Assembly: GCF_000621125.1 (NCBI RefSeq)
Contig: NZ_JHZC01000019.1
Location: forward strand, 1-64,000
Direction: 5' to 3'
Source of the DNA: Maribacter antarcticus DSM 21422
GTDB lineage: Bacteria > Bacteroidota > Bacteroidia > Flavobacteriales > Flavobacteriaceae
DNA length: 64,000 nucleotides
Shown: piece by piece, positions 1 to 64,000 of the stretch
Position numbering within the stretch: the stretch's first letter is position 1
Layout of the letters: every line of letters begins with the position of its first letter
Translations under genes and position numbers: made by a program
Notes under the pieces: generated by a model
Seen by the model: the letters and a program-made list of their open reading frames with translations, nothing else
Told to the model about the DNA's origin: nothing
Database searches by the model: none

Positions 1-3000
1 ACCGTCCGTTGTACCGTCAGGGAAGGTTAGGTTACCCGTTGCACTTGCCACGGTGTAATCGTCAGGAGATAGTGCAGACCCGTCGGCTATTGTGAAGTCT
101 ACCGTAAATGCACCTGATACTGTTGGTCCCGTATAGGTCACTACGAAATCTGTAGTTCCCACGTCTTCGTTCACTGTAAAGTCGCTTACCGCGATACCGT
201 CACCGGCACCTGCTGCATCGTTATCGGTAATGGTACCGATACCGTTAGCATCTACTATTGCTACAAGGACATTTGATATGTTCGAAAGTGTAATGTTCAG
301 ATCTTCGCTTGCTTCAAGTAGCGCATCATCTATAATGGTTACGCTCACAGATTCAATTTCTCCATTGTTACCAGCAAAATTGACTGTGCCGGACATTGTT
401 GCAGTGTAATCATTACCTACACTTGCAAATCCGTCAGTGATCGTATAATCTACTGAAAATCCTCCTGTAACATTGGTATTTAAGCTGATATCAAAAGTGA
501 CAGTACCAGCGGCTTCATCCACGGTGAAATCATTTACAGAGATACCATTTGTTGAACCACTATCATTATCGGTTATAACGCCTGTACCAGCATTATCAAC
601 CATTGCTACTAATGGGTTTGAAATATTACTTAATAAGATAGTAAGATTTTCAGATGGTTCTATAATGTTATCTTCGATTATGGTTATGGTTACGGACTGT
701 ACTTCACCGGCAGTACCTGTAAAATTAAGTGTTCCAGCAGCAGTTGCTGTATAATCACTTCCAGCGATAGCAGTACCGTCAGAAATTGAATAATCTACAG
801 TGAATCCTCCCTGCACACCAATATTGGAAGTTACATTGAATGTAGTCGTTCCAGCACCTTCGTCTACCGTAAAATCTGATACTGAGATACCAAGGTTTGT
901 ATCACTGTCGTTATCCGTTATGGTTCCGTCTCCGTCTCCGTCAACTATGATAATTAAAGGGTTAGAGATACTCAATATTTCAAGAGTTAAGGTCTCCGTT
1001 ACCTCAATGATGTTATCATCAATTATATTCACGGTTACAGATTGGGTCGTACCAGAAGTTGTTCCAGCGGGGAAGCTAGCGGTACCCGGTGTCGTAACCG
1101 TATAATCAGAAGGCCTATTTGCCGATCCGTCATTCACGTTGTAAGTAACTGTAAATGCATCCTGAACAGTTGACCCTGTATAGGTAAACACATAATTTGT
1201 AGTACCTGCATCTTCGTTTACGCTGAAGTCTGATACTGTTATACCATCGCCTACGGCTGGTATATCATTATCGGTTATAGTACCAACTGCGTTTCCATCT
1301 ACGATATTAACTAATACATTGGAGATATTACTCAATACAATATCTAGATTTTCACTACCCTCTAGAAGATTGTCATCAATTATAGTTATGGTCAAGGACT
1401 GGACTTGACCGGCAGTACCCGTAAAATTAAGTGTTCCAGTAGCGGTTGCAGTATAGTCGGCACCAGAATTAGCAGTACCATCTGAAATTGTATAGTCCAA
1501 GGAGAAACTTCCTTGCACGTCAACGTTCGAACTTACGTTAAACGTAGCCGTTCCTGCAGACTCATCTACCGTAAAGTCAGTTACGGAGATTCCCAAGCTT
1601 GGGTCATTATCGTTATCTGTTATAATACCCGTTGCCGCATCGTCAACAATAGCCACTCTAGGGTTTGAAATATTATCTAATAGGATAGTTAAGTTTTCTG
1701 ACGGCTCAACAAGGGTGTCATCAATTATATTTATTATCACGAATTGTTCTTCTCCGGCATTCCCGGTAAAGTTTATGGTTGCGGTCGTTGTTGCTGTATA
1801 ATCACTTCCAGCAATAGCGCCACCATCAAAGATTGTAGATTCTACAGAAAACCCACCCTGAACACCAATATTGGATGTTATAATGAAGTTCGCTGTTCCT
1901 GAACCCTCGTCTACCGTAAAATCGGATACTGAAATACCGGAACTTGGGCTACTATCATTATCGGTAATGGTTCCGGTAGCATTCCCATCTATTATGGCCA
2001 CCATGGAATTTGAAATGTTTGATAATGCTACAGTTAAGGTTTCAGCTGTTTCAATAATAGTGTCGTCGTTGATGTTTACTGTTATGGAAACTACTTCTCC
2101 TAAAGTACCAGCAAAGTTTATAGCTTCGGTCGTTGTTGCCGTGTAATCGCTTCCAACATTAGCCGTTCCATCTGAAATATCGTAATCTACAGAGAATCCT
2201 CCTTGCACGGCTACGTTCAGGCTTACATCAAATGTAGTGGTTCCTGCAGCTTCATTTACTGTAAAGTCAGCCACCGAGATACCAAGGCTTGGGTCACTGT
2301 CGTTGGCTGTAATAGTTCCAATACCGTTTCCGTCCAAAATACCTATCTCATCATTTGAAACATTTGACAAGGCGATATCTAAGTTCTCAGCAGATTCTAT
2401 TATAGCGTCATTAATTATATTGATTGTAACTATTTGAGTAGCACCAGAAGTGGTGCCAGGTGGAAAGGTTACAGAATTTCCGGCTGTATCAACAGTATAA
2501 TCCTCAGGGTTTGTTGCAGATCCTTCTGTTACGTTAAAGTCAACGCTAAACGCTTCTTGAACGTTGGGACCTAGATAGTTTATTACAAAATCAGTTGTTC
2601 CAATATCCTCGTTTACAGTAAAGTCAGATACAAAAACACCTTCTCCTGCGCCAGTAGAATCGTTGTCACTGATACTACCCATTGCAGCCGAAACTACAAT
2701 AGTAATAGCATTTTGGGAAATACCGGTGAGTGAGATACTTAATATTTCAGTGTTTTCTATTACATTGTCATCTATAATATTCACGGTCACTAATTGTGTT
2801 TCTCCGCTTTCTGTGCCAGCTGGGAAGGTAACAAAACTTGGAGTAAGGGCTATATAATCCTGCGGACTTGATGCTGTAACGTTATTGATAATATAATCTA
2901 TCGTAAAGGCATTTTCTACATCAGGACCGGTATAAATTACGGTATAATCTGCCGTTCCAGCAGCTTCATTTACCTCAAAACCAGTAACAGAAATTCCCTG

Positions 3001-4632
3001 TCCTGGACTAGGTTGGTCATTATCGGCTATTGTTCCAAATGCATTTCCATCAACAATAAATATGCTGTTGGTAGACAGGTTCGAAAGTGCAATGGAAAGG
3101 AACTCAGCCCCTTCAAGAAAAGCATCGTCGATGATGTTCACTGGCACGGTAATTGTTTCCCCACTTAAACCAACAAAAGGTAGCGTTCCAGTAAGCAGAG
3201 CGGAATAATCATTCCCAGCCGTAGCGGTTCCATCTGTAATGGTGTAATCTACGGTGAACCCGCCGGGTACATCTACATTTAAAGAAATATCAAAGCTGGT
3301 GGTGCCAGCTGCTTCATCTACTGTGAAATTGCTGGCAGAAACACCTTCATTCGTGTTAGGGGTATCATTATCTACTATTTGTCCAAACGCGTTACCATCT
3401 ATAATAGATATTTGATTAGTAGATAAGTTAAATAGTGATATGGAAAGAATTTCAAATCCCTCTAAATCTATATCATCAATAATATTGACAGATACAGCCT
3501 GTACTTCTCCATTATTTCCTGAAAAAGAAAGCGTACCGAACGGGACAGCCGTATAGTCAGAACCAGAAGTTGCTGAACCATCCGATATATTGTACATAAC
3601 AGTGAAACTCTCAGATACATCTACATTCAATGACACATTAAAGTTAATGTTACCAACTCCTTCGTTAACAACGAAATCACTAACCGAAATCCCTTGATCT
3701 GGACTCGGAGTGTCATTGTCAGTAATACTACCTGAACCAAGGCCATCTACTATGGATATTGTTGGTGTAGAAACGCTAGTTAAAATTGCAGTTAACGATT
3801 CTGCAGATTCAATTACGGCATCATCAACAATATTAATCGTAATTACCTGCGTATCTCCACCTGTGGTATTGGCTGGAAAAGTAATTGGTCCTGCATTGGC
3901 TACGGAGAAATCATCTGGGGCAACAGCGGATCCATTGTTTATAGTAAATTGTACATCAAATGCATTTGGAATTGTTGGTCCAGAATATGTAATTACGAAG
4001 TTAGCAGTTCCAGAAGCCTCAGTGGCGGAGAAATCAGAGATGAATATACTTCTATCTGGAGCATCATTATCCAAGATAGTTCCAGTGCCTTCGTTGTCTA
4101 AGATGGTTACAGCCGGGTTGGAGCTGTTAGAAATTCTAGCTGAAAGGATTTCATTTCCTTCAAATACCGCATCATCTATAATGGTTATCGTTACGGATTG
4201 TACTTCATTGTTGGTTCCAGCAAAATTAAGAGTGCTAGTTGTTGTAGCGGTAAAATCGTTACCGTTAATAGCGGTTCCATTAAATACCTGATATGTAACA
4301 GAAAAATTTCCAAGACCAACTTGGTCAGTAGTTAATGTTACATCAAAGGTTGCGGTTCCACCTACCTCACTTATAGAGAAATCCGAAATAGAGAGCTCCG
4401 AAAGAAACACTTTATTTTCTTTTTTAGAATAAGAAGATGTTTTTCCAGAAGTGAATATGTTAGGAGCGTTATTGGTGTTCGTAGCTTCTTCTACGTTCAA
4501 TTTTTCAAGTACACCTTTGTAGCTTTTTGCTGCGGCATCTACGGGCCTAAAAACTAGACTCATAAAAACAAATAGGAGGATGGCAGCTGAAAAAGAGAAC
4601 GTCTTTTCTGGTTGACCTATGTAAATATACAT
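1..4632 (-). CDS. Giant secreted Calx-beta repeat protein (5' part, runs off left edge)
   Basis: Reading from the ATG at 4632, the minus strand stays open for 1544 codons to the window edge, so the stop lies outside. Residues 8-30 form a hydrophobic signal sequence, followed by a linker to about residue 75. After that come 13 tandem modules of about 115-120 residues, the last one cut. Most end in a DNDxP-type calcium-binding turn (on the + strand near 4065, 3712, 3365, 3025, 2665, 1960, 1610, 1270, 915, 570 and 220; a variant at 2305), which is the Calx-beta signature. Two module types alternate: one with a GPTVxxAFTV core and one with a VQGGFTVDY core. Proteins of this build are Ca-stabilised surface adhesins or matrix proteins, in flavobacteria often exported by the type IX system. 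A C-terminal sorting domain cannot be checked here. The exact function is unknown. Confidence 0.9.
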   Translation of the reverse strand, partial: MYIYIGQPEKTFSFSAAILLFVFMSLVFRPVDAAAKSYKGVLEKLNVEEATNTNNAPNIFTSGKTSSYSKKENKVFLSELSISDFSISEVGGTATFDVTLTTDQVGLGNFSVTYQVFNGTAINGNDFTATTTSTLNFAGTNNEVQSVTITIIDDAVFEGNEILSARISNSSNPAVTILDNEGTGTILDNDAPDRSIFISDFSATEASGTANFVITYSGPTIPNAFDVQFTINNGSAVAPDDFSVANAGPITFPANTTGGDTQVITINIVDDAVIESAESLTAILTSVSTPTISIVDGLGSGSITDNDTPSPDQGISVSDFVVNEGVGNINFNVSLNVDVSESFTVMYNISDGSATSGSDYTAVPFGTLSFSGNNGEVQAVSVNIIDDIDLEGFEILSISLFNLSTNQISIIDGNAFGQIVDNDTPNTNEGVSASNFTVDEAAGTTSFDISLNVDVPGGFTVDYTITDGTATAGNDYSALLTGTLPFVGLSGETITVPVNIIDDAFLEGAEFLSIALSNLSTNSIFIVDGNAFGTIADNDQPSPGQGISVTGFEVNEAAGTADYTVIYTGPDVENAFTIDYIINNVTASSPQDYIALTPSFVTFPAGTESGETQLVTVNIIDDNVIENTEILSISLTGISQNAITIVVSAAMGSISDNDSTGAGEGVFVSDFTVNEDIGTTDFVINYLGPNVQEAFSVDFNVTEGSATNPEDYTVDTAGNSVTFPPGTTSGATQIVTINIINDAIIESAENLDIALSNVSNDEIGILDGNGIGTITANDSDPSLGISVADFTVNEAAGTTTFDVSLNVAVQGGFSVDYDISDGTANVGSDYTATTTEAINFAGTLGEVVSITVNINDDTIIETAETLTVALSNISNSMVAIIDGNATGTITDNDSSPSSGISVSDFTVDEGSGTANFIITSNIGVQGGFSVESTIFDGGAIAGSDYTATTTATINFTGNAGEEQFVIINIIDDTLVEPSENLTILLDNISNPRVAIVDDAATGIITDNDNDPSLGISVTDFTVDESAGTATFNVSSNVDVQGSFSLDYTISDGTANSGADYTATATGTLNFTGTAGQVQSLTITIIDDNLLEGSENLDIVLSNISNVLVNIVDGNAVGTITDNDIPAVGDGITVSDFSVNEDAGTTNYVFTYTGSTVQDAFTVTYNVNDGSANRPSDYTVTTPGTASFPAGTTSGTTQSVTVNIIDDNIIEVTETLTLEILSISNPLIIIVDGDGDGTITDNDSDTNLGISVSDFTVDEGAGTTTFNVTSNIGVQGGFTVDYSISDGTAIAGSDYTATAAGTLNFTGTAGEVQSVTITIIEDNIIEPSENLTILLSNISNPLVAMVDNAGTGVITDNDSGSTNGISVNDFTVDEAAGTVTFDISLNTNVTGGFSVDYTITDGFASVGNDYTATMSGTVNFAGNNGEIESVSVTIIDDALLEASEDLNITLSNISNVLVAIVDANGIGTITDNDAAGAGDGIAVSDFTVNEDVGTTDFVVTYTGPTVSGAFTVDFTIADGSALSPDDYTVASATGNLTFPDGTTDG

Positions 4633-4826
4633 TTAGTGTTAGTTTTAATTTGTATTATTCAGTGGTTTAATCTGAAAATAATGATTTACAAAAAAAAGAA
4701 ACTATAGTTATCTATTAAAAGAAAAGTTGTGAAACACCCAATATTTGTGGTAGTATTCCATTATGTGCAGGGTTTGTAGGAATCGAGGAAGCTGAAATTG
4801 ACTAATTAACACTTTTAAGTTTGTAA

Positions 4827-4854
4827 AAAATGGCTGTTCATGGTCAGCCATTTT
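4827..4854 (-). terminator. Rho-independent terminator, minus strand
   Basis: A perfect 10-bp stem (AAAATGGCTG / CAGCCATTTT) closes an 8-base loop. Read on the minus strand it is followed by a run of T. It lies about 280 bp past the end of the IS1595 remnant and about 790 bp past the ice-binding gene, just ahead of the giant Calx-beta gene, so it would stop transcripts coming from the island. Confidence 0.7.
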
Positions 4855-5137
4855 AGATTTTAAGTAATAGCATGTAGAATTTTTGCATAAGGTTAAATTA
4901 GGGAAATTCTAGCGGAAAAAAGCTAGCGTATGATTCAAGTTTTGTTTCTTAATTAGGTTAAATTTACAATCACAAATAAAATATAAAGTATTGGTAATCA
5001 GCAGTTAATTAGTTTAAGAGTGTATTTCATCGATAGTTGACAAATAAAGCGTTAAGACGTAAATTTCAATCGGTTAAAAAGATAATTTAGAATAATTCTA
5101 TAGAGGTCAGTAGTTAGTTATTTATTATTTTTCATTG
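4855..5137. other. Gene-free AT-rich spacer
   Basis: The stretch 4633-5137 between the giant gene and the IS1595 remnant has no reading frame that looks coding on either strand. Apart from the hairpin at 4827-4854 I see nothing I can name. It probably contains the promoter of the giant gene and the outer end of the decayed insertion sequence, but no clear terminal inverted repeat is visible. Confidence 0.5.
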
Positions 5138-5510
5138 TTATATTTTATCACTGCTTACCATTCTAGTGATCAGGTTATTGAAAATTGTTGATTTACTTTG
5201 TGAGCGCTTTATTCTAAAACAGAATTCATTAAAGCACCTATTTAGGTCATGATTACTAACCCAAGAATAGGTAGTTCTTATCCAAGATTTAACTTTATGT
5301 ATCATAGTATGAAGCGCCTTGAAGTTCGATCCTTTATTACTTTCTATCTGTTTTATATCTTAGGTTTTTGTATAGGTCTGTACCCTCTCCATTTGTCGGT
5401 CGTTACCTTGGCTTCTCGACTTATGTAGCCGATAAATATATAGTGTAATGATTCAGCGGAGAAGTCTTCTATTTTTATAGCGTATCCTACCTCAGCACTT
5501 AACCATCAAA
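5138..5510 (-). pseudogene. IS1595-family transposase remnant (C-terminal part, broken)
   Basis: Translating the minus strand gives two stretches that join into the C-terminal part of an IS1595-type transposase. The first (about 5482 down to 5365) contains YAIKIEDFSAES and KVTTDKWRGYRP. The second (about 5364 down to 5138) contains FKALHTMIH, SWIRTTYSWV and FNEFCFRI. A stop codon near 5365 separates them in the same frame, and the N-terminal half is missing or unrecognisable. The element is therefore dead. It lies directly downstream of the ice-binding gene on the same strand. Family assignment rests on recalled transposase patterns, and the upper boundary is approximate. Confidence 0.75.
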
Positions 5511-5643
5511 TGGTCTTGCAACAAAAAACGGACGCGAGGCGATTATTTACAGGATAGGCATAGATTAATGCCTGAGGCCGTTGATAGACAAGGGATGATT
5601 TGTGATTTGGAGGTACACCTTATGATGAGGCAAAAAGTATCTC

Positions 5644-6483
5644 TTAGTTCATTTTCACCCTGTATGTAGCACTTCTATTCATAATGACGGTTCTAACTCG
5701 ATTATTAAAAACCATAGCTGAAGAAATAGTAATTGCTCCATTTGTAGAAAGTTTTCTGCCCTCTAGAGATGTACCTGTTCCTGAGCTAATGGCTCCGCCA
5801 TGGGAAAGAAATGTTCCTTTTATATCTGCGCCAGTACCTACACTAATTGCACCAGTGGCGACTCCGGCTCCGCCAATCCAAAAAACATTACAACGCTTCG
5901 CTCCATTAATTAAACTAATTTTTGATAGTGCCGCTATTGAAAATGCCCCTGCAAACTTAAAAATAAATATTGCGTCGACATCATTTTGACCGTCTAAGGT
6001 GATATTTCCTACTAAAGATCCTGCTGCCCCTATATAATAAACCCCTGCATTTAGCGTTTCTCCACTTCCAAAAGCTGGTGTATGCCCAGTTACCGTATTT
6101 GGTAAATTCATAAGTGCAGTATACCCGTTATCTAAATCTATTGCTGCTTTTGCTGAAACTGCATCTTCATTATAAAAATATCCGTCCCTATGAGTTGAAG
6201 GTAAAAAACCAGATATGAGCCCCAAATTTGTCCCAATGTCACCAACCATTTCAGATATACCAGCATTTGATACAGCTCCAACGCTAGTAAAAAGAACAAA
6301 TTTACCTGCACTTCCTAAAACATCAACAATAGGGGAAGGACTACAATTAACTGCGCTAAATTTGGTCGTAGTGCTAATACCTGAAAATGGTTTTACCCTA
6401 GCATCAGCTCTGGTATAACTTTCAAAAGAAAATAATAATATTATCGGGGTAGTTGTTAAATTAAAGAATAAATTTTTGTTCAT
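5644..6483 (-). CDS. Ice-binding protein (DUF3494 family)
   Basis: The protein has 279 residues. It starts with a signal peptide (about 1-27, ending TRADA) and then one DUF3494/ice-binding domain from about residue 55 to 262. Typical features are the VLGSAGKFVLFTS start, GDIGTN, the GVYYIGAA segment, DAIFIFKF and the repetitive beta-helical SVGTGADIKGTFLSHGGAISSG region. Family members bind ice, inhibiting recrystallisation or holding cells in brine channels; here this is inferred from homology. The C-terminus ends 18 residues after the domain with a short basic tail and no type IX sorting domain, so it is either freely secreted or truncated. It sits between remnants of two unrelated transposases, about 90 bp past the IS3 remnant, which suggests acquisition by transfer. 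Confidence 0.9.
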   Translation of the reverse strand: MNKNLFFNLTTTPIILLFSFESYTRADARVKPFSGISTTTKFSAVNCSPSPIVDVLGSAGKFVLFTSVGAVSNAGISEMVGDIGTNLGLISGFLPSTHRDGYFYNEDAVSAKAAIDLDNGYTALMNLPNTVTGHTPAFGSGETLNAGVYYIGAAGSLVGNITLDGQNDVDAIFIFKFAGAFSIAALSKISLINGAKRCNVFWIGGAGVATGAISVGTGADIKGTFLSHGGAISSGTGTSLEGRKLSTNGAITISSAMVFNNRVRTVIMNRSATYRVKMN

Positions 6484-6569
6484 GTTTATTAGTTATTAAG
6501 CTCTACCGATTTGTATAATAATAGTACAATACTCCCAATCTGTAGGTCAGTTAAAATGTATTAATTAGT

Positions 6570-7079
6570 TTATTTTGATGCTATTTTGTTCGTCCCATAA
6601 AGTTGATTTGGTGGTGCTTTTCCGATTTTAATGTACCTTCTTTTTGTGTTATAGAACTCACTATATTCATTGACCAGCTGATATAGGTCAAGACCTCCAT
6701 TGGGCGGGTTTAGATAGATTTTTTCATACGTAATGGATTTCCGGAAGCGTTCAATATAAATATTGTCCAAAGCTCTTCCTTTGCCGTCCATTGATATTTG
6801 AATTTCGTGGTTCTTCAGTACGTCTATGTATTGGGTATGGGTATACTGAGATCCCTGATCGGAGTTGTGTATTTCCGGAGCTACGTATCGGGCTATGGTA
6901 TCTTCCAGTAGTTCTTTACACCACTCTTTATCCATCGAATTTGAAACGCTATAGTTCAGTATTTTTCTACTGTACACATCGATTATCGCATTCATATACA
7001 TAAACCCGCGTAGCACGGGACTATAAGTAATATTTGTATTTGTGAGGTCGTAGATGAAGCCGCACCAAAATTTCCGCAA
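6570..7079 (-). pseudogene. Truncated IS3-family transposase (OrfB, rve integrase core)
   Basis: The 169-residue frame is the C-terminal integrase core of an IS3-family OrfB: GFMYMNAIIDVYSR, HNSDQGSQYT (second catalytic Asp, about residue 74), ISMDGKGRALDNIYIERF (catalytic Glu, about 110) and the YLNPPNGGLDLYQ tail. At the first catalytic Asp position, usually TDITY, it reads TNITY, so one active-site acid is lost. OrfA and the N-terminal half of OrfB are missing; the first codons run out of frame over the end of the interrupted secreted-protein gene. The element cannot move itself. Its 3' end faces the ice-binding gene start 86 bp away, and the stretch after the stop could be the IS end. Confidence 0.85.
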
Positions 7080-7483
7080 AAATCATCTCCATTACTATTG
7101 GATTCAAAATAGTGATGGAGATTTGTGGATTGATATGCTTTGGTAGCCTCACTGTTCCAATTGGCAGCATTACTTGAACCTACAATTTGCGTTCCATTTC
7201 GCCATATATGCTTACCGCCGTGCCCACCTTGCCCAACCCTAGGCATTTCTTGCGCGGAAAGAACTACGAACGTATTGTAAATGGCCTCATCGATTTTAAC
7301 GAAATCCAAAGTTGCCGCATCCGAAAGATTACTTTGATTGTCAGCCCAGTTAAAGGTAACACCGGAAGATATTCCCTGTGCGTTAATATCCATACTGATA
7401 ATGAAAAATGTGAAAACAAAAAATAGGCACGAAAGAAACGTATGTTTTTTGTTAAGGATTAGTTGTAAAGTGGAGTTTTGCAT
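7068..7483 (-). pseudogene. N-terminal fragment of a secreted protein cut by the IS3 remnant
   Basis: The frame starts at 7483 with a clear signal peptide (hydrophobic FFVFTFFII, cleavage likely after DINA) and encodes about 130 residues of a mature exported protein, including VGQGGHGGKHIWRNG and NLHHYFESNSNGDDF. I do not recognise a family. Beyond about 7085-7068 the sequence changes into IS3 transposase in another frame, so the remaining frame to 6992 is not native. No matching 3' part is seen on the other side of the IS remnant, so this is a truncated gene rather than a simple insertion. The junction position is approximate. Confidence 0.6.
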
Positions 7484-7644
7484 AGCTAAACAATTTGGAG
7501 ATATTTTAAACCTCGATTTAGAATGTATTGATTCTTAGGTTAAGTTTCTAGAAGTAAATAAAAGTTAAAGACGACTTTGCGAAATAATTTACATCATGTA
7601 CGATGAAAATTGAAAATTCTGTTGACCAATAACTTAATAGCATC

Positions 7645-9177
7645 TTAGAAACCATCAGGACCTGCGATAATAAGCTGCGCACGTTCTTTTAAGGCTCTTA
7701 ATTCTCGTTCTTCCTTTTTATTCAACAGATTCATCATCATTGCCATGCGATTGTTGTTCTTAAAATGCTCTTTTTTCTCGTCCAAAAAGTTCCAATAAAG
7801 TGCATTAAAGGGGCAAGCATTTTCGCCTAGTTTTTCTGTGTGTTTGTAAGAGCAATCACCACAGTAATTACTCATTTTATTGATGTAGTTACCGCTGCTT
7901 ACATAAGGCTTTGTGGCTACAATGCCGCCATCTGCAAACTGACTCATACCTCGAGTATTCGTAATCTCTACCCATTCTATGGCATCTATGTACACCCCTA
8001 GGTACCAATTATCAACTTCATCTGGGTTTACTTGTGTTAATAAGGCATAGTTGCCAATAATCATTAACCGTTGGATGTGATGAGCGTAGGCATCCGTTAG
8101 GCTTTGACCAATGGCGTGGCTTAAGCAATTCATCTTCGTTTTACCTGTCCAGAAAAAGTTGGGCAGGGGATTATGGTTTTCTAACTTGTTTAGGTTTGCG
8201 TATTCTGGCATCTCTTTCCAGTAAATACCTCTCATATACTCACGCCAGCCAAGAATTTGGCGGATAAAACCTTCCACTTGCGAAATATGTATTTGATTTG
8301 CGTGTTCGTAATAATGTTCTAATACGGTATCTATGACCTCTTTTGGAGAAAGAATTTTAGAATTCATAGCAAAGGAAACTCTGGAGTGGAACAAGTACTT
8401 CTGTTGGGTATGCATGGCATCTTGGTAATCTCCAAAGTGTACCAATAATTCTTCACAGAAGTAAGTTAAAACAGATAGGCACTCTAACCGGCTAGTGGGC
8501 CAACTAAAGTTTTTGGCTTCTATTTCTCCAAAGGTTTTTACGCCAGAATCTTCCAGTTCTTTTATAACAACAGAAACATCCTTTTTAAAACCAAGTTCCC
8601 TAGGTATTTCTGCTTGACCTTTCCATTTTTTACGATTACTTTGATCATAGTTCCATTTACCACCGTCCGGTTGGCCATTGACCATCATGATGTCATGTTT
8701 CTTGCGCATCATACGGTAAAATGATTCCATGATCAATTGCTTTTTTCCTTTAAAGAAATTTTGTAATTCGTCGCGTTCCGTATAAAAATGTTCGGTATCA
8801 ACCGCTTGTGATTCCACTTCTAAATTGTTGCAAATCCGTTTTAGTTGCTCGTCTAGGCGGTACTCATCCGGTAACTGATATTCGAATTTTTTAGCGCTAG
8901 TTTCTTGAAGGTATTTTTTTATAAACTGCTCTAAATCCTGCGGATTATTTTCATCGGTGATGTTTAGGTAAATGAAATTATGTCCTTTTGCCTTTAGGTC
9001 CTCCGAAAAACTACGCATGCCCAAAAAGAAGGCTACTACTTTTTGAATATGATGTTTTACATAGTCCGTTTCCTGGCGCATTTCTGCCATGATATAGACA
9101 ATATTCTCATCTACTTTTTGGAACCAAGAATGTTTTTGATTCAGTTGATCTCCTAATACGAGTCTAAGTGTCTTCAT
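7645..9177 (-). CDS. FeS-type cryptochrome/photolyase (PhrB-like, COG3046)
   Basis: This 510-residue protein starts MKTLRLVLGDQLN, the typical opening of the deoxyribodipyrimidine photolyase-related family, whose characterised members repair (6-4) photoproducts. It has an N-terminal alpha/beta domain and a C-terminal helical FAD domain. Three cysteines at about 439, 442 and 455 (YCGDC and ACPFNALYW), plus the earlier NCLSHAIGQ cysteine, match the four ligands of the [4Fe-4S] cluster in PhrB. Length is normal for the family. It is the last gene of a minus-strand group with cry-DASH 126 bp upstream, the DUF2256 protein and a flavin reductase. (6-4) specificity is inferred from family. Confidence 0.9.
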   Translation of the reverse strand: MKTLRLVLGDQLNQKHSWFQKVDENIVYIMAEMRQETDYVKHHIQKVVAFFLGMRSFSEDLKAKGHNFIYLNITDENNPQDLEQFIKKYLQETSAKKFEYQLPDEYRLDEQLKRICNNLEVESQAVDTEHFYTERDELQNFFKGKKQLIMESFYRMMRKKHDIMMVNGQPDGGKWNYDQSNRKKWKGQAEIPRELGFKKDVSVVIKELEDSGVKTFGEIEAKNFSWPTSRLECLSVLTYFCEELLVHFGDYQDAMHTQQKYLFHSRVSFAMNSKILSPKEVIDTVLEHYYEHANQIHISQVEGFIRQILGWREYMRGIYWKEMPEYANLNKLENHNPLPNFFWTGKTKMNCLSHAIGQSLTDAYAHHIQRLMIIGNYALLTQVNPDEVDNWYLGVYIDAIEWVEITNTRGMSQFADGGIVATKPYVSSGNYINKMSNYCGDCSYKHTEKLGENACPFNALYWNFLDEKKEHFKNNNRMAMMMNLLNKKEERELRALKERAQLIIAGPDGF

Positions 9178-9303
9178 TTATTATGTGTCAATTTGGGTAA
9201 AAAATTTATAGTGAACAACGAGATTCAAAACTAGTCTTACAAGCTTAATTATGGTTTGGCTTTATTTATTTGATATTTTTTTGTCTGAGGTCTTTTTAAA
9301 GTC

Positions 9304-10599
9304 TTAAAATAAGGAATCCTGTCCCCATAATCGTTGAAATTTCCCTTGTCCGTCGTACATGTCTGCTTGGCGTGCAATATTGAATTTTCGGTCGCGGGGG
9401 TCATTACCAACCCCACTATTGTACATCCAGTTACCCCAATTACTATGCACATCATAATCTAGTAACATACTTTCAAAATAAGCTGCACCTATACGCCAGT
9501 CTTGTTTTAGTTCTTTTGCCCAGAAACTGGCAACGTTTTGACGACCTCGATTGCTCATCCATCCTGTGATGGCCAATTCTTTCATATTTGCATTAACGAA
9601 GGGTTCGTTAGTGTTGCCTCTAATCCATTCTTGTTTAGCTATTTTAGTCGTATGCCAGTCATACTCTTTTTCAAGGATACCACCTATTTTGAAGATGTTG
9701 TTTTGATGTTTAAGGGAAACATATTTAAAGTAATCTCGCCATATAAGTTCAAAGATTAGCCAATAGGTATCTTGGTTTTTTTTGACTTCCTTTTCAAATC
9801 TCCTTACTTCCCAATAAATCGTTCTTGCAGAAATACTGCCATTAGCTAGCCAAGGAGATAATTTTGAGCTGTAGTCACTACCAACTAATCCGTTTCTTGT
9901 TTTTTTATAATAGGCTAGTTTTTTGGTTTCCCAAAAATAATGAGCTATGCGTTTTAGAGCTTCATTTTCGCCACCGTGAAAAGGAAAAGCACTTCTTGAA
10001 TCTGTGTTGAATTCCTCAAGGTTTAATTCTGACAATGTTGGTATTGAGGTGTTCGTTTTTAAAAAATTTTCTTTAGATAGTATTTTATCATTTACGATAC
10101 ACGGCTTGACCGAAACTTCTTTTTCACATTTTTTTCTAAAATTTGTAAAAACTTCTGGAATAGTATTAAAGTTAGGGTAGGGGATGTCTTTTGGGTGAAA
10201 AAGAAATTGGTCAAGCGTTTCTTCAAATGCTATGTTGCTAGGAATATGGGCTTTAACATTAGCTAAAATATTATTTTCATCACGTGTCCACTCTTTTTGA
10301 AGGTATACCCTAGTAATTTGATGTTCTTTAATTAACTGCGGAATATGTGTTCCAGAATCTCCTATGTATATAAACAAAGGAATGTTTAATGCCTTAAGAT
10401 TGGATTCTAATTGGGTAATCGTTTCTATCAGAAATTGGGCTCTAAATTTTTCTGTTTTGTTAAATCCAAATTCATCTTTTTTGAAATAAGTATCATCAAA
10501 ACAGTAGACTCCTATCACCTTTTCTCCAGTTAAAGCTTTAAGAAGTGATGTATTGTCTTGGACCCTGAGGTCATTTCTAAACCAAACTAAGTTATTCAT
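9304..10599 (-). CDS. Cryptochrome DASH / single-strand DNA photolyase
   Basis: 431 residues. It opens with VWFRNDLRVQDN, the photolyase N-terminal antenna-binding domain, and carries the FAD-domain signatures GSISARTIYWEV and MSNRGRQNVASFWAKEL. Its end has NWGNWMYNSGVGNDPRDRKFN, diagnostic of the DASH class. Characterised members repair cyclobutane dimers in single-stranded DNA using FAD and an antenna folate. The protein lacks the long C-terminal extension of plant cryptochromes, as bacterial members do. It lies 55 bp after the DUF2256 gene and ahead of the FeS photolyase on the same strand. Confidence 0.93.
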   Translation of the reverse strand: MNNLVWFRNDLRVQDNTSLLKALTGEKVIGVYCFDDTYFKKDEFGFNKTEKFRAQFLIETITQLESNLKALNIPLFIYIGDSGTHIPQLIKEHQITRVYLQKEWTRDENNILANVKAHIPSNIAFEETLDQFLFHPKDIPYPNFNTIPEVFTNFRKKCEKEVSVKPCIVNDKILSKENFLKTNTSIPTLSELNLEEFNTDSRSAFPFHGGENEALKRIAHYFWETKKLAYYKKTRNGLVGSDYSSKLSPWLANGSISARTIYWEVRRFEKEVKKNQDTYWLIFELIWRDYFKYVSLKHQNNIFKIGGILEKEYDWHTTKIAKQEWIRGNTNEPFVNANMKELAITGWMSNRGRQNVASFWAKELKQDWRIGAAYFESMLLDYDVHSNWGNWMYNSGVGNDPRDRKFNIARQADMYDGQGKFQRLWGQDSLF

Positions 10600-10654
10600 T
10601 ATGCCAATTATCTTTTATTAATTCTGGTTTATCATGCGCAACCAAAGTGACGCT

Positions 10655-10789
10655 CTATTTATTCCTTCTACATTTCTCACTACAGTACTTTACATCCTCC
10701 CAATTTTTTTTCCATTTTTTGCGCCAATTAAAAGCCAACCCACAAACTACACAGATTTTACTGGGAAGGTTTATCTTTTTATGCGCCAT
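10655..10789 (-). CDS. DUF2256 zinc-finger-like small protein
   Basis: A 44-residue gene starting at the ATG at 10789 and ending with TAG at 10655. It carries two cysteine pairs, ICVVC and YCSEKC, with a WRKKWKKNW stretch between them, which is the DUF2256 pattern. Four cysteines in this spacing suggest one zinc site. Family function is unknown, but these proteins are commonly encoded beside cry-DASH or photolyase genes, as here. Its start overlaps the last 11 bases of the flavin reductase gene in another frame, indicating translational coupling, and cry-DASH follows 55 bp later. Confidence 0.85.
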
Positions 10790-11423
10790 CTAAGATAGAT
10801 TTACTTGGTTCATTAGCTGTAGCATATGATAAGCGCTCTACAATTTTAGGAAGTGCATAACCGTCAATGCCAACAGCACTGATAGCATTTGTTTTGTCTA
10901 AATGCACCCAACCGTCTTTAGCGATACTTTCTTCAGGAAGGTAGATATGTTCAATAGCACCGATAATCAACAGGCATCCATTTTCTTTTATTTCATATTC
11001 GTTGATATAACGGCATCCTATTTTAATGGGGCTTTCGGTTACATATGGAGCTTCAAACCCATCTAAATAAGTTTCTGTAAGTCCACTTTTTTTAAATTCA
11101 GAAATACCCTCGTCGTATTTGGCAGACGTATGATGCGCTTGTTTAATAATATTCTGTGATACTTGATTTACAGTAAAAGCCCCAGCAGATTTAAAATTGT
11201 TATAGGTATCTCTTCTTACCGTTAATGGTCTTAGTATAAACCCTAACATAGCAGGAGCACTCCCAATATGTACTACCGAGTTAAAAATGGCCAAATTGGC
11301 TTTTCCTGAAGGTGATATAGTGCCCAAAAGATTACTTGATTTATAACCTGTACAGCTATTTATAAGATTGGCTCTATATCTGTTGGGGAGTTCTTTTAGT
11401 GAAGAAATATTAAAGTGTTTCAA
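10779..11423 (-). CDS. Flavin reductase-like domain protein (FMN-binding split barrel)
   Basis: 214 residues with the flavin reductase/DIM6-NTAB fold: the [15 protein letters not shown] and [14 protein letters not shown] segments near the FMN site, then FTVNQV and the CRYINEYEI strand. Family members bind FMN and often reduce or exchange flavin with NAD(P)H. It is the first gene of the minus-strand operon leading into the DUF2256 protein, cry-DASH and FeS photolyase, all of which (except DUF2256) are flavoproteins or flavin-linked. This hints that it supplies or reduces flavin for them, which is inference from position. The region before 11423 separates it from the divergent kmo gene by about 160 bp. 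Confidence 0.85.
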
Positions 11424-11584
11424 ATGAATTTATTTTGTTCAACAAAAATAAATAAAAGCTAAACAATATATGCGTAAATCAATATCAAATTTTAGAGAAT
11501 ACCCGAGGCTCTTTGGCAACCGTTGTCCGTTAATATTTGTTATTTTTATAAACTAATTGCAATTTGGATTTAAATCCTAAACTC

Positions 11585-12931
11585 ATGCCGCAAATTAAAA
11601 AGAATATTGCCATTATTGGATCCGGTTTAGTCGGTTCCCTACTTGCTATTTATCTGCGCAAATATGGGCATGATATTACGGTGTTTGATAGACGCCCAGA
11701 TATTAGAAATATAAAATTCTCCGGTCGTTCCATTAATTTGGCAATGAGCAATAGAGGTTGGACTGCTTTGAGAGCTGTGGGTATTGAGGAGGAAATAAAG
11801 AAAATAGGTATTCCTCTAGATAAACGAGCTATGCACGTTGTAGGACAGCCAGAATATTATCAGAAGTATGGTAAAGAAGGTGAGGCCATTTGGTCGATTT
11901 CCCGTGGTGTTTTAAATAAAAAAATGATTGACCTAGCAGAGGAAGCAGGCGTAAATTTTCGATTTGACGAAAAAGTATGGGATGTTGATTTACCCGATGC
12001 CAAAATATATACAGGCGAAACCGAAAAAGGCGAATGGACCGAATATAAATATGATATTATTTTTGGTTGCGATGGCGCTTTTTCAAGAGTTCGCCATAAA
12101 ATGCAAAGACGCAGTAGGTTTGATTACTCACAGGATTTTATTGATGTAGGGTATAAAGAACTTACCATACCCGCTAATGCTGATGGAACCCATAAGTTGG
12201 ATAAATACTCTTTTCATATTTGGCCAAGGGGTAAATTTATGCTAATTGCGATGCCCAATTTGGACGGAAGTTTCACCTGTACGCTTTTCATGCCTTTTGA
12301 AGGGGAAGTTTCCTTTGATAACATTAAGACCAAGCCCCAAGCTAAAGCATTTTTCACGAGCTATTTCCCTAATGTTATGCAGGTGATGGATGATTTAATG
12401 GATGATTTCTTTAGAAATCCTACAAGTGCTATGGTAACTATGAAATGCTATCCTTGGACCTATTGGGACAAAGTCGCTTTGGTTGGTGATTCTGCCCATG
12501 CCGTTGTGCCCTTTTATGGACAAGGTATGAATACAGGCTTTGAGGATATTTATGTATTAAACCAGCTAATTGAACAGCACAAAAACGATTGGGAGACCAT
12601 TTTTTCCGAGTACCAACTATCCAGAAAACCCAATGCTGATGCCATTGCCGAGCTAAGCTATCGCAATTTTATGGAAATGAGTAGTAAAACGGCAGATCCG
12701 AATTTTTTACTTCAGAAAAAGATTGAAAAACGCTTTGCCTCCAAATATCCTGAGAAGTGGATTCCCGCCTATAGCAGAGTTACCTTCTCAAACAGACCCT
12801 ATGCAGAAGCTTTGGCGATTGGCGATGCCCAAGAGGAATTGATGCAACAAGTAATGAAGTTGCCAAATATAGAGGCACTTTGGGATAGTGAACATGTAGA
12901 AAAGAAGATGCTTTCCTTACTAGGTGAGTAG
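11585..12931 (+). CDS. kmo: Kynurenine 3-monooxygenase
   Basis: 448 residues from the ATG at 11585; the frame can be extended to a TTG at 11564, but the ATG sits just before the conserved IAIIGSGLVGS FAD-binding start. Further signatures are FSGRSINLAMSNRG, the GCDGAFSRVR motif and LVGDSAHAVVPFYGQGMN, all typical of flavoprotein hydroxylases of the kynurenine 3-hydroxylase type. The enzyme hydroxylates L-kynurenine with NADPH and O2 in tryptophan breakdown toward quinolinate and NAD. No other kynurenine pathway gene is next to it. Its 3' end overlaps the convergent DUF2834 gene by 12 bases. Confidence 0.93.
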   Translation: MPQIKKNIAIIGSGLVGSLLAIYLRKYGHDITVFDRRPDIRNIKFSGRSINLAMSNRGWTALRAVGIEEEIKKIGIPLDKRAMHVVGQPEYYQKYGKEGEAIWSISRGVLNKKMIDLAEEAGVNFRFDEKVWDVDLPDAKIYTGETEKGEWTEYKYDIIFGCDGAFSRVRHKMQRRSRFDYSQDFIDVGYKELTIPANADGTHKLDKYSFHIWPRGKFMLIAMPNLDGSFTCTLFMPFEGEVSFDNIKTKPQAKAFFTSYFPNVMQVMDDLMDDFFRNPTSAMVTMKCYPWTYWDKVALVGDSAHAVVPFYGQGMNTGFEDIYVLNQLIEQHKNDWETIFSEYQLSRKPNADAIAELSYRNFMEMSSKTADPNFLLQKKIEKRFASKYPEKWIPAYSRVTFSNRPYAEALAIGDAQEELMQQVMKLPNIEALWDSEHVEKKMLSLLGE

Positions 12932-13270
12932 GCTATTTGCTCTGAGTTTCCGTTCCCTGAAAAATAAAAAGAGTGGAAAGGTGAAGGCTATTGCAATCAA
13001 AAAGGTAAAAGGAATAAACAGCCACCAATACTTCATTTTAAGTTTACGCCCTTCATAAACCATCCAAATAAGGAAGGTTGTGGCAACCACACTAATATCT
13101 GCACTTACAGATTTTGCCGGAAGCGTAGTTGCTGTTTGCGCCATAAAATTAGTGATGGAGGTATCATCTGTCTGCATGTAAAAGAGTGTATTAAAGTACC
13201 AGGTTACTCCAACTCCAATAATGGCCATCGCAAGAAATACAATTTCTATTATCGTAAATTTAGGTTTCAT
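12920..13270 (-). CDS. DUF2834 small membrane protein
   Basis: 116 residues with three likely membrane segments (about 8-28, 58-73 and 83-105). The VVATTFLIWMVYEGRKLKMKYWW stretch around residues 62-84 matches the DUF2834 pattern of an acidic-basic WEGR motif followed by an aromatic segment. The loop between the first two segments faces outside by the positive-inside rule. Function is unknown. It converges on kmo with a 12-base overlap of the 3' ends. Upstream on the same strand lies a broken GDSL hydrolase gene. Confidence 0.7.
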   Translation of the reverse strand: MKPKFTIIEIVFLAMAIIGVGVTWYFNTLFYMQTDDTSITNFMAQTATTLPAKSVSADISVVATTFLIWMVYEGRKLKMKYWWLFIPFTFLIAIAFTFPLFLFFRERKLRANSLLT

Positions 13271-13300
13271 CTTTTTGTCTCTTATCTGGTTATTTTTTAG

Positions 13301-14093
13301 CTATAGCTGCAAGTCCTTTTTAATTTCAGTTGACTGTAGTATAAAATTGGAAACGTTCTTAGCCCATATTTGGGATGTCGTTTTTGAGGGATGAACACCG
13401 TCACTAAAAGATAGGTAGGTGATATTTTTAGAGTGTAGCGTTCAATAAAATAGGAACAACGATTTACCTATGAATAGTAATAGACCTGTTCAAAATCCGT
13501 TACTATTGTTTTTAATTCCTTTCTAATAATATCCACGAGGCTTCCAATTGTAAATTTTTACCAATGTAGTAAAAGTAAACGCAGGAAATTCCTTAATGGG
13601 AGGTATAGTAATGAATAGGATAGGAACCGTTTCAAACTTCCGTCAGATACTTATAATAAGTGCACGAACATCTTTTTTCCATTTTTTGGGAGAGCGTAAT
13701 TCAAAAGCATCATTGCCTCCTATGGCTATAACAATAAAATCAACTGGTTTTTCTGGAACACCATTTATAATTTTTTCCTGTATCCGTTTTGCGGTGTAGC
13801 CATTTTTTACATACACCTTCCAATTGATGTTAAAATTTAATCTACGTGCCAATTCAGTTGCCAAAGTTGCAGTAAAGCCTTCTTTATGCGTGTTCACGCC
13901 AACCCCTGTGATGGTACTTTCCCCAACAGTAATTATTCTAAGTGTTCTTTTGGGAAGAAACAGAATTTGGCCCATAATTTCTTTTCGCCTCAGGAAGTCT
14001 TAGAACACCAACTTTTATTTTTTTAACTTGAATATCAAGTATTGGCAAAAGCGGAAATGATACAAGTGATCCTAAACTATATGTAACGTTCAT
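13301..14093 (-). pseudogene. SGNH/GDSL hydrolase, broken by several frameshifts
   Basis: All conserved blocks of an SGNH esterase/lipase of about 260 residues can be read in order, but in different frames. The N-terminus from the ATG at 14093 (LGSLVSFPLLPIL, LPEAKRNYG) is followed by a shift near 13975 and then block I TVGESTITGVGV and block III VIAIGGNDAFEL. A stop comes near 13643, then VPILFITIPPIKEFPAF, then another shift to FTIGSLVDIIRKELK. The last is block V FSDGVHPS near 13400, with the native stop at 13301. At least three indels or stops mean no functional enzyme. The catalytic Ser, Asn, Asp and His are still recognisable, so decay looks recent. Confidence 0.85.
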
Positions 14094-14165
14094 AAATTTG
14101 TTTAGACCCCTTCTATTAACTCAAGGGGGTAATGTTTTATTCTATACCAATAGCATTATGGCACA

Positions 14166-14606
14166 TCATTTATTTCCCTTTGTTTTCTTTAGTTCAGATT
14201 TGCGCATGGGCATCCCGTCTATCAAACTAAAAATAACTTCCGGTTGAACATCAAAAGTCCTATTTAGTTTTACCCCTCCATCTTTTCCGACAAGCAGCAC
14301 GCCTTTAAAGCCCTTAGAAATTGAAAGGTGGTGGTATGTGGCGTCAGGTGAAAGTTTACTTTTCGCTCTTTTGTAGACAACTACCTCTTTAGGTGTTAAT
14401 TGGATAATTAAGATTTCTCGATCTTCTAGCGCATCGGCTTGCTTTAAAAATGATTTTAACTGGGAACGCATGGCAGGTGTCTCTATAGTGTCATCCACAA
14501 GAAATACAAGCCGATTCTTCCATTGGTAATCAGTTATATTCTGTCCATACAGCATAGGAGCTATTGTCAGTAGAATAATGGTGCTTATGATTTTTGATAA
14601 ACGCAT
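14166..14606 (-). CDS. DUF4174 secreted protein
   Basis: 146 residues. A signal peptide (residues 1-21, ending MLYGQ) is followed by a small thioredoxin-like DUF4174 domain: YQWKNRLVFLVDD near the start, ALEDREILIIQLT in the middle, and the typical end VLLVGKDGGVKLNRTFD, LIDGMPMRKSE. There is no CxxC pair, so redox activity is unlikely. The function of the family is unknown. It stands alone between the GDSL pseudogene and the terminator of the zinc-ribbon-like gene. Confidence 0.85.
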   Translation of the reverse strand: MRLSKIISTIILLTIAPMLYGQNITDYQWKNRLVFLVDDTIETPAMRSQLKSFLKQADALEDREILIIQLTPKEVVVYKRAKSKLSPDATYHHLSISKGFKGVLLVGKDGGVKLNRTFDVQPEVIFSLIDGMPMRKSELKKTKGNK

Positions 14607-14628
14607 TTATAGCTAAAACTACATAAAA

Positions 14629-14657
14629 AAAGCCATCTATCGGAGATAGACGGCTTT
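14629..14657 (-). terminator. Rho-independent terminator of the nif3 / coiled-coil operon
   Basis: A 13-bp stem with one mismatch (AAAGCCGTCTATC / GATAGATGGCTTT on the minus strand) around a 3-base loop is followed by a run of T. It lies 21 bp past the end of the gene at 14678-15457 and ends the nif3 operon. Confidence 0.85.
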
Positions 14658-14677
14658 CACGTGTGCCTTGGTATTAC

Positions 14678-15457
14678 TTAAAGTTTAGCAAACATTTTAT
14701 GCATTTTTTCAGACTCTTCTTCGGCTAGTGCTGGGTCAACTAAAATCCTACCACTGTGCTCATCTGTAATAATTTTTTTCCTAGATGCGATTTCTACCTG
14801 TACTTGAGGTGGAATTGTAAAGAAGGAGCCTCCGGAAGCACCTCTTTCAATTGGCACCACCGCTAACCCATTCTTTACATTATTTCGGATTCTAGCGTAG
14901 GCCTTTACCAAGCGTTCCTCTATTTTCCCTTGATATTTTAAGGATTCCTCTAATAATGCTTTTTCTTCTTTTTCGGTTTCTGCTAAAATAGCATTTAATT
15001 CACTTTTCTTGTGTTTTAAATGCGCGTCACGTTCAGAAAGCCGCTCTTTAGTCTCAGAAATTACGGTCTTTTTCTGATCAATTTTGGCTTTAAATTCTTT
15101 AATATTTTTCTCAGCTAATTGTATCTCTAACTCTTGAAATTCAAGTTCTTTCGTAATAGAGTTGAATTCTCTACTATTACGAACATTTTTTTGCTGTTCT
15201 GTGTATTTTTTTATTAAGGCTTTAGCTTCTTCAATAAGATTTTTCTTAGCTCCAATTTCAAAATTTATGGTTTCCAAATCAGTTTTAAGCTTATCCATTC
15301 TAGTTTTTAGGCCTAGGACATCATCTGCCAAATCTTCAACTTCCAACGGTAGTTCGCCACGGACATTGCGTATTTCGTCAACTCTAGAGTCGATTAATTG
15401 CAAATCGTACAATGCTCTTAGCTTTGCTTCTACGGACGAATCTTCTTTTTTTGCCAT
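14678..15457 (-). CDS. Coiled-coil protein of the C4 zinc-ribbon family (COG1579), cysteines lost
   Basis: 259 residues. Residues about 20-190 form a long antiparallel coiled coil (EIRNVRGELPLEVEDL, KKYTEQQKNVRNSREF), and the C-terminus has the shape of the family zinc ribbon. In relatives this reads CxxC...IPPQ...CxxCGRIL; here it is GASGGSFFTIPPQ and DEHSGRILV, so all metal-binding cysteines are replaced. The fold is probably kept without zinc. Function is unknown; COG1579 proteins are suspected to act on nucleic acids. It follows nif3 by 2 bp, a common pairing in Bacteroidota, and ends at a strong terminator. Confidence 0.85.
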   Translation of the reverse strand: MAKKEDSSVEAKLRALYDLQLIDSRVDEIRNVRGELPLEVEDLADDVLGLKTRMDKLKTDLETINFEIGAKKNLIEEAKALIKKYTEQQKNVRNSREFNSITKELEFQELEIQLAEKNIKEFKAKIDQKKTVISETKERLSERDAHLKHKKSELNAILAETEKEEKALLEESLKYQGKIEERLVKAYARIRNNVKNGLAVVPIERGASGGSFFTIPPQVQVEIASRKKIITDEHSGRILVDPALAEEESEKMHKMFAKL

Positions 15458-15459
15458 AT

Positions 15460-16554
15460 TTAAAAATACTTGATAGGATTTGTTATACTTTCCGATAAAC
15501 GGATTGCAAAATTAGGAATTTTTTTCGTAAGATAATCAACTAAAAGGGTTTTTGTAAACTGCTCAGTTTCAAAGTGTCCAATATCAGCTATTATCAATTG
15601 TTTTTCTGCTTGGTAAAACTCGTGATATTTTACATCTGCCGTGACAAAAACATCTGCCCCTGCTGCTTTTGCTGCCTCAATAGCAAAAGAACCACTTCCC
15701 CCTAGTACAGCTACTTTTTTTATATCCTTGTTTCTAAGTTCTGAGTGGCGTACCACAGAAGCGTTCATTTTATTTTTTAGATAGATTAGGAAGTCTGTCT
15801 CAGCCATGGCCGGTTCCAACTCTCCTACCATGCCCATACCAATATGCTGGTTGGTGTTTTCTAAAGTCGTAATTTCATAGGCCACCTCTTCGTAAGGGTG
15901 ATGTTTAAATAGCGACTCAAGCACCCTTTTTTCTGAATCCTTTGGAAAAGTAACGCTGATTTGAGCTTCCTTTTCATAATGTAGATAGCCAATGGTACCG
16001 ATGACAGGATTAGCCTTCTCGGTAGCTTTAAAACTTCCGGTGCCTTCTGTACTAAAGCTACAATCACTGTAATTACCAATAGAACCTGCTCCTGCCTCGA
16101 ATAGCGCTCTTTTAAGCTTGTTGCTGTTTGCCAAAGGAACATAGGTAACCAGTTTTTTAATGGTTTTTTTTTGTGGAATTAAGATGCTTGTATTTATGAG
16201 ACCTAGGATATCACATATTTTATGGTTAACACCTGAGATAGCATTATCGAGTGCCGTGTGTATCGCATAAATTGCGATGTCGTACTTTATAGCTTTTACT
16301 ACGGTTCTTTCCACGTAATTTTTGCCAGTGATTTTTTTAAGTCCACTGAAAATAATAGGGTGGAAGCTGACGATGAGGTTACAGTCTTTAGCAATAGCTT
16401 CCTCTATCACGTTTTCTAGGGTGTCCAAGGTTACCAGTATGCCTTTTACCTCCATGCCAGCATCGCCTACTAGCAAACCTACGTTGTCAAAATCCTCTGC
16501 GTAATCTAATGGAGCTAACTCCTCCAAAACTCGAGCTACTGCGTTTACTGTCAT
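15460..16554 (-). CDS. Nif3-like dinuclear metal centre protein
   Basis: 364 residues with the two-part NIF3 (YbgI/YqfO) fold. Metal ligands are visible as SFHPIIF and the following HTALDNA, and near the C-terminus as ADVKYHEF and ADIGHFETEQ. The central insert (about 130-240) matches the longer YqfO-type form with a PII-like domain. These proteins form hexameric rings with two metals per subunit, and their substrate is still uncertain, although databases often call them GTP cyclohydrolase 1 type 2. It is the first gene of a two-gene operon with the coiled-coil protein. A TAnnTTTG box lies 22 bp upstream of the start. Confidence 0.9.
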   Translation of the reverse strand: MTVNAVARVLEELAPLDYAEDFDNVGLLVGDAGMEVKGILVTLDTLENVIEEAIAKDCNLIVSFHPIIFSGLKKITGKNYVERTVVKAIKYDIAIYAIHTALDNAISGVNHKICDILGLINTSILIPQKKTIKKLVTYVPLANSNKLKRALFEAGAGSIGNYSDCSFSTEGTGSFKATEKANPVIGTIGYLHYEKEAQISVTFPKDSEKRVLESLFKHHPYEEVAYEITTLENTNQHIGMGMVGELEPAMAETDFLIYLKNKMNASVVRHSELRNKDIKKVAVLGGSGSFAIEAAKAAGADVFVTADVKYHEFYQAEKQLIIADIGHFETEQFTKTLLVDYLTKKIPNFAIRLSESITNPIKYF

Positions 16555-16576
16555 TTTCCGAAAAATATAAGGTTAT

Positions 16577-16584
16577 CAAAGATA
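16577..16584 (-). promoter_or_regulatory. -7 promoter element (TATCTTTG) of nif3
   Basis: Read on the minus strand, TATCTTTG matches the Bacteroidota -7 consensus TAnnTTTG and ends 22 bp before the nif3 start at 16554. The divergent lpxK start is only 51 bp away; TATAATTTCG at 16591-16600 is a weaker candidate for lpxK. No clear -33 TTG is visible. Confidence 0.5.
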
Positions 16585-16605
16585 AAATATTATAATTTCG
16601 TTCTA

Positions 16606-17607
16606 ATGCAACTGTTAAGAAAACTTCTTTTTCCCATTTCTCTAATCTATGCTTTGGTTGTTTTTGTACGTAATCGCCTATATGATATGGATGTTTTCGG
16701 TTCGACCACTTTTTCTGTAAAAACTATTTGCATTGGAAATTTAAGCGTTGGTGGTACAGGAAAAACCCCAATGACCGAATTATTGGTACGCTCATTAAGT
16801 CCAAGATACAAAATAGCAGTGCTTAGTAGGGGGTACAGAAGAAAGTCATCAGGCTATATTTTAGCTACTGCAACCAGTCAAGTTGCGGATATAGGGGACG
16901 AACCCTTTCAGTTATTTTCTAAGTTTCCGAAAATTACTGTTGCCGTGGATGCAGACAGAAAAAATGGTATTGAGCAATTGCAAAAGGAAATAAAACCAAA
17001 CCTTATTTTATTGGACGATGCTTTTCAACACAGAAAGGTAAGCCCAGATTATGCCATACTGTTAACGACTTATGACAACCTTTATTTTGATGATTGGTAT
17101 CTACCTACCGGAAATTTAAGAGATGTGAAGTACGCCGCTGAAAGAGCTAATTGTATTGTGGTAACGAAGTGTCCTGAATTTCTGGATAAAAACAAGCAAG
17201 AAGCGGTAAAGAAAAGAATAAACCCGAAGGAGCATCAAACCGTCTTGTTTGCTTATTTGTCGTATGGGAATGAGGTGATAGGAATAGAGCGTAGCTTGTC
17301 ATTAAGCGATTTTATAGACAAGGAGGTGAGCTTGGTAACAGGTATCGCGAATCCTAAGCCCTTGGTTTCCTATCTAAAATCGAAAGGGATTGGCTTTGAG
17401 CATCTGGCATATAAAGACCATCACTTTTTTTCTAAAGACGAAGTGGAAGTTCTCAAACGTAAGAAATGTATTTTGACTACGGAAAAAGACTATGTTAGGT
17501 TAAAAGATGATTTGGATAATCTATTCTACCTTCCTGTAGCACACTCATTTTTAGGGGATGGGAAGATGATTTTAGAACAGGAGCTGGAGGCGCTCATGCA
17601 TCGCTAA
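16606..17607 (+). CDS. lpxK: Tetraacyldisaccharide 4'-kinase
   Basis: 333 residues. An N-terminal hydrophobic helix (8-22) anchors the protein to the inner membrane. The P-loop is GNLSVGGTGKTP at about 44-55. Family motifs include LSRGYRRKSSGY, GDEPFQLFSKFP, LLDDAFQHRKVSPD and the TTEKDYVRLK end. It phosphorylates the 4' position of the lipid A precursor, so the organism makes lipid A. It is divergent from nif3 and overlaps the 3' end of the hybrid histidine kinase by 14 bases. No other lpx gene is adjacent. Confidence 0.95.
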   Translation: MQLLRKLLFPISLIYALVVFVRNRLYDMDVFGSTTFSVKTICIGNLSVGGTGKTPMTELLVRSLSPRYKIAVLSRGYRRKSSGYILATATSQVADIGDEPFQLFSKFPKITVAVDADRKNGIEQLQKEIKPNLILLDDAFQHRKVSPDYAILLTTYDNLYFDDWYLPTGNLRDVKYAAERANCIVVTKCPEFLDKNKQEAVKKRINPKEHQTVLFAYLSYGNEVIGIERSLSLSDFIDKEVSLVTGIANPKPLVSYLKSKGIGFEHLAYKDHHFFSKDEVEVLKRKKCILTTEKDYVRLKDDLDNLFYLPVAHSFLGDGKMILEQELEALMHR

Positions 17608-19813
17608 TCTTCTGCTTTTTATCAAATATGTTTTCTCCAATTTTTTGATAGAATATTTCTGGTTTAAAAGGCTTGGTAACCACGTCATCACAACCGGCGG
17701 CATAAAAACTTTCCAAACTATCGTCTAGTGAAATTGCGGTTAGGGCAATGATGGGTGTGCGTTGGTCAAATTTACGTATTTGTACAGTAGCTTCCTCGCC
17801 ACTAATACCTGGCATATGAATATCCATAAGAATGGCATCGTAAACGTTTTCCTTTGCCAGTATAACAGCATCTTCTCCATTACTGGCAATATCGCTGGTA
17901 ATCTCTTTTTTACTTAGCATTTTTTTAGTAATCACTTGGTTGATTTTGTTGTCTTCCACTATCATCAGGTGAAGTCCTTTAAAGTCATAATCACGTTGGG
18001 TGATTTCAAACGTAATATCCTCCGACAGGTCGTCTATACTTTTCATGTCTATTTCAAAGGAAAAGGCGCTTCCTTTGTCAAGTTCGCTCTCTAGGTGTAT
18101 TTCACTATCGAAAAGACCTAGCAAGCTTTTAACGATGGTTAGTCCAAGGCCTGTTCCTCCGTATTCTCTATTGATTTGAATTGAACCTTGTTCAAAACCT
18201 TCAAAAATACTTTTTTGTTTTTCTTTAGAAATACCGATACCATTGTCCCTTACTTCAAAATAAATTTTCACATCTTCTTTGTACTTATGTAATAATTTAG
18301 TGACAACAGTAACTTGGCCATCTTTGGTGAATTTAATGGAATTTCCTACCAGGTTCATGAACACTTGAGAAAGTTTTAAAGGGTCGCTCATTAAATGACC
18401 GGGAATACTATCGTCAAATTCCAAGATGAGTTTGGTATTATTCGCTTTTGCACTTTGCTGTAGCGACTCCATGACTTCATTTATGATTTTCTTTAAATTG
18501 AAATCCATATTCAAGGGTTCCAATTTATTGGCATCTATTTTGTTAATGTGGAGAATATCATTGATAAAATTCAAGAGGTAATCGCCTGAAAATTTTAAGG
18601 CCTTTAAATGTTCCTTTTGATGTTCTTCCGGCTCTTCTTCTAGCAGCAAATGGGTGAGTCCGGTCACGGCATATAAGGGGGTCCTTAGCTCGTGGCTCAC
18701 GGTAGATAAGAAATTAGTCTTTGCTTCCATGGCTTGTACTGCGCCATCCCTTGCTAGTTGGAGTTCCTTGTTTTTGGTGTACAGAAGGTCATTTGTTTTT
18801 ACTTTTATTTGATTATTTCTAAAAAGGGAAACCGCTAAGAGAGAAATAATAATCAAAAAGGCCGATGCTAGAATGGCGGTAAGTTCCGATCTGTTTTGGG
18901 ATTCGGTAAGCTCATCTACCTTGGTCTCCAAACTAACGATTTGATTGGTTTTTATATCATCCCGTATTTTGTCCGCCGTTTTGACTTCTACTTTAAGTTT
19001 TTCAACATTAAAAATGGAATCGTTGATTTGAAGTAGGTTTTGGCTATTTGTATACGCATTTTCATAGCGGCCCAATTGTTCATAGATATTCGTAAGAAGA
19101 AGGTTTGCCTTTTTCAACTCCATAAAGAAGCCGTTGGTATTCGCCATTTTTAACGCGTATTCTCCATTTTTTGCACTTTCGCTCAAGTCTCCTTTTTTTA
19201 AATAGAGCTCTGCAAGCCCCAAGTAAGCTTGAGTGGTTAAAAAATCTTTTTCGTAGATGTCCGTATTTACTATTAGGGAATTAAGGTTTTTGGTAGCACT
19301 TTCGTATTTTTCAAGATTCAGATACACCTTCGCTTCTGCCAATAGGATGTTATTAAAAAAATTCCTGTCGTTATTCAACTGCTTAGCTTTTTCCAACATG
19401 GCTAGCGCTTGAAAATTCTGGTCACTCCTGTACAACAAAATAGCCTCAATATATTTGTGAATGGCATCGCCATAAGGGTAGGCGGTATCTTTTAAAAGAA
19501 CACTGGCCCTATCCCAGTAGAACTGCGTGTCTCCTTCTCGGTCTAATTTAAGATAAAGAATGGCTAGTTCGTGATAAGAATCTATGAGTGCTTTTACGTC
19601 TTCGTTTTTTTCGGCTTCTGCCGCCGCCTTGTCTAATGTTTCTAGTGCAAGGTCTATTTTGTTTTGGTTTCTAAGGTTACGCGCTTCGTTTAGGTAAGGT
19701 GCAACATCTTTATAGGGCGTTGTTTCTTGGGCAACGGCAAACATTCCAAAGCCTAAAGCTAGGAGTATTACCATAATGTAATGTAGCCTCTTATATAAAA
19801 ATGGAGGATTCAA
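17594..19813 (-). CDS. TPR-containing hybrid sensor histidine kinase
   Basis: 739 residues. A signal-like segment (about 14-29) leads into a periplasmic TPR array (about 35-290), one membrane helix (about 308-326, LTAILASAFLIIISLLAVSLF) and a coiled linker. The DHp domain has the phospho-acceptor His in SHELRTPL at about 373. An ATPase domain follows with NSIKFTKDG, DNGIGI and GTGLGL, and a C-terminal receiver has the phospho-acceptor Asp in MDIHMPG at about 662. The first codon is TTG, overlapping the TGA stop of the GAPDH gene as TTGA; an ATG at 19774 is the alternative but would shorten the signal sequence. It is probably co-transcribed with GAPDH. The signal sensed is unknown. Confidence 0.9.
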   Translation of the reverse strand: MNPPFLYKRLHYIMVILLALGFGMFAVAQETTPYKDVAPYLNEARNLRNQNKIDLALETLDKAAAEAEKNEDVKALIDSYHELAILYLKLDREGDTQFYWDRASVLLKDTAYPYGDAIHKYIEAILLYRSDQNFQALAMLEKAKQLNNDRNFFNNILLAEAKVYLNLEKYESATKNLNSLIVNTDIYEKDFLTTQAYLGLAELYLKKGDLSESAKNGEYALKMANTNGFFMELKKANLLLTNIYEQLGRYENAYTNSQNLLQINDSIFNVEKLKVEVKTADKIRDDIKTNQIVSLETKVDELTESQNRSELTAILASAFLIIISLLAVSLFRNNQIKVKTNDLLYTKNKELQLARDGAVQAMEAKTNFLSTVSHELRTPLYAVTGLTHLLLEEEPEEHQKEHLKALKFSGDYLLNFINDILHINKIDANKLEPLNMDFNLKKIINEVMESLQQSAKANNTKLILEFDDSIPGHLMSDPLKLSQVFMNLVGNSIKFTKDGQVTVVTKLLHKYKEDVKIYFEVRDNGIGISKEKQKSIFEGFEQGSIQINREYGGTGLGLTIVKSLLGLFDSEIHLESELDKGSAFSFEIDMKSIDDLSEDITFEITQRDYDFKGLHLMIVEDNKINQVITKKMLSKKEITSDIASNGEDAVILAKENVYDAILMDIHMPGISGEEATVQIRKFDQRTPIIALTAISLDDSLESFYAAGCDDVVTKPFKPEIFYQKIGENIFDKKQKISDA

Positions 19814-20820
19814 ATAAATTGTTTCTTGTTCATAAAATTGATAAGGTCTATAATTCTGCTGCTATACCCCGTTTCATTGTCGTACCATCCAATAATCTTC
19901 ACCATTTTTCCTATTACAGAGGTCATCTGTGAATCAAACGTACAAGAATGATAACTATTGTTTATATCGACGGACACAATAGGATCCTCGGTGTAAAATA
20001 GTATGTTTTTTAATTCGTTTTCAGAAACACGTTTAAAAGTATCGTTAATTTCTGTAATACTTGTCTGTGTTTTAACATTAAAGGTAATATCCGTTAAAGA
20101 GCCGTTTGGAACAGGAACCCTAATGCCACATCCGCCAATAACATTTGCTAATTCCGGAAAAATACTAGTGAGTGCTTTTGCAGCACCGGTGGTTGTGGGA
20201 ACAATGGATTGAGCCGCTGCTCGTGCACGTCTTAAATCTCGGTGAGGTTGGTCATGTAAACTCTGATCGCTTGTGTAGGAGTGGATGGTAGTAATGTAGG
20301 CCTGCTCAATGCCACAAAGATTGTTGATTACCTTGATCATAGGTGCCGCATTATTGGTGGTACATGAGGCATTTGAGATAATGCTGTCTTCTTTTGTTAA
20401 GGTTTCCTCGTTTATGCCAAAAACTATCATTTTAATGTCTTCCTCCTCGGGCGGAACGCACAGGATTACTTTCTTTGCTCCATTCTTTAAATGATGACTG
20501 AGCTGCTCACGGGTTTTGAATTTACCGGTACATTCCACAACTACATCCACAGTTTTTTCTTTCCAGTTTATGTTCTCAGGATGAGCTTCACTTGTAAGCC
20601 TGACCATGTGGTCGTTAACGATAATATGCTGGCCATCAAACCCTATTTTGGTAGATAGGATACCGTGAATACTATCATACTTCAAGAGATGGGACAAGGT
20701 TCTAGTGTCTGACAAATCGTTGATTGCAACGATGTTAATCTGGGGATATTCTTGTGACAATCTAAAAAAGGTCCTCCCTATTCGCCCAAACCCATTAATT
20801 CCTACATTGATTTGCTTCAT
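19810..20820 (-). CDS. gap: Glyceraldehyde-3-phosphate dehydrogenase
   Basis: 336 residues, normal length. The NAD-binding start INGFGRIGRTFFR and the catalytic cysteine motif SNASCTTNNAAP (Cys about 149) are intact, followed by the HSYTSDQ segment, RRARAAAQSIVPTTTGAA and the WYDNETGYSSR end. It oxidises glyceraldehyde-3-phosphate to 1,3-bisphosphoglycerate with NAD(P). Its stop overlaps the start of a hybrid histidine kinase by 4 bases, an unusual partner for a glycolytic gene. It may be a second copy with a special role, which the window cannot decide. Confidence 0.93.
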   Translation of the reverse strand: MKQINVGINGFGRIGRTFFRLSQEYPQINIVAINDLSDTRTLSHLLKYDSIHGILSTKIGFDGQHIIVNDHMVRLTSEAHPENINWKEKTVDVVVECTGKFKTREQLSHHLKNGAKKVILCVPPEEEDIKMIVFGINEETLTKEDSIISNASCTTNNAAPMIKVINNLCGIEQAYITTIHSYTSDQSLHDQPHRDLRRARAAAQSIVPTTTGAAKALTSIFPELANVIGGCGIRVPVPNGSLTDITFNVKTQTSITEINDTFKRVSENELKNILFYTEDPIVSVDINNSYHSCTFDSQMTSVIGKMVKIIGWYDNETGYSSRIIDLINFMNKKQFI

Positions 20821-20895
20821 AGGAAATAATTTACCTTTTTTCTAATCATTAGGTACCCAGTAGTACTACAAAATTTGGTTGCTATAGGCTGTTTG

Positions 20896-20930
20896 AATCC
20901 ATTAGCGTTTAGGCACTAATGGATTTTTTT
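20896..20930. terminator. Hairpin between lipA and gap
   Basis: A 10-bp perfect stem (AATCCATTAG / CTAATGGATT) with a 10-base loop is followed by T on the plus strand. It lies just past the lipA stop (20937). Both flanking genes are on the minus strand, where the T run is absent, so it may end lipA weakly or stop plus-strand antisense transcription. Confidence 0.5.
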
Positions 20931-20936
20931 CAGTGG

Positions 20937-21812
20937 CTACAGTAAATGTTTATGCGCTTTATAAGATGACCTTACCAGAGCACCACTCTCTACGTGTCTA
21001 AAGCCCATTTCCAGTCCAATTTCCTCATACTTTTTAAACTGGTCTGGTGTTATAAATTCTTTTACTGGTAAATGTTTTTTAGAGGGTTGTAGATACTGCC
21101 CAATAGTAACCACATCCACGTTAACATTTCGTAAGTCTTTTAGCGTCTGTATGACTTCCTCCTCTAACTCGCCAAGACCTAGCATAATACCAGATTTAGT
21201 CCTGTTTATGCCATTGGCTTTTAAATATCTTAAAACTTCTAGACTACGTTCGTATTTTGCTTGTATACGGACTTCACGGGTGAGCCTTTTAACGGTTTCC
21301 ATATTGTGGGAAACCACTTCAGGGGAAACCTCTATAATACGGTCCAAGTGTTTTTCTATACCTTGAAAATCAGGTAAAAGGGTCTCCAAGGTCGTTTCTG
21401 GGTTCATTCTTCTGATGGCCTGCACCGTTTCTGCCCAGATAATGGAGCCCATATCCTTAAGGTCGTCGCGATCTACTGATGTGACAACCGCATGTTTTAT
21501 GCCCATTATCTTTATGGAACGTGCTACTTTTTCAGGCTCGGCCCAGTCCACATCTTCCGGTCTTCCGGTCTTCACACCACAAAAACCGCAGGATCGGGTA
21601 CAGACATTTCCTAAAATCATAAAGGTGGCAGTACCCTCTCCCCAACATTCTCCCATATTGGGACAGCTACCACTAGTGCATATAGTATGCAGGTCATATT
21701 TTTCGACCAGACCTCTTAATTGGGTGTATTTTTTACCTGTCGGAAGTTTTACCCTCAACCATTTTGGTTTGCTTCTTGAAGGAGCTACATTTTCTTTTAC
21801 TGCTACAGACAT
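20937..21812 (-). CDS. lipA: Lipoyl synthase (radical SAM)
   Basis: 291 residues. The auxiliary cluster cysteines are in CTSGSCPNMGECWGEGTATF (about 44-63), and the radical SAM CxxxCxxC appears as CTRSCGFCGV just after. The sequence ends with GALVRSSYKAHKHL, including the RSS motif whose Ser ligates the auxiliary cluster. It inserts two sulfur atoms into octanoyl groups to make lipoate for the 2-oxoacid dehydrogenases. It stands alone; no lipB is adjacent. A -7 box lies 14 bp before the start. Confidence 0.96.
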   Translation of the reverse strand: MSVAVKENVAPSRSKPKWLRVKLPTGKKYTQLRGLVEKYDLHTICTSGSCPNMGECWGEGTATFMILGNVCTRSCGFCGVKTGRPEDVDWAEPEKVARSIKIMGIKHAVVTSVDRDDLKDMGSIIWAETVQAIRRMNPETTLETLLPDFQGIEKHLDRIIEVSPEVVSHNMETVKRLTREVRIQAKYERSLEVLRYLKANGINRTKSGIMLGLGELEEEVIQTLKDLRNVNVDVVTIGQYLQPSKKHLPVKEFITPDQFKKYEEIGLEMGFRHVESGALVRSSYKAHKHLL

Positions 21813-21826
21813 GCCTCTTTTTTATG

Positions 21827-21834
21827 CAAATATA
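21827..21834 (-). promoter_or_regulatory. -7 promoter element (TATATTTG) of lipA
   Basis: On the minus strand TATATTTG fits the Bacteroidota TAnnTTTG consensus and ends 14 bp before the lipA ATG at 21812, giving a very short leader. Confidence 0.5.
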
Positions 21835-21912
21835 CGAACTAAATCACTTATTTATGGACTGATTCTTGGCTTTTGATTACTAATATCTGTAGTGAAAATT
21901 ATAGTTTATAGC

Positions 21913-22470
21913 TTAGTTTTTGCTAGAAATAATTTCAGCCAACAGTTTCTTTGCGCGGAGTAGTTTAACCTTGATGTTGTTAATGGGTTCATTCAGTTTT
22001 TCTGCAATACCTGCGTAACTAAGTTCGTTGATGTATCTTAGGTTGATGACTTCTTGATAGTGTGGTTTTAATTTTTTAATGTCACGAAGTAAATTTGTTA
22101 AGTTCTGTTCTTGAATCAAACGGTCTTCTATGGAAGGTGTGTCGTCCAACATTTTTTTTATAGCCTCCCCATTTTCTCTGGTATCCAGGATATTCCTTTT
22201 TCTTTTACGAACAAGGTCTATGTGTATGTTCTTGGAGATGGTAATGAGCCAGGTTTTAAAAACGTAGGTATCTTTGTATGTGTTTATTTTGTCAAATGCT
22301 TTGGAGAAGGTCTGAATCGTAATGTCTTCTGCATCATTTTCATTTTCCGTACGCTTCAGTTGAAAACCGTAAACATCGTTCCAAAACGTATTCAATAAAT
22401 TGCTAAAAGCAATCTGATTGCCCATTTTGGCTTTGTTGATGGTCTCTGCTATATCCTCAGTTTTATTCAA
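21913..22470 (-). CDS. ECF RNA polymerase sigma factor (sigma-70 family)
   Basis: 185 residues. Region 2 (about 20-90) contains YGFQLKRTENENDAEDITIQTF and FKTWLITISKNIHIDLVRKRKR, with the core-binding and -10-recognising helices. Region 4 (about 125-180) has the helix-turn-helix INLRYINELSYAGIAEKLN. No anti-sigma gene is adjacent. Upstream on the same strand, 47 bp away, is a small cysteine-containing membrane protein that could share its transcript. The regulon is unknown. Confidence 0.9.
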   Translation of the reverse strand: MNKTEDIAETINKAKMGNQIAFSNLLNTFWNDVYGFQLKRTENENDAEDITIQTFSKAFDKINTYKDTYVFKTWLITISKNIHIDLVRKRKRNILDTRENGEAIKKMLDDTPSIEDRLIQEQNLTNLLRDIKKLKPHYQEVINLRYINELSYAGIAEKLNEPINNIKVKLLRAKKLLAEIISSKN

Positions 22471-22517
22471 TGTTCATTTTGTATCATGATTCTGACAACA
22501 CTAAAAAATTTCACGCC

Positions 22518-22718
22518 TTAAACAATACTGTCGTTTTCACAATCTTGTTCACTTGGTAGTTTGCCACACATGCCACATGCTTCGCCATCTTGATTAAGAA
22601 ACGGACTTTGACTGGCGCATGTTCCTGCAAATTCGCCATCTTTTTTTGCCCATATTTTAATAGCGATGCCTAAGAAGGCAAGTCCCAAAAGTCCAATAGT
22701 AAGAAATAGAAGTTTCAT
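22518..22718 (-). CDS. Small membrane or secreted cysteine-containing protein
   Basis: 66 residues. One hydrophobic N-terminal helix (about 3-23) is followed by a short tail with four cysteines: GTCASQS, EACGMCGK and DCEN. The paired cysteines suggest a metal or disulfide site in the periplasm. Similar short proteins are seen in other flavobacteria without a known function. It lies 47 bp upstream of the ECF sigma factor on the same strand. Confidence 0.65.
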   Translation of the reverse strand: MKLLFLTIGLLGLAFLGIAIKIWAKKDGEFAGTCASQSPFLNQDGEACGMCGKLPSEQDCENDSIV

Positions 22719-22838
22719 CCGTATATAAATTCAAAAACCAGTTAATATAATGTTAGATATAGCAGCCGATACTAGCAATAGTCAGTACGAAGATATATTG
22801 ATAGGATTCACTTCTAAACTGATACAAAGATATAAAAA

Positions 22839-22861
22839 TAAAGCCCCGATACAGGGCTTTA
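22839..22861 (-). terminator. Rho-independent terminator after the anti-sigma gene
   Basis: AAAGCCC / GGGCTTT stem with a 7-base loop, followed on the minus strand by ATTTTTATAT. It lies 22 bp past the anti-sigma stop at 22883. Confidence 0.7.
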
Positions 22862-22882
22862 CAATTACTTTAATAGCGAAGT

Positions 22883-23644
22883 TTAGTAGGCAATATTGGC
22901 TACTATATTTTCTACCGTAGGGTTTTGATTACCACCCTTTGGCTCAATGGTGATATACCCAACAGCATTCTTAGCATAAGGCAAGGCTAAAAGGTTGTCG
23001 CTTTTCGTTGCTTCTTCTATAATACCAAGATTTAACATTTCTCCGTTTACTTCGGCCCACATTTGAAAACATTGATCTTCTGGAAGATGAGGTAATTTTT
23101 TTACATTTATGTAGGAGAGTTTTTTAACTGGATTTATATATGCTACGGCTTTTAGCTCCTTAGCATTGTTATTTCCTCTTACGTTATACTTTTTGGTTTG
23201 TGGATTATTGAGTACAATGAATTGGTTTCTAACATCCTCTAATTGTTGTTTCATATCCTGCTCCAACAATTTTATCTTGTTACTTACCATGTTGTTTTCT
23301 TCTTGTAGACTCTGATTCTGATTCCAGAAGAAATAAGAAGCACTCGCGAACATACATGCTGCAACGCTTGCGGCCATTGCATATCTAAAGAACTTTCGTC
23401 TTCCTGCTCTTTCGGAACGGATTCTAGCTATTATTTTTTCTTTGAGTCCGTCAGGTGTCTGTACCGCATGAAGTTTAGCGTAGGTCTCCAAATTTTCCTG
23501 AAGCTCGTTGTACACCTTTCTTACTTCAGGGTACATGGCAATATATCTTTCTGCTTGTAAGGTTTCCATTTCGGTGGTGTTACCCAAGAGGTAGCGTTCC
23601 AAAATGTCCGATTCTAAAAATGTTTTTATTTTTTCTACCATCAT
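22883..23644 (-). CDS. Anti-sigma factor, RskA-like
   Basis: 253 residues. The N-terminal cytoplasmic sigma-binding part (about 1-85) contains LERYLLGNTTEMETLQAER. It is followed by one membrane helix (about 88-107, FRYAMAASVAACMFASAS), a short coiled coil, and a periplasmic RskA-type C-terminal domain with HLPEDQCFQMWAEVNG and AVGYITIEPKGG. It should bind and hold the ECF sigma factor encoded just upstream, whose stop it overlaps by 4 bases. It ends at a terminator 22 bp downstream. Confidence 0.9.
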   Translation of the reverse strand: MMVEKIKTFLESDILERYLLGNTTEMETLQAERYIAMYPEVRKVYNELQENLETYAKLHAVQTPDGLKEKIIARIRSERAGRRKFFRYAMAASVAACMFASASYFFWNQNQSLQEENNMVSNKIKLLEQDMKQQLEDVRNQFIVLNNPQTKKYNVRGNNNAKELKAVAYINPVKKLSYINVKKLPHLPEDQCFQMWAEVNGEMLNLGIIEEATKSDNLLALPYAKNAVGYITIEPKGGNQNPTVENIVANIAY

Positions 23645-24201
23645 AATAAATTTAACAACAGTGCTACAGTTGGCGGGCCATATATCTTACGGAGTTCACG
23701 AAGGCCAATTTTAAGTCTGGATTTGATGGTTCCCAAAGGGATATCCAGTTCTTCACTAGCTTCTTGTTGGGTCATTCCTTGAAAAAAGAGGGCGTCCAAT
23801 ACGATTTGATACTTGTCCTCTATCTTATTCAAATGCTCCTGCATGTCCATAAGTTCAGGCTTGGTACTTTCTACACCTATGTTATATACGTCAGAAACGT
23901 CTATTTGGATTTCCTTGTCGGTTTTTGCGTTTACACTTCTTAGCTTATCAATAGCTGTATTCCTTGTAATTCGAAAGAGCCAGGTAAATAATTTTGCTTT
24001 TGAGGGGTCGTAGGTGTCTGATTTCTTCCAGATTTTAACAAAGCTTTCCTGCAGCACATCTTGGGCAAGATCATCACTACGGACCACTTTCTTGGCCACC
24101 CCAAGTAGGGTGTCGCCATAATTGTCATACAAAAGTGATATGGCTTTATCATTTCGTTCCTGTAATAATTCAACAATATGTTTTTCCAGTAGTGTGCTCA
24201 T
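23641..24201 (-). CDS. ECF RNA polymerase sigma factor with paired anti-sigma
   Basis: 186 residues. Region 2 has LAQDVLQESFVKIWKKSD and FTWLFRITRNTAIDKLR. Region 4 has the helix-turn-helix FFQGMTQQEASEELDIPLG and the TIKSRLKIGLRELRK recognition helix. The gene overlaps the RskA-like anti-sigma gene by 4 bases, so the two are translationally coupled and probably autoregulated. It resembles SigK/RpoE-type factors that answer envelope or oxidative stress; the signal here is not known. Confidence 0.92.
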   Translation of the reverse strand: MSTLLEKHIVELLQERNDKAISLLYDNYGDTLLGVAKKVVRSDDLAQDVLQESFVKIWKKSDTYDPSKAKLFTWLFRITRNTAIDKLRSVNAKTDKEIQIDVSDVYNIGVESTKPELMDMQEHLNKIEDKYQIVLDALFFQGMTQQEASEELDIPLGTIKSRLKIGLRELRKIYGPPTVALLLNLL

Positions 24202-24397
24202 AAAGAGGTGCTGAACTTTTTAGGTTTAAACATCTAAATAGCTGGTTAATCCGTTTATTCTTTAAACGCTAATTTATAAAATTGATTGTTAAAGCAGTGT
24301 TATCTGAAAATATATATACTTTTTAAGTATGCGGCTGGTAACTGCTATTTATTTTTTGGTAAGCATGTTATTGCCTTAGGAATATTAATTGTGAGGG

Positions 24398-25417
24398 CTA
24401 TTTTATTAGATTTACTTCTGGTGTAATCTTAATTTGGAACTTTTTTTCTACGGCATTAATTATAGTATCCGCTAGATTCAGTATTTCTTTTCCTGTGGCA
24501 TTTCCATAATTCACCAAGACCAAGGCTTGGTTTTTATGCACGCCGGCGTCCCCAAATCGTTTTCCTTTAAAACCACATTGTTCAATGAGCCATCCTGCTG
24601 GTATTTTAAACTGTGTATCGGAAATTTTATAAAATGGGGCCTCTGGGTTTTCTTGGCTAAACCGTTCAAACGTGTTTTGGTCAACAACTGGATTCTTAAA
24701 GAAGCTACCACTGTTTCCTAGCTCCTTTGGGTCGGGTAACCTCCTGTTTCTGATGTTTATGACAGCATTAGAAACCTCTTTTATGTTGGGTCTTGTGATA
24801 TTATTATTTATTAATTCGTCCTCTATGGCGCCGTAGCTGGTGTTAAGATTATGGTTTTTTCTTGTTAGTTTAAGCGTTACCGAGGTAATAATATACTGGT
24901 CTTTACCCTCGTTTTTGAAAAACGATTCCCGGTATCCAAACCTGCAATCCTCTTTGGAGAAGGTCACTAATTTATGTGTGGTTCTCTCCATAGCCTCACA
25001 ACTAACGAAACAATCTTTTAGTTCTGTCCCGTATGCACCAATATTTTGTATGGGTGCTGTGCCCATGTTTCCTGGGATAAGGGACATGTTTTCTAAGCCA
25101 CCATACCCATGAGTTAAGGTCCATAATACGGTTTCGTGCCAGTTTTCTCCAGCCATTACGGTTAAGGTCACGTAGTTATTGTCCTCTGAAACAACTGAAA
25201 TTCCTTTGATTGCGATATGGATAACCACCCCATTAATATCTTTGGTCAGTAGCATATTACTGCCACCGCCTAAAATAAATTTGGGTAGAAATTCATCCCG
25301 CTTTAAGATTTGCCTTAATTCATCTACCGTTTGTACCTCTACGAAAAATTTGGCTTTCGCATCTATTCCGAAAGTATTGTAGGCTTTAAGGGAAAAATCT
25401 TTTTTGATTTTCATCAA
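24398..25417 (-). CDS. murB: UDP-N-acetylenolpyruvoylglucosamine reductase
   Basis: 339 residues, the longer E. coli-like (type I) form. The FAD-binding domain has SLKAYNTFGIDAKA, the GGGSNML loop and SLIPGNMGTAPIQNIGAYG. The catalytic region has NSGSFFKNP with the proton-donor Ser, and WLIEQCGFKG. It makes UDP-N-acetylmuramate for peptidoglycan. Its start overlaps the upstream aminotransferase stop by 4 bases, so they share an operon. Confidence 0.95.
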   Translation of the reverse strand: MMKIKKDFSLKAYNTFGIDAKAKFFVEVQTVDELRQILKRDEFLPKFILGGGSNMLLTKDINGVVIHIAIKGISVVSEDNNYVTLTVMAGENWHETVLWTLTHGYGGLENMSLIPGNMGTAPIQNIGAYGTELKDCFVSCEAMERTTHKLVTFSKEDCRFGYRESFFKNEGKDQYIITSVTLKLTRKNHNLNTSYGAIEDELINNNITRPNIKEVSNAVINIRNRRLPDPKELGNSGSFFKNPVVDQNTFERFSQENPEAPFYKISDTQFKIPAGWLIEQCGFKGKRFGDAGVHKNQALVLVNYGNATGKEILNLADTIINAVEKKFQIKITPEVNLIK

Positions 25418-26604
25418 CCTATATAGCTTTTAAGTGCCTCTCCAAGAATATGGACCGCTCGTTTTAAGCTGGTTTGGTCTAGTACGTAGGCAATTCTTAT
25501 CTGGTTTTTTCCTAGGCCCGGAGTTGCGTAGAATCCACTTGCTGGAGCTACCATCACCGTTTCATTGTCTACCCTAAAGTCTTCTAACAACCATTGTGCA
25601 AAGTCATCCGCATCTGTTATCGGTAATTCTACAATACAGTAAAAGGCTCCTTGGGGTTTGGCTACTTCTATACCTTCAATTTTTTCAAGTTCAGAAATAA
25701 GTAGATTCCTTCTTTGGAGGTATTCAGTTTTTACATCGTCAAAATAGCTTTGTGGGGTATCCAGTGCAGCTTCTGCTGCTATTTGTGCATAGGTAGGGGG
25801 GGAGAGGCGTGCCTGTCCAAATTTTAAGGCAGTTGAAATAACTTCTTTGTTCTTGGAAACCAAAAATCCAATTCTGGCTCCACACATACTGTATCTTTTA
25901 GAAACCGAATCTATGATGATTGCATGCTCATCCAAACCTTCCTCTTGTAAAATAGAATAATGTCCCTCCTCGTTATACGTAAATTCCCTATAAACTTCAT
26001 CTGCAATTAGATACAGGTCGTGTTTTTTGACAATCACAGCTAATTTTTGAATTTCTTCTTTACTGTATAGATAACCTGTTGGATTTCCAGGGTTACAAAT
26101 GAGTATTGCTCTGGTCTTAGCTGTAATTAGTTTTTCAAAATCTTCTATAGGAGGTAGTGCAAAGTTATCCTCAAGTTTAGAAATAACAGGGACTACCTTT
26201 ACTCCGCAAGCAGTGGCAAAACCGTTATAATTGGCGTAAAAAGGTTCTGGTATTATGATTTCGTCATCGTTATCTGCAATGGTGCTCATCGCGAAAGCTA
26301 GTGCTTCTGAACCACCTGTGGTTACGATGATGTCGCTTGCAGTAACGTGAATTTGGTGTTTTTCGTAATAGCCAGCAACTTTCTCCCTAAAGCCTTCTGA
26401 ACCTTCCGTACGGCTATATTCCAACACTGTAAGGTTGTTGTTCTTTACAGCATCCAGAGCTAGTTGTGGTGTTTTTATGTCTGGTTGACCAATATTAAGA
26501 TGGATTACCTTTGCACCTTTTTTCTTTGCGTTTTCTGCAAAAGGAACTAGTTTTCTTATTGGGGATTGTGGCATGGAAAGCCCTTTTCTAGATACTGATG
26601 GCAT
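25414..26604 (-). CDS. PLP-dependent aminotransferase, class I (aspartate-type)
   Basis: 396 residues with the fold-type I aminotransferase pattern: HLNIGQPDIKTP at the start, TTGGSEALAFAM, NPGNPTGYLYS, IADEVYREF, and SVSKRYSMCGARIGF with the PLP lysine at about 236. The C-terminal RIAYVLD arginine binds the substrate carboxylate. It is probably an aspartate/tyrosine/aromatic aminotransferase; substrate cannot be fixed. It is co-transcribed with murB (4-base overlap). Confidence 0.9.
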   Translation of the reverse strand: MPSVSRKGLSMPQSPIRKLVPFAENAKKKGAKVIHLNIGQPDIKTPQLALDAVKNNNLTVLEYSRTEGSEGFREKVAGYYEKHQIHVTASDIIVTTGGSEALAFAMSTIADNDDEIIIPEPFYANYNGFATACGVKVVPVISKLEDNFALPPIEDFEKLITAKTRAILICNPGNPTGYLYSKEEIQKLAVIVKKHDLYLIADEVYREFTYNEEGHYSILQEEGLDEHAIIIDSVSKRYSMCGARIGFLVSKNKEVISTALKFGQARLSPPTYAQIAAEAALDTPQSYFDDVKTEYLQRRNLLISELEKIEGIEVAKPQGAFYCIVELPITDADDFAQWLLEDFRVDNETVMVAPASGFYATPGLGKNQIRIAYVLDQTSLKRAVHILGEALKSYIG

Positions 26605-26742
26605 ACAATCTTTTTTTTACAAAAGTGATAAATCATAACCGATATTACAAAGGAAGTCCCCTTTATTTCAATACCTTATTGGTGTTAAATAATCATTTTA
26701 AGATAAATTATTAGTACCTTAAAAAGGTTTAAGGTATTAATT

Positions 26743-28065
26743 ATGAGTGGTTTGAAAAGGGTGGTGCTTTTAATGTTATTCATGTGTTTCTGTTCGCAAG
26801 GTTATTTGCATGGACAGACGTACCGATTGCCAGATGGTAAGAACGTCGCGAAAATCAAATTTGAGTTACTAAATAACTTGATTATAGTTCCGTTAGAAGT
26901 TAACGGAGTGGCACTTTCGTTTGTATTGGATTCTGGGGTGAACAAGCCTATTCTTTTTAATTTGGCTGATCAGGATTCTATCCAGTTGAATAATGTTTCT
27001 GAAGTGATTATAAATGGGCTTGGGGACGGCGAAGCTATCAACGCCTTGAGGTCTCATGGTAATAAATTTAGCTTAGGAGCTATAAAAAATCTGTCGCAAG
27101 AACTATATGTGGTGATAAATGCAGCGATTAATTTTTCACCAAGTTTAGGAATTCCCGTTCACGGTATTATAGGCTTCGATCTGTTTCGGGACTTTGTTGT
27201 GGAAATAAATTATAGTAAACAGTTCCTTAAATTGCATGACCCTAAAACATATCAATGCAAGAAAAGAGCAAAAAGAGAATCATTTGACATATCCTTGGTT
27301 CGCAATAAGGCTTATTTGAATGCTAAAGTAGGCTTGGAAAATGATAAAATGGTTGCTGTTAAAATGCTTTTGGATACAGGAAGCAGTGATGCTATTTGGC
27401 TTTTTGAGAACGACAGTATTGTGTTGCCTCGAAACCATTATGATGATTTTTTGGGAAAAGGGCTATCTGGTGATGTGTACGGGAAACGCACAAGGATATC
27501 TCATATTCAAATAGGTGATTTTATACTAAACAACGCACAAGCTTCTTTTCCAAATATGTCTGTTTTTGGGGCTATTTCGGATTTAGGAGATCGTAACGGC
27601 ACTCTTGGAGGGGCTTTGTTGAAACGTTTTAATATCGTTTTTGATTATCAAAATAAAAAAATTTCATTAAAAAAGAATAGTAATTTTAAGTTGCCTTTTT
27701 ATTATAATACGAGTGGTATAAACTTGCAACATGCAGGTGTGCGTTATGTCTCGGAACGTATTTTAAACAGTACAGAAAAGACAACGTACGGTAATGTGCA
27801 AATAATGTTAGCAGGAGCAACAAGATTAAGTTTGGTTCCTGAGATTATAGTTTCTGGGATTAGGGCTGGGAGTCCTGCGTATTCTTCAGGGTTAAAAGAG
27901 GGAGATGTGATTTTGGCGGTCAACGGAAAGCGGATACATAGATACAAGTTGCAAGAAATACTACAGATGCTCAATAAAGATAAAGACAAGAGAGTGAAAA
28001 TTCTAGTAAGTAGGTCTAATCGGGATTTGCTCTTTAGTTTTATTTTAAAGGATTTATTTAATTAA
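26743..28065 (+). CDS. Secreted aspartyl (retropepsin-like) protease with PDZ domain
   Basis: 440 residues. A signal peptide (about 1-26) precedes two retropepsin-like halves. The first carries LDSGVNKP (about residue 67) and the second LLDTGSSDAIW (about 210), the latter a canonical DTG active-site loop; the first reads DSG, still an acceptable variant. A PDZ domain fills about 365-435, with GIRAGSPAYSSGLKEGDVIL. Periplasmic or surface location is likely. Similar two-lobed proteins with a C-terminal PDZ are common in Bacteroidota, with few known substrates. It ends at a bidirectional terminator. Confidence 0.85.
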   Translation: MSGLKRVVLLMLFMCFCSQGYLHGQTYRLPDGKNVAKIKFELLNNLIIVPLEVNGVALSFVLDSGVNKPILFNLADQDSIQLNNVSEVIINGLGDGEAINALRSHGNKFSLGAIKNLSQELYVVINAAINFSPSLGIPVHGIIGFDLFRDFVVEINYSKQFLKLHDPKTYQCKKRAKRESFDISLVRNKAYLNAKVGLENDKMVAVKMLLDTGSSDAIWLFENDSIVLPRNHYDDFLGKGLSGDVYGKRTRISHIQIGDFILNNAQASFPNMSVFGAISDLGDRNGTLGGALLKRFNIVFDYQNKKISLKKNSNFKLPFYYNTSGINLQHAGVRYVSERILNSTEKTTYGNVQIMLAGATRLSLVPEIIVSGIRAGSPAYSSGLKEGDVILAVNGKRIHRYKLQEILQMLNKDKDKRVKILVSRSNRDLLFSFILKDLFN

Positions 28066-28095
28066 AAAAAGACCCGATACATCGGGCCTTTTTTT
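28064..28095. terminator. Bidirectional terminator between convergent genes
   Basis: A GACCCGA / TCGGGCC stem with one mismatch and a 4-base loop is flanked by seven A on one side and seven T on the other. It serves both the plus-strand protease gene and the minus-strand DUF1573 gene. Confidence 0.88.
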
Positions 28096-28115
28096 AATTC
28101 TAATATGTTGTAATC

Positions 28116-28502
28116 TTATTTAGTGCCTGTTCCTTTAACTTCTCCTTTAATCTTTAGGACTTTTGTTGGCGTATCCGCGTTTGATATTACTGTAATTGCC
28201 TTTCTAATAGGGCCAACACGGTTGGTATCATATTTCACCTGAATCTCACCTGTTTTACCAGGCATAATTGGATCTTTGGGCTTTTTAGGAATTGTACATC
28301 CGCAGCTAGAGCGCACATCACTAATTATGAGTGGAGCCTTTCCTGTATTGGTGAATTCAAATACACGAATACCATCTGAACCTTTGGTGATTTCTCCATA
28401 GTCCACCGTTTCGGTTTTAAACTCTATCTTGGCCGCAACATCCTGTGCTGCAAGGCTAAAACCTAATAATCCTACAAATAAGAATAGTACTAGTTTTTTC
28501 AT
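28116..28502 (-). CDS. DUF1573 periplasmic protein
   Basis: 128 residues. A signal peptide (1-19, ending LAAQ) precedes one immunoglobulin-like DUF1573 domain with VDYGEITKGSDGIRVFEFTN, DVRSSCGCTIPKKP and KAITVISNAD. The CGC motif is typical of the family. DUF1573 proteins resemble the ASH/PapD-like folds and are found in the periplasm or on the surface; their job is unknown. Single gene, minus strand, with a shared terminator downstream. Confidence 0.9.
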   Translation of the reverse strand: MKKLVLFLFVGLLGFSLAAQDVAAKIEFKTETVDYGEITKGSDGIRVFEFTNTGKAPLIISDVRSSCGCTIPKKPKDPIMPGKTGEIQVKYDTNRVGPIRKAITVISNADTPTKVLKIKGEVKGTGTK

Positions 28503-28699
28503 CGTTTTGAAATTTAAGGGAAAGTAAGGCTTATTCTTTTCAGAACAACCTCAAAATCCTTTTGTTATACTCTAACGTTACTTATTTTTGTTTCGTATTT
28601 ATAATAGGGAAGAAAAAGGCTCGATTAGATGATTTAACATATCTTTTCGGCTTTGTTTTTTAATCCCATCAACTAACAAGACCAAAAACTGTTCCAATT

Positions 28700-31342
28700 A
28701 TGGAAATTCCGTCTAAATATGACCCAAAAAGCGTAGAAGGCAAGTGGTACGATTACTGGATGAAAAATGAGTTTTTTCATTCCACACCAGATAATAGAGA
28801 GCCTTATACCATTGTAATTCCACCACCAAATGTTACAGGGATATTGCATATGGGGCATATGCTCAATAACACCATACAAGACGTTTTGATTCGAAGAGCA
28901 CGTTTAATGGGAAAAAATGCTTGTTGGGTGCCTGGTATGGACCACGCTTCTATCGCTACAGAGGCAAAGGTGGTCGCCAAACTAAAGGCTGACGGTATCA
29001 ATAAGGCCGATTTAAGTAGGGATGAGTTCTTAAAACATGCTTGGGACTGGACAGACGAATATGGTGGCGTGATTTTAGAGCAGCTTAAGAAGTTGGGTTG
29101 TTCATGTGATTGGGATCGTACAAAATTTACGATGGATGACGATATGTCAGCCTCCGTGATAAAGGTTTTTGTAAATCTTTTTGAAAAAGGACTTATTTAC
29201 AGGGGTCACCGAATGGTAAATTGGGACCCTGAGGCAAAAACCACTTTATCAGACGAAGAGGTGATTTATGAAGAAAAACAAGGGTTGTTATACTATCTCG
29301 CATATCAAATCGAAGGTTCTGAAGAAAAAGTAACCATTGCCACCACCAGACCAGAAACAATTTTGGGTGATACTGCTATTTGTATCAATCCAAAGGATGA
29401 CCGTTTTCATCACCTTAAAGGCAAGAAGGTGATTGTTCCTATCTGTGGGAGGGTCATCCCTATCATAGAAGATACATATGTAGATATGGAATTTGGAACG
29501 GGTTGTCTAAAAGTTACTCCTGCCCATGACATAAACGATAAGGCTTTAGGAGAAAAACATAAATTAGAAACCATAGATATTTTTAATGATGATGCAAGCC
29601 TCAATAGTTTTGGACTGCATTACCAAGGAAAGGATAGGTTTGTTGTTCGCAAGGAGATTTCCAAAGAACTAGAGAAAAAGGGTTTTATGGTAAAGACCGA
29701 AACGCATATTAATAAAGTTGGAACTTCCGAACGCACCAAAGCGGTTATTGAGCCTAAGTTGTCTGATCAGTGGTTTCTTAAAATGGAGGATTTAGCAAAA
29801 CCCGCCTTAGAGGCTGTTATGAAGACCGGGGATGTAAAACTATACCCTAAAAAGTTTGAAAATACATATAGGCATTGGATGGAAAATGTACGCGATTGGA
29901 ATATTTCCCGCCAGCTATGGTGGGGACAACAGATTCCTGCTTTTTACTATGGCGATGGCGAGAATGATTTTGTGGTTGCCGAAACAAAAGAAGAGGCTTT
30001 AATCAAAGCTCAGGCTGCTAGTTTAACTAATGGAGAGCAACGCACATTGACTTCAGAAAATTTAAGACAAGATGCAGATGTATTGGATACATGGTTTTCT
30101 TCTTGGTTATGGCCAATTAGTGTATTTGGCGGTATTCTGGAACCAGAAAATGAGGAGGTAAATTATTACTACCCTACCAATGACCTAGTTACTGGTCCGG
30201 ATATTTTATTCTTTTGGGTTGCTCGGATGATTGTTGCTGGATACGAGTTTAGAGGGGAACGACCTTTTGAGAATGTCTATTTTACAGGATTGGTGCGCGA
30301 CAAGCAGCGTAGAAAAATGTCTAAGTCGCTTGGAAATTCGCCCGATGCCCTAAAACTAATATCCGATTATGGTGCGGATGGTGTTCGTGTAGGATTGCTT
30401 TTAAGTTCTGCTGCAGGGAATGATTTAATGTTTGATGAGGATTTATGCCAACAGGGCAAAAACTTTGCTAACAAGATATGGAATGGTTTTCGACTTTTAG
30501 AGGGTTGGGAAGTGACCGATTTACCGCAGCCTGAAGCGTCAAAACTGGCATTGGAATGGTATGATTCTAAATTTAATGAAACCCTGTTAGAAATTGAAGA
30601 TCATTTTAGTAAATACCGTATTTCAGATGCGCTTATGAGTATCTATAAGTTGGTTTGGGACGATTATAGTTCTTGGTTATTGGAAATTGTAAAACCAGCC
30701 TACCAACAGCCGATAGATAAAACAACTTTTGATGCTGTAATTCAATTGTTCGAGAAGAATTTGAAATTGCTTCATCCCTTTATGCCATTTTTAACGGAGG
30801 AAGTTTGGCAATACATTTCTAAACGAGATGCAACAGAGGCCTTGGTCGTTTCGCAATGGCCTAAAGCTGGTAATGTGGATATGTGCATCATCACTGAATT
30901 CCAATTTGCTTCGGAAGTTATTGCGGGAGTGCGTACCATCCGAAAGGAAAAGAACATCCCAATGAAAGAGGCTTTGGAACTTTCCTTATTGAATAAAGAA
31001 AAGATAGCGTCCAGATGGGATGTTATTATAGCAAAGCTCACCAATATTTCAGAAATTTCGTATGTGGATGCACCTCTAGATGGTGCTTTGACCTTTAGAG
31101 TAAAAAGTAACGAATATTTTGTTCCTATCTCAGGCGCTATAGATATTGTGGCAGAAATTCAAAAGATTACAGAGGAACTAGGGTACATAAAAGGATTCTT
31201 AATATCGGTACAAAAGAAGCTTTCCAATGAGCGCTTTGTAAACAAAGCACCTGAACAGGTGGTTGCCATAGAAAAGAAAAAAGCCGCAGATGCCGAAGCT
31301 AAAATTGAGACCTTGGAAAAGAGTTTGGCAAGTTTGAAATAA
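28700..31342 (+). CDS. valS: Valyl-tRNA synthetase
   Basis: 880 residues, class I synthetase. The HIGH-type motif is [14 protein letters not shown] (about 40-53), and the KMSKS loop is [11 protein letters not shown] (about 535). The editing CP1 domain ([13 protein letters not shown]), the [17 protein letters not shown] segment and a C-terminal coiled-coil arm (about 810-880) are all present. It charges tRNA-Val and hydrolyses mischarged threonine. Full length and single; the 200 bp upstream separate it from the divergent DUF1573 gene. Confidence 0.97.
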
Positions 31343-31428
31343 ATAGATGTAATGAAGGTGAAAAAATGAGGTTGAGGTTAGTAGGTTTTAAAAAGTATAC
31401 TTTTCTTTATTTAAGATTATTCTAGATA

Positions 31429-31944
31429 ATGACAAAACAGCGGGAATTTTCTAATAAAATGAGAACCTACCATAGGTATTTAGGATTCTTTTTGGCTGGT
31501 ATCATGGCTATGTATTCAATAAGCGGTATTGTTCTTATTTTTAGAGATACAGATTTTTTAAAGAAAGAAACACGCCACGAAAAAAAACTTGACCCGGGGC
31601 TAAATGCGGAAACGGTAGGAAAAGAAATTAAGATTAGAAAGCTTGAATTTCAGGCCTTGGATGGTGCCATCGCAACTTTTAATCAGGGTAGTTACAACTT
31701 GGAGACAGGTGAGGTAACTTATACGACCAAGGCCTTGCCTTTAGTGTTAGATAAAATGACGCATCTGCACAAAGCAAAATCTGCAGACCCGCTTTATGTA
31801 TTAAATATATTCTTTGGCTTGGCATTATTGTTCTTCGTTCTTTCTTCGTTTTGGATGTTTTTGCCGGGTACTTCTATTTTTAAAAAAGGATTATATTTTT
31901 CTGCTGCAGGTATGGCGCTGGTTATTATTTTACTCTTGGTATAA
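31429..31944 (+). CDS. PepSY-associated membrane-helix protein
   Basis: 171 residues. An N-terminal helix (about 14-35, YLGFFLAGIMAMYSISGIVLIF) carries the HRYLGFFLA pattern seen in PepSY_TM proteins. It is followed by a soluble loop (36-125) resembling a single PepSY unit and two C-terminal helices (about 127-145 and 152-171). Longer relatives are linked to iron or siderophore reduction; this short form has only one PepSY-like segment, and its role is unknown. It follows valS by 86 bp and may be read through from it. Confidence 0.65.
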   Translation: MTKQREFSNKMRTYHRYLGFFLAGIMAMYSISGIVLIFRDTDFLKKETRHEKKLDPGLNAETVGKEIKIRKLEFQALDGAIATFNQGSYNLETGEVTYTTKALPLVLDKMTHLHKAKSADPLYVLNIFFGLALLFFVLSSFWMFLPGTSIFKKGLYFSAAGMALVIILLLV

Positions 31945-32254
31945 GCTTGAATTTCATTCTTAGCTAATTTGAATCGAGATTCCTTTGTTGAATTTAGGAG
32001 GTTATTTTGTTGAACGCAGCATTTGCTATTTTACGCTAGCAGTTTTAGGTGTGATTGAAGTATTAGTGCCTTGTTCTTCTATTTCTGCACGTTTTAGGTG
32101 TTTGCTTAATGCGTAAAGTTCTTTACGTATTATAAAGAGTTTAAATTGATGTTACCTTGGTACGGTATGCACTTGGTTAGAGAGCTTGTTGTTAAAATAT
32201 ATATTACCTTCTCGATAAATTGTATAACTTATGGTACATATTAAAATAGAAGCG
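31945..32254. other. Intergenic stretch with a small open minus-strand frame
   Basis: No complete gene is visible. On the minus strand 32151-32026 a 41-codon frame without ATG ends in TAG and has protein-like composition (KELYALSKHLKRAEIEEQG). It may be the tail of a lost gene or chance. The right end should carry the promoter of the secreted protein at 32255. Confidence 0.35.
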
Positions 32255-32848
32255 ATGAAGAACTTATTTTTTTTAAGCGTATTATTTCTTGGTGTTTTAA
32301 GTAATGCCCAAGAAATGTCTGTAATCATACTACCAGAGGCAGTCCAAATAAGTACCGCAGTATTGCCTGTTCCTGAATCCGAGAAGGATGATGCTAAGGT
32401 GTATGGTTATAATAAACAAGGTGATTTCGTCTTATTAAGAGAGGGTAAGAATAATCTGATTTGTTTAGCAGATGATCCATCAAAAAAAGGGGTTAGCGTT
32501 TCCTGTTATTCAAAGAAATTGGAACCCTTTATGAAAAGAGGTAGAGAATTGAGTGAAGAAGGAAAGGATTTTAATGAAAAGCGGGAAATACGAGGTATGG
32601 AGGTTGCCAAAGGTTTACTAGAAATGCCAAAAGAACCAAGTATGACCTATATCTATTACGGAACCGATGAGGGCTATAACACAGAAACTGGAGAATTGAC
32701 AGGTGGTCAGTTTAGGTATGTGATTTATACACCTTTTGCTACCACCGAATCTACTGGCCTTCCTGCTAAGCCACATGCCAAAGGAATGCCATGGCTTATG
32801 GATCCTGGAACTTTTAGGGCACATATTATGGTAGGGCCTTTCAATTAA
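32255..32848 (+). CDS. Secreted protein of unknown function
   Basis: 197 residues from the ATG at 32255. An upstream ATG in frame (32231) adds eight residues but would spoil the signal peptide. Residues 1-19 form a signal peptide ending SNAQ. The mature part has no domain I recognise. Notable stretches are YYGTDEGYNTETGELTGGQ and the C-terminal GMPWLMDPGTFRAHIMVG. Four residues of a possible cysteine pair (ICLADD, VSCYS) are present. It precedes the sterol desaturase pseudogene by 12 bp and may share its transcript. Confidence 0.7.
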   Translation: MKNLFFLSVLFLGVLSNAQEMSVIILPEAVQISTAVLPVPESEKDDAKVYGYNKQGDFVLLREGKNNLICLADDPSKKGVSVSCYSKKLEPFMKRGRELSEEGKDFNEKREIRGMEVAKGLLEMPKEPSMTYIYYGTDEGYNTETGELTGGQFRYVIYTPFATTESTGLPAKPHAKGMPWLMDPGTFRAHIMVGPFN

Positions 32849-32860
32849 AGGGTATCGTTT

Positions 32861-34132
32861 ATGGAAACCTATGCAAAGGCATTGTTGTATGCTATTCCTT
32901 TTTTTATGTTGCTTTTGATTTTTGAGATGACCTATGGGTATATTGTGAAAAATCAGAAAAATAAACTTATAGATTCTATCTCCAGTATTAGTTCGGTTCT
33001 TACCAATATAATTAAGAACTCGATTGGGATTGGTTTGGTTTTAGTTTCCTACCTTTTCCTATTGGAATATTTGGCATTATTTGAGCTACAGAATACTTGG
33101 GTTATATGGCTGATTGCCTTTATAGCTATAGATTTTGCAGGTTATTGGAACCATAGACTTAGCCATAAGGTTAATATTTTTTGGAGCCAACATGTTATTC
33201 ATCACAGTAGCGAGGAGTTTAATTTAGCCTGTGCTTTGCGGCATCTAATTTCTAATCTGTTTGGTTATTTTTCCTTTTTATTGTTTCCGGCTGCACTACT
33301 AGGGGTGCCTAACGAAGTAATAGCCGTTTTGGCCCCTGTTCATTTGTTTGCACAGTTTTGGTGCCATACCCAGCATGTCGGTAAAATGGGATGGTTGCAA
33401 CATATTATTGTGACCCTTTCTGAACATAGGGTTCACCATGCTATAAACCCAGAGTATATTGATAAAAATTTGGGTCAGCTACTATGTATTTGGGATAGAT
33501 GGTTTGGTAGGTTCCAAGAAGAGCTGGATGATGTCCCACCCCAATACGGAGTTTTAAAACCTGCGTAAACTTGGAATCCGGTTCATATTAATTTTCAGCA
33601 CTTTTGGAGATTACTAAAAGACGCGTGGCGGACTAAAAGTTATTGGGATAAATTACGAATTTGGTTTAAGCCAACCGGCTGGAGACCAACAGATGTTGTC
33701 GCTAGATATCCTATTTCTGGTATTATAAAAGATGTATACTCCTTTAAGAAATACGAAACATCTACATCGGGGTTGTTTAATGTATATATAGTTTTTCAGT
33801 TGTTAAGTACAACATTCGTGTTACTGTTATTATTTTATAATTTTAGTGCAATGGATACTTTTGAACCCTTGGTATATGGAGGTTTTATCTTTTTAGGTAT
33901 CTATGGCTACACCAATATTATGGATGGTGTTTCCTATGGTTTTTGGATAGAACTAACTAGAAGTGTCTTTGGGATGTTATTCCTGCTGCTTAGTGATAAT
34001 TGGCTTGTAACAACAGAGTTAATAGCATGGGGAAGCGTAACTATTTTTCTGTATTTTTTATTTATACTTGCCGTAGTGCGCTATTTTAATTTCAGGAAAC
34101 CTATAAAGACAAAAAGTCAACATACTTTTTAA
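32861..34132 (+). pseudogene. Sterol desaturase / fatty acid hydroxylase family protein, interrupted by one in-frame stop
   Basis: Two open parts in the same frame, 32861-33568 and onward to 34132, are separated only by a TAA at 33566-33568. Together they give 423 residues, the usual size of this flavobacterial family. The first part carries the di-iron histidine clusters HRLSH, HVIHH and HRVHH and several membrane helices. After the stop, TWNPVHINFQHFW and more helices continue the family pattern. Relatives have a Lys or Arg at the stop position, so a single base change (AAA to TAA) could explain it. The 235-residue first part retains all the His motifs and might still fold. Confidence 0.85.
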
Positions 34133-34141
34133 AGCAATATA

Positions 34142-34907
34142 ATGATAAGACCTTACATACTAGCGGAAACGAACTGGAAGCATTTAAAAGTTGAAAATTT
34201 TGATTTGGCGGTACTTCTTTGGGGAGCTACTGAAGTCCATAACTATCACTTGCCTTATGCTACTGATAATTTTCAAGCAGAAGCAGTGGCTATGGAGGCT
34301 GCGAAAATTGCTTGGGAGAAGGGAAGTAAAGTAGTGGTCCTGCCTACAATTTTGTTTGGGGGTGAATACGGGTTAAAAAGATATTTATTTGGATATAAAC
34401 CTAAATCCTAGCACACAGTTGGCTATTTTAAAGGACATTGTTACCGTACTTAACTCACAAGGTATTTATAAGCTACTTATTTTTAATGGTCATGGTGGAA
34501 ATAACTTTAAACCGTTGGTAAGAGAGTTAGGGTTGCAATTTCCTAACATGTTCATTAGTTTTTGCTTTTTTCCTCAGATGTTCGATAAGATAGTATTTTT
34601 TAAGGAAGAGGGAGACCATGCAGATGTAATGGAAACTAGTTTAATGCTGTATCTAAAATCTGATTTGATTCTTTCTAAAATGTAGTGGGGTAGTGGAGGT
34701 GCTAAAAAGTTTAAAATAAAAGCATTCTCAGAAGGATGGGTGTGGGCAGAACGACAGTGGTCTAAAGTCAGTAAAGATACTTGAATAGGTAATCCTGAAT
34801 TCGCATCGGCAGAAAAAGGGGAACGTTTTTTTAATGCTATTTGCAATAAGGCGGCTTCACTATTTATAGAACTTTGTAATGCCGACACTGATAATTTATA
34901 TGAATAA
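34142..34907 (+). pseudogene. Creatininase family amidohydrolase, broken
   Basis: The first 83 codons carry WGATEVHNYHLPYATDN with the family metal ligands Glu, His and Asp. The frame is lost near 34385, resumes in the next frame with FNGHGGNN and DHADVMETS, meets a TAG at 34683, continues as GGAKKFKIKAFSEGW, meets a TGA near 34781, and ends at the native TAA at 34905. That is one frameshift and two stops in about 255 codons. Family members hydrolyse creatinine or related amides, or act in pterin and riboflavin side routes. It lies 9 bp after the broken sterol desaturase gene. Confidence 0.88.
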
Positions 34908-34914
34908 TGAGGAC

Positions 34915-35172
34915 TTATTTTAATTCGGAGTTCACGAGATTTATATATGATTTCATAGCTTCTTCACCGTTCATATTTTTAGCCTGTATTAAAGCATTTG
35001 CCTTAAAGGCGTTTATTAATGGGGTTTTGCTACCCGGGTTATCAAAATTTTCGTTGGCGATTTTGTAGTACGCGTATAGTTTTAGAAGCACATCAGCTGG
35101 TATGGGAGTGCTATAGGCATTTACAAATGCCACCGCAGTTTTAAAATTAGTATGTAGCTTTTTCTTTTTCAT
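34915..35172 (-). CDS. Acyl-CoA-binding protein
   Basis: 85 residues, the full length of a stand-alone ACBP four-helix bundle. Recognisable positions are the helix-2 LLKLYAYYKIANE motif and the later KANALIQAKNMNGEEAMKSYI, corresponding to the conserved K, W/A and Y of the family; the usual Trp of the KxxAW motif is replaced. It binds long-chain acyl-CoA and may shuttle it to lipid enzymes. It overlaps psd by 26 bases as the last gene of the rsfS-ftsH-LUD-cdsA-psd operon, fitting a lipid role. Confidence 0.85.
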   Translation of the reverse strand: MKKKKLHTNFKTAVAFVNAYSTPIPADVLLKLYAYYKIANENFDNPGSKTPLINAFKANALIQAKNMNGEEAMKSYINLVNSELK

Positions 35173-35830
35173 TCGGATTCACAAAAGTGGCAATACAGGT
35201 ATGGGCTCCCTTTACTTTTTGGTTTAAGGAAACGTTAATCTTGCAATCTAAAGGTAGGTAAAGGTCTACCCGGGAACCAAACTTAATAAACCCGGAGTCA
35301 TCTCCTTGTTGTGCGCTTTCTCCTTTTTCGGCATAGTTAATAATACGGCGCGCCAATGCACCTGCAACTTGGCGGAACAGGATATCGCCAAACTTTGGCG
35401 TTCGAACTACTACCGAAGTCCTTTCGTTTTCTTCACTAGATTTAGGATGCCATGCAACGAGGTATTTTCCAGGATGGTATTTAGAATATTTGATAGTACC
35501 GCTAGCAGGATATCGCGTAACATGTACATTGATTGGGGACATAAAAATAGACACCTGTTTGCGCATTTCGTTAAAGTATTCAGTCTCCATAACCTCTTCT
35601 ATGACCACAACTTTTCCGTCAACAGGAGAAAGGATTTCGTCAAAATTTTTATTCGCCCTTCTTTTAGGGTTTCTAAAGAATTGGAGAATAAGTATCAATA
35701 CCACTAGTAAAAACAACTGAACAAACCACTTAAGCCAGATTATATCAATAAAAAAATGAGCTAAAAGCACTCCTATTCCAACGATGAAAAAGGTTGTCAA
35801 AATAATGGATTGACCCTCTCTATGAAACAT
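35147..35830 (-). CDS. psd: Phosphatidylserine decarboxylase (short family)
   Basis: 227 residues. Two N-terminal membrane helices (about 10-50) are followed by the decarboxylase domain with SPVDGKVVVIEEV, NVHVTRYPASG, and the self-cleavage site FGSRVD (about 187-192), where the Gly-Ser bond breaks to form the pyruvoyl group. It converts phosphatidylserine to phosphatidylethanolamine, the main flavobacterial phospholipid. It overlaps cdsA upstream (11 bases) and the ACBP gene downstream (26 bases). Confidence 0.93.
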   Translation of the reverse strand: MFHREGQSIILTTFFIVGIGVLLAHFFIDIIWLKWFVQLFLLVVLILILQFFRNPKRRANKNFDEILSPVDGKVVVIEEVMETEYFNEMRKQVSIFMSPINVHVTRYPASGTIKYSKYHPGKYLVAWHPKSSEENERTSVVVRTPKFGDILFRQVAGALARRIINYAEKGESAQQGDDSGFIKFGSRVDLYLPLDCKINVSLNQKVKGAHTCIATFVNPNEKEKATY

Positions 35831-36623
35831 AACTAAATAAATTTAAGGTTAAATAGGTAAATGGAGCTGCAAAAACCAAACTATCTAGTCGGTCCAGCAT
35901 TCCCCCATGACCAGGTAAAATAGCACCGCTATCCTTAACGCCTGCGGCTCTTTTTAGTTTCGATTCTATAAGGTCTCCAAGGCTTCCTGCTACAACGATG
36001 ACACAAGCAAGTAACATCCATTGCCAAGGTGTTATCAATTTTTCTTGGGTTCCCATAATATATGCTGCAAATAGGGCAAATATAAAACCTCCAACTGTTC
36101 CTTCAATTGTTTTTTTTGGGGATACTGCAGGAAAAAGTTTGGTCCTACCTATACTTTTACCTACCAGATAGGCAAAGGAATCATTGACCCATATCAATAT
36201 AAAGATTCCCATGATTAGGAGTTTTGCAAATGCATCGTTCTTATAGGGTATCATCGTCAAAAATATGCAGCCTCCACCTATGTAAAAAAGTCCTACAATG
36301 AATTTTTGAAAAGTATTGAACGTCTTTTGTTTTTTAGAAAAAAGATAAAAAAGAAGGTAAATGTCAACAGTAATCGTGATTAACATCAATAAGTTAATTA
36401 ATCTTTGATCATTCACTAAATATATAAAAGCCCACCATAGCCCTAAATATGCAGCAAAGATGTGATAGCCTTTAAGGTTTACTAGCTTTTTATACTCATA
36501 GAGACAGGCTAGTCCAAAAGTCATAAAGAGAAAATCAAAAGCGTCTGAATTTAAAAAAACAGCAGACAAGAGCAAGATTATATATACTGCTCCTGTTAAT
36601 GACCTACGTAAAATTTCGCTCAT
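35820..36623 (-). CDS. cdsA: Phosphatidate cytidylyltransferase
   Basis: 267 residues, an integral membrane protein with about seven or eight helices. The CDS signature is near the C-terminus: GSLGDLIESKLKRAAGVKD and ILPGHGGMLDRLDSL, containing the conserved Asp residues that bind Mg and CTP. It makes CDP-diacylglycerol, the precursor used upstream of Psd. It sits between the LUD gene (1 bp gap) and psd (11-base overlap). Confidence 0.94.
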   Translation of the reverse strand: MSEILRRSLTGAVYIILLLSAVFLNSDAFDFLFMTFGLACLYEYKKLVNLKGYHIFAAYLGLWWAFIYLVNDQRLINLLMLITITVDIYLLFYLFSKKQKTFNTFQKFIVGLFYIGGGCIFLTMIPYKNDAFAKLLIMGIFILIWVNDSFAYLVGKSIGRTKLFPAVSPKKTIEGTVGGFIFALFAAYIMGTQEKLITPWQWMLLACVIVVAGSLGDLIESKLKRAAGVKDSGAILPGHGGMLDRLDSLVFAAPFTYLTLNLFSYVS

Positions 36624-36624
36624 A

Positions 36625-37236
36625 CTATAAATCTTCCAAAAGTAAAAGATACAGATTTTTAGTGCTACTGCCGTACGTTAGGAAATCATCAGAGTTTTCT
36701 TCGGTTGCTTTAAAGTGTTTTAATGTGGTAATATTCGCAGGTATTTTAGGACCATATTTTTTCTTTATGGTCTTTAAACCTTCTCCTATAGATTCTACTA
36801 ATTGGCTAGTTGTAGCAAAAACTACAACGTTGCTAGGTAGTTCATTTACCTTTCTTTCATTAAGTTGATTTGAGCAAACTAAAATACTTCCATTCTGCGC
36901 TATAAGATGCTCACAGGTCGTAAAAAAGACGTCACTATTTTTTAACTTATCCGTGAAAATTATATTTTCTTTTTCAAATTTAGATGCTAATCTATTGTCC
37001 ATCACAAAAAATGGATGCTCCTGCCAACTATTTTCAGCTACAATATTTTTAATTGCAAACGATACTTCTTTTAAGGAAATACAATAAAGAAATTTACCAC
37101 CATTCTTTTTAAAATGGATGGTAAATTTTTCGTCTACCGGAAGATTCAAATCGGGCATATGTTGGCCGCGCGTTTCAGCAGTTTCTTTCGAAAGCCTTTT
37201 TTTGCCACCACCAAATAAAATATCTAAGAGCCCCAT
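36625..37236 (-). CDS. LUD domain protein (LutC-like)
   Basis: 203 residues. After a basic N-terminus (GGGKKRLSKET) the protein shows the LUD/YkgG fold: FTTCEHLIAQNGSILVCS and the ending LLLLEDL. LutC is one subunit of the lactate-utilisation complex, but lutA and lutB are not adjacent. In Bacteroidota this single LUD protein is usually found between ftsH and cdsA, so a lactate role is doubtful. Function unknown. Confidence 0.8.
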   Translation of the reverse strand: MGLLDILFGGGKKRLSKETAETRGQHMPDLNLPVDEKFTIHFKKNGGKFLYCISLKEVSFAIKNIVAENSWQEHPFFVMDNRLASKFEKENIIFTDKLKNSDVFFTTCEHLIAQNGSILVCSNQLNERKVNELPSNVVVFATTSQLVESIGEGLKTIKKKYGPKIPANITTLKHFKATEENSDDFLTYGSSTKNLYLLLLEDL

Positions 37237-37284
37237 TTAATCCTTTAAAATACTGTGCGTGTATATTTTAAGCTATTAATCTTC

Positions 37285-37420
37285 CTATGCTTCCTTTGCT
37301 TTTTCTTCCTTTGCTTTTTCTTCCTCTGCTTTGTCTTCCTTTGCTTTTTCTTCCTCTGCTTTGTCTTCCTTTGCTTTGTCTTCCTTTGCTTTGTCTTCTT
37401 TCGCTTTTTCTTTTTTATCC
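37285..37420. repeat. Tandem repeat coding for the FtsH tail
   Basis: On the plus strand units such as CTTCCTTTGCTTTTTCTT and CTTCCTCTGCTTTGTCTT alternate about eight to ten times with small changes. They encode repeats of (A/K)KED and AEEEK residues at the C-terminus of FtsH. The unit is a multiple of three, so copy-number change would lengthen or shorten the tail without breaking the frame. Confidence 0.85.
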
Positions 37421-39396
37421 TCCCTAGCTTTTTCTACTCTGGCCAAATCTTCAACATTTCTCTCTTTTTCCGCTAAAATATCTTTTTCAAAGGGTCTTTT
37501 GCCAAATATTTTTTCTAAATCTTCTTTAAAGATAACTTCTTTTTCTAATAGCCTTTCTGCTAAGGTAGTGAGTTTGTCTTTATTAGCGGTTAGTACTTTT
37601 ATGGCACGTTGGTATTGTTCTTCTATGATTTTCGAAATCTCTTCGTCAATAGTCTTAGCCGTTTCTTCACTGTACGGTTTTGAAAATCCGTAAGAGTCCT
37701 GACCTGAGGAATCATAATACGTAATATTACCTATTTTATCGTTTAAACCATAAATGGTAACCATAGCTCTAGCTTGTTTGGTTACTTTTTCTAGGTCGCT
37801 TAGTGCCCCAGTAGAAATTTTATTAAAAATCACCTTTTCCGCTGCACGACCACCCATAGTAGCGCACATTTCATCCAACATCTGTTCAGGTCTTACAATT
37901 AAACGCTCTTCTGGAAGATACCATGCAGCACCTAAGGACTGACCTCTTGGTACAATAGTAACCTTCACTAATGGTGATGCGTGTTCTAACATCCAACTGG
38001 TTGTCGCATGACCCGCTTCATGATAGGCGATGGTTTCTTTTTCGCCTGGTGTAATAATTTTATTTTTCTTCTCAAGTCCTCCAACAATTCTATCAACAGC
38101 ATCTAAAAAATCTTGTTTTTTTACTGCTTTTTGTTCTTTTCTTGCTGCAATTAATGCCGCTTCATTACAAACATTGGCAATATCAGCGCCTGAGAACCCT
38201 GGTGTTTGTCTGGCTAAGAAATCCAAATCAAGTGTTTCTGCTGTTTTGATAGGCCTTAAATGTACTTCAAAAATTTCCTTCCGTTCTCTTATATCCGGTA
38301 AATCCACATAAATCTGTCTATCAAATCTTCCTGCTCGCATTAAAGCTTTATCTAGAACATCCGCACGGTTTGTGGCTGCTAGTACAATAACGTTAGTATT
38401 GGTTCCGAAACCATCCATCTCGGTCAATAATTGGTTCAACGTGTTTTCTCTTTCATCATTAGAACCGGTAAAGTTATTTTTACCTCTAGCTCTTCCTATT
38501 GCATCTATTTCATCTATAAAAATAATGGCTGGAGATTTGTCTTTTGCTTGTTTAAAAAGATCTCGAACTCTTGATGCACCTACACCCACGAACATTTCAA
38601 CAAAATCTGATCCTGACAGCGAGAAGAATGGAACTTTTGCCTCTCCGGCTACTGCTTTTGCCAAAAGAGTCTTACCTGTTCCAGGGGGTCCTACCAATAA
38701 TGCTCCTTTTGGTATTTTTCCACCAAGTGAAGTGTATTTGTCTGGATTTCTTAAAAAATCTACAATTTCCTCTACCTCTTCTTTTGCACCTTCTAGACCG
38801 GCTACATCTTTAAAAGATGTTCTCGTATCCGTTTTTTCATCAAAAAGTTTTGCCTTTGACTTGCCAATATTAAAGATTTGACCTCCTGCCCCACCGGCAC
38901 CACCGCCAGACATTCGTCGCATGAGATAAATCCAAATACCGATGATTAAAACAAATGGCAATAACGATAAAAGAAAATCCAACATAGCAGTAGATTCCTT
39001 ACCAAATTCCACAATTGTATCTAAGTTGTTTTCTTTCTTAATTTCGGTAATTTCATTCTGAAATATCTGAAGGTCTCCATAGTCTAATGTATATTGAGGA
39101 ATCTGACCTGCTGATGGTAAAAAGGGTTTTTCAGTAACGTTTTTATGTACTTCTTTGGTAAGGGCCTCGTTTGTAAGGAATACTTTTGCCTGATTCGTAT
39201 TGGTAATAATAAGTATTTTTTCTATATCACCGTTACGCAAGTATTCCTGTAATTCGGAAGTAGTAGTCTTTTCGGTGCTAGCAAGATTATCACTGTTCAA
39301 AAATTGAAAACCAATTAGTAATACTGCTACCAAACCGTATATCCACCACGTACTGAATTTAGGTTTTTTTGGATTCGTACTATTTTCTTTAGCCAT
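37285..39396 (-). CDS. ftsH: ATP-dependent zinc metalloprotease FtsH with acidic/basic repeat tail
   Basis: 703 residues. Two N-terminal membrane helices (about 18-37 and 138-160) flank the periplasmic domain. The AAA module has Walker A GPPGTGKT, Walker B IIFIDEID and the arginine finger region RAGRFDRQ. The peptidase has HEAGH (about 453) and the later Asp ligand. It degrades membrane and regulatory proteins. The unusual part is the last ~50 residues: a low-complexity tail of KAKEDKAEE units made by a repeating 15-30 bp DNA unit. It lies 9 bp after rsfS. Confidence 0.96.
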   Translation of the reverse strand: MAKENSTNPKKPKFSTWWIYGLVAVLLIGFQFLNSDNLASTEKTTTSELQEYLRNGDIEKILIITNTNQAKVFLTNEALTKEVHKNVTEKPFLPSAGQIPQYTLDYGDLQIFQNEITEIKKENNLDTIVEFGKESTAMLDFLLSLLPFVLIIGIWIYLMRRMSGGGAGGAGGQIFNIGKSKAKLFDEKTDTRTSFKDVAGLEGAKEEVEEIVDFLRNPDKYTSLGGKIPKGALLVGPPGTGKTLLAKAVAGEAKVPFFSLSGSDFVEMFVGVGASRVRDLFKQAKDKSPAIIFIDEIDAIGRARGKNNFTGSNDERENTLNQLLTEMDGFGTNTNVIVLAATNRADVLDKALMRAGRFDRQIYVDLPDIRERKEIFEVHLRPIKTAETLDLDFLARQTPGFSGADIANVCNEAALIAARKEQKAVKKQDFLDAVDRIVGGLEKKNKIITPGEKETIAYHEAGHATTSWMLEHASPLVKVTIVPRGQSLGAAWYLPEERLIVRPEQMLDEMCATMGGRAAEKVIFNKISTGALSDLEKVTKQARAMVTIYGLNDKIGNITYYDSSGQDSYGFSKPYSEETAKTIDEEISKIIEEQYQRAIKVLTANKDKLTTLAERLLEKEVIFKEDLEKIFGKRPFEKDILAEKERNVEDLARVEKAREDKKEKAKEDKAKEDKAKEDKAEEEKAKEDKAEEEKAKEEKAKEA

Positions 39397-39405
39397 TTTA
39401 TTTTT

Positions 39406-39783
39406 TTAATTATTAATGCTACTTTCTATTGTTGTAAACTTCGCGTCGCCCCAAAGGCCTTCTATGTCGTAGAACTCCCGAATCTGTTTCTGGAATACAT
39501 GAACTACGACGTTAATATAATCTAACAGTACCCATTCGGCATTGGCTTCGCCCTCTATGTGCCAAGGTTTGTCTTGTATTGCTTTGCTAACTATTTTTTG
39601 GATAGAACCCACGATTGCATTTACATGCGTGTTAGAGGTACCGTTGCATACAATAAAGTAGTCACAAACAGTGTTTTCGATATCTCTAAGGTCAAGTAAA
39701 TTTATGTGTTGTCCTTTTACCTCCTCTATTCCTTGTAAAATTAATGCAATTAACTCATCCGCATTATTTTTCCTATTCTGCAT
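39406..39783 (-). CDS. rsfS: Ribosomal silencing factor RsfS
   Basis: 125 residues, full length for the family. Typical segments are DIENTVCDYFIVCNGTSNTHV, PWHIEGEANAEWVLLDY and VVHVFQKQIREFYDIEGLWGDA, split here only by short gaps. RsfS binds uL14 on the large subunit and blocks subunit joining in stationary phase. First gene of the rsfS-ftsH-LUD-cdsA-psd-ACBP operon, divergent from birA. Confidence 0.95.
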   Translation of the reverse strand: MQNRKNNADELIALILQGIEEVKGQHINLLDLRDIENTVCDYFIVCNGTSNTHVNAIVGSIQKIVSKAIQDKPWHIEGEANAEWVLLDYINVVVHVFQKQIREFYDIEGLWGDAKFTTIESSINN

Positions 39784-39800
39784 TCAAAATTTTATTTTTA

Positions 39801-39808
39801 CAAAGTTA
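39801..39808 (-). promoter_or_regulatory. -7 promoter element (TAACTTTG) of the rsfS operon
   Basis: TAACTTTG on the minus strand matches TAnnTTTG and ends 17 bp before the rsfS ATG at 39783. It would drive the six-gene operon. Confidence 0.5.
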
Positions 39809-39885
39809 TTATTTTTTTGTTCTTTTAGCCCTAGTTTTTAACAATACATTATAGATTGATAAAAGCAAAGAGAAATGAAAGAGAA

Positions 39886-40617
39886 ATGAAAATAATCAAA
39901 CTTAGTGCCACGGAGTCTACAAACGACTACTTAAAGGAGCTCATGACCCTAAAAAGTCCACCCAACTTTACGGTTGTTACAACACACACACAAACTAAGG
40001 GTAGGGGGCAAGTAAGTGCTTCGTGGGAATCTGAACCGGGTAAAAACTTGACTTTTAGTGTTTTAAAGCGGCATGATACTTTGTATTTGGATAATCATTT
40101 TTTGATTAGTATGTGCGTGTCCTGTGCGGTTTATGAAGTGCTCTTGAACCTCGGTTTGCCTCGACTTCGGGTAAAATGGCCTAACGACATTCTGTCAGGA
40201 ACATCTAAGATATGTGGCATATTGATAGAAAATAGTATTGCCGGCCAAGAGATTAAAACTTCTGTAATCGGAATTGGCTTAAACGTGAATCAGGTTCTGT
40301 TTTCAAATCAAGCTAAAGCATCATCTTTGAAATTGCTATTAGGTAGAGAAATAAATTTAGATAATTTGTTGCAAGCCTTACTCGATACCCTCCAACGGTA
40401 TTTGAACGATATACGTTTATCGACATGGGATAGTATATTAAGTCAATACGAAAATATACTTTTTAAGAAAAATAGTACAGCAACCTTCCAAGAACCTCAT
40501 GGCCCGTTATTTAACGGTATCATCAGAGGAATCACAAAAGAGGGCAAACTAAAAGTCTCCTTGCAAGACGAAAGTGTTAAGGAGTATAGTTTAAAAGAAA
40601 TTAAGCTACATTATTAG
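39886..40617 (+). CDS. birA: Biotin--[acetyl-CoA-carboxylase] ligase
   Basis: 243 residues from the ATG at 39886; an upstream TTG in frame adds a basic stretch not seen in the family. The catalytic domain has LSATESTNDYLKEL, the biotin loop QTKGRGQVSASWESEPGKNL, and VKWPNDILSGTSKICGILIE. There is no N-terminal helix-turn-helix, so it is a ligase only, not a repressor. It attaches biotin to the carboxyl carrier protein. It is divergent from rsfS and its end overlaps the SRPBCC gene by 4 bases. Confidence 0.93.
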   Translation: MKIIKLSATESTNDYLKELMTLKSPPNFTVVTTHTQTKGRGQVSASWESEPGKNLTFSVLKRHDTLYLDNHFLISMCVSCAVYEVLLNLGLPRLRVKWPNDILSGTSKICGILIENSIAGQEIKTSVIGIGLNVNQVLFSNQAKASSLKLLLGREINLDNLLQALLDTLQRYLNDIRLSTWDSILSQYENILFKKNSTATFQEPHGPLFNGIIRGITKEGKLKVSLQDESVKEYSLKEIKLHY

Positions 40618-41006
40618 ATGTTCGCTAAATTAGTGGATAGTGTGTTCATGAAGTTTGTAATAGGATTTTTTATCATCATGGCCATCATGGCGTTGAATTC
40701 TCCAGAAAAACTTAACAATACCTCACTCTGGTTTTCGTTTATCGCAGTAATATCTGCAGTAAGTATAAAGGGTAGTTTTTCACTGGCTGCGCCTAGCACT
40801 AACTTATTCGGTGGCGTTTGTTCCTTTTTCTCTAAAACAATTTCAGGCATTCCTTTTAAAGCGAAAAGAAATCTATTTTCGCTAAGTACTTCAAATTTAT
40901 CAATATTGTCTGGCATCAGTTGTTCAAAATTGGCCAGTTCATTTAAAAATTCAAAAGTCTCTTTATCACTTTTAGATACAGTAGTCTTGGGTGTTTCTAT
41001 AAACAT
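40614..41006 (-). CDS. SRPBCC-fold protein
   Basis: 130 residues fitting a START/SRPBCC lipid-binding fold: KETFEFLNELANFEQLMP at the start, a KGMPEIVLEKKEQ strand and a long C-terminal helix ending NFMNTLSTNLANI. Ligand unknown. It follows pyrE by 4 bp on the same strand, a pairing seen in other flavobacteria, and converges on birA. Confidence 0.8.
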   Translation of the reverse strand: MFIETPKTTVSKSDKETFEFLNELANFEQLMPDNIDKFEVLSENRFLFALKGMPEIVLEKKEQTPPNKLVLGAASEKLPFILTADITAINENQSEVLLSFSGEFNAMMAMMIKNPITNFMNTLSTNLANI

Positions 41007-41010
41007 ATCT

Positions 41011-41655
41011 TTATTCTTGTAACCATTTTGAAGGTGCTACCCTCCATTCCTTTAATGTTCTCAGTTGCTCTTCTTTAATGTAGCCCGTTTCAGAAGCTTG
41101 CTCTATTAGATATTCGTAGCTACTTAGGGTATTCAGTTTTAGCTGTTTTTCTTTAAAATTAAGTGTTGCGGTCTCAAATCCATAGGTAAAAACAGCCAGC
41201 ATTCCCTCAACCTTGGCTCCCTCTTGCCGTAATGCATCCACAGCATTAAGACTGCTTTTGCCCGTACTTATTAAGTCTTCTATGACTACGACGGTCTGGT
41301 TTTTTTCCAGATGACCTTCCACTTGATTCTTTCTTCCATGTGATTTTGGTTCGGGCCTTACATAAATAAAAGGTAACCCAAGTACGTCCGCCACCAATGC
41401 GCCAATACCAATTGCTCCTGTGGCCACGCCGGCAATAACATCAGGTTTACCATAAGACACCTCCACTTGCCTTGCCATTTCGTCCTTTATAAAATTTCGT
41501 ATCGGAGGATAGGATAACAGGATTCTATTATCGCAATAAATAGGCGATTTCCAACCAGAAGCCCATGTAAAAGGATTTTCCGGTTTCAATTTAATTGCAT
41601 TAATTTGCAACAGAAGCGCTGCTGTTTTTTTTGCGGTATTCTTGTCTAAAACCAT
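41011..41655 (-). CDS. pyrE: Orotate phosphoribosyltransferase
   Basis: 214 residues from the ATG at 41655. The frame can be read 52 codons further upstream, but that part only overlaps the divergent NUDIX gene and does not look like PyrE. The PRPP-binding loop is VVVIEDLISTGKSSLNAV, and the flexible-loop lysines are in RPEPKSHGRKNQVEG. It makes orotidine 5'-phosphate in pyrimidine synthesis. Start codons of pyrE and the NUDIX gene are only 7 bp apart, and the pyrE -7 box overlaps the NUDIX start codon. Confidence 0.95.
   Translation of the reverse strand: MVLDKNTAKKTAALLLQINAIKLKPENPFTWASGWKSPIYCDNRILLSYPPIRNFIKDEMARQVEVSYGKPDVIAGVATGAIGIGALVADVLGLPFIYVRPEPKSHGRKNQVEGHLEKNQTVVVIEDLISTGKSSLNAVDALRQEGAKVEGMLAVFTYGFETATLNFKEKQLKLNTLSSYEYLIEQASETGYIKEEQLRTLKEWRVAPSKWLQE
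41637..41644 (+). promoter_or_regulatory. Possible -7 element (TATTCTTG) of the NUDIX gene
   Basis: One base off the TAnnTTTG consensus, ending 18 bp before the NUDIX ATG at 41663 and lying inside the pyrE coding region. Spacing resembles that of the PASTA gene promoter. Confidence 0.3.
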
Positions 41656-41659
41656 AACG

Positions 41660-41667
41660 CAAATGTA
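41660..41667 (-). promoter_or_regulatory. -7 promoter element (TACATTTG) of pyrE
   Basis: On the minus strand TACATTTG fits TAnnTTTG and ends only 4 bp before the pyrE ATG. This predicts a leaderless or nearly leaderless mRNA. The element covers the ATG of the divergent NUDIX gene. Confidence 0.5.
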
Positions 41668-42253
41668 TAAAGTTTTTGTTAATGAACTGCCCTTGATTTT
41701 AACAAATAAGCTATCGGAAATGGCTAATGGTGAGTATTTCCCATTGAACAAAGAGGCTATACACGGTGCTATAAAGGCTTTAAAGAAAAAAAAACTAACT
41801 GAGGCGTACATTTATCATCCCAATCATGAGGAAATTCTTAAGAAATTTACAAAAGAAATTCCTCTAATCGTTGCCGCAGGCGGAGTTGTCACCAACAATG
41901 AGGGTAAGGTATTGTTTATTTATAGAAACGATAAGTGGGATTTGCCAAAGGGAAAACTCGATAAGGGAGAATCTGTTGAACACTGCGCTATCCGTGAGGT
42001 TATGGAGGAAACGGGAGTAGAGGGATTGCGCATAGAAAACTTTTTAAAAACAACCTATCACATTTTTAATCATAACGGGATACCTACATTAAAGCAGGTA
42101 CACTGGTATGCGATGAAAACCGAATACAATGGTAAACTGAAGCCTGAAAAAAAGGAAGGTATTGAAAAAGTGAAGTGGAAGGGCCCGAATAAAATTAAAA
42201 AAGCACTTCAAAATTCCTATGCCAATATTAAAATTTTATTCGAGGGGGATTAG
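41663..42253 (+). CDS. NUDIX hydrolase
   Basis: 196 residues from the ATG at 41663; a TTG at 41642 in frame is the alternative. An N-terminal region of about 65 residues precedes the NUDIX fold. The NUDIX box is GKLDKGESVEHCAIREVMEETGV-like, covering about residues 105-127 with the REVMEE core intact. Substrate unknown; relatives hydrolyse nucleoside diphosphate derivatives or dinucleoside polyphosphates. Divergent from pyrE with a 7-bp gap, and convergent with the broken M14 peptidase gene. Confidence 0.88.
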   Translation: MYKVFVNELPLILTNKLSEMANGEYFPLNKEAIHGAIKALKKKKLTEAYIYHPNHEEILKKFTKEIPLIVAAGGVVTNNEGKVLFIYRNDKWDLPKGKLDKGESVEHCAIREVMEETGVEGLRIENFLKTTYHIFNHNGIPTLKQVHWYAMKTEYNGKLKPEKKEGIEKVKWKGPNKIKKALQNSYANIKILFEGD

Positions 42254-42262
42254 TTTAAGCTA

Positions 42263-43990
42263 TTATTTAGATTTAAGTATTCGAAATACGGGTTACTGCA
42301 TGTGAGCCTTCTCGTAATGTTGGGAGCCCTTGAATAACCAATTCAGTTGCGCATACCAATTCTTCGAAAATTCCTTTTCACCCTGTTTTTTGGTATTAAA
42401 TTCATTTCTAAGAACGGAGTTGTTTTGTAACAATGCTAAACTAGTATTCTCAAATACAAATGGCGAACAACCCTCTTTCTGTCGTAAGATAGTGTCAAAG
42501 AAATTCCAGTTAAAAAAGAGTCCACGGCCCTTAGCTCAAGCGTTTCCAAGAGGTATCTAAAACCTGGTTGGTTCGTTGGAACTAAGATATTTCCCGCATA
42601 CACTTTTTGTTGGCTTATGGTAGTGTTGGTTTGCGTATTGTAATGTAAATAATGACCTTCATAAGGAGTGTTCACAGTTTCGTAACTATCTATTTTATAA
42701 AATTCTACATAAATTATAGTATCTTTTTTAAACGGTTTGAAATCGATTTTGTTCAAACAAAGTAAATCTATTCCTTATGTCCACTGCTTTCCAATTATAT
42801 AAGCTTCTGGTATTTGAACAGAATCTGAGGGAATAAAATAATCTTGATACACTACCTTCTTGGTGAAGGATATATTGCGATTGTACTGGAGCCTATTAAA
42901 ACCAGTTATTTCGCTTGTAGTGGTTTCTGGTTTATATCCTTTGAAATTAAGGTTGGAGCTTCTTGTCGTATCTACTTGCCAGGCTATGGGATAGTACTTC
43001 CACGTTAAATGTCTTTCTAGAGCATTTTTTCTGAGTACGGCAATACGCTCTCCGTCTTTTTCTGCAATGCTGATTATCTTTTTCATCAACATATAGGTGC
43101 CTTCTGCACGGTCTTTATATGGTTTTAGCATGTGTGTTTCTGCCATCATTCCAAGGGTATTCCAAAAGGTTGTGTAGCCGGTAGAGTATCTTGGATAATC
43201 CATAAATTACTTAAACCCTCTTGCTGGTTTGCGATTAAATACATTTAAATAGGGCGTTATGTACCAATTGGCAGTTGCAAGTGAATCTTGTAACGCTGTC
43301 ATAAGAGCCTCATGAATGTAGCTACCTAGTTCGCCTCCCAGTGTATTGTGCCGGGTAAATAAATGCGTAGGCGTTTATTGATAATGAGCTCCATTGCTTA
43401 CATGGTTGTTTATAAATAGGTCTGGTTGTGCCAAATGATAGATTTCCGCAAAGGTTCTCACATTCTTAGTATCACACTTTATAAAATCTCTATTCAAGTC
43501 ATAATTCCGTACATTTCCCCTAAAACCATAAGATTCTGGTCCATTTTGATTTGCCTTTCTGGCCTTATTTCTGTTCAAGGAGCCACCAATATTGTAAATA
43601 GGTATGGTTACTAGAACGGTATCTTTTGGCGAATTTATTTTCTCACTTGCTAGGCCTCTGTAAAGTAGCATGGTAGCATCAATACCATCGCTTTCGCCTG
43701 GGTGAATACCATTATTTATAAGAATTATGGTCTTGTCTTTTTGGATATTTTTAAAATTGAAATCACCATCCGTATTATAGGTTACAATGTGTAATGGTTT
43801 ATGGCTATCGGTGCTTCCTATGGTCTGTATATTAATCCCAGGGAATTCTTTTACTAGTTTTATATAGAAGGCTATTACTAGTTGATACGTAGTTGTTTAC
43901 ATACCCTTGGAGGTTTCAAAAGGTGTTAAGATTCTATGGACTATTTTCAGTTTGGTTGTCACATGAGAAAACAGATAATAATCAGTAGTA
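42263..43990 (-). pseudogene. M14-family zinc carboxypeptidase, broken
   Basis: Pieces of one M14 peptidase of about 570 residues follow in order on the minus strand but in different frames. Near 43925-43375: TPFETSKGM, a stop, then TDSHKPLHIVTYN, NNGIHPGESDG (zinc ligands His and Glu) and NYDLNRDFIK. Then come YIHEALMTAL, a stop at about 43203, FWNTLGMMAETHML, a break near 42765, a further shift near 42490, and NWYAQLNWLF followed by a stop at AHMQ. At least five lesions. The N-terminal limit, with a weak signal peptide near 43985, is approximate. Confidence 0.85.
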
Positions 43991-44080
43991 TAAGTAGTTG
44001 AATGGGTAAGGTTTTTATGTTCGCTCGTTCAATACATATCAAGGGTAAAAATACTTTAAAAACTGAATACCGGCAGTTTA

Positions 44081-44485
44081 CTATGCTATTTTCGTAATAT
44101 CATCCATCTTTTGTTTTTTTATAGGTTTGTTGTTAAAAGTGATGATGTGATGGGTTCTATTCTTAAAAAATTCCCACTGCGTTAAGTCATACGGGTCTAT
44201 AGAAGAGGTGACTATGTTTACCTTCACTTTTGTTTTTATGGGTAAAGTGATAAATTCTGTTAAGAATTGCCAACCGTCCATAATGGGCATATTTATATCT
44301 AGGAAAATAATTTCAGGGAGAGGCTTGTTTTTTGTGATGCTATGCTTGATATTTTCCAAAGCTAGGTTTCCATTATTATAAGATTCTACCACCTTACATT
44401 CCACCGTAGAATTCAACATTTTCTTAATGCCGAATACCATAATAGGGTCATCATCTACTATACTGATGAAATTAATTTTTCTCAT
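44081..44485 (-). CDS. Single-domain response regulator
   Basis: 134 residues, a receiver domain only. The acidic pocket is SIVDDDP at the start, the phospho-acceptor Asp is in IIFLDINMPIMDGW (about 64), and the switch Thr/Ser and Lys follow in NIVTSSIDPYDL and NNKPIKK. With no output domain it probably acts by protein contacts, like the short Rcp-type regulators. Its start overlaps the upstream PAS histidine kinase by 4 bases, so the two form a pair. Confidence 0.9.
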   Translation of the reverse strand: MRKINFISIVDDDPIMVFGIKKMLNSTVECKVVESYNNGNLALENIKHSITKNKPLPEIIFLDINMPIMDGWQFLTEFITLPIKTKVKVNIVTSSIDPYDLTQWEFFKNRTHHIITFNNKPIKKQKMDDITKIA

Positions 44486-46323
44486 TTAAAGAATACTTTA
44501 AATTTTGTTCCTTCGCCAAGCTTACTTTCTACTTCAATCTTACCACGCATGGCTTCCACTTGGTTTTTGGTGATGTACAAACCCATGCCTCTAGAATCTT
44601 TATTGGTATGAAAGGTCTTATACATTCCAAATAGCTTGCTGCCATATTTTTCCAAATCTATGCCTAGTCCATTATCCTCTATATTTAAAAGGGTATACTC
44701 TCCTTTTTTTTCTGTATTAAATTTAAGTATCGGTTCCCTATCTGGGTGTTTGTACTTTACCCCATTGGTTATAAAATTCATTAGGATACTATCCAAGTAG
44801 GCCGGTACTATTTGAATGTGTATGTCTTTAGAAACATCGTTGATGATGTTTAATTTATTAGTAGCTATTAAATTAGATAAATTTTCTTGAATGCTTGCTA
44901 TTTTACTTCTGAGGTTTACACTCTCTTTTTTAGCCTGAGTATTGGTGCTAAGGGTTACTACTTCATTAAGATTTTCCAAGGTTTTTAATAAATTATTCGA
45001 CGCTTGGGTAAGCATGTCTACTATTTTGTCTTTTTCTTTTTCATTTTTTTCATTGACCAAAAAGTCCAGAAGCATAGAAAAGTTTGCGCTATGAGATCTG
45101 AGGTTGTGCGAAACAATATGTGCAAAATTTATGAGCTTTTTGTTCTGTAAGGAAGTTACGTTGATTAGGCTTCTTAGTTCTTGCTCTTTTTGTTTTAAGT
45201 TGGTAATATCCAAGCTAATACCAACAAGACCTGTTGCACAACCGTTTTCATCCAGTAGCGGAATTTTTGAACTTAAAAAAGCGGTTTCCGTACCATCGTT
45301 TTTAATACTAATGCTTTCCTGGCCTAGGATTGGTTTTAAAGTTTCCATCACCTTTAAATCTTCGTCTCTTGATAGTTTTGCCGTTTCAAAAGGATACAGG
45401 TCAAAATCTGTTTTGTCTAACAGTTCATTAGCATCTGTTACTCCCAGATACTCGCATTCTGATTTATTTACCAGTATTTTTTTAGAATCCCTATCCTTTA
45501 TAAAAACATTTAAAGGTAAATTATCAATTAAAGTTTTAAGGAGTTTGGCGTCCCCCTTTGTTTTAGTTTCCGAGAGAACCTGCTCATTTATGTCTTGAAA
45601 GGTCCCCATTACCCTAGCAATTTTTCCTTTTTCAAATATGGGTTTCCCAGCTGCCATTATCCATTTTTCGTTTCCTTTGGCTGTGATAATCTGTAGTTTT
45701 AGACTCCATGGTATACCTTTGTCGGTAGCTTCAAAAACAGCCATGGAGATAGTATTTCTGCTATGGCCTTCCTTGTAATACTGAATTGCAGTATCTATAG
45801 TTGGCTCGTAATCTAGAGGTACTTCGTGTATTGTTTTGGTCATAGGACACCAACTAACAGTGCTATTCTGCAAGTCATATTCCCAAACACCTATTTTAGA
45901 AAGTTCGGATTGCTGCTTCAATAATATGTTGGCTTTTTCCAACGCCATATCGCTTTCTATGGCAGAGCTGACATCATTAATTTGAATAATTGCACCTATA
46001 ATGTTTTCTTCAGAATCGTACCAAGTAGCGTTGGACCACTCATGGAATTTCTCATTACCTGATAGATCTTTAAAACCTTGAATGCCCATGTAGTTGGATG
46101 TTCCTTTTAGGCATTCTATTAAAACGTCTTTCCATTTTAGATTTAGTTGTGGGAAAAGGGTAAACAAGGATTGCCCCACAAAATTTATCCTGTTGTCGCA
46201 GAATAAAGATGTTAACTTATCAGATGCATAAACTATATTAAGCTTCATATCTACAAATAGCGTAGCTGTTGGTAGTTGTTTTACCAAAAAAGAAGTTGAT
46301 ATAGTTTTTTTTTCCTTCAGCAT
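44482..46323 (-). CDS. Multi-PAS sensor histidine kinase
   Basis: 613 residues from the ATG at 46323; a TTG at 46362 in frame would add 13 residues. There is no membrane segment. Three PAS domains occupy about 15-370 (LPTATLFVDMKLNIVYAS; WEYDLQNSTVSW; NLPLNVFIKDRDSKKI). The kinase core has the phospho-acceptor His in HIVSHNLRSHSANF and the ATPase motifs NFITNGVKY, DNGLGIDLEKYG and GMGLYITKNQVEAM. The N-box reads NGVKY, as in HWE/HisKA-related flavobacterial kinases. It is coupled to the response regulator gene downstream. Confidence 0.9.
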   Translation of the reverse strand: MLKEKKTISTSFLVKQLPTATLFVDMKLNIVYASDKLTSLFCDNRINFVGQSLFTLFPQLNLKWKDVLIECLKGTSNYMGIQGFKDLSGNEKFHEWSNATWYDSEENIIGAIIQINDVSSAIESDMALEKANILLKQQSELSKIGVWEYDLQNSTVSWCPMTKTIHEVPLDYEPTIDTAIQYYKEGHSRNTISMAVFEATDKGIPWSLKLQIITAKGNEKWIMAAGKPIFEKGKIARVMGTFQDINEQVLSETKTKGDAKLLKTLIDNLPLNVFIKDRDSKKILVNKSECEYLGVTDANELLDKTDFDLYPFETAKLSRDEDLKVMETLKPILGQESISIKNDGTETAFLSSKIPLLDENGCATGLVGISLDITNLKQKEQELRSLINVTSLQNKKLINFAHIVSHNLRSHSANFSMLLDFLVNEKNEKEKDKIVDMLTQASNNLLKTLENLNEVVTLSTNTQAKKESVNLRSKIASIQENLSNLIATNKLNIINDVSKDIHIQIVPAYLDSILMNFITNGVKYKHPDREPILKFNTEKKGEYTLLNIEDNGLGIDLEKYGSKLFGMYKTFHTNKDSRGMGLYITKNQVEAMRGKIEVESKLGEGTKFKVFFK

Positions 46324-46780
46324 TATGTTGTATTTTCTTACAATATTATTCGGATTTTTCAATATTGTAAATTTTTGTTGTGAACTATCTGATAGTTGTG
46401 GTAACTACCCGTGTTACCTTCTTTTTTGTTAGCTATTTCATTAAAAATATGTATTCGATTGCCTTAGTGCTTTTGCTAATTTCTTCTTTGATTACTTGTG
46501 GTTTCTGTTTCCGAAAATAGTGTTGAGACCTTATACTATATCACTTAAGCAACTAAATTCCAGTTAAACCAAGCTAATTCCAATGAAATCGATATTTTCA
46601 GCCATTTATCTCAAAGTTGTTTACTAATATGCTGTTTATATGCAACTGAAAATATTGTATCCTTAAAAATTAAACACAGATATTTTCCTACAGAAATATA
46701 CAGATAAAAATAACAAAGTATAAGAATTAAAATTAGTTAGAAGATATAGTGTTTAATAAAATAAAAGTAGTGGAGTAGAA
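46324..46780. other. Gene-free stretch
   Basis: No coding frame or family match on either strand. It is AT-rich, with a small inverted repeat AACTATCTGATAGTT near 46383. It should hold the promoter of the histidine kinase gene; nothing else can be supported. Confidence 0.5.
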
Positions 46781-47239
46781 TTATTTTGATACTCTTACAG
46801 AATCTGGCACCAAACCGGTATAATCACCACCGTTACGTATCACATCTCTAACAATCGAGGAGCTAATGTAGGATTTTCCTGATGAAGTTAATAAAAAAAC
46901 AGTCTCTATTTCTGATAACTTACGATTGGTATGGGCAATGGCTTTTTCAAATTCAAAGTCCCCTGGGTTTCGCAGTCCTCTCAAAATGTAAGCGGCGTCC
47001 ACTTTCTTGCAGAAATCAACGGTAAGACCTTCATAGGTGAGCACCTTTATCTGTTTTTGGTCTTTGAATGCTTCCGAAATAAAACGCATTCGTTCTTCCA
47101 GAGAAAACATATACTTTTTATCTGCATTTTTACCAATAGCGATGATGAGCTCATCGAACACTGTAATTCCCCGCATTATAATATCATAATGCCCTAAGGT
47201 TAATGGGTCAAAAGATCCTGGGAAAATAGCACGTTTCAT
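46781..47239 (-). CDS. coaD: Phosphopantetheine adenylyltransferase
   Basis: 152 residues, full length. The nucleotidyltransferase motif is FPGSFDPLTLGHYDII (about 5-20), followed by YTYEGLTVDF-like TYEGLTVDFC, RGLRNPGDFEFE and the ISSSIVRDVIRNGGD tail. It makes dephospho-CoA from 4'-phosphopantetheine. It lies 33 bp after ddl on the same strand. Confidence 0.96.
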   Translation of the reverse strand: MKRAIFPGSFDPLTLGHYDIIMRGITVFDELIIAIGKNADKKYMFSLEERMRFISEAFKDQKQIKVLTYEGLTVDFCKKVDAAYILRGLRNPGDFEFEKAIAHTNRKLSEIETVFLLTSSGKSYISSSIVRDVIRNGGDYTGLVPDSVRVSK

Positions 47240-47272
47240 AAGCGATTGTATTATGATTAAAGATAAGTAATT

Positions 47273-48247
47273 TTAGCGCGATGCCTCATTGATAGCGTTT
47301 TCAAAAAGCATGGATAAATCAAGACCTGCCGCTTGAGCTTGTTGCGGTAAAATACTTTCTGCTGTTAGGCCGGGTGAAGTGTTCAATTCCAATAAAAAAG
47401 GTTCCTCGCCGATAAAGATGAACTCACTTCGAGAAAACCCTGTCATTTTTAGCACATCGTAGATATTTTTTGCCACATAAGTCACTTTTTCTTCCTGTAC
47501 TTTTGATATTCGGGCCGGTGTAATTTCCTGGGATTTTCCTTCGTACTTGGCCTCGTAATCAAAAAAGTCATTTTCGGTTACGATTTCTGTAATTGGTAAT
47601 ACGGTTGTTTCTCCCTTATATTTCAGTACACCTACAGATACTTCTGTGCCTTCTAAGAATTCTTCTATAATAATTTCATCATCTTCCTTATAGGCTACTT
47701 CAATGGCATTTTTTAATTCCTCCTTTTTGTAGACTTTGGTTATACCATAGCTGCTTCCAGACTTATTGGCCTTTACAAAACAGGGTAGCTTTACTTTTTC
47801 TATAATAGTATCCTCGTTAACAGCATCTCCTTTATTCAAGTAAAAGGACGCTGCAGATTTTATTCCATACGGTTTTAGAACACTTAATAAATCTCTTTTA
47901 TTAAAGGTGAGTGCGGCTTGGTAAAAGCCACAAGATGTTTGTGGAATGTTTAACAGTTCAAAATACGCATGCATTAACCCGTCTTCTCCCGGGGTACCAT
48001 GAATGGCGTTAAACACACAATCAAAATGTATTTTCTCCCCGTCTTGAAGTATCGAGAAGTCACCCCGATTTACTGGAAACTCACTAGTGTTGTCGTCTAT
48101 GTAAACCCATTTATCTTTAAAAATATGAATGCGAAACAAATCAAACTTCGCTTTATTCAAATATGAATACACTACGTTCCCGCTCTTTAAAGAAATTTTG
48201 TATTCACTGGAATAGCCTCCCATGACAATAGCTATCTTCTTTTTCAT
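47273..48247 (-). CDS. ddl: D-alanine--D-alanine ligase
   Basis: 324 residues with an ATP-grasp fold. Start VMGGYSSEYKISLKSG; catalytic segments FNAIHGTPGEDG, PCFVKANKSGSSYGITK and the metal-binding end FLLELNTSPGLTAESI. It makes D-Ala-D-Ala for peptidoglycan. It precedes coaD and is divergent from the PASTA protein gene. Confidence 0.96.
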   Translation of the reverse strand: MKKKIAIVMGGYSSEYKISLKSGNVVYSYLNKAKFDLFRIHIFKDKWVYIDDNTSEFPVNRGDFSILQDGEKIHFDCVFNAIHGTPGEDGLMHAYFELLNIPQTSCGFYQAALTFNKRDLLSVLKPYGIKSAASFYLNKGDAVNEDTIIEKVKLPCFVKANKSGSSYGITKVYKKEELKNAIEVAYKEDDEIIIEEFLEGTEVSVGVLKYKGETTVLPITEIVTENDFFDYEAKYEGKSQEITPARISKVQEEKVTYVAKNIYDVLKMTGFSRSEFIFIGEEPFLLELNTSPGLTAESILPQQAQAAGLDLSMLFENAINEASR

Positions 48248-48395
48248 TTTAAAAACTAAAGAGATTAATACATGTACAAAGATGTACTATTCCGAAGAAA
48301 GAAAAAAGGGCTAAGATGATCAAAGCTGGGTAATTGGGTTTTGTGGGGTGGTAAGAAGAAATAAAATGGAATCATTTTAGTACACACGCATTTAT

Positions 48396-48403
48396 TATCT
48401 TTG
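48396..48403 (+). promoter_or_regulatory. -7 promoter element (TATCTTTG) of the PASTA / rlu genes
   Basis: TATCTTTG matches TAnnTTTG exactly and ends 17 bp before the ATG at 48421. Confidence 0.5.
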
Positions 48404-48420
48404 TCTCATTAATAAATGGC

Positions 48421-49008
48421 ATGAGAAATTTTTTCAATTTTTTAAAAAGTAAATCTTTTTTGATTCAGTTGGGTCTGGCCCTGGTCTTAATCGTTGTTTT
48501 GGTTTTTGTTACCCTGTCTTGGTTAAAAGGTTTAACCAATCATGGTGAGTTTGTAGAAGTTCCTGATTTTTCAAAGCAATCAGTAATGGACATGCGCAAA
48601 TCGGTAGAGGACGCTGGCCTTAGATACGAGGTGTTAGATTCTGCTAATTACAATGCAGATTATCCTAGATTCTCAATAATAGAACAAAATCCCGCTGCTG
48701 GGACCAAAGTCAAAACGAATCGAAAAATATACTTAACGGTTAACCCTTCTGGTTATAAAAAGGTGACTGTGCCCAATATAAAGCAGGTAACTAAACGAAA
48801 TGCGACTTCTATGCTAAAAGCTGTCGGTTTAGATGTGCAGCGTGTAACCTATATAGATGAGTTAGGTAAGGACATGGTATACGAAATTAAGTATAAGGGA
48901 AAATATGTAAAACCAGGCGATAAGCTACCTAAGACTTCTAAAGTAGAGCTCATCTGCGGGAACGGTTCCATTACCAGTAGAGCTATAATTAAGGCAGATT
49001 CCGAATAA
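48421..49008 (+). CDS. PASTA domain protein without kinase
   Basis: 195 residues. One N-terminal membrane helix (about 13-36) is followed by two clear PASTA domains: VEVPDFSKQSVMDMRKSVED with IEQNPAAGTKVKTN, and VTVPNIKQVTKRNATSMLKA with YKGKYVKPGDKLPKTS. PASTA domains bind peptidoglycan fragments or beta-lactam-like ligands. No Ser/Thr kinase is attached. It is followed after 2 bp by the rluD-type gene, a fixed pairing in flavobacteria, and is divergent from ddl. Confidence 0.9.
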   Translation: MRNFFNFLKSKSFLIQLGLALVLIVVLVFVTLSWLKGLTNHGEFVEVPDFSKQSVMDMRKSVEDAGLRYEVLDSANYNADYPRFSIIEQNPAAGTKVKTNRKIYLTVNPSGYKKVTVPNIKQVTKRNATSMLKAVGLDVQRVTYIDELGKDMVYEIKYKGKYVKPGDKLPKTSKVELICGNGSITSRAIIKADSE

Positions 49009-49010
49009 AT

Positions 49011-50042
49011 ATGCAAGTGAATACAGATCAGGAACCGGAAGACAATGAACTTTTTGAACACCACCGGGTAATAGCCTCAAAGGGTCAAGAACCGTTGCGG
49101 GTAGATAAATTTCTTATGAATTTTATCGAAAATGCAACACGTAACAAAATACAGCAAGCAGCTAAAAACGGCCATGTCTGGGTGAATGGTACCACTGTGA
49201 AATCGAACTATAAGGTTAAGGCAGACGATGAGATACGGGTTATGTTTGAACATCCGCCGCACGAATTTTTATTGGTCGCGGAAGATATACCATTAGATAT
49301 TGTCTATGAGGACGATGTACTGCTTGTAGTCAACAAACCAGCAGGAATGGTAGTGCATCCCGGTCACGGGAATTACTCAGGTACCCTAATAAATGCGCTT
49401 ATACATCACACGGATAATCTGCCGGCTAACAGCAATGAACGCCCTGGTCTGGTGCATAGAATAGATAAGGATACGTCCGGACTCTTGGTTGTTGCAAAGA
49501 CCGAAGCGGCCATGACCCATTTGTCCAAACAGTTTTTTGATAAAACATCGGAGCGTGAGTATGTTGCTTTGGCCTGGGGGAATATGGAAGATGATGCCGG
49601 TACCGTAACAGGTAATGTAGGTAGGCATCCGAAGAATAGACTTCAAATGACCGTTTTTCCTGAAGGGGAAGACGGGAAAGAAGCGGTTACTCATTATAAA
49701 GTGATAGAGCGATTAGGGTATGTTACTTTAATTTCCTGCAAATTGGAAACAGGGAGGACACATCAAATACGGGTACATATGAAATACATCGGGCATACTT
49801 TGTTCAATGATGAACGTTATGGTGGTGAGCGTATCCTCAAAGGAACTACATTTACCAAATACAAACAGTTTGTAGATAATGCGTTTAAGGTCTTACCAAG
49901 ACAGGCCTTACATGCCAAAACTTTGGGATTTGTACATCCGGTAACTGGAAAAGCAATGCGTTTTGATTCAGAAATTCCTGAGGATATGCACCAATGTATT
50001 GAAAAATGGCGTAGTTATAGCCACAGCAGTACGCAAGCATAG
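49011..50042 (+). CDS. rluD: RluA-family 23S rRNA pseudouridine synthase
   Basis: 343 residues. An S4 RNA-binding domain (about 25-85, LRVDKFLMNFIENATRNKIQQ) precedes the catalytic domain. The active-site Asp is in RPGLVHRIDKDTSGLLVVAKT (split here around the motif HRIDKDTSGL), followed by CKLETGRTHQIRVHMKYIGH. RluD makes pseudouridines 1911/1915/1917 in helix 69. Subfamily is inferred from the S4 domain. It is 2 bp after the PASTA gene. Confidence 0.9.
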   Translation: MQVNTDQEPEDNELFEHHRVIASKGQEPLRVDKFLMNFIENATRNKIQQAAKNGHVWVNGTTVKSNYKVKADDEIRVMFEHPPHEFLLVAEDIPLDIVYEDDVLLVVNKPAGMVVHPGHGNYSGTLINALIHHTDNLPANSNERPGLVHRIDKDTSGLLVVAKTEAAMTHLSKQFFDKTSEREYVALAWGNMEDDAGTVTGNVGRHPKNRLQMTVFPEGEDGKEAVTHYKVIERLGYVTLISCKLETGRTHQIRVHMKYIGHTLFNDERYGGERILKGTTFTKYKQFVDNAFKVLPRQALHAKTLGFVHPVTGKAMRFDSEIPEDMHQCIEKWRSYSHSSTQA

Positions 50043-50137
50043 GTTAGGACAATAGTAGTATCAAAACTCTTTTCCTATAGATATAGGTAATGTCTTCATT
50101 CCTTTTTATTTTTATAATCTGATTAAAAAACGATGCT

Positions 50138-50899
50138 ATGAAGATTGTAATATCCCCTGCGAAGTCCTTGGATTATGAAACAACTTTGCCTACTACAAAA
50201 TACACAGAGCCATTATTTGTAGCGTCTGCAAAGAAATTGAATACGGTACTTGTAAAGAAAAAACCAGAGGATTTATCCAACCTTATGTCTATCTCGGATA
50301 ATCTAGCACAATTAAACTGGGAGCGTAACCAAAATTTTAGTGTACCGTTTACCAAGGAGAATGCCAGGCCAGCAGTTTATGCATTTAACGGAGATGTGTA
50401 CCGAGGATTGGATGCTTACACAATAGGGGAGGATAAGCTTGACAAACTTCAAGGTACCTTACGAATTATTTCCGGTCTTTATGGCGTGCTTAGGCCTTTG
50501 GATCTTATGCAGCCTTACCGACTGGAAATGGGAACTTCCTTAGTTGTTGGTAAAACTAAAAACTTGTATGAGTTTTGGAAAAAAAGTATCACAGAGCATC
50601 TAAATTCTGAACTAGAGGAAAACGAGTTGTTCGTTAACTTGGCCAGTAACGAATATTTTAGCGCGGTAGATAAAAAAACTTTAAAAGTACCGGTAATATC
50701 TCCAATTTTTAAGGATTGGAAAAACGACAAACTAAAGATAATTAGCTTTTACGCAAAAAAAGCAAGAGGTTCTATGGTGCGCTACATCATAGATTCAGAT
50801 GCACAGACCTTGGATGATATCAGAGGTTTTAATTTGGATGAGTATCAGTTCAGCAAAGAGCATACCTTGAAAGATAACGAACCGGTCTTTATTCGGTAA
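50138..50899 (+). CDS. yaaA: Peroxide stress protein YaaA (DUF328)
   Basis: 253 residues, normal length. Start [12 protein letters not shown]; further [44 protein letters not shown] and [14 protein letters not shown]. YaaA limits free iron and protects DNA during peroxide stress in E. coli. Single gene, 95 bp after the rluD-type gene. Confidence 0.94.
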
Positions 50900-50956
50900 A
50901 ATATTCTTTTGGTATTACCGTTATATACCTAGTAAGAACGGTAATAAAGAATAGGT

Positions 50957-51319
50957 ATGAAAAGGTATTTTTTTCTAATAATTTTGGCAGTGGGTGTTTT
51001 AGTAGCTTGTACCGATAGGGACGATGACGTGACTATGGTAAACATACGAATCCAAAATAGTACCGAGACTTTTTTTTCCGAAGTTCGTGTGGTAGGCAAG
51101 GATACCGTTTATAGGGCTATTGCAACAGGGGAATATTCCAAATATTTGGAGTATGCAGCAGCATTTCAAGAAATCGCCCTGACAGTAGTAGCAGATTCTA
51201 CTACCTTGACCTACAATCCTGAATCAGTTTTTACAGATTCTTTACCAATAGGATTTTACACCTATGAATTGACACTGGATGAGGCCAATGAGCTCGATTT
51301 GAATTTTAAAATAGACTAA
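50957..51319 (+). CDS. Small lipoprotein of unknown function
   Basis: 120 residues. A lipoprotein signal ends LAVGVLVACTDRDDD, with the lipobox Cys at 18. The acidic start of the mature part resembles the lipoprotein export signal of Bacteroidota, which sends proteins to the outer surface. The rest is a small beta-rich domain (VNIRIQNSTETFFSEVRV). No known domain. It converges on the small THX gene. Confidence 0.75.
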   Translation: MKRYFFLIILAVGVLVACTDRDDDVTMVNIRIQNSTETFFSEVRVVGKDTVYRAIATGEYSKYLEYAAAFQEIALTVVADSTTLTYNPESVFTDSLPIGFYTYELTLDEANELDLNFKID

Positions 51320-51322
51320 GCC

Positions 51323-51451
51323 TTACTTCTTTTTACCCACCTTTATTTTTTCCTCTACTGTGGGACGTTTTTTAATCTTCCTTGGTCTTCTGGCTCCATA
51401 GCTATTATTAGATATTTTTCCTTTTTTTGATTTTTTATCTCCCTTACCCAT
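51323..51451 (-). CDS. 30S ribosomal protein THX
   Basis: A 42-residue, extremely basic gene starting at the ATG at 51451 with MGKGDKKSKKGKI and containing SYGARRPRKIKKRP. The start and the SYGxxRP core match the THX (bTHX) family, found in Bacteroidota and Thermus, where it fits in a cavity of the 30S head. No neighbour is ribosomal, and it is easily missed by gene callers because of its size. Confidence 0.85.
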   Translation of the reverse strand: MGKGDKKSKKGKISNNSYGARRPRKIKKRPTVEEKIKVGKKK

Positions 51452-51570
51452 AAGTACTTATAATTTAGAAGTTACACTACATTTCTTATCGTTTCAATTA
51501 AAGTTAATAAATTAGATTTTAAATTAAGTACCAGCGCTTTTTTAATTGTACTTGTCAATATCCCAATTGT

Positions 51571-52230
51571 TTGTTTTCACATCGCCATCCGTACGAACCT
51601 TTTTTATTTGAAGAAGCTACAAAACTTATAGTAGGCACGTTACCACCGCCTAGATTTACGCAAGGCGATTTAAAAGAGGGCGATGTTCACTTTAGTTATG
51701 GGAGTAGAGACGGACAGCTTTGGCCTATTTTAGACCGAATCTTTGACTTAAACCTAAAGTTTGAGACCACAGAAGAGGCTATCTTAGAACGTAAGGGATT
51801 CTTAAAAAGTAGAAATATTGGTATTTGTGATATTGTTGCATCTGCGGAACGGGAAAAAATAGACGCTTCGGACCTGGGAATGCAGAACATACAATTGCGA
51901 AATGTACTGGGTTATTTAGCTAGGTATAGGAATGTAGACACCCTACTATTTACGGGTGGTAACAGCAAAAACGGACCTGAATATTTCTTTAGAAAACATT
52001 TAAAGAAAAATAAGGTAGCTTTTGAAGTGGTCTCCAATGTAGTTCCCCGTATCCATACCTTTGTGCATCCAAAGACAGGAGATAACATACAAACAGTTTC
52101 CTTAACGGCTCCTTCAGGAGCTGCAAATAGGGCTGTTGGTAGGCTTGATTTCTATAAGCAAATGAAAGCCGAGAATCCTGAGTTTAATACCTTGGATTTT
52201 AGGGTAATGCAGTATCAGCAATATTTTTAG
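51571..52230 (+). CDS. Uracil-DNA glycosylase family protein
   Basis: 219 residues. No ATG is available near the start; TTG at 51571 gives the expected SHRHPYEPFLF opening. The UDG-like fold is seen in LIVGTLPPPRF (the substrate loop), SYGSRDGQLWPILDRIF, RNIGICDIVASAERE and the late VSLTAPSGAANRAVG. It resembles mug-type or family-6 glycosylases that act on G:U mismatches or hypoxanthine. Substrate is not fixed. Confidence 0.85.
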   Translation: MFSHRHPYEPFLFEEATKLIVGTLPPPRFTQGDLKEGDVHFSYGSRDGQLWPILDRIFDLNLKFETTEEAILERKGFLKSRNIGICDIVASAEREKIDASDLGMQNIQLRNVLGYLARYRNVDTLLFTGGNSKNGPEYFFRKHLKKNKVAFEVVSNVVPRIHTFVHPKTGDNIQTVSLTAPSGAANRAVGRLDFYKQMKAENPEFNTLDFRVMQYQQYF

Positions 52231-52276
52231 ATATAACCTAAAACCCGTATTGATTATGCACAAGTATAGGACTTAT

Positions 52277-53686
52277 TCATTTTGTAATTTTATTTTCTAA
52301 GCTATCACATTTGTTTCTCATATCTTGTAGTACTGCATTGTATTCAGAATTATGTACTAGATTTTCCAATTGCTTTGGGTCTTTTTGCAAATCGTGTAAA
52401 TACTCATACGGCGGATTTTGTTCATAATAGTTTGCATACACATATCGCTGTCCTCGAATGCCTACATACTTTGGAATTTTATCATGTTCCATTCTATGTT
52501 CACAAAGAAAATTGGTGCGCCAAGTTTCAATTTGTGTACTATTTAAAAAAGGCACAAGACTTTTTCCTTGGTAAAGTTTAGGTTGTAAGATTCCAGCTAG
52601 GTCCAGGATAGTTGCGGGAATATCAATATTTAGGGCAATTTCATCATTAGTGCGTTCGGTAGTATTTAAGGACACTCTTGGGTCATAAATAACCATAGGG
52701 ATTCGGAGAGATTCTTCGTAATGAGACCATTTACCAGCAAAACCTCTATTTCCCATATAATAACCATTATCAGCAGAAAAAATAATAATAGTATTCTTAT
52801 CAAGTCCATTTTCTTTAAGTGCATTTATTACGCGCTTCATTACATGGTCATACCCACTAATCATGCGATAATAAGCTCGCATATTCTCTTGATATTTTTC
52901 TTCGGTATCCCAACGCCAAAAAAACCGATCCCTATTAAGGGAATTTTTAAAAAATTCAGGATGATTTTCATAAATAGCAGAATCAAACAAGTCAGGCTTT
53001 GGTATTTTAATATTCTCGTACAGATGAGAAACTGCTTGCGGATAAGGATAGTGTCCTTTACTACCTGGGGTTAAATTAGAATCTACAGCATGTACAGCGT
53101 TAAAGCTAACTGATAGGCAAAACGGTTTTTCTTTGGATTGATTTTTAATAAATTGGACTGCTTCATCTCCTTTAATCTCGGTAGAGTGTCGTTTACTACC
53201 ATTCGTAAGCTGCACAAAATGTGGCCCAGATTTTGGCGAAGGTTTATAAATGTCAAACATTTGTATAAGCATACTATCCGTTTCTTCAATTGAAACACCG
53301 AATTTTCCAATAAAACCCGTTTCGTATCCTGACTTTTTAAGCAAAAATGGATAGGAATTATCCATGAATTCAGTCTTAATGGGATTCTTGCCAAATGTAT
53401 ACGTATGCTTACTTTCATATAAGCCTGTAAGGATAGAGGCTCTACTTGCGGCACAAATGGAAGTGGTGACAAAAGCATTTGTAAATCGAATGCCGTTTTT
53501 AGCGAGATTATCTATCGTTGGAGTTTGTATAATCGGATGACCTGCACATGACATCATATCATTTCTTTGGTCATCAATTAGGAAAAATAAAATATTGGGT
53601 TTTTCTACTGTATTTTTTTTTGTAGCGTCACAAGCAATAAAGAGCAATGAAAATAGGAGCGACCAAAGGAGTACTTTTATTTTCAT
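52277..53686 (-). CDS. Sulfatase lipoprotein
   Basis: 469 residues. A lipoprotein signal ends LLFIACDATKK (Cys about 19). The sulfatase domain starts NILFFLIDDQRNDMM with metal-binding Asps. The modification site SICAASRASILTG (Cys at about 79) fits the C-x-A/S-x-R motif, whose Cys becomes formylglycine. Later FSADNGYYMGNRGFAGKWSHYEES provides the other metal ligands (seen as DNGY and GKWSHYEES). It probably removes sulfate from algal or animal glycans. No SusC/SusD or other carbohydrate gene is adjacent. Confidence 0.92.
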   Translation of the reverse strand: MKIKVLLWSLLFSLLFIACDATKKNTVEKPNILFFLIDDQRNDMMSCAGHPIIQTPTIDNLAKNGIRFTNAFVTTSICAASRASILTGLYESKHTYTFGKNPIKTEFMDNSYPFLLKKSGYETGFIGKFGVSIEETDSMLIQMFDIYKPSPKSGPHFVQLTNGSKRHSTEIKGDEAVQFIKNQSKEKPFCLSVSFNAVHAVDSNLTPGSKGHYPYPQAVSHLYENIKIPKPDLFDSAIYENHPEFFKNSLNRDRFFWRWDTEEKYQENMRAYYRMISGYDHVMKRVINALKENGLDKNTIIIFSADNGYYMGNRGFAGKWSHYEESLRIPMVIYDPRVSLNTTERTNDEIALNIDIPATILDLAGILQPKLYQGKSLVPFLNSTQIETWRTNFLCEHRMEHDKIPKYVGIRGQRYVYANYYEQNPPYEYLHDLQKDPKQLENLVHNSEYNAVLQDMRNKCDSLENKITK

Positions 53687-53906
53687 GTATCTTCTTTTTA
53701 ATTACTTATCACGTTTAGTATAAAAGTAGTATCTTATTCAAATACAATTCCTTTTAGGATAGTAATATACTCAAAGTAAAACAAAAACGGTTTGCGTAAA
53801 TGTTCAAACTGCTATTGCAGTTATACAGTGTTATCTGTTGGCTTTTTTCTTGATTAAAAAGAAGGCTTAATTATTGCTTTAAAATTTATGTTACCGTCTA
53901 TTAAAA

Positions 53907-54330
53907 TCAATCCTTCGTTACATATTGTTGTTTTAGTTCCTGCATGCTGTCATTTTGGTGTCCATTGATAAAAAATTCATTTTCAATTATAGGTGTTAAT
54001 TTTACTATCGGAATAGGGCTTATTCTAATGATATTAGCCTTAAACATTCCTTGAATTTGAATCTTAGCGTTAATTCCTAAGATTAATCCCATGTCGTTTT
54101 TCTCAAAATGAAATCTAATATGTACCATCTTATTGCCTATTTCTCCTTCAGTTTTATAAATAGTATCAGATTTGAATTTTCCAGACCCTTTTTTCTAATA
54201 ACCCCGCATTTTTTTTAGCTGATTTACACCTTCTTTTGACCTTAAAAAACCTGTCATATCAGCATGTCCATAATCAGCAAGTCCTTCGAAGTTTTGAATG
54301 CTCATTGCATTCGCAAAACACAAAACTGTT
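53907..54330 (-). pseudogene. Unrecognised protein fragment with an in-frame stop
   Basis: A continuous minus-strand frame runs from about 54330 to the stop at 53907, broken only by a TAG near 54195. Upstream it has NFEGLADYGHADMTGFLRS, downstream KFKSDTIYKTEGEIGNKM and IVKLTPIIENEFF. The composition is protein-like and the two parts share one frame, so one nonsense change could explain it. The 5' end is missing. I recognise no family; the downstream part alone (73 codons from 54128) is not a gene of its own. Confidence 0.5.
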
Positions 54331-54672
54331 TCACTTGTTTTACGGCACTACTACTTGTGCAAACAGTAAAAAAAATATGGCGTGGTCATAGATGGGGTTG
54401 CGGTTTCTATTCGTAGTGATTATAGAGAAGGCTTTTTAACTATTGTAGAGAATATAAGTAAGAAGAGAGCTAGTTAAACCATAAAGAAAACTAGTTTTAT
54501 TGAATCGTTTATTGAAGCTAACCTTAGGTGTTTTATAATATAAGAAGCGAAAGCTAGTATGTTATCAAACACATTGTTAGCGGGTTTTTTTCTGAACACT
54601 TTATATCTATTTCCATTAGAGGCTTATTTTGATTCGTTATATCCCCCCCCTTCTGTTTAATACTCGTATGCC
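54331..54672. other. Stretch without a supported gene
   Basis: A short plus-strand frame near 54382-54477 has protein-like residues (VIDGVAVSIRSDYREGF) but no start and no recognisable family. A run of C near 54645 precedes the phosphatase-like gene end. Nothing else can be named. Confidence 0.4.
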
Positions 54673-55491
54673 TTATTTTAACGCTAGTAATGCCCAAACC
54701 GGCTTATGATCGGAAAGGTTTTTTTTCATTTCAACGATATTACCATCCATGGCTCTGATTTTAGCGGTATTGTACATAATGTGATCAATGACTTTTCCAC
54801 TCCCATTTTCTTCAGGTTTTAGAGCATTGTGTGTATTTAGTTTTGTACAATCAATACCCAACTCCGTCCAGCTTACATCTAGCCCAATATCTATAAACAT
54901 TTTATGATACTGGTTTACGGCGTTGGTATTTGTTGGTATAAAATTAAAATCGCCCGCAACAACTGATAGCTCTTTGTTTTGTCTTTCTTTTAGATAATCT
55001 ACAAAGGTCTGGATTTTGTTATTTGTTTCATCAAAATGGGCCTGACCTCTTGTAGCAAAAGGAAAATGAACCGAATAAATTACAAACTCCGTATGATTAA
55101 CCTTCATTTTTGCACGGGTTGCCGAATGAAGAGTATCTGCCATTAAAACCTCTTCATAATTGTATAAAGGTATGCGGCTGGCGATGGTTTTATATTTGTC
55201 TTTGTGACCGGCAGTTGAATATTTACCTATCAAAATATGATTCAGACCCATAACTGAACCAACTTCTTTTGTCCAGCCACCGCCAGGTGCTTCCGAAAAA
55301 CAAACAACATCAAAATCATAGCCTTTCAATGCTTTACCAATTTCGATGGCCGATGCATTTTTACTAAATTCCACATTATATGCAGCCACTTTTATTTGGA
55401 TTGCATTTTCTTTCTTATTTTGTTTTTGCGATGACTTATTTCCACACGAGAAAGTAAGAAAAGCTGTAAGTACTAAAAACAGTATTCTCAT
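54673..55491 (-). CDS. Endonuclease/exonuclease/phosphatase family lipoprotein
   Basis: 272 residues from the ATG at 55491. The longer frame to 55566 would hide the clear lipoprotein signal MRILFLVLTAFLTFSCGN (Cys at 16). The EEP fold shows VAAYNVEFS, DVVCFSEAP (metal Glu), IYSVHFPFA, VVAGDFNFIP and the end IDHIMYN...LSDHKPVWA with the catalytic His. Members cut phosphodiesters of DNA, RNA, lipids or inositol phosphates. Substrate unknown; periplasmic or surface location. Single gene. Confidence 0.85.
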   Translation of the reverse strand: MRILFLVLTAFLTFSCGNKSSQKQNKKENAIQIKVAAYNVEFSKNASAIEIGKALKGYDFDVVCFSEAPGGGWTKEVGSVMGLNHILIGKYSTAGHKDKYKTIASRIPLYNYEEVLMADTLHSATRAKMKVNHTEFVIYSVHFPFATRGQAHFDETNNKIQTFVDYLKERQNKELSVVAGDFNFIPTNTNAVNQYHKMFIDIGLDVSWTELGIDCTKLNTHNALKPEENGSGKVIDHIMYNTAKIRAMDGNIVEMKKNLSDHKPVWALLALK

Positions 55492-56190
55492 AGTTTTAAT
55501 TTTCTTTAAATATCTAATTTGAAATATTGTGTACGCAATAATAGGGCTTAAGCTTTCATTCTGCAATTGATGATATAGTTGCCATCACAAAAAAATAGTA
55601 GAAGGGTCTTACCTCTTATTCGCATTCTATTATTTTGCCTACTCCTATCATCTTTAACGTTTGGCAGTGAAAAGAACGGAATTGATTCATATTTTGTCTC
55701 TGTTTATTCATGAGCAGACACTTCTAAATTAACCGTTAACATTTGTATAAATATACCTTGGTATGTTGATACTCCAAATAAGAGGAATATTCGTGCCTGT
55801 AGGTATATTTCTATTTTGTATTCCAAGATACAAAAGCAAATAGAAAGAATCGAACTAAAAATACCGGGAGATAAGCGTTCCTGGTTATGGGGAAGGTAGA
55901 AAAACCTCAAAACCAAAAAGAGTCCAGCCTTTTGGACTGGACTCTTTTACGAGAACACTATATGAAAATGAAAAAAATTATGTAGCTAATTATAAAGTAA
56001 ATATATTACTCCTTTAGGGTCCTGTATAGTTATTGTTGTCAATGCTGTTGTTTTTGTGGTGTGCCGCTTCATTTTTGTTATTTACCTTTAAATTAACCGC
56101 AAGATTCTTATAGAATAGCGATATTTATGGCAGAATGACACTCTATCAAAATAGTATCATATTAATTAGGATCGTAAACTATAGTACCCT
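55492..56190. other. Long intergenic stretch with a strong hairpin and a possible small transcript
   Basis: Nearly 700 bp without a clear gene. It contains a strong terminator-like hairpin (55916-55948). A 28-codon minus-strand frame at 56072-55986 (MKRHTTKTTALT...) would end 38 bp before this hairpin and could be a tiny gene or the 5' part of a small RNA. The right end should carry the ppc promoter. Confidence 0.4.
55916..55948. terminator. Strong bidirectional hairpin terminator
   Basis: A perfect 12-bp stem AAAAGAGTCCAG / CTGGACTCTTTT with a 9-base loop, flanked by A and T runs. On the minus strand it is followed by five T. No recognised gene reads into it from either side. Confidence 0.75.
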
Positions 56191-58737
56191 ATGCAGCAGT
56201 TAGAAAGATTGGCAGAATTTAAGAAATCGGTAAACAATAAATTTAATGTTTATAATAGCCTGTTCCTTAATTTACCCTATAGAAATATAGATAACGTGGG
56301 GATGCTTATTCCCTTGCTTATGGATCAATCCCAAAAAGGGTTAAAGGCAGGTCTAAACCCCAAAGAAATCTTAGAAGCTTTTTTTGAGAATTTTGCGGAG
56401 ATAGAAACTGAGAAAGAGCGAATAGATTTTATGTTTCGTATTATACAGTATGTAGAACGGCAAGTGGTTTTATATGATAGTGTAGAAGATGCGGCTTTCC
56501 CTAAATTGCACAAGCACAGTAGTTCATTATCCTTAAAGGACTATTTTCAATTGATAGATAACAATAATGATTGGGATTCTATTTTGGATAAGCTCAATAG
56601 CTTTAGTGCCCGTATTGTCCTAACCGCACACCCAACACAATTCTATACTCCAGCTGTATTAGATATCATCACGAATTTAAGAACATTGATTCTGGAGGAC
56701 AGAATAGACGAAATAGACGTGGTATTACAGCAATTGGGACTTACTTCTTTGGTCAATGCCAAAAAGCCTACTCCGTTGGACGAAGCCAAGAATATTATCT
56801 ACACCTTACGGCATGTATATTATGACGCTATCGGCGATATGTATGCCTATATCAAAGGCAGTGCTGGTAACCAGAAATTTGAGAATCACGATATCGTTAA
56901 ACTTGGTTTTTGGCCCGGAGGCGATAGGGACGGGAATCCGTTCGTAACTGCAGATATTACTAAAGATGTGGTGAACGAGCTACGCGTTACGCTTATGAAG
57001 TGCTACTATAACGATTTAAAAGGGCTGCAGAATAAATTAACGTTTAGAGAGGTGCAAGAACCCATAAATAAATTACGTGGTAACCTATATATGGCCATGT
57101 TTGATCCTAGTAAAGACGTTGGGTACGAAGATATCATTGGCCCCTTAAACCAAATACGCGAGGCTTTGGTCCATAAGTACCATAACTTGTATTTAAAGGA
57201 GCTAGATTTGTATATCGATAAGGTAAAAATCTTTAAAACGCATTTTGCTACGATTGATATCCGTCAGGACCATAGCATGCATACCAAGGTGATGAACGCC
57301 GTTTTGCTTAAGAACGGTTTTATCAAGGCTGATGTGAACGAGTTATCCGAGGCCGAATTGATTGATATCCTGATGCATAAAAATATCGTTCTTAATGCCA
57401 ATGATTACGACGAGGAAATCGTAAAAGACACTATAAAGAACGTTTCACAACTGGCCGATATTCAAGCAAAGAATGGAGAACAAGGCTGTAATAGGTACAT
57501 TATTAGTAATTCAGAAGATGTGTTTAGTATGTTGTACGTTTATGCGCTTTTTAGATGGTGCGGATGGGCAGACAAGGAAATTACCTTTGATATTGTACCG
57601 CTTTTTGAAACAATGAATGGAATGGACAATGCGGAGGCAACTATGCAACAGCTGTTCAGTTTAAAGGAGTACAGAAAACATTTAGAACAAAGGGCAAATA
57701 AGCAGACGATAATGCTTGGGTTTTCCGATGGTACCAAGGACGGTGGCTATCTAAAAGCGAACTGGTCTATCTTAAAGACTAAGGAAGAACTCTCCGAAGT
57801 TTGTGCAAAGAATGACATCGCTGCAATTTTCTTTGATGGTAGAGGAGGACCCCCAGCAAGGGGTGGTGGAAAAACACACCGCTTTTATGCTGCCCAAACA
57901 AATAAGGTAGCCAATAACGAAATCCAACTTACCATACAAGGCCAGACGATTACCAGTACCTACGGTACTAAGGAGCAGTTTATATACAATAGTGAACAAC
58001 TGTTAACTGCGGGACTTTCAAATACGATATTAGGAAAAGAGATTACGATTTCTGAAGAAGCCAGAACCTTGATAGAAGAACTCTCCGAACTCAGTTTCGC
58101 CAAATACGATGCGTTAAAGCATCATGATAAGTTTATGTCGTATTTGGAGAATATGAGTACTTTAAAATACTATACCAAAGCAAATATTGGAAGTAGACCT
58201 GGAAAACGAGGGAACAAAGCCAAGTTGGAACTTTCAGATCTTAGGGCGATATCTTTTGTAGGGTCCTGGAGCCAGTTAAAACAAAACGTCCCTGGTTATT
58301 TTGGTATTGGATCGGCTCTACAAGCAATCGCTAACGAGGGTAGGTTTGAAGAGGCAAAGAAAGTATATGATGAGGTGCCTTTTTTCCAAGCATTGATGTT
58401 AAATAGTATGATGAGCCTATCCAAATGCTACTTTGAGCTTACTAGCTATATGAAGGAGAATAAAGAGTATGGTGCATTTTGGGAAATATTACACGAGGAA
58501 TACCAACTTTCCAAAAAGATGCTCTTAGAACTTTCGGGTATGGAAATTTTGATGGAGAAGGAAGCTATTTCTAGGGAATCTATAAAAATTAGAGAAAATA
58601 TTGTACTCCCATTATTGGTCATACAGCAGTATGCCTTGCAGAAAATTGGAGAAGGTAACACGCATAAGGATTTGTATGAGAAAATTGTGACCAGGTCCCT
58701 ATATGGTAATATTAATGCGAGTAGGAATTCGGCCTAA
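56191..58737 (+). CDS. ppc: Phosphoenolpyruvate carboxylase
   Basis: 848 residues, the Bacteroidota form, somewhat shorter than the E. coli enzyme. Active-site motifs are VLTAHPTQ (about 148-155; usually HPTE), WPGGDRDGNPFVT, the late FFDGRGGPPARGGGKTH and GSRPGKRGNK. It makes oxaloacetate from PEP and bicarbonate, refilling the TCA cycle. Single gene ending at a bidirectional terminator. Confidence 0.95.
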   Translation: MQQLERLAEFKKSVNNKFNVYNSLFLNLPYRNIDNVGMLIPLLMDQSQKGLKAGLNPKEILEAFFENFAEIETEKERIDFMFRIIQYVERQVVLYDSVEDAAFPKLHKHSSSLSLKDYFQLIDNNNDWDSILDKLNSFSARIVLTAHPTQFYTPAVLDIITNLRTLILEDRIDEIDVVLQQLGLTSLVNAKKPTPLDEAKNIIYTLRHVYYDAIGDMYAYIKGSAGNQKFENHDIVKLGFWPGGDRDGNPFVTADITKDVVNELRVTLMKCYYNDLKGLQNKLTFREVQEPINKLRGNLYMAMFDPSKDVGYEDIIGPLNQIREALVHKYHNLYLKELDLYIDKVKIFKTHFATIDIRQDHSMHTKVMNAVLLKNGFIKADVNELSEAELIDILMHKNIVLNANDYDEEIVKDTIKNVSQLADIQAKNGEQGCNRYIISNSEDVFSMLYVYALFRWCGWADKEITFDIVPLFETMNGMDNAEATMQQLFSLKEYRKHLEQRANKQTIMLGFSDGTKDGGYLKANWSILKTKEELSEVCAKNDIAAIFFDGRGGPPARGGGKTHRFYAAQTNKVANNEIQLTIQGQTITSTYGTKEQFIYNSEQLLTAGLSNTILGKEITISEEARTLIEELSELSFAKYDALKHHDKFMSYLENMSTLKYYTKANIGSRPGKRGNKAKLELSDLRAISFVGSWSQLKQNVPGYFGIGSALQAIANEGRFEEAKKVYDEVPFFQALMLNSMMSLSKCYFELTSYMKENKEYGAFWEILHEEYQLSKKMLLELSGMEILMEKEAISRESIKIRENIVLPLLVIQQYALQKIGEGNTHKDLYEKIVTRSLYGNINASRNSA

Positions 58738-58784
58738 GCATAGGTGACGAATTTTGCCGGTGTCAATTATAGGATACTGCACAT

Positions 58785-58820
58785 AAAAGAGCCCAAGCAA
58801 TATCATGTTTAGGCTCTTTT
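58785..58820. terminator. Bidirectional terminator between ppc and the M20 peptidase
   Basis: A 14-bp stem with G-U pairs (AAAAGAGCCCAAGC / GTTTAGGCTCTTTT) and an 8-base loop, with A and T flanks. It serves both convergent genes. Confidence 0.85.
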
Positions 58821-58840
58821 AGTATTCGCTACAAATTTTT

Positions 58841-60343
58841 TTATTGCGTATTCGTAGTGCTTAGAAGCGAATAAAACGTTTTTATACCATAAGCTATTTG
58901 TCCTATTCTAAGGTTTTCATTGGGACTGTGTTGGTTATTGTCAGGATTTACCATAGGTATGAGAAAGGCTGGTATTTTTAACTCATTTATAAATGGCGCA
59001 ATGGGAACCGTGCCGCCCATAGTCCGTATCTGTACGACATCATCTTCAAAAGTCTCTTGTAGTGTTTTTACAATGAACTTGCCGTAGGGGTTGTTCAAGT
59101 CTGTTCTAAAAGCATCCGTTACAGAACCTTCCATTACCATCATAATTTTATCGTGCGCCATACGCTCTTCTTTTGTAGGTGCCATGGTGGTGATATAAAA
59201 ACCCTCTTTTTCGATATGTTTTTTGACAAGGTTTTTCAATCGAGTACCATCGGTTTCGGGTACTAATCTCAAATCTAATTCTGCTGTAGCGGTTGCAGGT
59301 ACAATAGTTCTCGCTTTTTCTCCAATCCATCCGGAACCTAGTCCTCTAATATTTAAACTGGGGTATTGAAGCGCTTCTTGGTAGAATGCGCCCACCTTTT
59401 CTGGAGTTTTAAACTGTAGTTTTTCTGAAATTTCCGTGTCGTTTTCTGGCACACTTTTTAGGATATTCTGTGTAGTATCATCTAAGGAAATGCCCTCATA
59501 ATAACCAGGTATTACAACGCGACCTTCAGTATCTTTCATACTAGCCAATGCCTGGGCTAATTGGAAGCCTGGATTTGGGGCGTAATTGCCATAGTGTCCA
59601 CTATGCTGAGGTTTTATAGGACCAAAAGTGGTAAGGGATACACTAGTTATACCGCGGCAACCGTACACTACCGTTGGTTTTCCCGAGGGATGCACCGGTC
59701 CGTCGCTTATGACCAGAAAATCTGCCATTAATAATTCTTTGTAGGTACGGACTGCTTTTGGTAAGGGCTTACTACTTTTTTCCTCTTCGCTATCTAAAAT
59801 CACCTTTATATTAAAAGACAGCTCTTTGCTATTTTTCTTTAGTAAGTCGATGGCATTCAGAAACATTACAATAGGTCCTTTATCATCTGAAGTTGACCGG
59901 CCAAATAAGCGCCAATCGTAGTTTATATCCGTGTCAAGTTCTGCAAAATCTTCAGTTTTCCATTGGTCTCCATCCATAGATTTTAGGACTGTCTCGTAGG
60001 GATTGTCCTGATTCCATTTTGAAGGGTCTACGGATTGTCCATCCAAGTGCATGTACAACAAGATGGTCGGTTTGGTATCGTCCATGGGCAAAGCTGCAAA
60101 GAATAAGGGAAGGTTGTCGGTTTCCAAAATAGAAGTATTAAAACCTCTTTGGTTGAATTTATCGCGTAACCACATAAGATTACGGTCAATATCGTCTGGA
60201 TTTAGTGCATCGTTAGGGAGCGCTACAAACTGCCGTAATTCGTCAATGCTATGACGTACGTATGATTTTAATTCCTCAGGTGTTTGTGCGTTGGTAAATG
60301 TTGTGAATACAAGGACAAATAGAATACGCCAATAGTTTTTCAT
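58841..60343 (-). CDS. Secreted M20-family metallopeptidase
   Basis: 500 residues. Signal peptide 1-19 (ending FTNAQ). The M20 fold has LLYMHLDGQSVDP with zinc His and Asp, GRSTSDDKGPIVMFL (bridging Asp), ILDSEEEKSS (catalytic and zinc Glu), the LRGLGSG-like IRGLGSGWIG linker domain and the terminal NPDNNQHSPNENLR with the last zinc His. Members of this group are dipeptidases or acetylornithine deacetylase-like peptidases. Periplasmic by its signal peptide. Substrate unknown. Confidence 0.9.
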   Translation of the reverse strand: MKNYWRILFVLVFTTFTNAQTPEELKSYVRHSIDELRQFVALPNDALNPDDIDRNLMWLRDKFNQRGFNTSILETDNLPLFFAALPMDDTKPTILLYMHLDGQSVDPSKWNQDNPYETVLKSMDGDQWKTEDFAELDTDINYDWRLFGRSTSDDKGPIVMFLNAIDLLKKNSKELSFNIKVILDSEEEKSSKPLPKAVRTYKELLMADFLVISDGPVHPSGKPTVVYGCRGITSVSLTTFGPIKPQHSGHYGNYAPNPGFQLAQALASMKDTEGRVVIPGYYEGISLDDTTQNILKSVPENDTEISEKLQFKTPEKVGAFYQEALQYPSLNIRGLGSGWIGEKARTIVPATATAELDLRLVPETDGTRLKNLVKKHIEKEGFYITTMAPTKEERMAHDKIMMVMEGSVTDAFRTDLNNPYGKFIVKTLQETFEDDVVQIRTMGGTVPIAPFINELKIPAFLIPMVNPDNNQHSPNENLRIGQIAYGIKTFYSLLSTTNTQ

Positions 60344-60400
60344 GAGTTGTATTTTGAATATTGAAAAGTAAGGATAAAAGATAGAATGTTATGCCCCAAG

Positions 60401-60618
60401 CTATTTTTTTAAAAAAGATGGTACTCCTTTTCTGATGAGGAGCAGAAAAGGAAACCCTTGAAATAACAAATCAAACCAATCCATGGCTTCCATGACAACG
60501 GCACCGCCTGCTACCCCGTTTAGTTTGCCCCATAAATGGGGTTCAGGAAAAAGGGTGCCAAGCCCCGTGTAAGGCATAGTAGAATTATTAATTTCCAATT
60601 GTTCAAAAACGCTATCAT
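60401..60618 (-). pseudogene. Small membrane protein after trpA, frameshifted
   Basis: From the ATG at 60618, which overlaps the trpA stop by one base, the frame reads MIAFLNNWKLIILLCLT and then a shift near the CCCTTTTTCC run (about 60552) moves the family pattern into the next frame: FPEPHLWGKL, AGGAVVMEAMDWFDLL and FPFLLLIRKG. Together the two frames give a short protein of about 72 residues with two membrane helices, a type often found in flavobacteria and sometimes labelled RND transporter without support. One base indel in a homopolymer explains the break; it may be real or a sequencing error. Confidence 0.7.
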
Positions 60619-61382
60619 TAGGGTCTTATGGTCGTTATAAAAGATGGGATTTCTTCAACTCCATGCTTTGTTAAGTGTTTAATAAAAGCAGAACCAATAA
60701 TAGCACCTTTAGTATCTTTGGTCGCTGCCTGAAAAGTTTCTGAATCTTTAATACCAAAACCTACGATTTGTGGGTTATCGAGTTCCATCCCCGCAATACG
60801 TTCAAAATAACGTCCTTGTTCGTTACCGAAGCCCGATTTTGAACCCGTAACGCTGGCTGAACTTACCATATAAATAAAGCCGTCCGATGCTGCATCAATT
60901 TGCCGTATACGTTCATTACTTGTTTGGGGCGTTATCAAGAATACGTTTATCAAGCCGTATTTTTTAAAAATAGATTCGTATTCCGCTTGATATACATCTA
61001 AAGGAAGGTCTGGCATTATAATACCGTCAATCCCAATGTCATTGCATCTTTTACAAAAGGCTTCTACGCCATATTGGAGCATGGGGTTGAAATATCCCAT
61101 GACGATAAGTGGTATACGAACTGTTTTACGAATGTCTTTTAATTGATTAAATAGTTCCTCGGAAGTCATGCCATTTTTTAAGGCAGCTGTGGAGCTTTCC
61201 TGTATAGTAGGCCCATCTGCCAAGGGGTCGCTGAACGGTAATCCGATTTCAATCATATCTACCCCATTTTTTTCCAAATCTTGAATGATCTTAACGGTGT
61301 CGTTCAATGCTGGGTAGCCTGCCGTGAAGTAGATAGATAGGAGTTTTCCTTCGGAGTTTAGTTTTTGGTTTATTCTGTTCAT
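60618..61382 (-). CDS. trpA: Tryptophan synthase alpha chain
   Basis: 254 residues. Key positions: LSIYFTAGYPALNDT at the start, MIEIGLPFSDPLADGP with the catalytic Glu and the Asp, MGYFNPMLQYG, and GFGIKDSETFQ at the end. It cleaves indole-3-glycerol phosphate to indole, passed to TrpB. It follows trpB by 16 bp as the last intact gene of the trpC-F-B-A operon. Confidence 0.96.
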   Translation of the reverse strand: MNRINQKLNSEGKLLSIYFTAGYPALNDTVKIIQDLEKNGVDMIEIGLPFSDPLADGPTIQESSTAALKNGMTSEELFNQLKDIRKTVRIPLIVMGYFNPMLQYGVEAFCKRCNDIGIDGIIMPDLPLDVYQAEYESIFKKYGLINVFLITPQTSNERIRQIDAASDGFIYMVSSASVTGSKSGFGNEQGRYFERIAGMELDNPQIVGFGIKDSETFQAATKDTKGAIIGSAFIKHLTKHGVEEIPSFITTIRP

Positions 61383-61398
61383 GAAAAATAAATTAAGC

Positions 61399-62610
61399 TT
61401 ATAGCTTGAAGTAGTCTATATACGTCTGTAAATCTTTATCTCCGCGTCCTGAAAGGCTGATGACCACAATATCATCCGGTTTAAATTTTTTATGTGAAAA
61501 AATAGCAAATGCATGTCCGGTTTCTATTGCTGGAATAATACCTTCCAATTGCGAAAGTTCTAATCCAGCGGTCATGGCCTCATCATCCGTAGCGGAATAA
61601 AATTCAGCGCGACCGGATTTGTATAAATGAGAATGCATGGGCCCCACACCAGGATAATCCAAACCAGCAGAAATAGAGTAGGGTTCGGTTATTTGTCCGT
61701 CTACTGTTTGCATCAACATCGTTTTGCACCCGTGGATGATACCTACTTTACCTAATGCTGAAGTTGCGGCACTTTCTCCGGTATTCACTCCTTTTCCGGC
61801 AGCTTCAACGGCAATGATTCCTACTTCGGGTTCGTCTAAGAAGTGATGGTAGGTTCCGGCAGCATTACTACCACCACCAATACAGGCCACTATATAATCT
61901 GGATTTTCTCGACCTTCTTTTTCTTTTAATTGCCATTTGATTTCTTCAGAAATGACCGACTGAAATCGTGTAACCATATCTGGGTAGGGGTGTGGTCCAA
62001 TAGCAGATCCAATAATATAGTGGGTATCTACCGGATTATTTATCCAATCGCGTATGGCCTCGTTTGTAGCATCTTTTAAGGTTTTACTTCCAGAAAGTGC
62101 CGGTCGCACTTCCGCGCCCAGCATTTTCATACGCGCCACGTTTGGTGCCTGTCTGGCGATATCTTTTTCACCCATGTATACGATGCACTTCAGTCCCATT
62201 AAGGCACAAACAGTTGCGGTTGCTACCCCGTGCTGCCCAGCACCTGTTTCTGCAATAATACGGGTTTTACCCAGTTTTTTGGCTACGAGAATCTGCCCTA
62301 TGGTATTGTTTATCTTATGTGCGCCAGTATGGTTAAGATCTTCTCTTTTCAAATATACTCTGGTATTATATTTTTCTGAAAGTCGGTTTGCAAAATAGAG
62401 TGGCGACGGCCTACCCACGTAATCTTTAAGCAACTGGTTGAACTCTTTCTGAAAAGAATCTTCGTACATGATTTCCAAATAATGTTGGCGTAATTCTTCT
62501 ACATTGGGGTACAACATTTCTGGTATAAATGCGCCTCCAAACTCGCCATAATATCCTTTTTCGTCTGCGTGGAAACCACCCATCTGATTTTTTCTTTTTT
62601 CTTTTTCCAT
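61399..62610 (-). CDS. trpB: Tryptophan synthase beta chain
   Basis: 403 residues from the ATG at 62610; a TTG at 62637 gives nine extra residues not seen in the family. The PLP lysine is in [14 protein letters not shown] (about 97). [11 protein letters not shown] binds the phosphate, and the ammonium-site and late [11 protein letters not shown] segments are present. It joins indole and serine to tryptophan. It is 67 bp after trpF. Confidence 0.97.
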
Positions 62611-62677
62611 TTTTCTTATTTCTTTTCCTCCTAGCAAAGAGGGATTTAGTGAGGTGTATACACACCTTTTATTCTTA

Positions 62678-63358
62678 TTATTTTGTGGGTAATAGTTGAT
62701 AAAACTCTTTTAAATCCTCGATTTTTTTTAATCCTGGTTCTATTTCAAATTTACTATTTATGTCAATAGCATGGCAGTAGATACTCTCCGATTTTTTTGA
62801 AAATTCTTTTAATGCCTCTGTTTCTTCCAAACCAATACCGCCACTTAAAAAGTATGGTTTTTTAGATGGATATTTATCCAATACACTCCAGTCAAAAACA
62901 TATCCGTTTCCTCCTGGCAACTTGCCCTTGGTGTCGAATAAATAAAAATCACATACATCCTCGTATGTTTTCAACACATCAAAATTAAAGTTATCCTTTA
63001 TGGAAAAAACTTTAATAATTTTTATGTGGGGAATCTCCTTTTTAAGCCTTTGACAATAGTCTGAGGATTCTTTTCCATGAAGCTGTACCAGTAGCAATTG
63101 GAACTTTTCTACCAAACGTTTTACCTCTAGAATATCTGCATCAACAAACACACCCACTTTTTTTATACTGTGGGGAAGTGCAGGCATATTTCCCTCAAAA
63201 TTACGTTTAGATGTATCCCAAAAAATAAAACCTAAGTAATCTGGAAATAGTGCAGCTACTTCGGTGGTGTTTTTGTTCATGCCACATACTTTTAGCTTAA
63301 AAGGCTTTCTCCCTTTTCCTACTTCGTTTTTGTCTTTCTTAGAATAATAGTAGTCCAC
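62678..63358 (-). CDS. trpF: Phosphoribosylanthranilate isomerase
   Basis: 226 residues. The start is a GTG at 63358, three bases after the trpC stop; no nearer ATG exists before the catalytic KVCGMNK (Cys about 25). The TIM barrel continues with [33 protein letters not shown], and the phosphate-binding [10 protein letters not shown] with AIDINSKFE. An N-terminal basic extension of about 20 residues is longer than usual. Confidence 0.93.
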
Positions 63359-63361
63359 GGT

Positions 63362-64000
63362 TTACTTTATTTTTTTAATAAATTCAGCAGCACTTCTGCC
63401 TGGATTATCGGTCTTCATGAAATTTTCCCCTATCAGGAAACCTTGATACCCGTATGGCTTTAACTCTTGAATGGCCTCAATGGAGCTAATACCGCTTTCA
63501 GAGACCTTTACAAAATCGTTCGGAATTAATTCAGAAAGGATTTTGCTCGTCTCTATGCTAACGCTAAACGTTTTTAAGTCCCTGTTATTAACGCCCAATA
63601 TATCCAAACTTGGCATTACGGATTTATGTAATTCTTCTTCATTATGAACTTCCAACAGCACTTCCAAATCTAGACCTTTCGCAAATTCGGAAAGGGTTTT
63701 TATTTCTTGCCGAGATAAAACTGCTGCAATTAATAAAATAACATCGGCTCCATAAGCCTTGGCTTCCAAAAGCTGGTATTCATCTATTATAAATTCTTTT
63801 CGTAAAAGCGGCATGGGTACACAGGCTCTAGCTAAAAGTAAATCCTCTAAAGAACCTCCAAAATATTTGATATCCGTTAGCACGCTCATACCACAAACGC
63901 CAGCTTTTTGGTAGCCTTTTGCCACTTCCCCAATATTGGTGTTCTGATTGATAGTGTCCTTTGAGGGCGAACGCCTTTTATGTTCTGCAATAATACCTGT
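63362..64000 (-). CDS. trpC: Indole-3-glycerol phosphate synthase (5' end off the window)
   Basis: The frame is open from the right edge to the stop at 63362, 212 residues. It enters with IIAEHKRRSPSKD, the conserved active-site start with the catalytic Lys. It continues SVLTDIKYFGGSLEDL, RKEFIIDEYQ with the second catalytic Lys, GVNNRDLKTFSV and SESGISS. About 45 N-terminal residues are missing beyond the edge. First visible gene of the trp operon, 3 bp before trpF. Confidence 0.95.
   Translation of the reverse strand, partial: TGIIAEHKRRSPSKDTINQNTNIGEVAKGYQKAGVCGMSVLTDIKYFGGSLEDLLLARACVPMPLLRKEFIIDEYQLLEAKAYGADVILLIAAVLSRQEIKTLSEFAKGLDLEVLLEVHNEEELHKSVMPSLDILGVNNRDLKTFSVSIETSKILSELIPNDFVKVSESGISSIEAIQELKPYGYQGFLIGENFMKTDNPGRSAAEFIKKIK

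Follow-up and report, generated by a model that had tools for sequence, protein, structure and literature searches.

A small ice-binding protein gene of Maribacter antarcticus DSM 21422, found in the window (the whole stretch of 64,000 nucleotides that was analysed), probably represents a miniature of a two-domain surface protein, produced by loss of internal parts, exchanged within the genus and now sitting at a surface-protein gene broken by deletion, with insertion sequences (IS) not needed as its carriers. Among polar microbes, ice-binding genes serve as a standard example of how gene transfer brings adaptation. In the proposed course of events, the parent would be a large two-domain surface protein like G012:C45, whose second ice-binding domain lives on in the gene after two in-frame losses, as the collinearity of three retained pieces suggests. 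Of domain 1 little would be left and of the stalk nothing, while the start, with its signal peptide, and a C-terminal tail of 15 residues would have been kept. Synonymous divergence and patchiness show that the miniature was later exchanged, in one direction or the other, between distant members of the genus, and it would now lie where a surface-protein gene broke by deletion into an IS3 copy. The IS3 and IS1595 remnants would mark a rearrangement-prone site, carriage of the gene by them being possible.

The fuller claim is that a giant ice adhesin was miniaturised by internal deletion, losing one domain and the stalk and keeping its signal peptide and an undescribed tail, and that the product moved between species and changes its protein sequence, relative to synonymous change, at about three times the rate of related domains in large proteins; we put it forward tentatively, with a confidence just short of even. 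If true, it runs counter to the building-block idea, found in the accessible text of PMC9957290, in which single-domain genes are suggested as the units from which larger ones were assembled. A traceable parent with readable leftover pieces makes the direction of domain change testable, here from a tethered ice adhesin to a free ice-binding protein.

The open reading frame is intact, encodes 279 amino acids on the minus strand and matches PF11999 (DUF3494 / Ice_binding) with an E-value of 9e-33 and 114.1 bits against a cut-off of 28.7 in a profile search, covering profile positions 5–207 of 208. An AlphaFold model built from two input sequences was poor (pLDDT 47.8, better at residues 120–250) and was used for fold matching alone; the 31 PDB entries that it matched with E <= 0.001 are ice-binding or antifreeze proteins. 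Judged by its family and by a start that resembles a signal peptide by eye, the product would be a small secreted DUF3494 protein, exported and binding ice outside the cell. It falls outside the NCBIfam equivalog NF045625 (IBP_CFB), scoring 40.2 bits against a curated cut-off of 400.

Reading along the minus strand, the beginning of a surface-protein gene is followed by an IS3-family remnant, 41 bp, the ice-binding gene, about 147 bp, an IS1595-family remnant and a giant Calx-beta gene that extends to the contig start (Table 1). The original prediction, which placed the DUF3494 gene between a dead IS1595-family and a truncated IS3-family remnant on one strand, was borne out, both remnants lying on the strand of the ice-binding gene with their 5′ parts absent. 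A gene flanked by IS remnants and a cut-off neighbour is no chance pattern.

Table 1. Features at and around the ice-binding gene, in window coordinates
Feature	Position	Strand	Basis
Separate giant Calx-beta protein, 13 matched stretches, running off the contig start	1..4632	-	Relatives' loci; profile search
Stretch upstream of the giant gene, resembling the region upstream of the surface-protein gene (L076:6711-6814)	4939..5045	-	BLAST; direct repeat D1
IS1595-family remnant: 3′ transposase part with frameshift, one end near 5100	5093..5484	-	Genome self-match; PF12762
Spacer of about 147 bp, ice-binding gene to IS1595 homology	5485..5631	.	Self-genome search; Pfam
Miniature DUF3494 ice-binding gene, 279 aa	5644..6483	-	PF11999, 114 bits; piecewise match to L161; nearest PDB entry 5uyt
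C-terminal tail of 15 residues (residues 265-279)	5647..5691	-	Match to L161
Second-domain-type ice-binding domain (residues ~46-263)	5695..6348	-	PF11999; match to L161
Signal-peptide-like start (by eye) and domain-1 remnant (residues ~1-45)	6349..6483	-	Piecewise match to L161
AT-rich leader common to the window gene and the sister copy in G012:C70, where homology stops	6484..6502	-	Sequence comparison
IS3-family remnant: 3′ part of orfB and right end, 5′ part absent	6525..7033	-	rve profile; DNA matches within the genome; NCBIfam
Junction of the surface-protein gene with the IS3 interior; surface-protein frame lost	7018..7050	-	Alignment with L076 and L055
First 145 codons of the broken large surface-protein gene	7049..7483	-	Comparison with relatives

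The parentage of the gene is most readily read from its sister copy in G012:C70: three collinear pieces of the 993-residue two-domain protein G012:C45 account for 291 of its 293 residues. Its residues 1–45 match C45 residues 1–45 at the DNA level (104/135 positions), the first 129 nt of the gene being 78% identical to the start of the C45 gene (E 5e-25) and 74% identical to the G1126 start. By blastp, residues 47–277 match C45 residues 234–464, which form the second ice-binding domain (54%), and residues 279–293 match C45 residues 979–993 (80%; the tail piece alone, E 0.002). The window copy follows the same plan, is about 14 residues shorter near the start and has a tail that has diverged further. 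The short form thus has the first stretch of domain 1 (‘LG...SFE...’) and then the inter-domain linker, and since such a leftover precedes the linker, the order points to loss from a two-domain gene and not to gain.

The company of the domain is in keeping with this. Each of the best ten rows after the window gene in the domain search belongs to an open frame, the lengths ranging from 646 to 4,355 residues; among the two-domain examples retrieved, frame length ranges from 645 to 1,585 residues, a contig end truncating one of the frames. One 4,355-residue frame (L156:2680-15744, G000:C1) holds a single domain-2-type ice-binding domain with 64% identity to the window gene over residues 43–262. 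A focused tree built from 27 domains places the miniatures inside the domain-2 clade (99/97), below forks supported at 95/95, 94/97, 90/94 and 98/96, and the domain-2 rows of G582 and G594 elsewhere; a topology with the miniatures outside the eleven two-domain-type domain-2 rows was not rejected (AU p 0.132). Support for the two miniatures as a pair is 77/50 in the focused analysis and 98/93 in the broad tree described below. The miniature domain is nearest to domain 2 of G060, G873, G1334, G1126 and G1462, and the start and tail best match G012:C45; as the domain and the ends point to different proteins, there may have been more than one recombination. The tail, common on proteins of the genus, could have been added separately. 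Short repeats at the presumed deletion points in the two-domain genes were not above those of random pairs. A literature search covering few subscription journals returned no account of a two-domain ice-binding gene giving rise to a single-domain one by loss.

The last 15 residues of the window protein, TVIMNRSATYRVKMN, represent an eroded version of a motif that reads about TVITNRRITYR[VI]K-x-N. With a 26-residue query from C45, matches (E up to 0.1) were obtained in 31 of the 36 genus genomes. A regular expression without a stop condition matched in 21 of the 30 loci returned, each time exactly 15 residues before a stop, and in none of the other nine, while a looser expression requiring the stop yielded 25 different tails over the genus loci examined. 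The tail sits at the C-termini of large proteins in the genus (e.g. L163–L192). It was absent from 85 loci outside the genus, which had been chosen for their ice-binding matches, and found no match on plasmids; the tail of L161, the one full protein scanned, had no Pfam or NCBIfam match, and a text search for ‘NRRITYR’ in literature covering few subscription journals returned no paper. A role as a C-terminal address signal is possible, and if the tail serves in export or anchoring, it would be a new C-terminal address label in this group.

Horizontal transfer of the window ice-binding gene is well supported. Transfer of DUF3494 genes is already established in the literature, as far as its accessible text goes, and the spread by transfer expected in the original prediction is upheld here by patchy presence, by a third-position identity far above that of core genes and by a rejected tree topology. 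Of the 36 genus genomes, two have PF11999: the window's genome with three occurrences and G012 with seven. The sister gene in G012:C70 lies at a different genomic place, and homology is confined to the gene, about 20 bp upstream and 12 bp downstream. The two copies agree in 63% of residues and have a third-position identity of 0.77, with dN 0.24 and dS 0.34, whereas four core genes of the same two genomes have third-position identities of 0.44–0.48, dS being saturated in three of the four and 2.0 in the fourth. Between the window's genome and its sister species G008, the values for four core genes are 0.56, 0.42, 0.58 and 0.55. Composition does not explain the gap, because the third-position identity expected from it by chance is just 0.35 for the ice-binding pair and 0.26–0.32 for three core genes (the window copy taken against itself).

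A core tree built from three genes and 20 of the 36 genomes places the window's genome and G012 on opposite sides of a branch with 100/99 support and pairs the former with G008 (100/100). The broad tree took in 81 of 86 domains, five at <=185 bits, including the G012:C114 domain, being left out and domains with fewer than 150 profile positions having been dropped earlier; in it, rows of other genera and families fall among those of the genus. Comparison of the DUF3494 tree with the species tree, proposed beforehand as a check, ended in disagreement: a single clade of the five domain-2-type genus rows, picked after the tree was known, was rejected (AU p 0.0024). Patchy presence, a gene tree at odds with the species tree and synonymous divergence below that of core genes were thus all found. 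Atypical GC content was considered as a sign of foreignness and rejected, the gene being ordinary (0.375 overall against 0.371 for the window).

G012 has an estimated contamination of 5%, and the composition of the 29-kb contig bearing the sister copy fits the genome without proving membership. The setting there is different and mobile-looking, with tyrosine recombinase, Abi_2 and DUF6119 genes within 7 kb of the sister gene (L063:9676-14975). No match to the ice-binding gene was found in 50,697 phage records, nor any in a pattern-limited scan of viral contigs; its plasmid relatives are distant (best 42%), and a GTDB pattern scan returned one locus, a MAG at 45%.

The site can be compared with relatives. 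A secreted-protein gene cut short had been predicted, and the stretch concerned proved to encode the N-terminal 145 residues of a large surface protein, in which Big_9 and Calx-beta domains are recognized by profile search in G008. This gene lies downstream of a photolyase-related gene in four of the 35 other genus genomes. In G008 and G005 a single frame continues across the break, with 1,315 residues up to where the contig stops in the former and a complete 888 residues in the latter; G032 has a 1,990-residue frame across the break after a frame slip near residue 75, and in G029 the frame stops at 1,022 residues. By BLAST, none of the four has the ice-binding gene or IS sequence of the window at that site, and PF11999 is absent anywhere in these genomes, G008 being 85% complete. 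The empty site with a surface gene running past the break, which had been named in advance as support for insertion, is therefore present in all four. About 15 bp at the junction (7018–7033) can be aligned to both the surface-protein gene and IS3, and the surface gene looks as though a deletion broke it and fused what was left to the interior of an IS3 copy.

The interval between the photolyase-related gene and a ClpP-like gene (below 7645 in the window; L067–L086 in relatives) holds different giant surface-protein genes or none, depending on the species, among the matches listed, and looks like a hot spot. Similar upstream stretches, at 4939–5045 and 7535–7570, precede both giant surface-protein genes and are perhaps a shared control region.

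Both IS are remnants. In place of an intact orfA and orfB between two terminal repeats, the IS3 element has the 3′ part of orfB and one end. Its reading frame (6570–7079, minus strand) matches rve at 8.7e-18, and its NCBIfam IS3 score of 129.6 bits lies under the cut-off of 160, as expected of a fragment. Since DNA homology with the genome's other IS3 fragments ceases at 6525, the IS end lies 41 bp from the ice-binding start codon; the closeness that had been predicted holds, but the figure of about 90 bp does not apply to the IS end, the transposase stop codon being the feature at 87 bp. In the IS1595 element, a 3′ part with a frameshift and one end stand in place of an intact DDE transposase between two terminal repeats. 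Two further places in its own genome match it at 87% and 70% identity, and a third match is short; the element reached 30.0 bits against a cut-off of 27 for PF12762 in a hand-made read-through translation across one frameshift. The spacer between the ice-binding gene and this remnant has no match in its own genome beyond the IS1595 part; its plus strand is open for about 50 codons, and the translation matches no Pfam family.

Because only about 20 bp of leader is common to the window gene and the G012 copy, the native promoter seems to be missing, and the gene may rely on borrowed transcription, with the IS3 end as one possible source and read-through from the broken surface gene's promoter, about 1 kb upstream, as the other. 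One weak match to a Bacteroidetes consensus (8 of 10 positions) falls inside IS3 at 6755–6732, in a scan that has little power because it found no match upstream of the two giant genes. On the other hand, sigma-70-like sites are no more frequent than in shuffled sequence (12 found, 13.4 expected), and a terminator-like site at 7005–7019 on the same strand, itself within chance (1 found, 1.4 expected), would hinder read-through. Borrowed transcription is a serious possibility that we nonetheless place somewhat on the doubtful side.

The part of the original prediction in which the flanking IS brought the gene here found no support. Such carriage, for example by one-ended or composite transposition of which the remnants are what is left, would fit the position of both remnants beside the gene on one strand, and the accessible text of PMC9957290, in which transposases adjoin ice-binding genes in Arctic MAGs, counts in its favour. 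IS3 looks like an incomer itself, being found in just two of the 36 genus genomes, in the other as one 112-bp match (up to 17 candidates were scored per genome). Yet the two IS are unrelated and keep one end each, their outer ends missing or rearranged, where a composite transposon would have two copies of one IS at its ends; the 15-kb stretch around the sister copy in G012:C70 has no BLAST match to either, the homology there amounting to the gene and about 20 bp; and the IS3 fragment has six further matches in the window's genome, which makes such remnants common background. We consider carriage by the IS unlikely. Nothing found requires them, and the remnants may be bystanders rather than a vehicle, though they may also have delivered the gene along a path that has left no trace, or contributed a promoter.

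The pace of protein change raises the further question of decay, in which relaxed constraint after a useless transfer would account for it. Selection was assessed on ten domain-2-type sequences (217 codons, GY94/F3x4), our own code, with one ratio, reproducing the IQ-TREE likelihood (-5110.33). When the two miniature tips, which were picked as foreground after the pairwise values were known, were given an omega of their own, it came to 0.588 against 0.215 elsewhere, and lnL rose from -5110.33 to -5099.41 (p ~3e-6 by hand). A value as high as 0.59 would be in line with decay, and the window copy is some 14 residues shorter near its start than the G012 copy; fixing the miniature omega at 1, however, fits worse (lnL -5102.64, 2 x 3.23 units, p ~0.01 by hand), both copies are open from start to tail, and about 7% of copies would remain open after 100 random substitutions. 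Decay is improbable, a little more so than carriage by the IS. Being constrained, the miniatures are probably functional, yet faster-changing.

Least probable is that the single-domain form is ancestral and two-domain proteins arose from such building blocks when a second domain and a stalk were gained, a course that the accessible text of PMC9957290 suggests for DUF3494 genes generally and for which the AU result leaves room, since the leftover of domain 1 and linker in the short form makes sense as a residue of loss, the miniatures are nested in the domain-2 clade by bootstrap and the best ten rows after the window gene lie in long frames.

The proposed derivation by loss would set the window protein apart from the ice-binding proteins that it otherwise resembles. 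Its best solved relative, both by sequence (E 1.6e-65, both domains aligning) and by predicted fold, is 5uyt, which we take to be IBPv, a two-domain DUF3494 protein of an Antarctic Flavobacteriaceae member. That protein has two tandem domains, whereas the window protein has one domain, a remnant of domain 1 and the 15-residue tail. FfIBP (4nu2) and 3wp9, presumably ColAFP, are single-domain DUF3494 proteins and share with it the possession of one ice-binding domain, but they are far from it in sequence (PDB E-values of 4e-6 and 5e-6), and its one-domain form would differ from theirs in origin, with the IBP_CFB equivalog score far under its cut-off. The large two-domain ice-binding proteins of the G012:C45, G1126, G060 and G873 kind match the miniature in the start, in domain 2 and, for C45, in the tail, domain 1 and the stalk being gone from it. 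The deletion-born fusion genes described in the accessible text of the preprint PMC12803068 are likewise a new gene form made by deletion; here, the deletion would have occurred within one gene for an exported protein and would have been followed by transfer.
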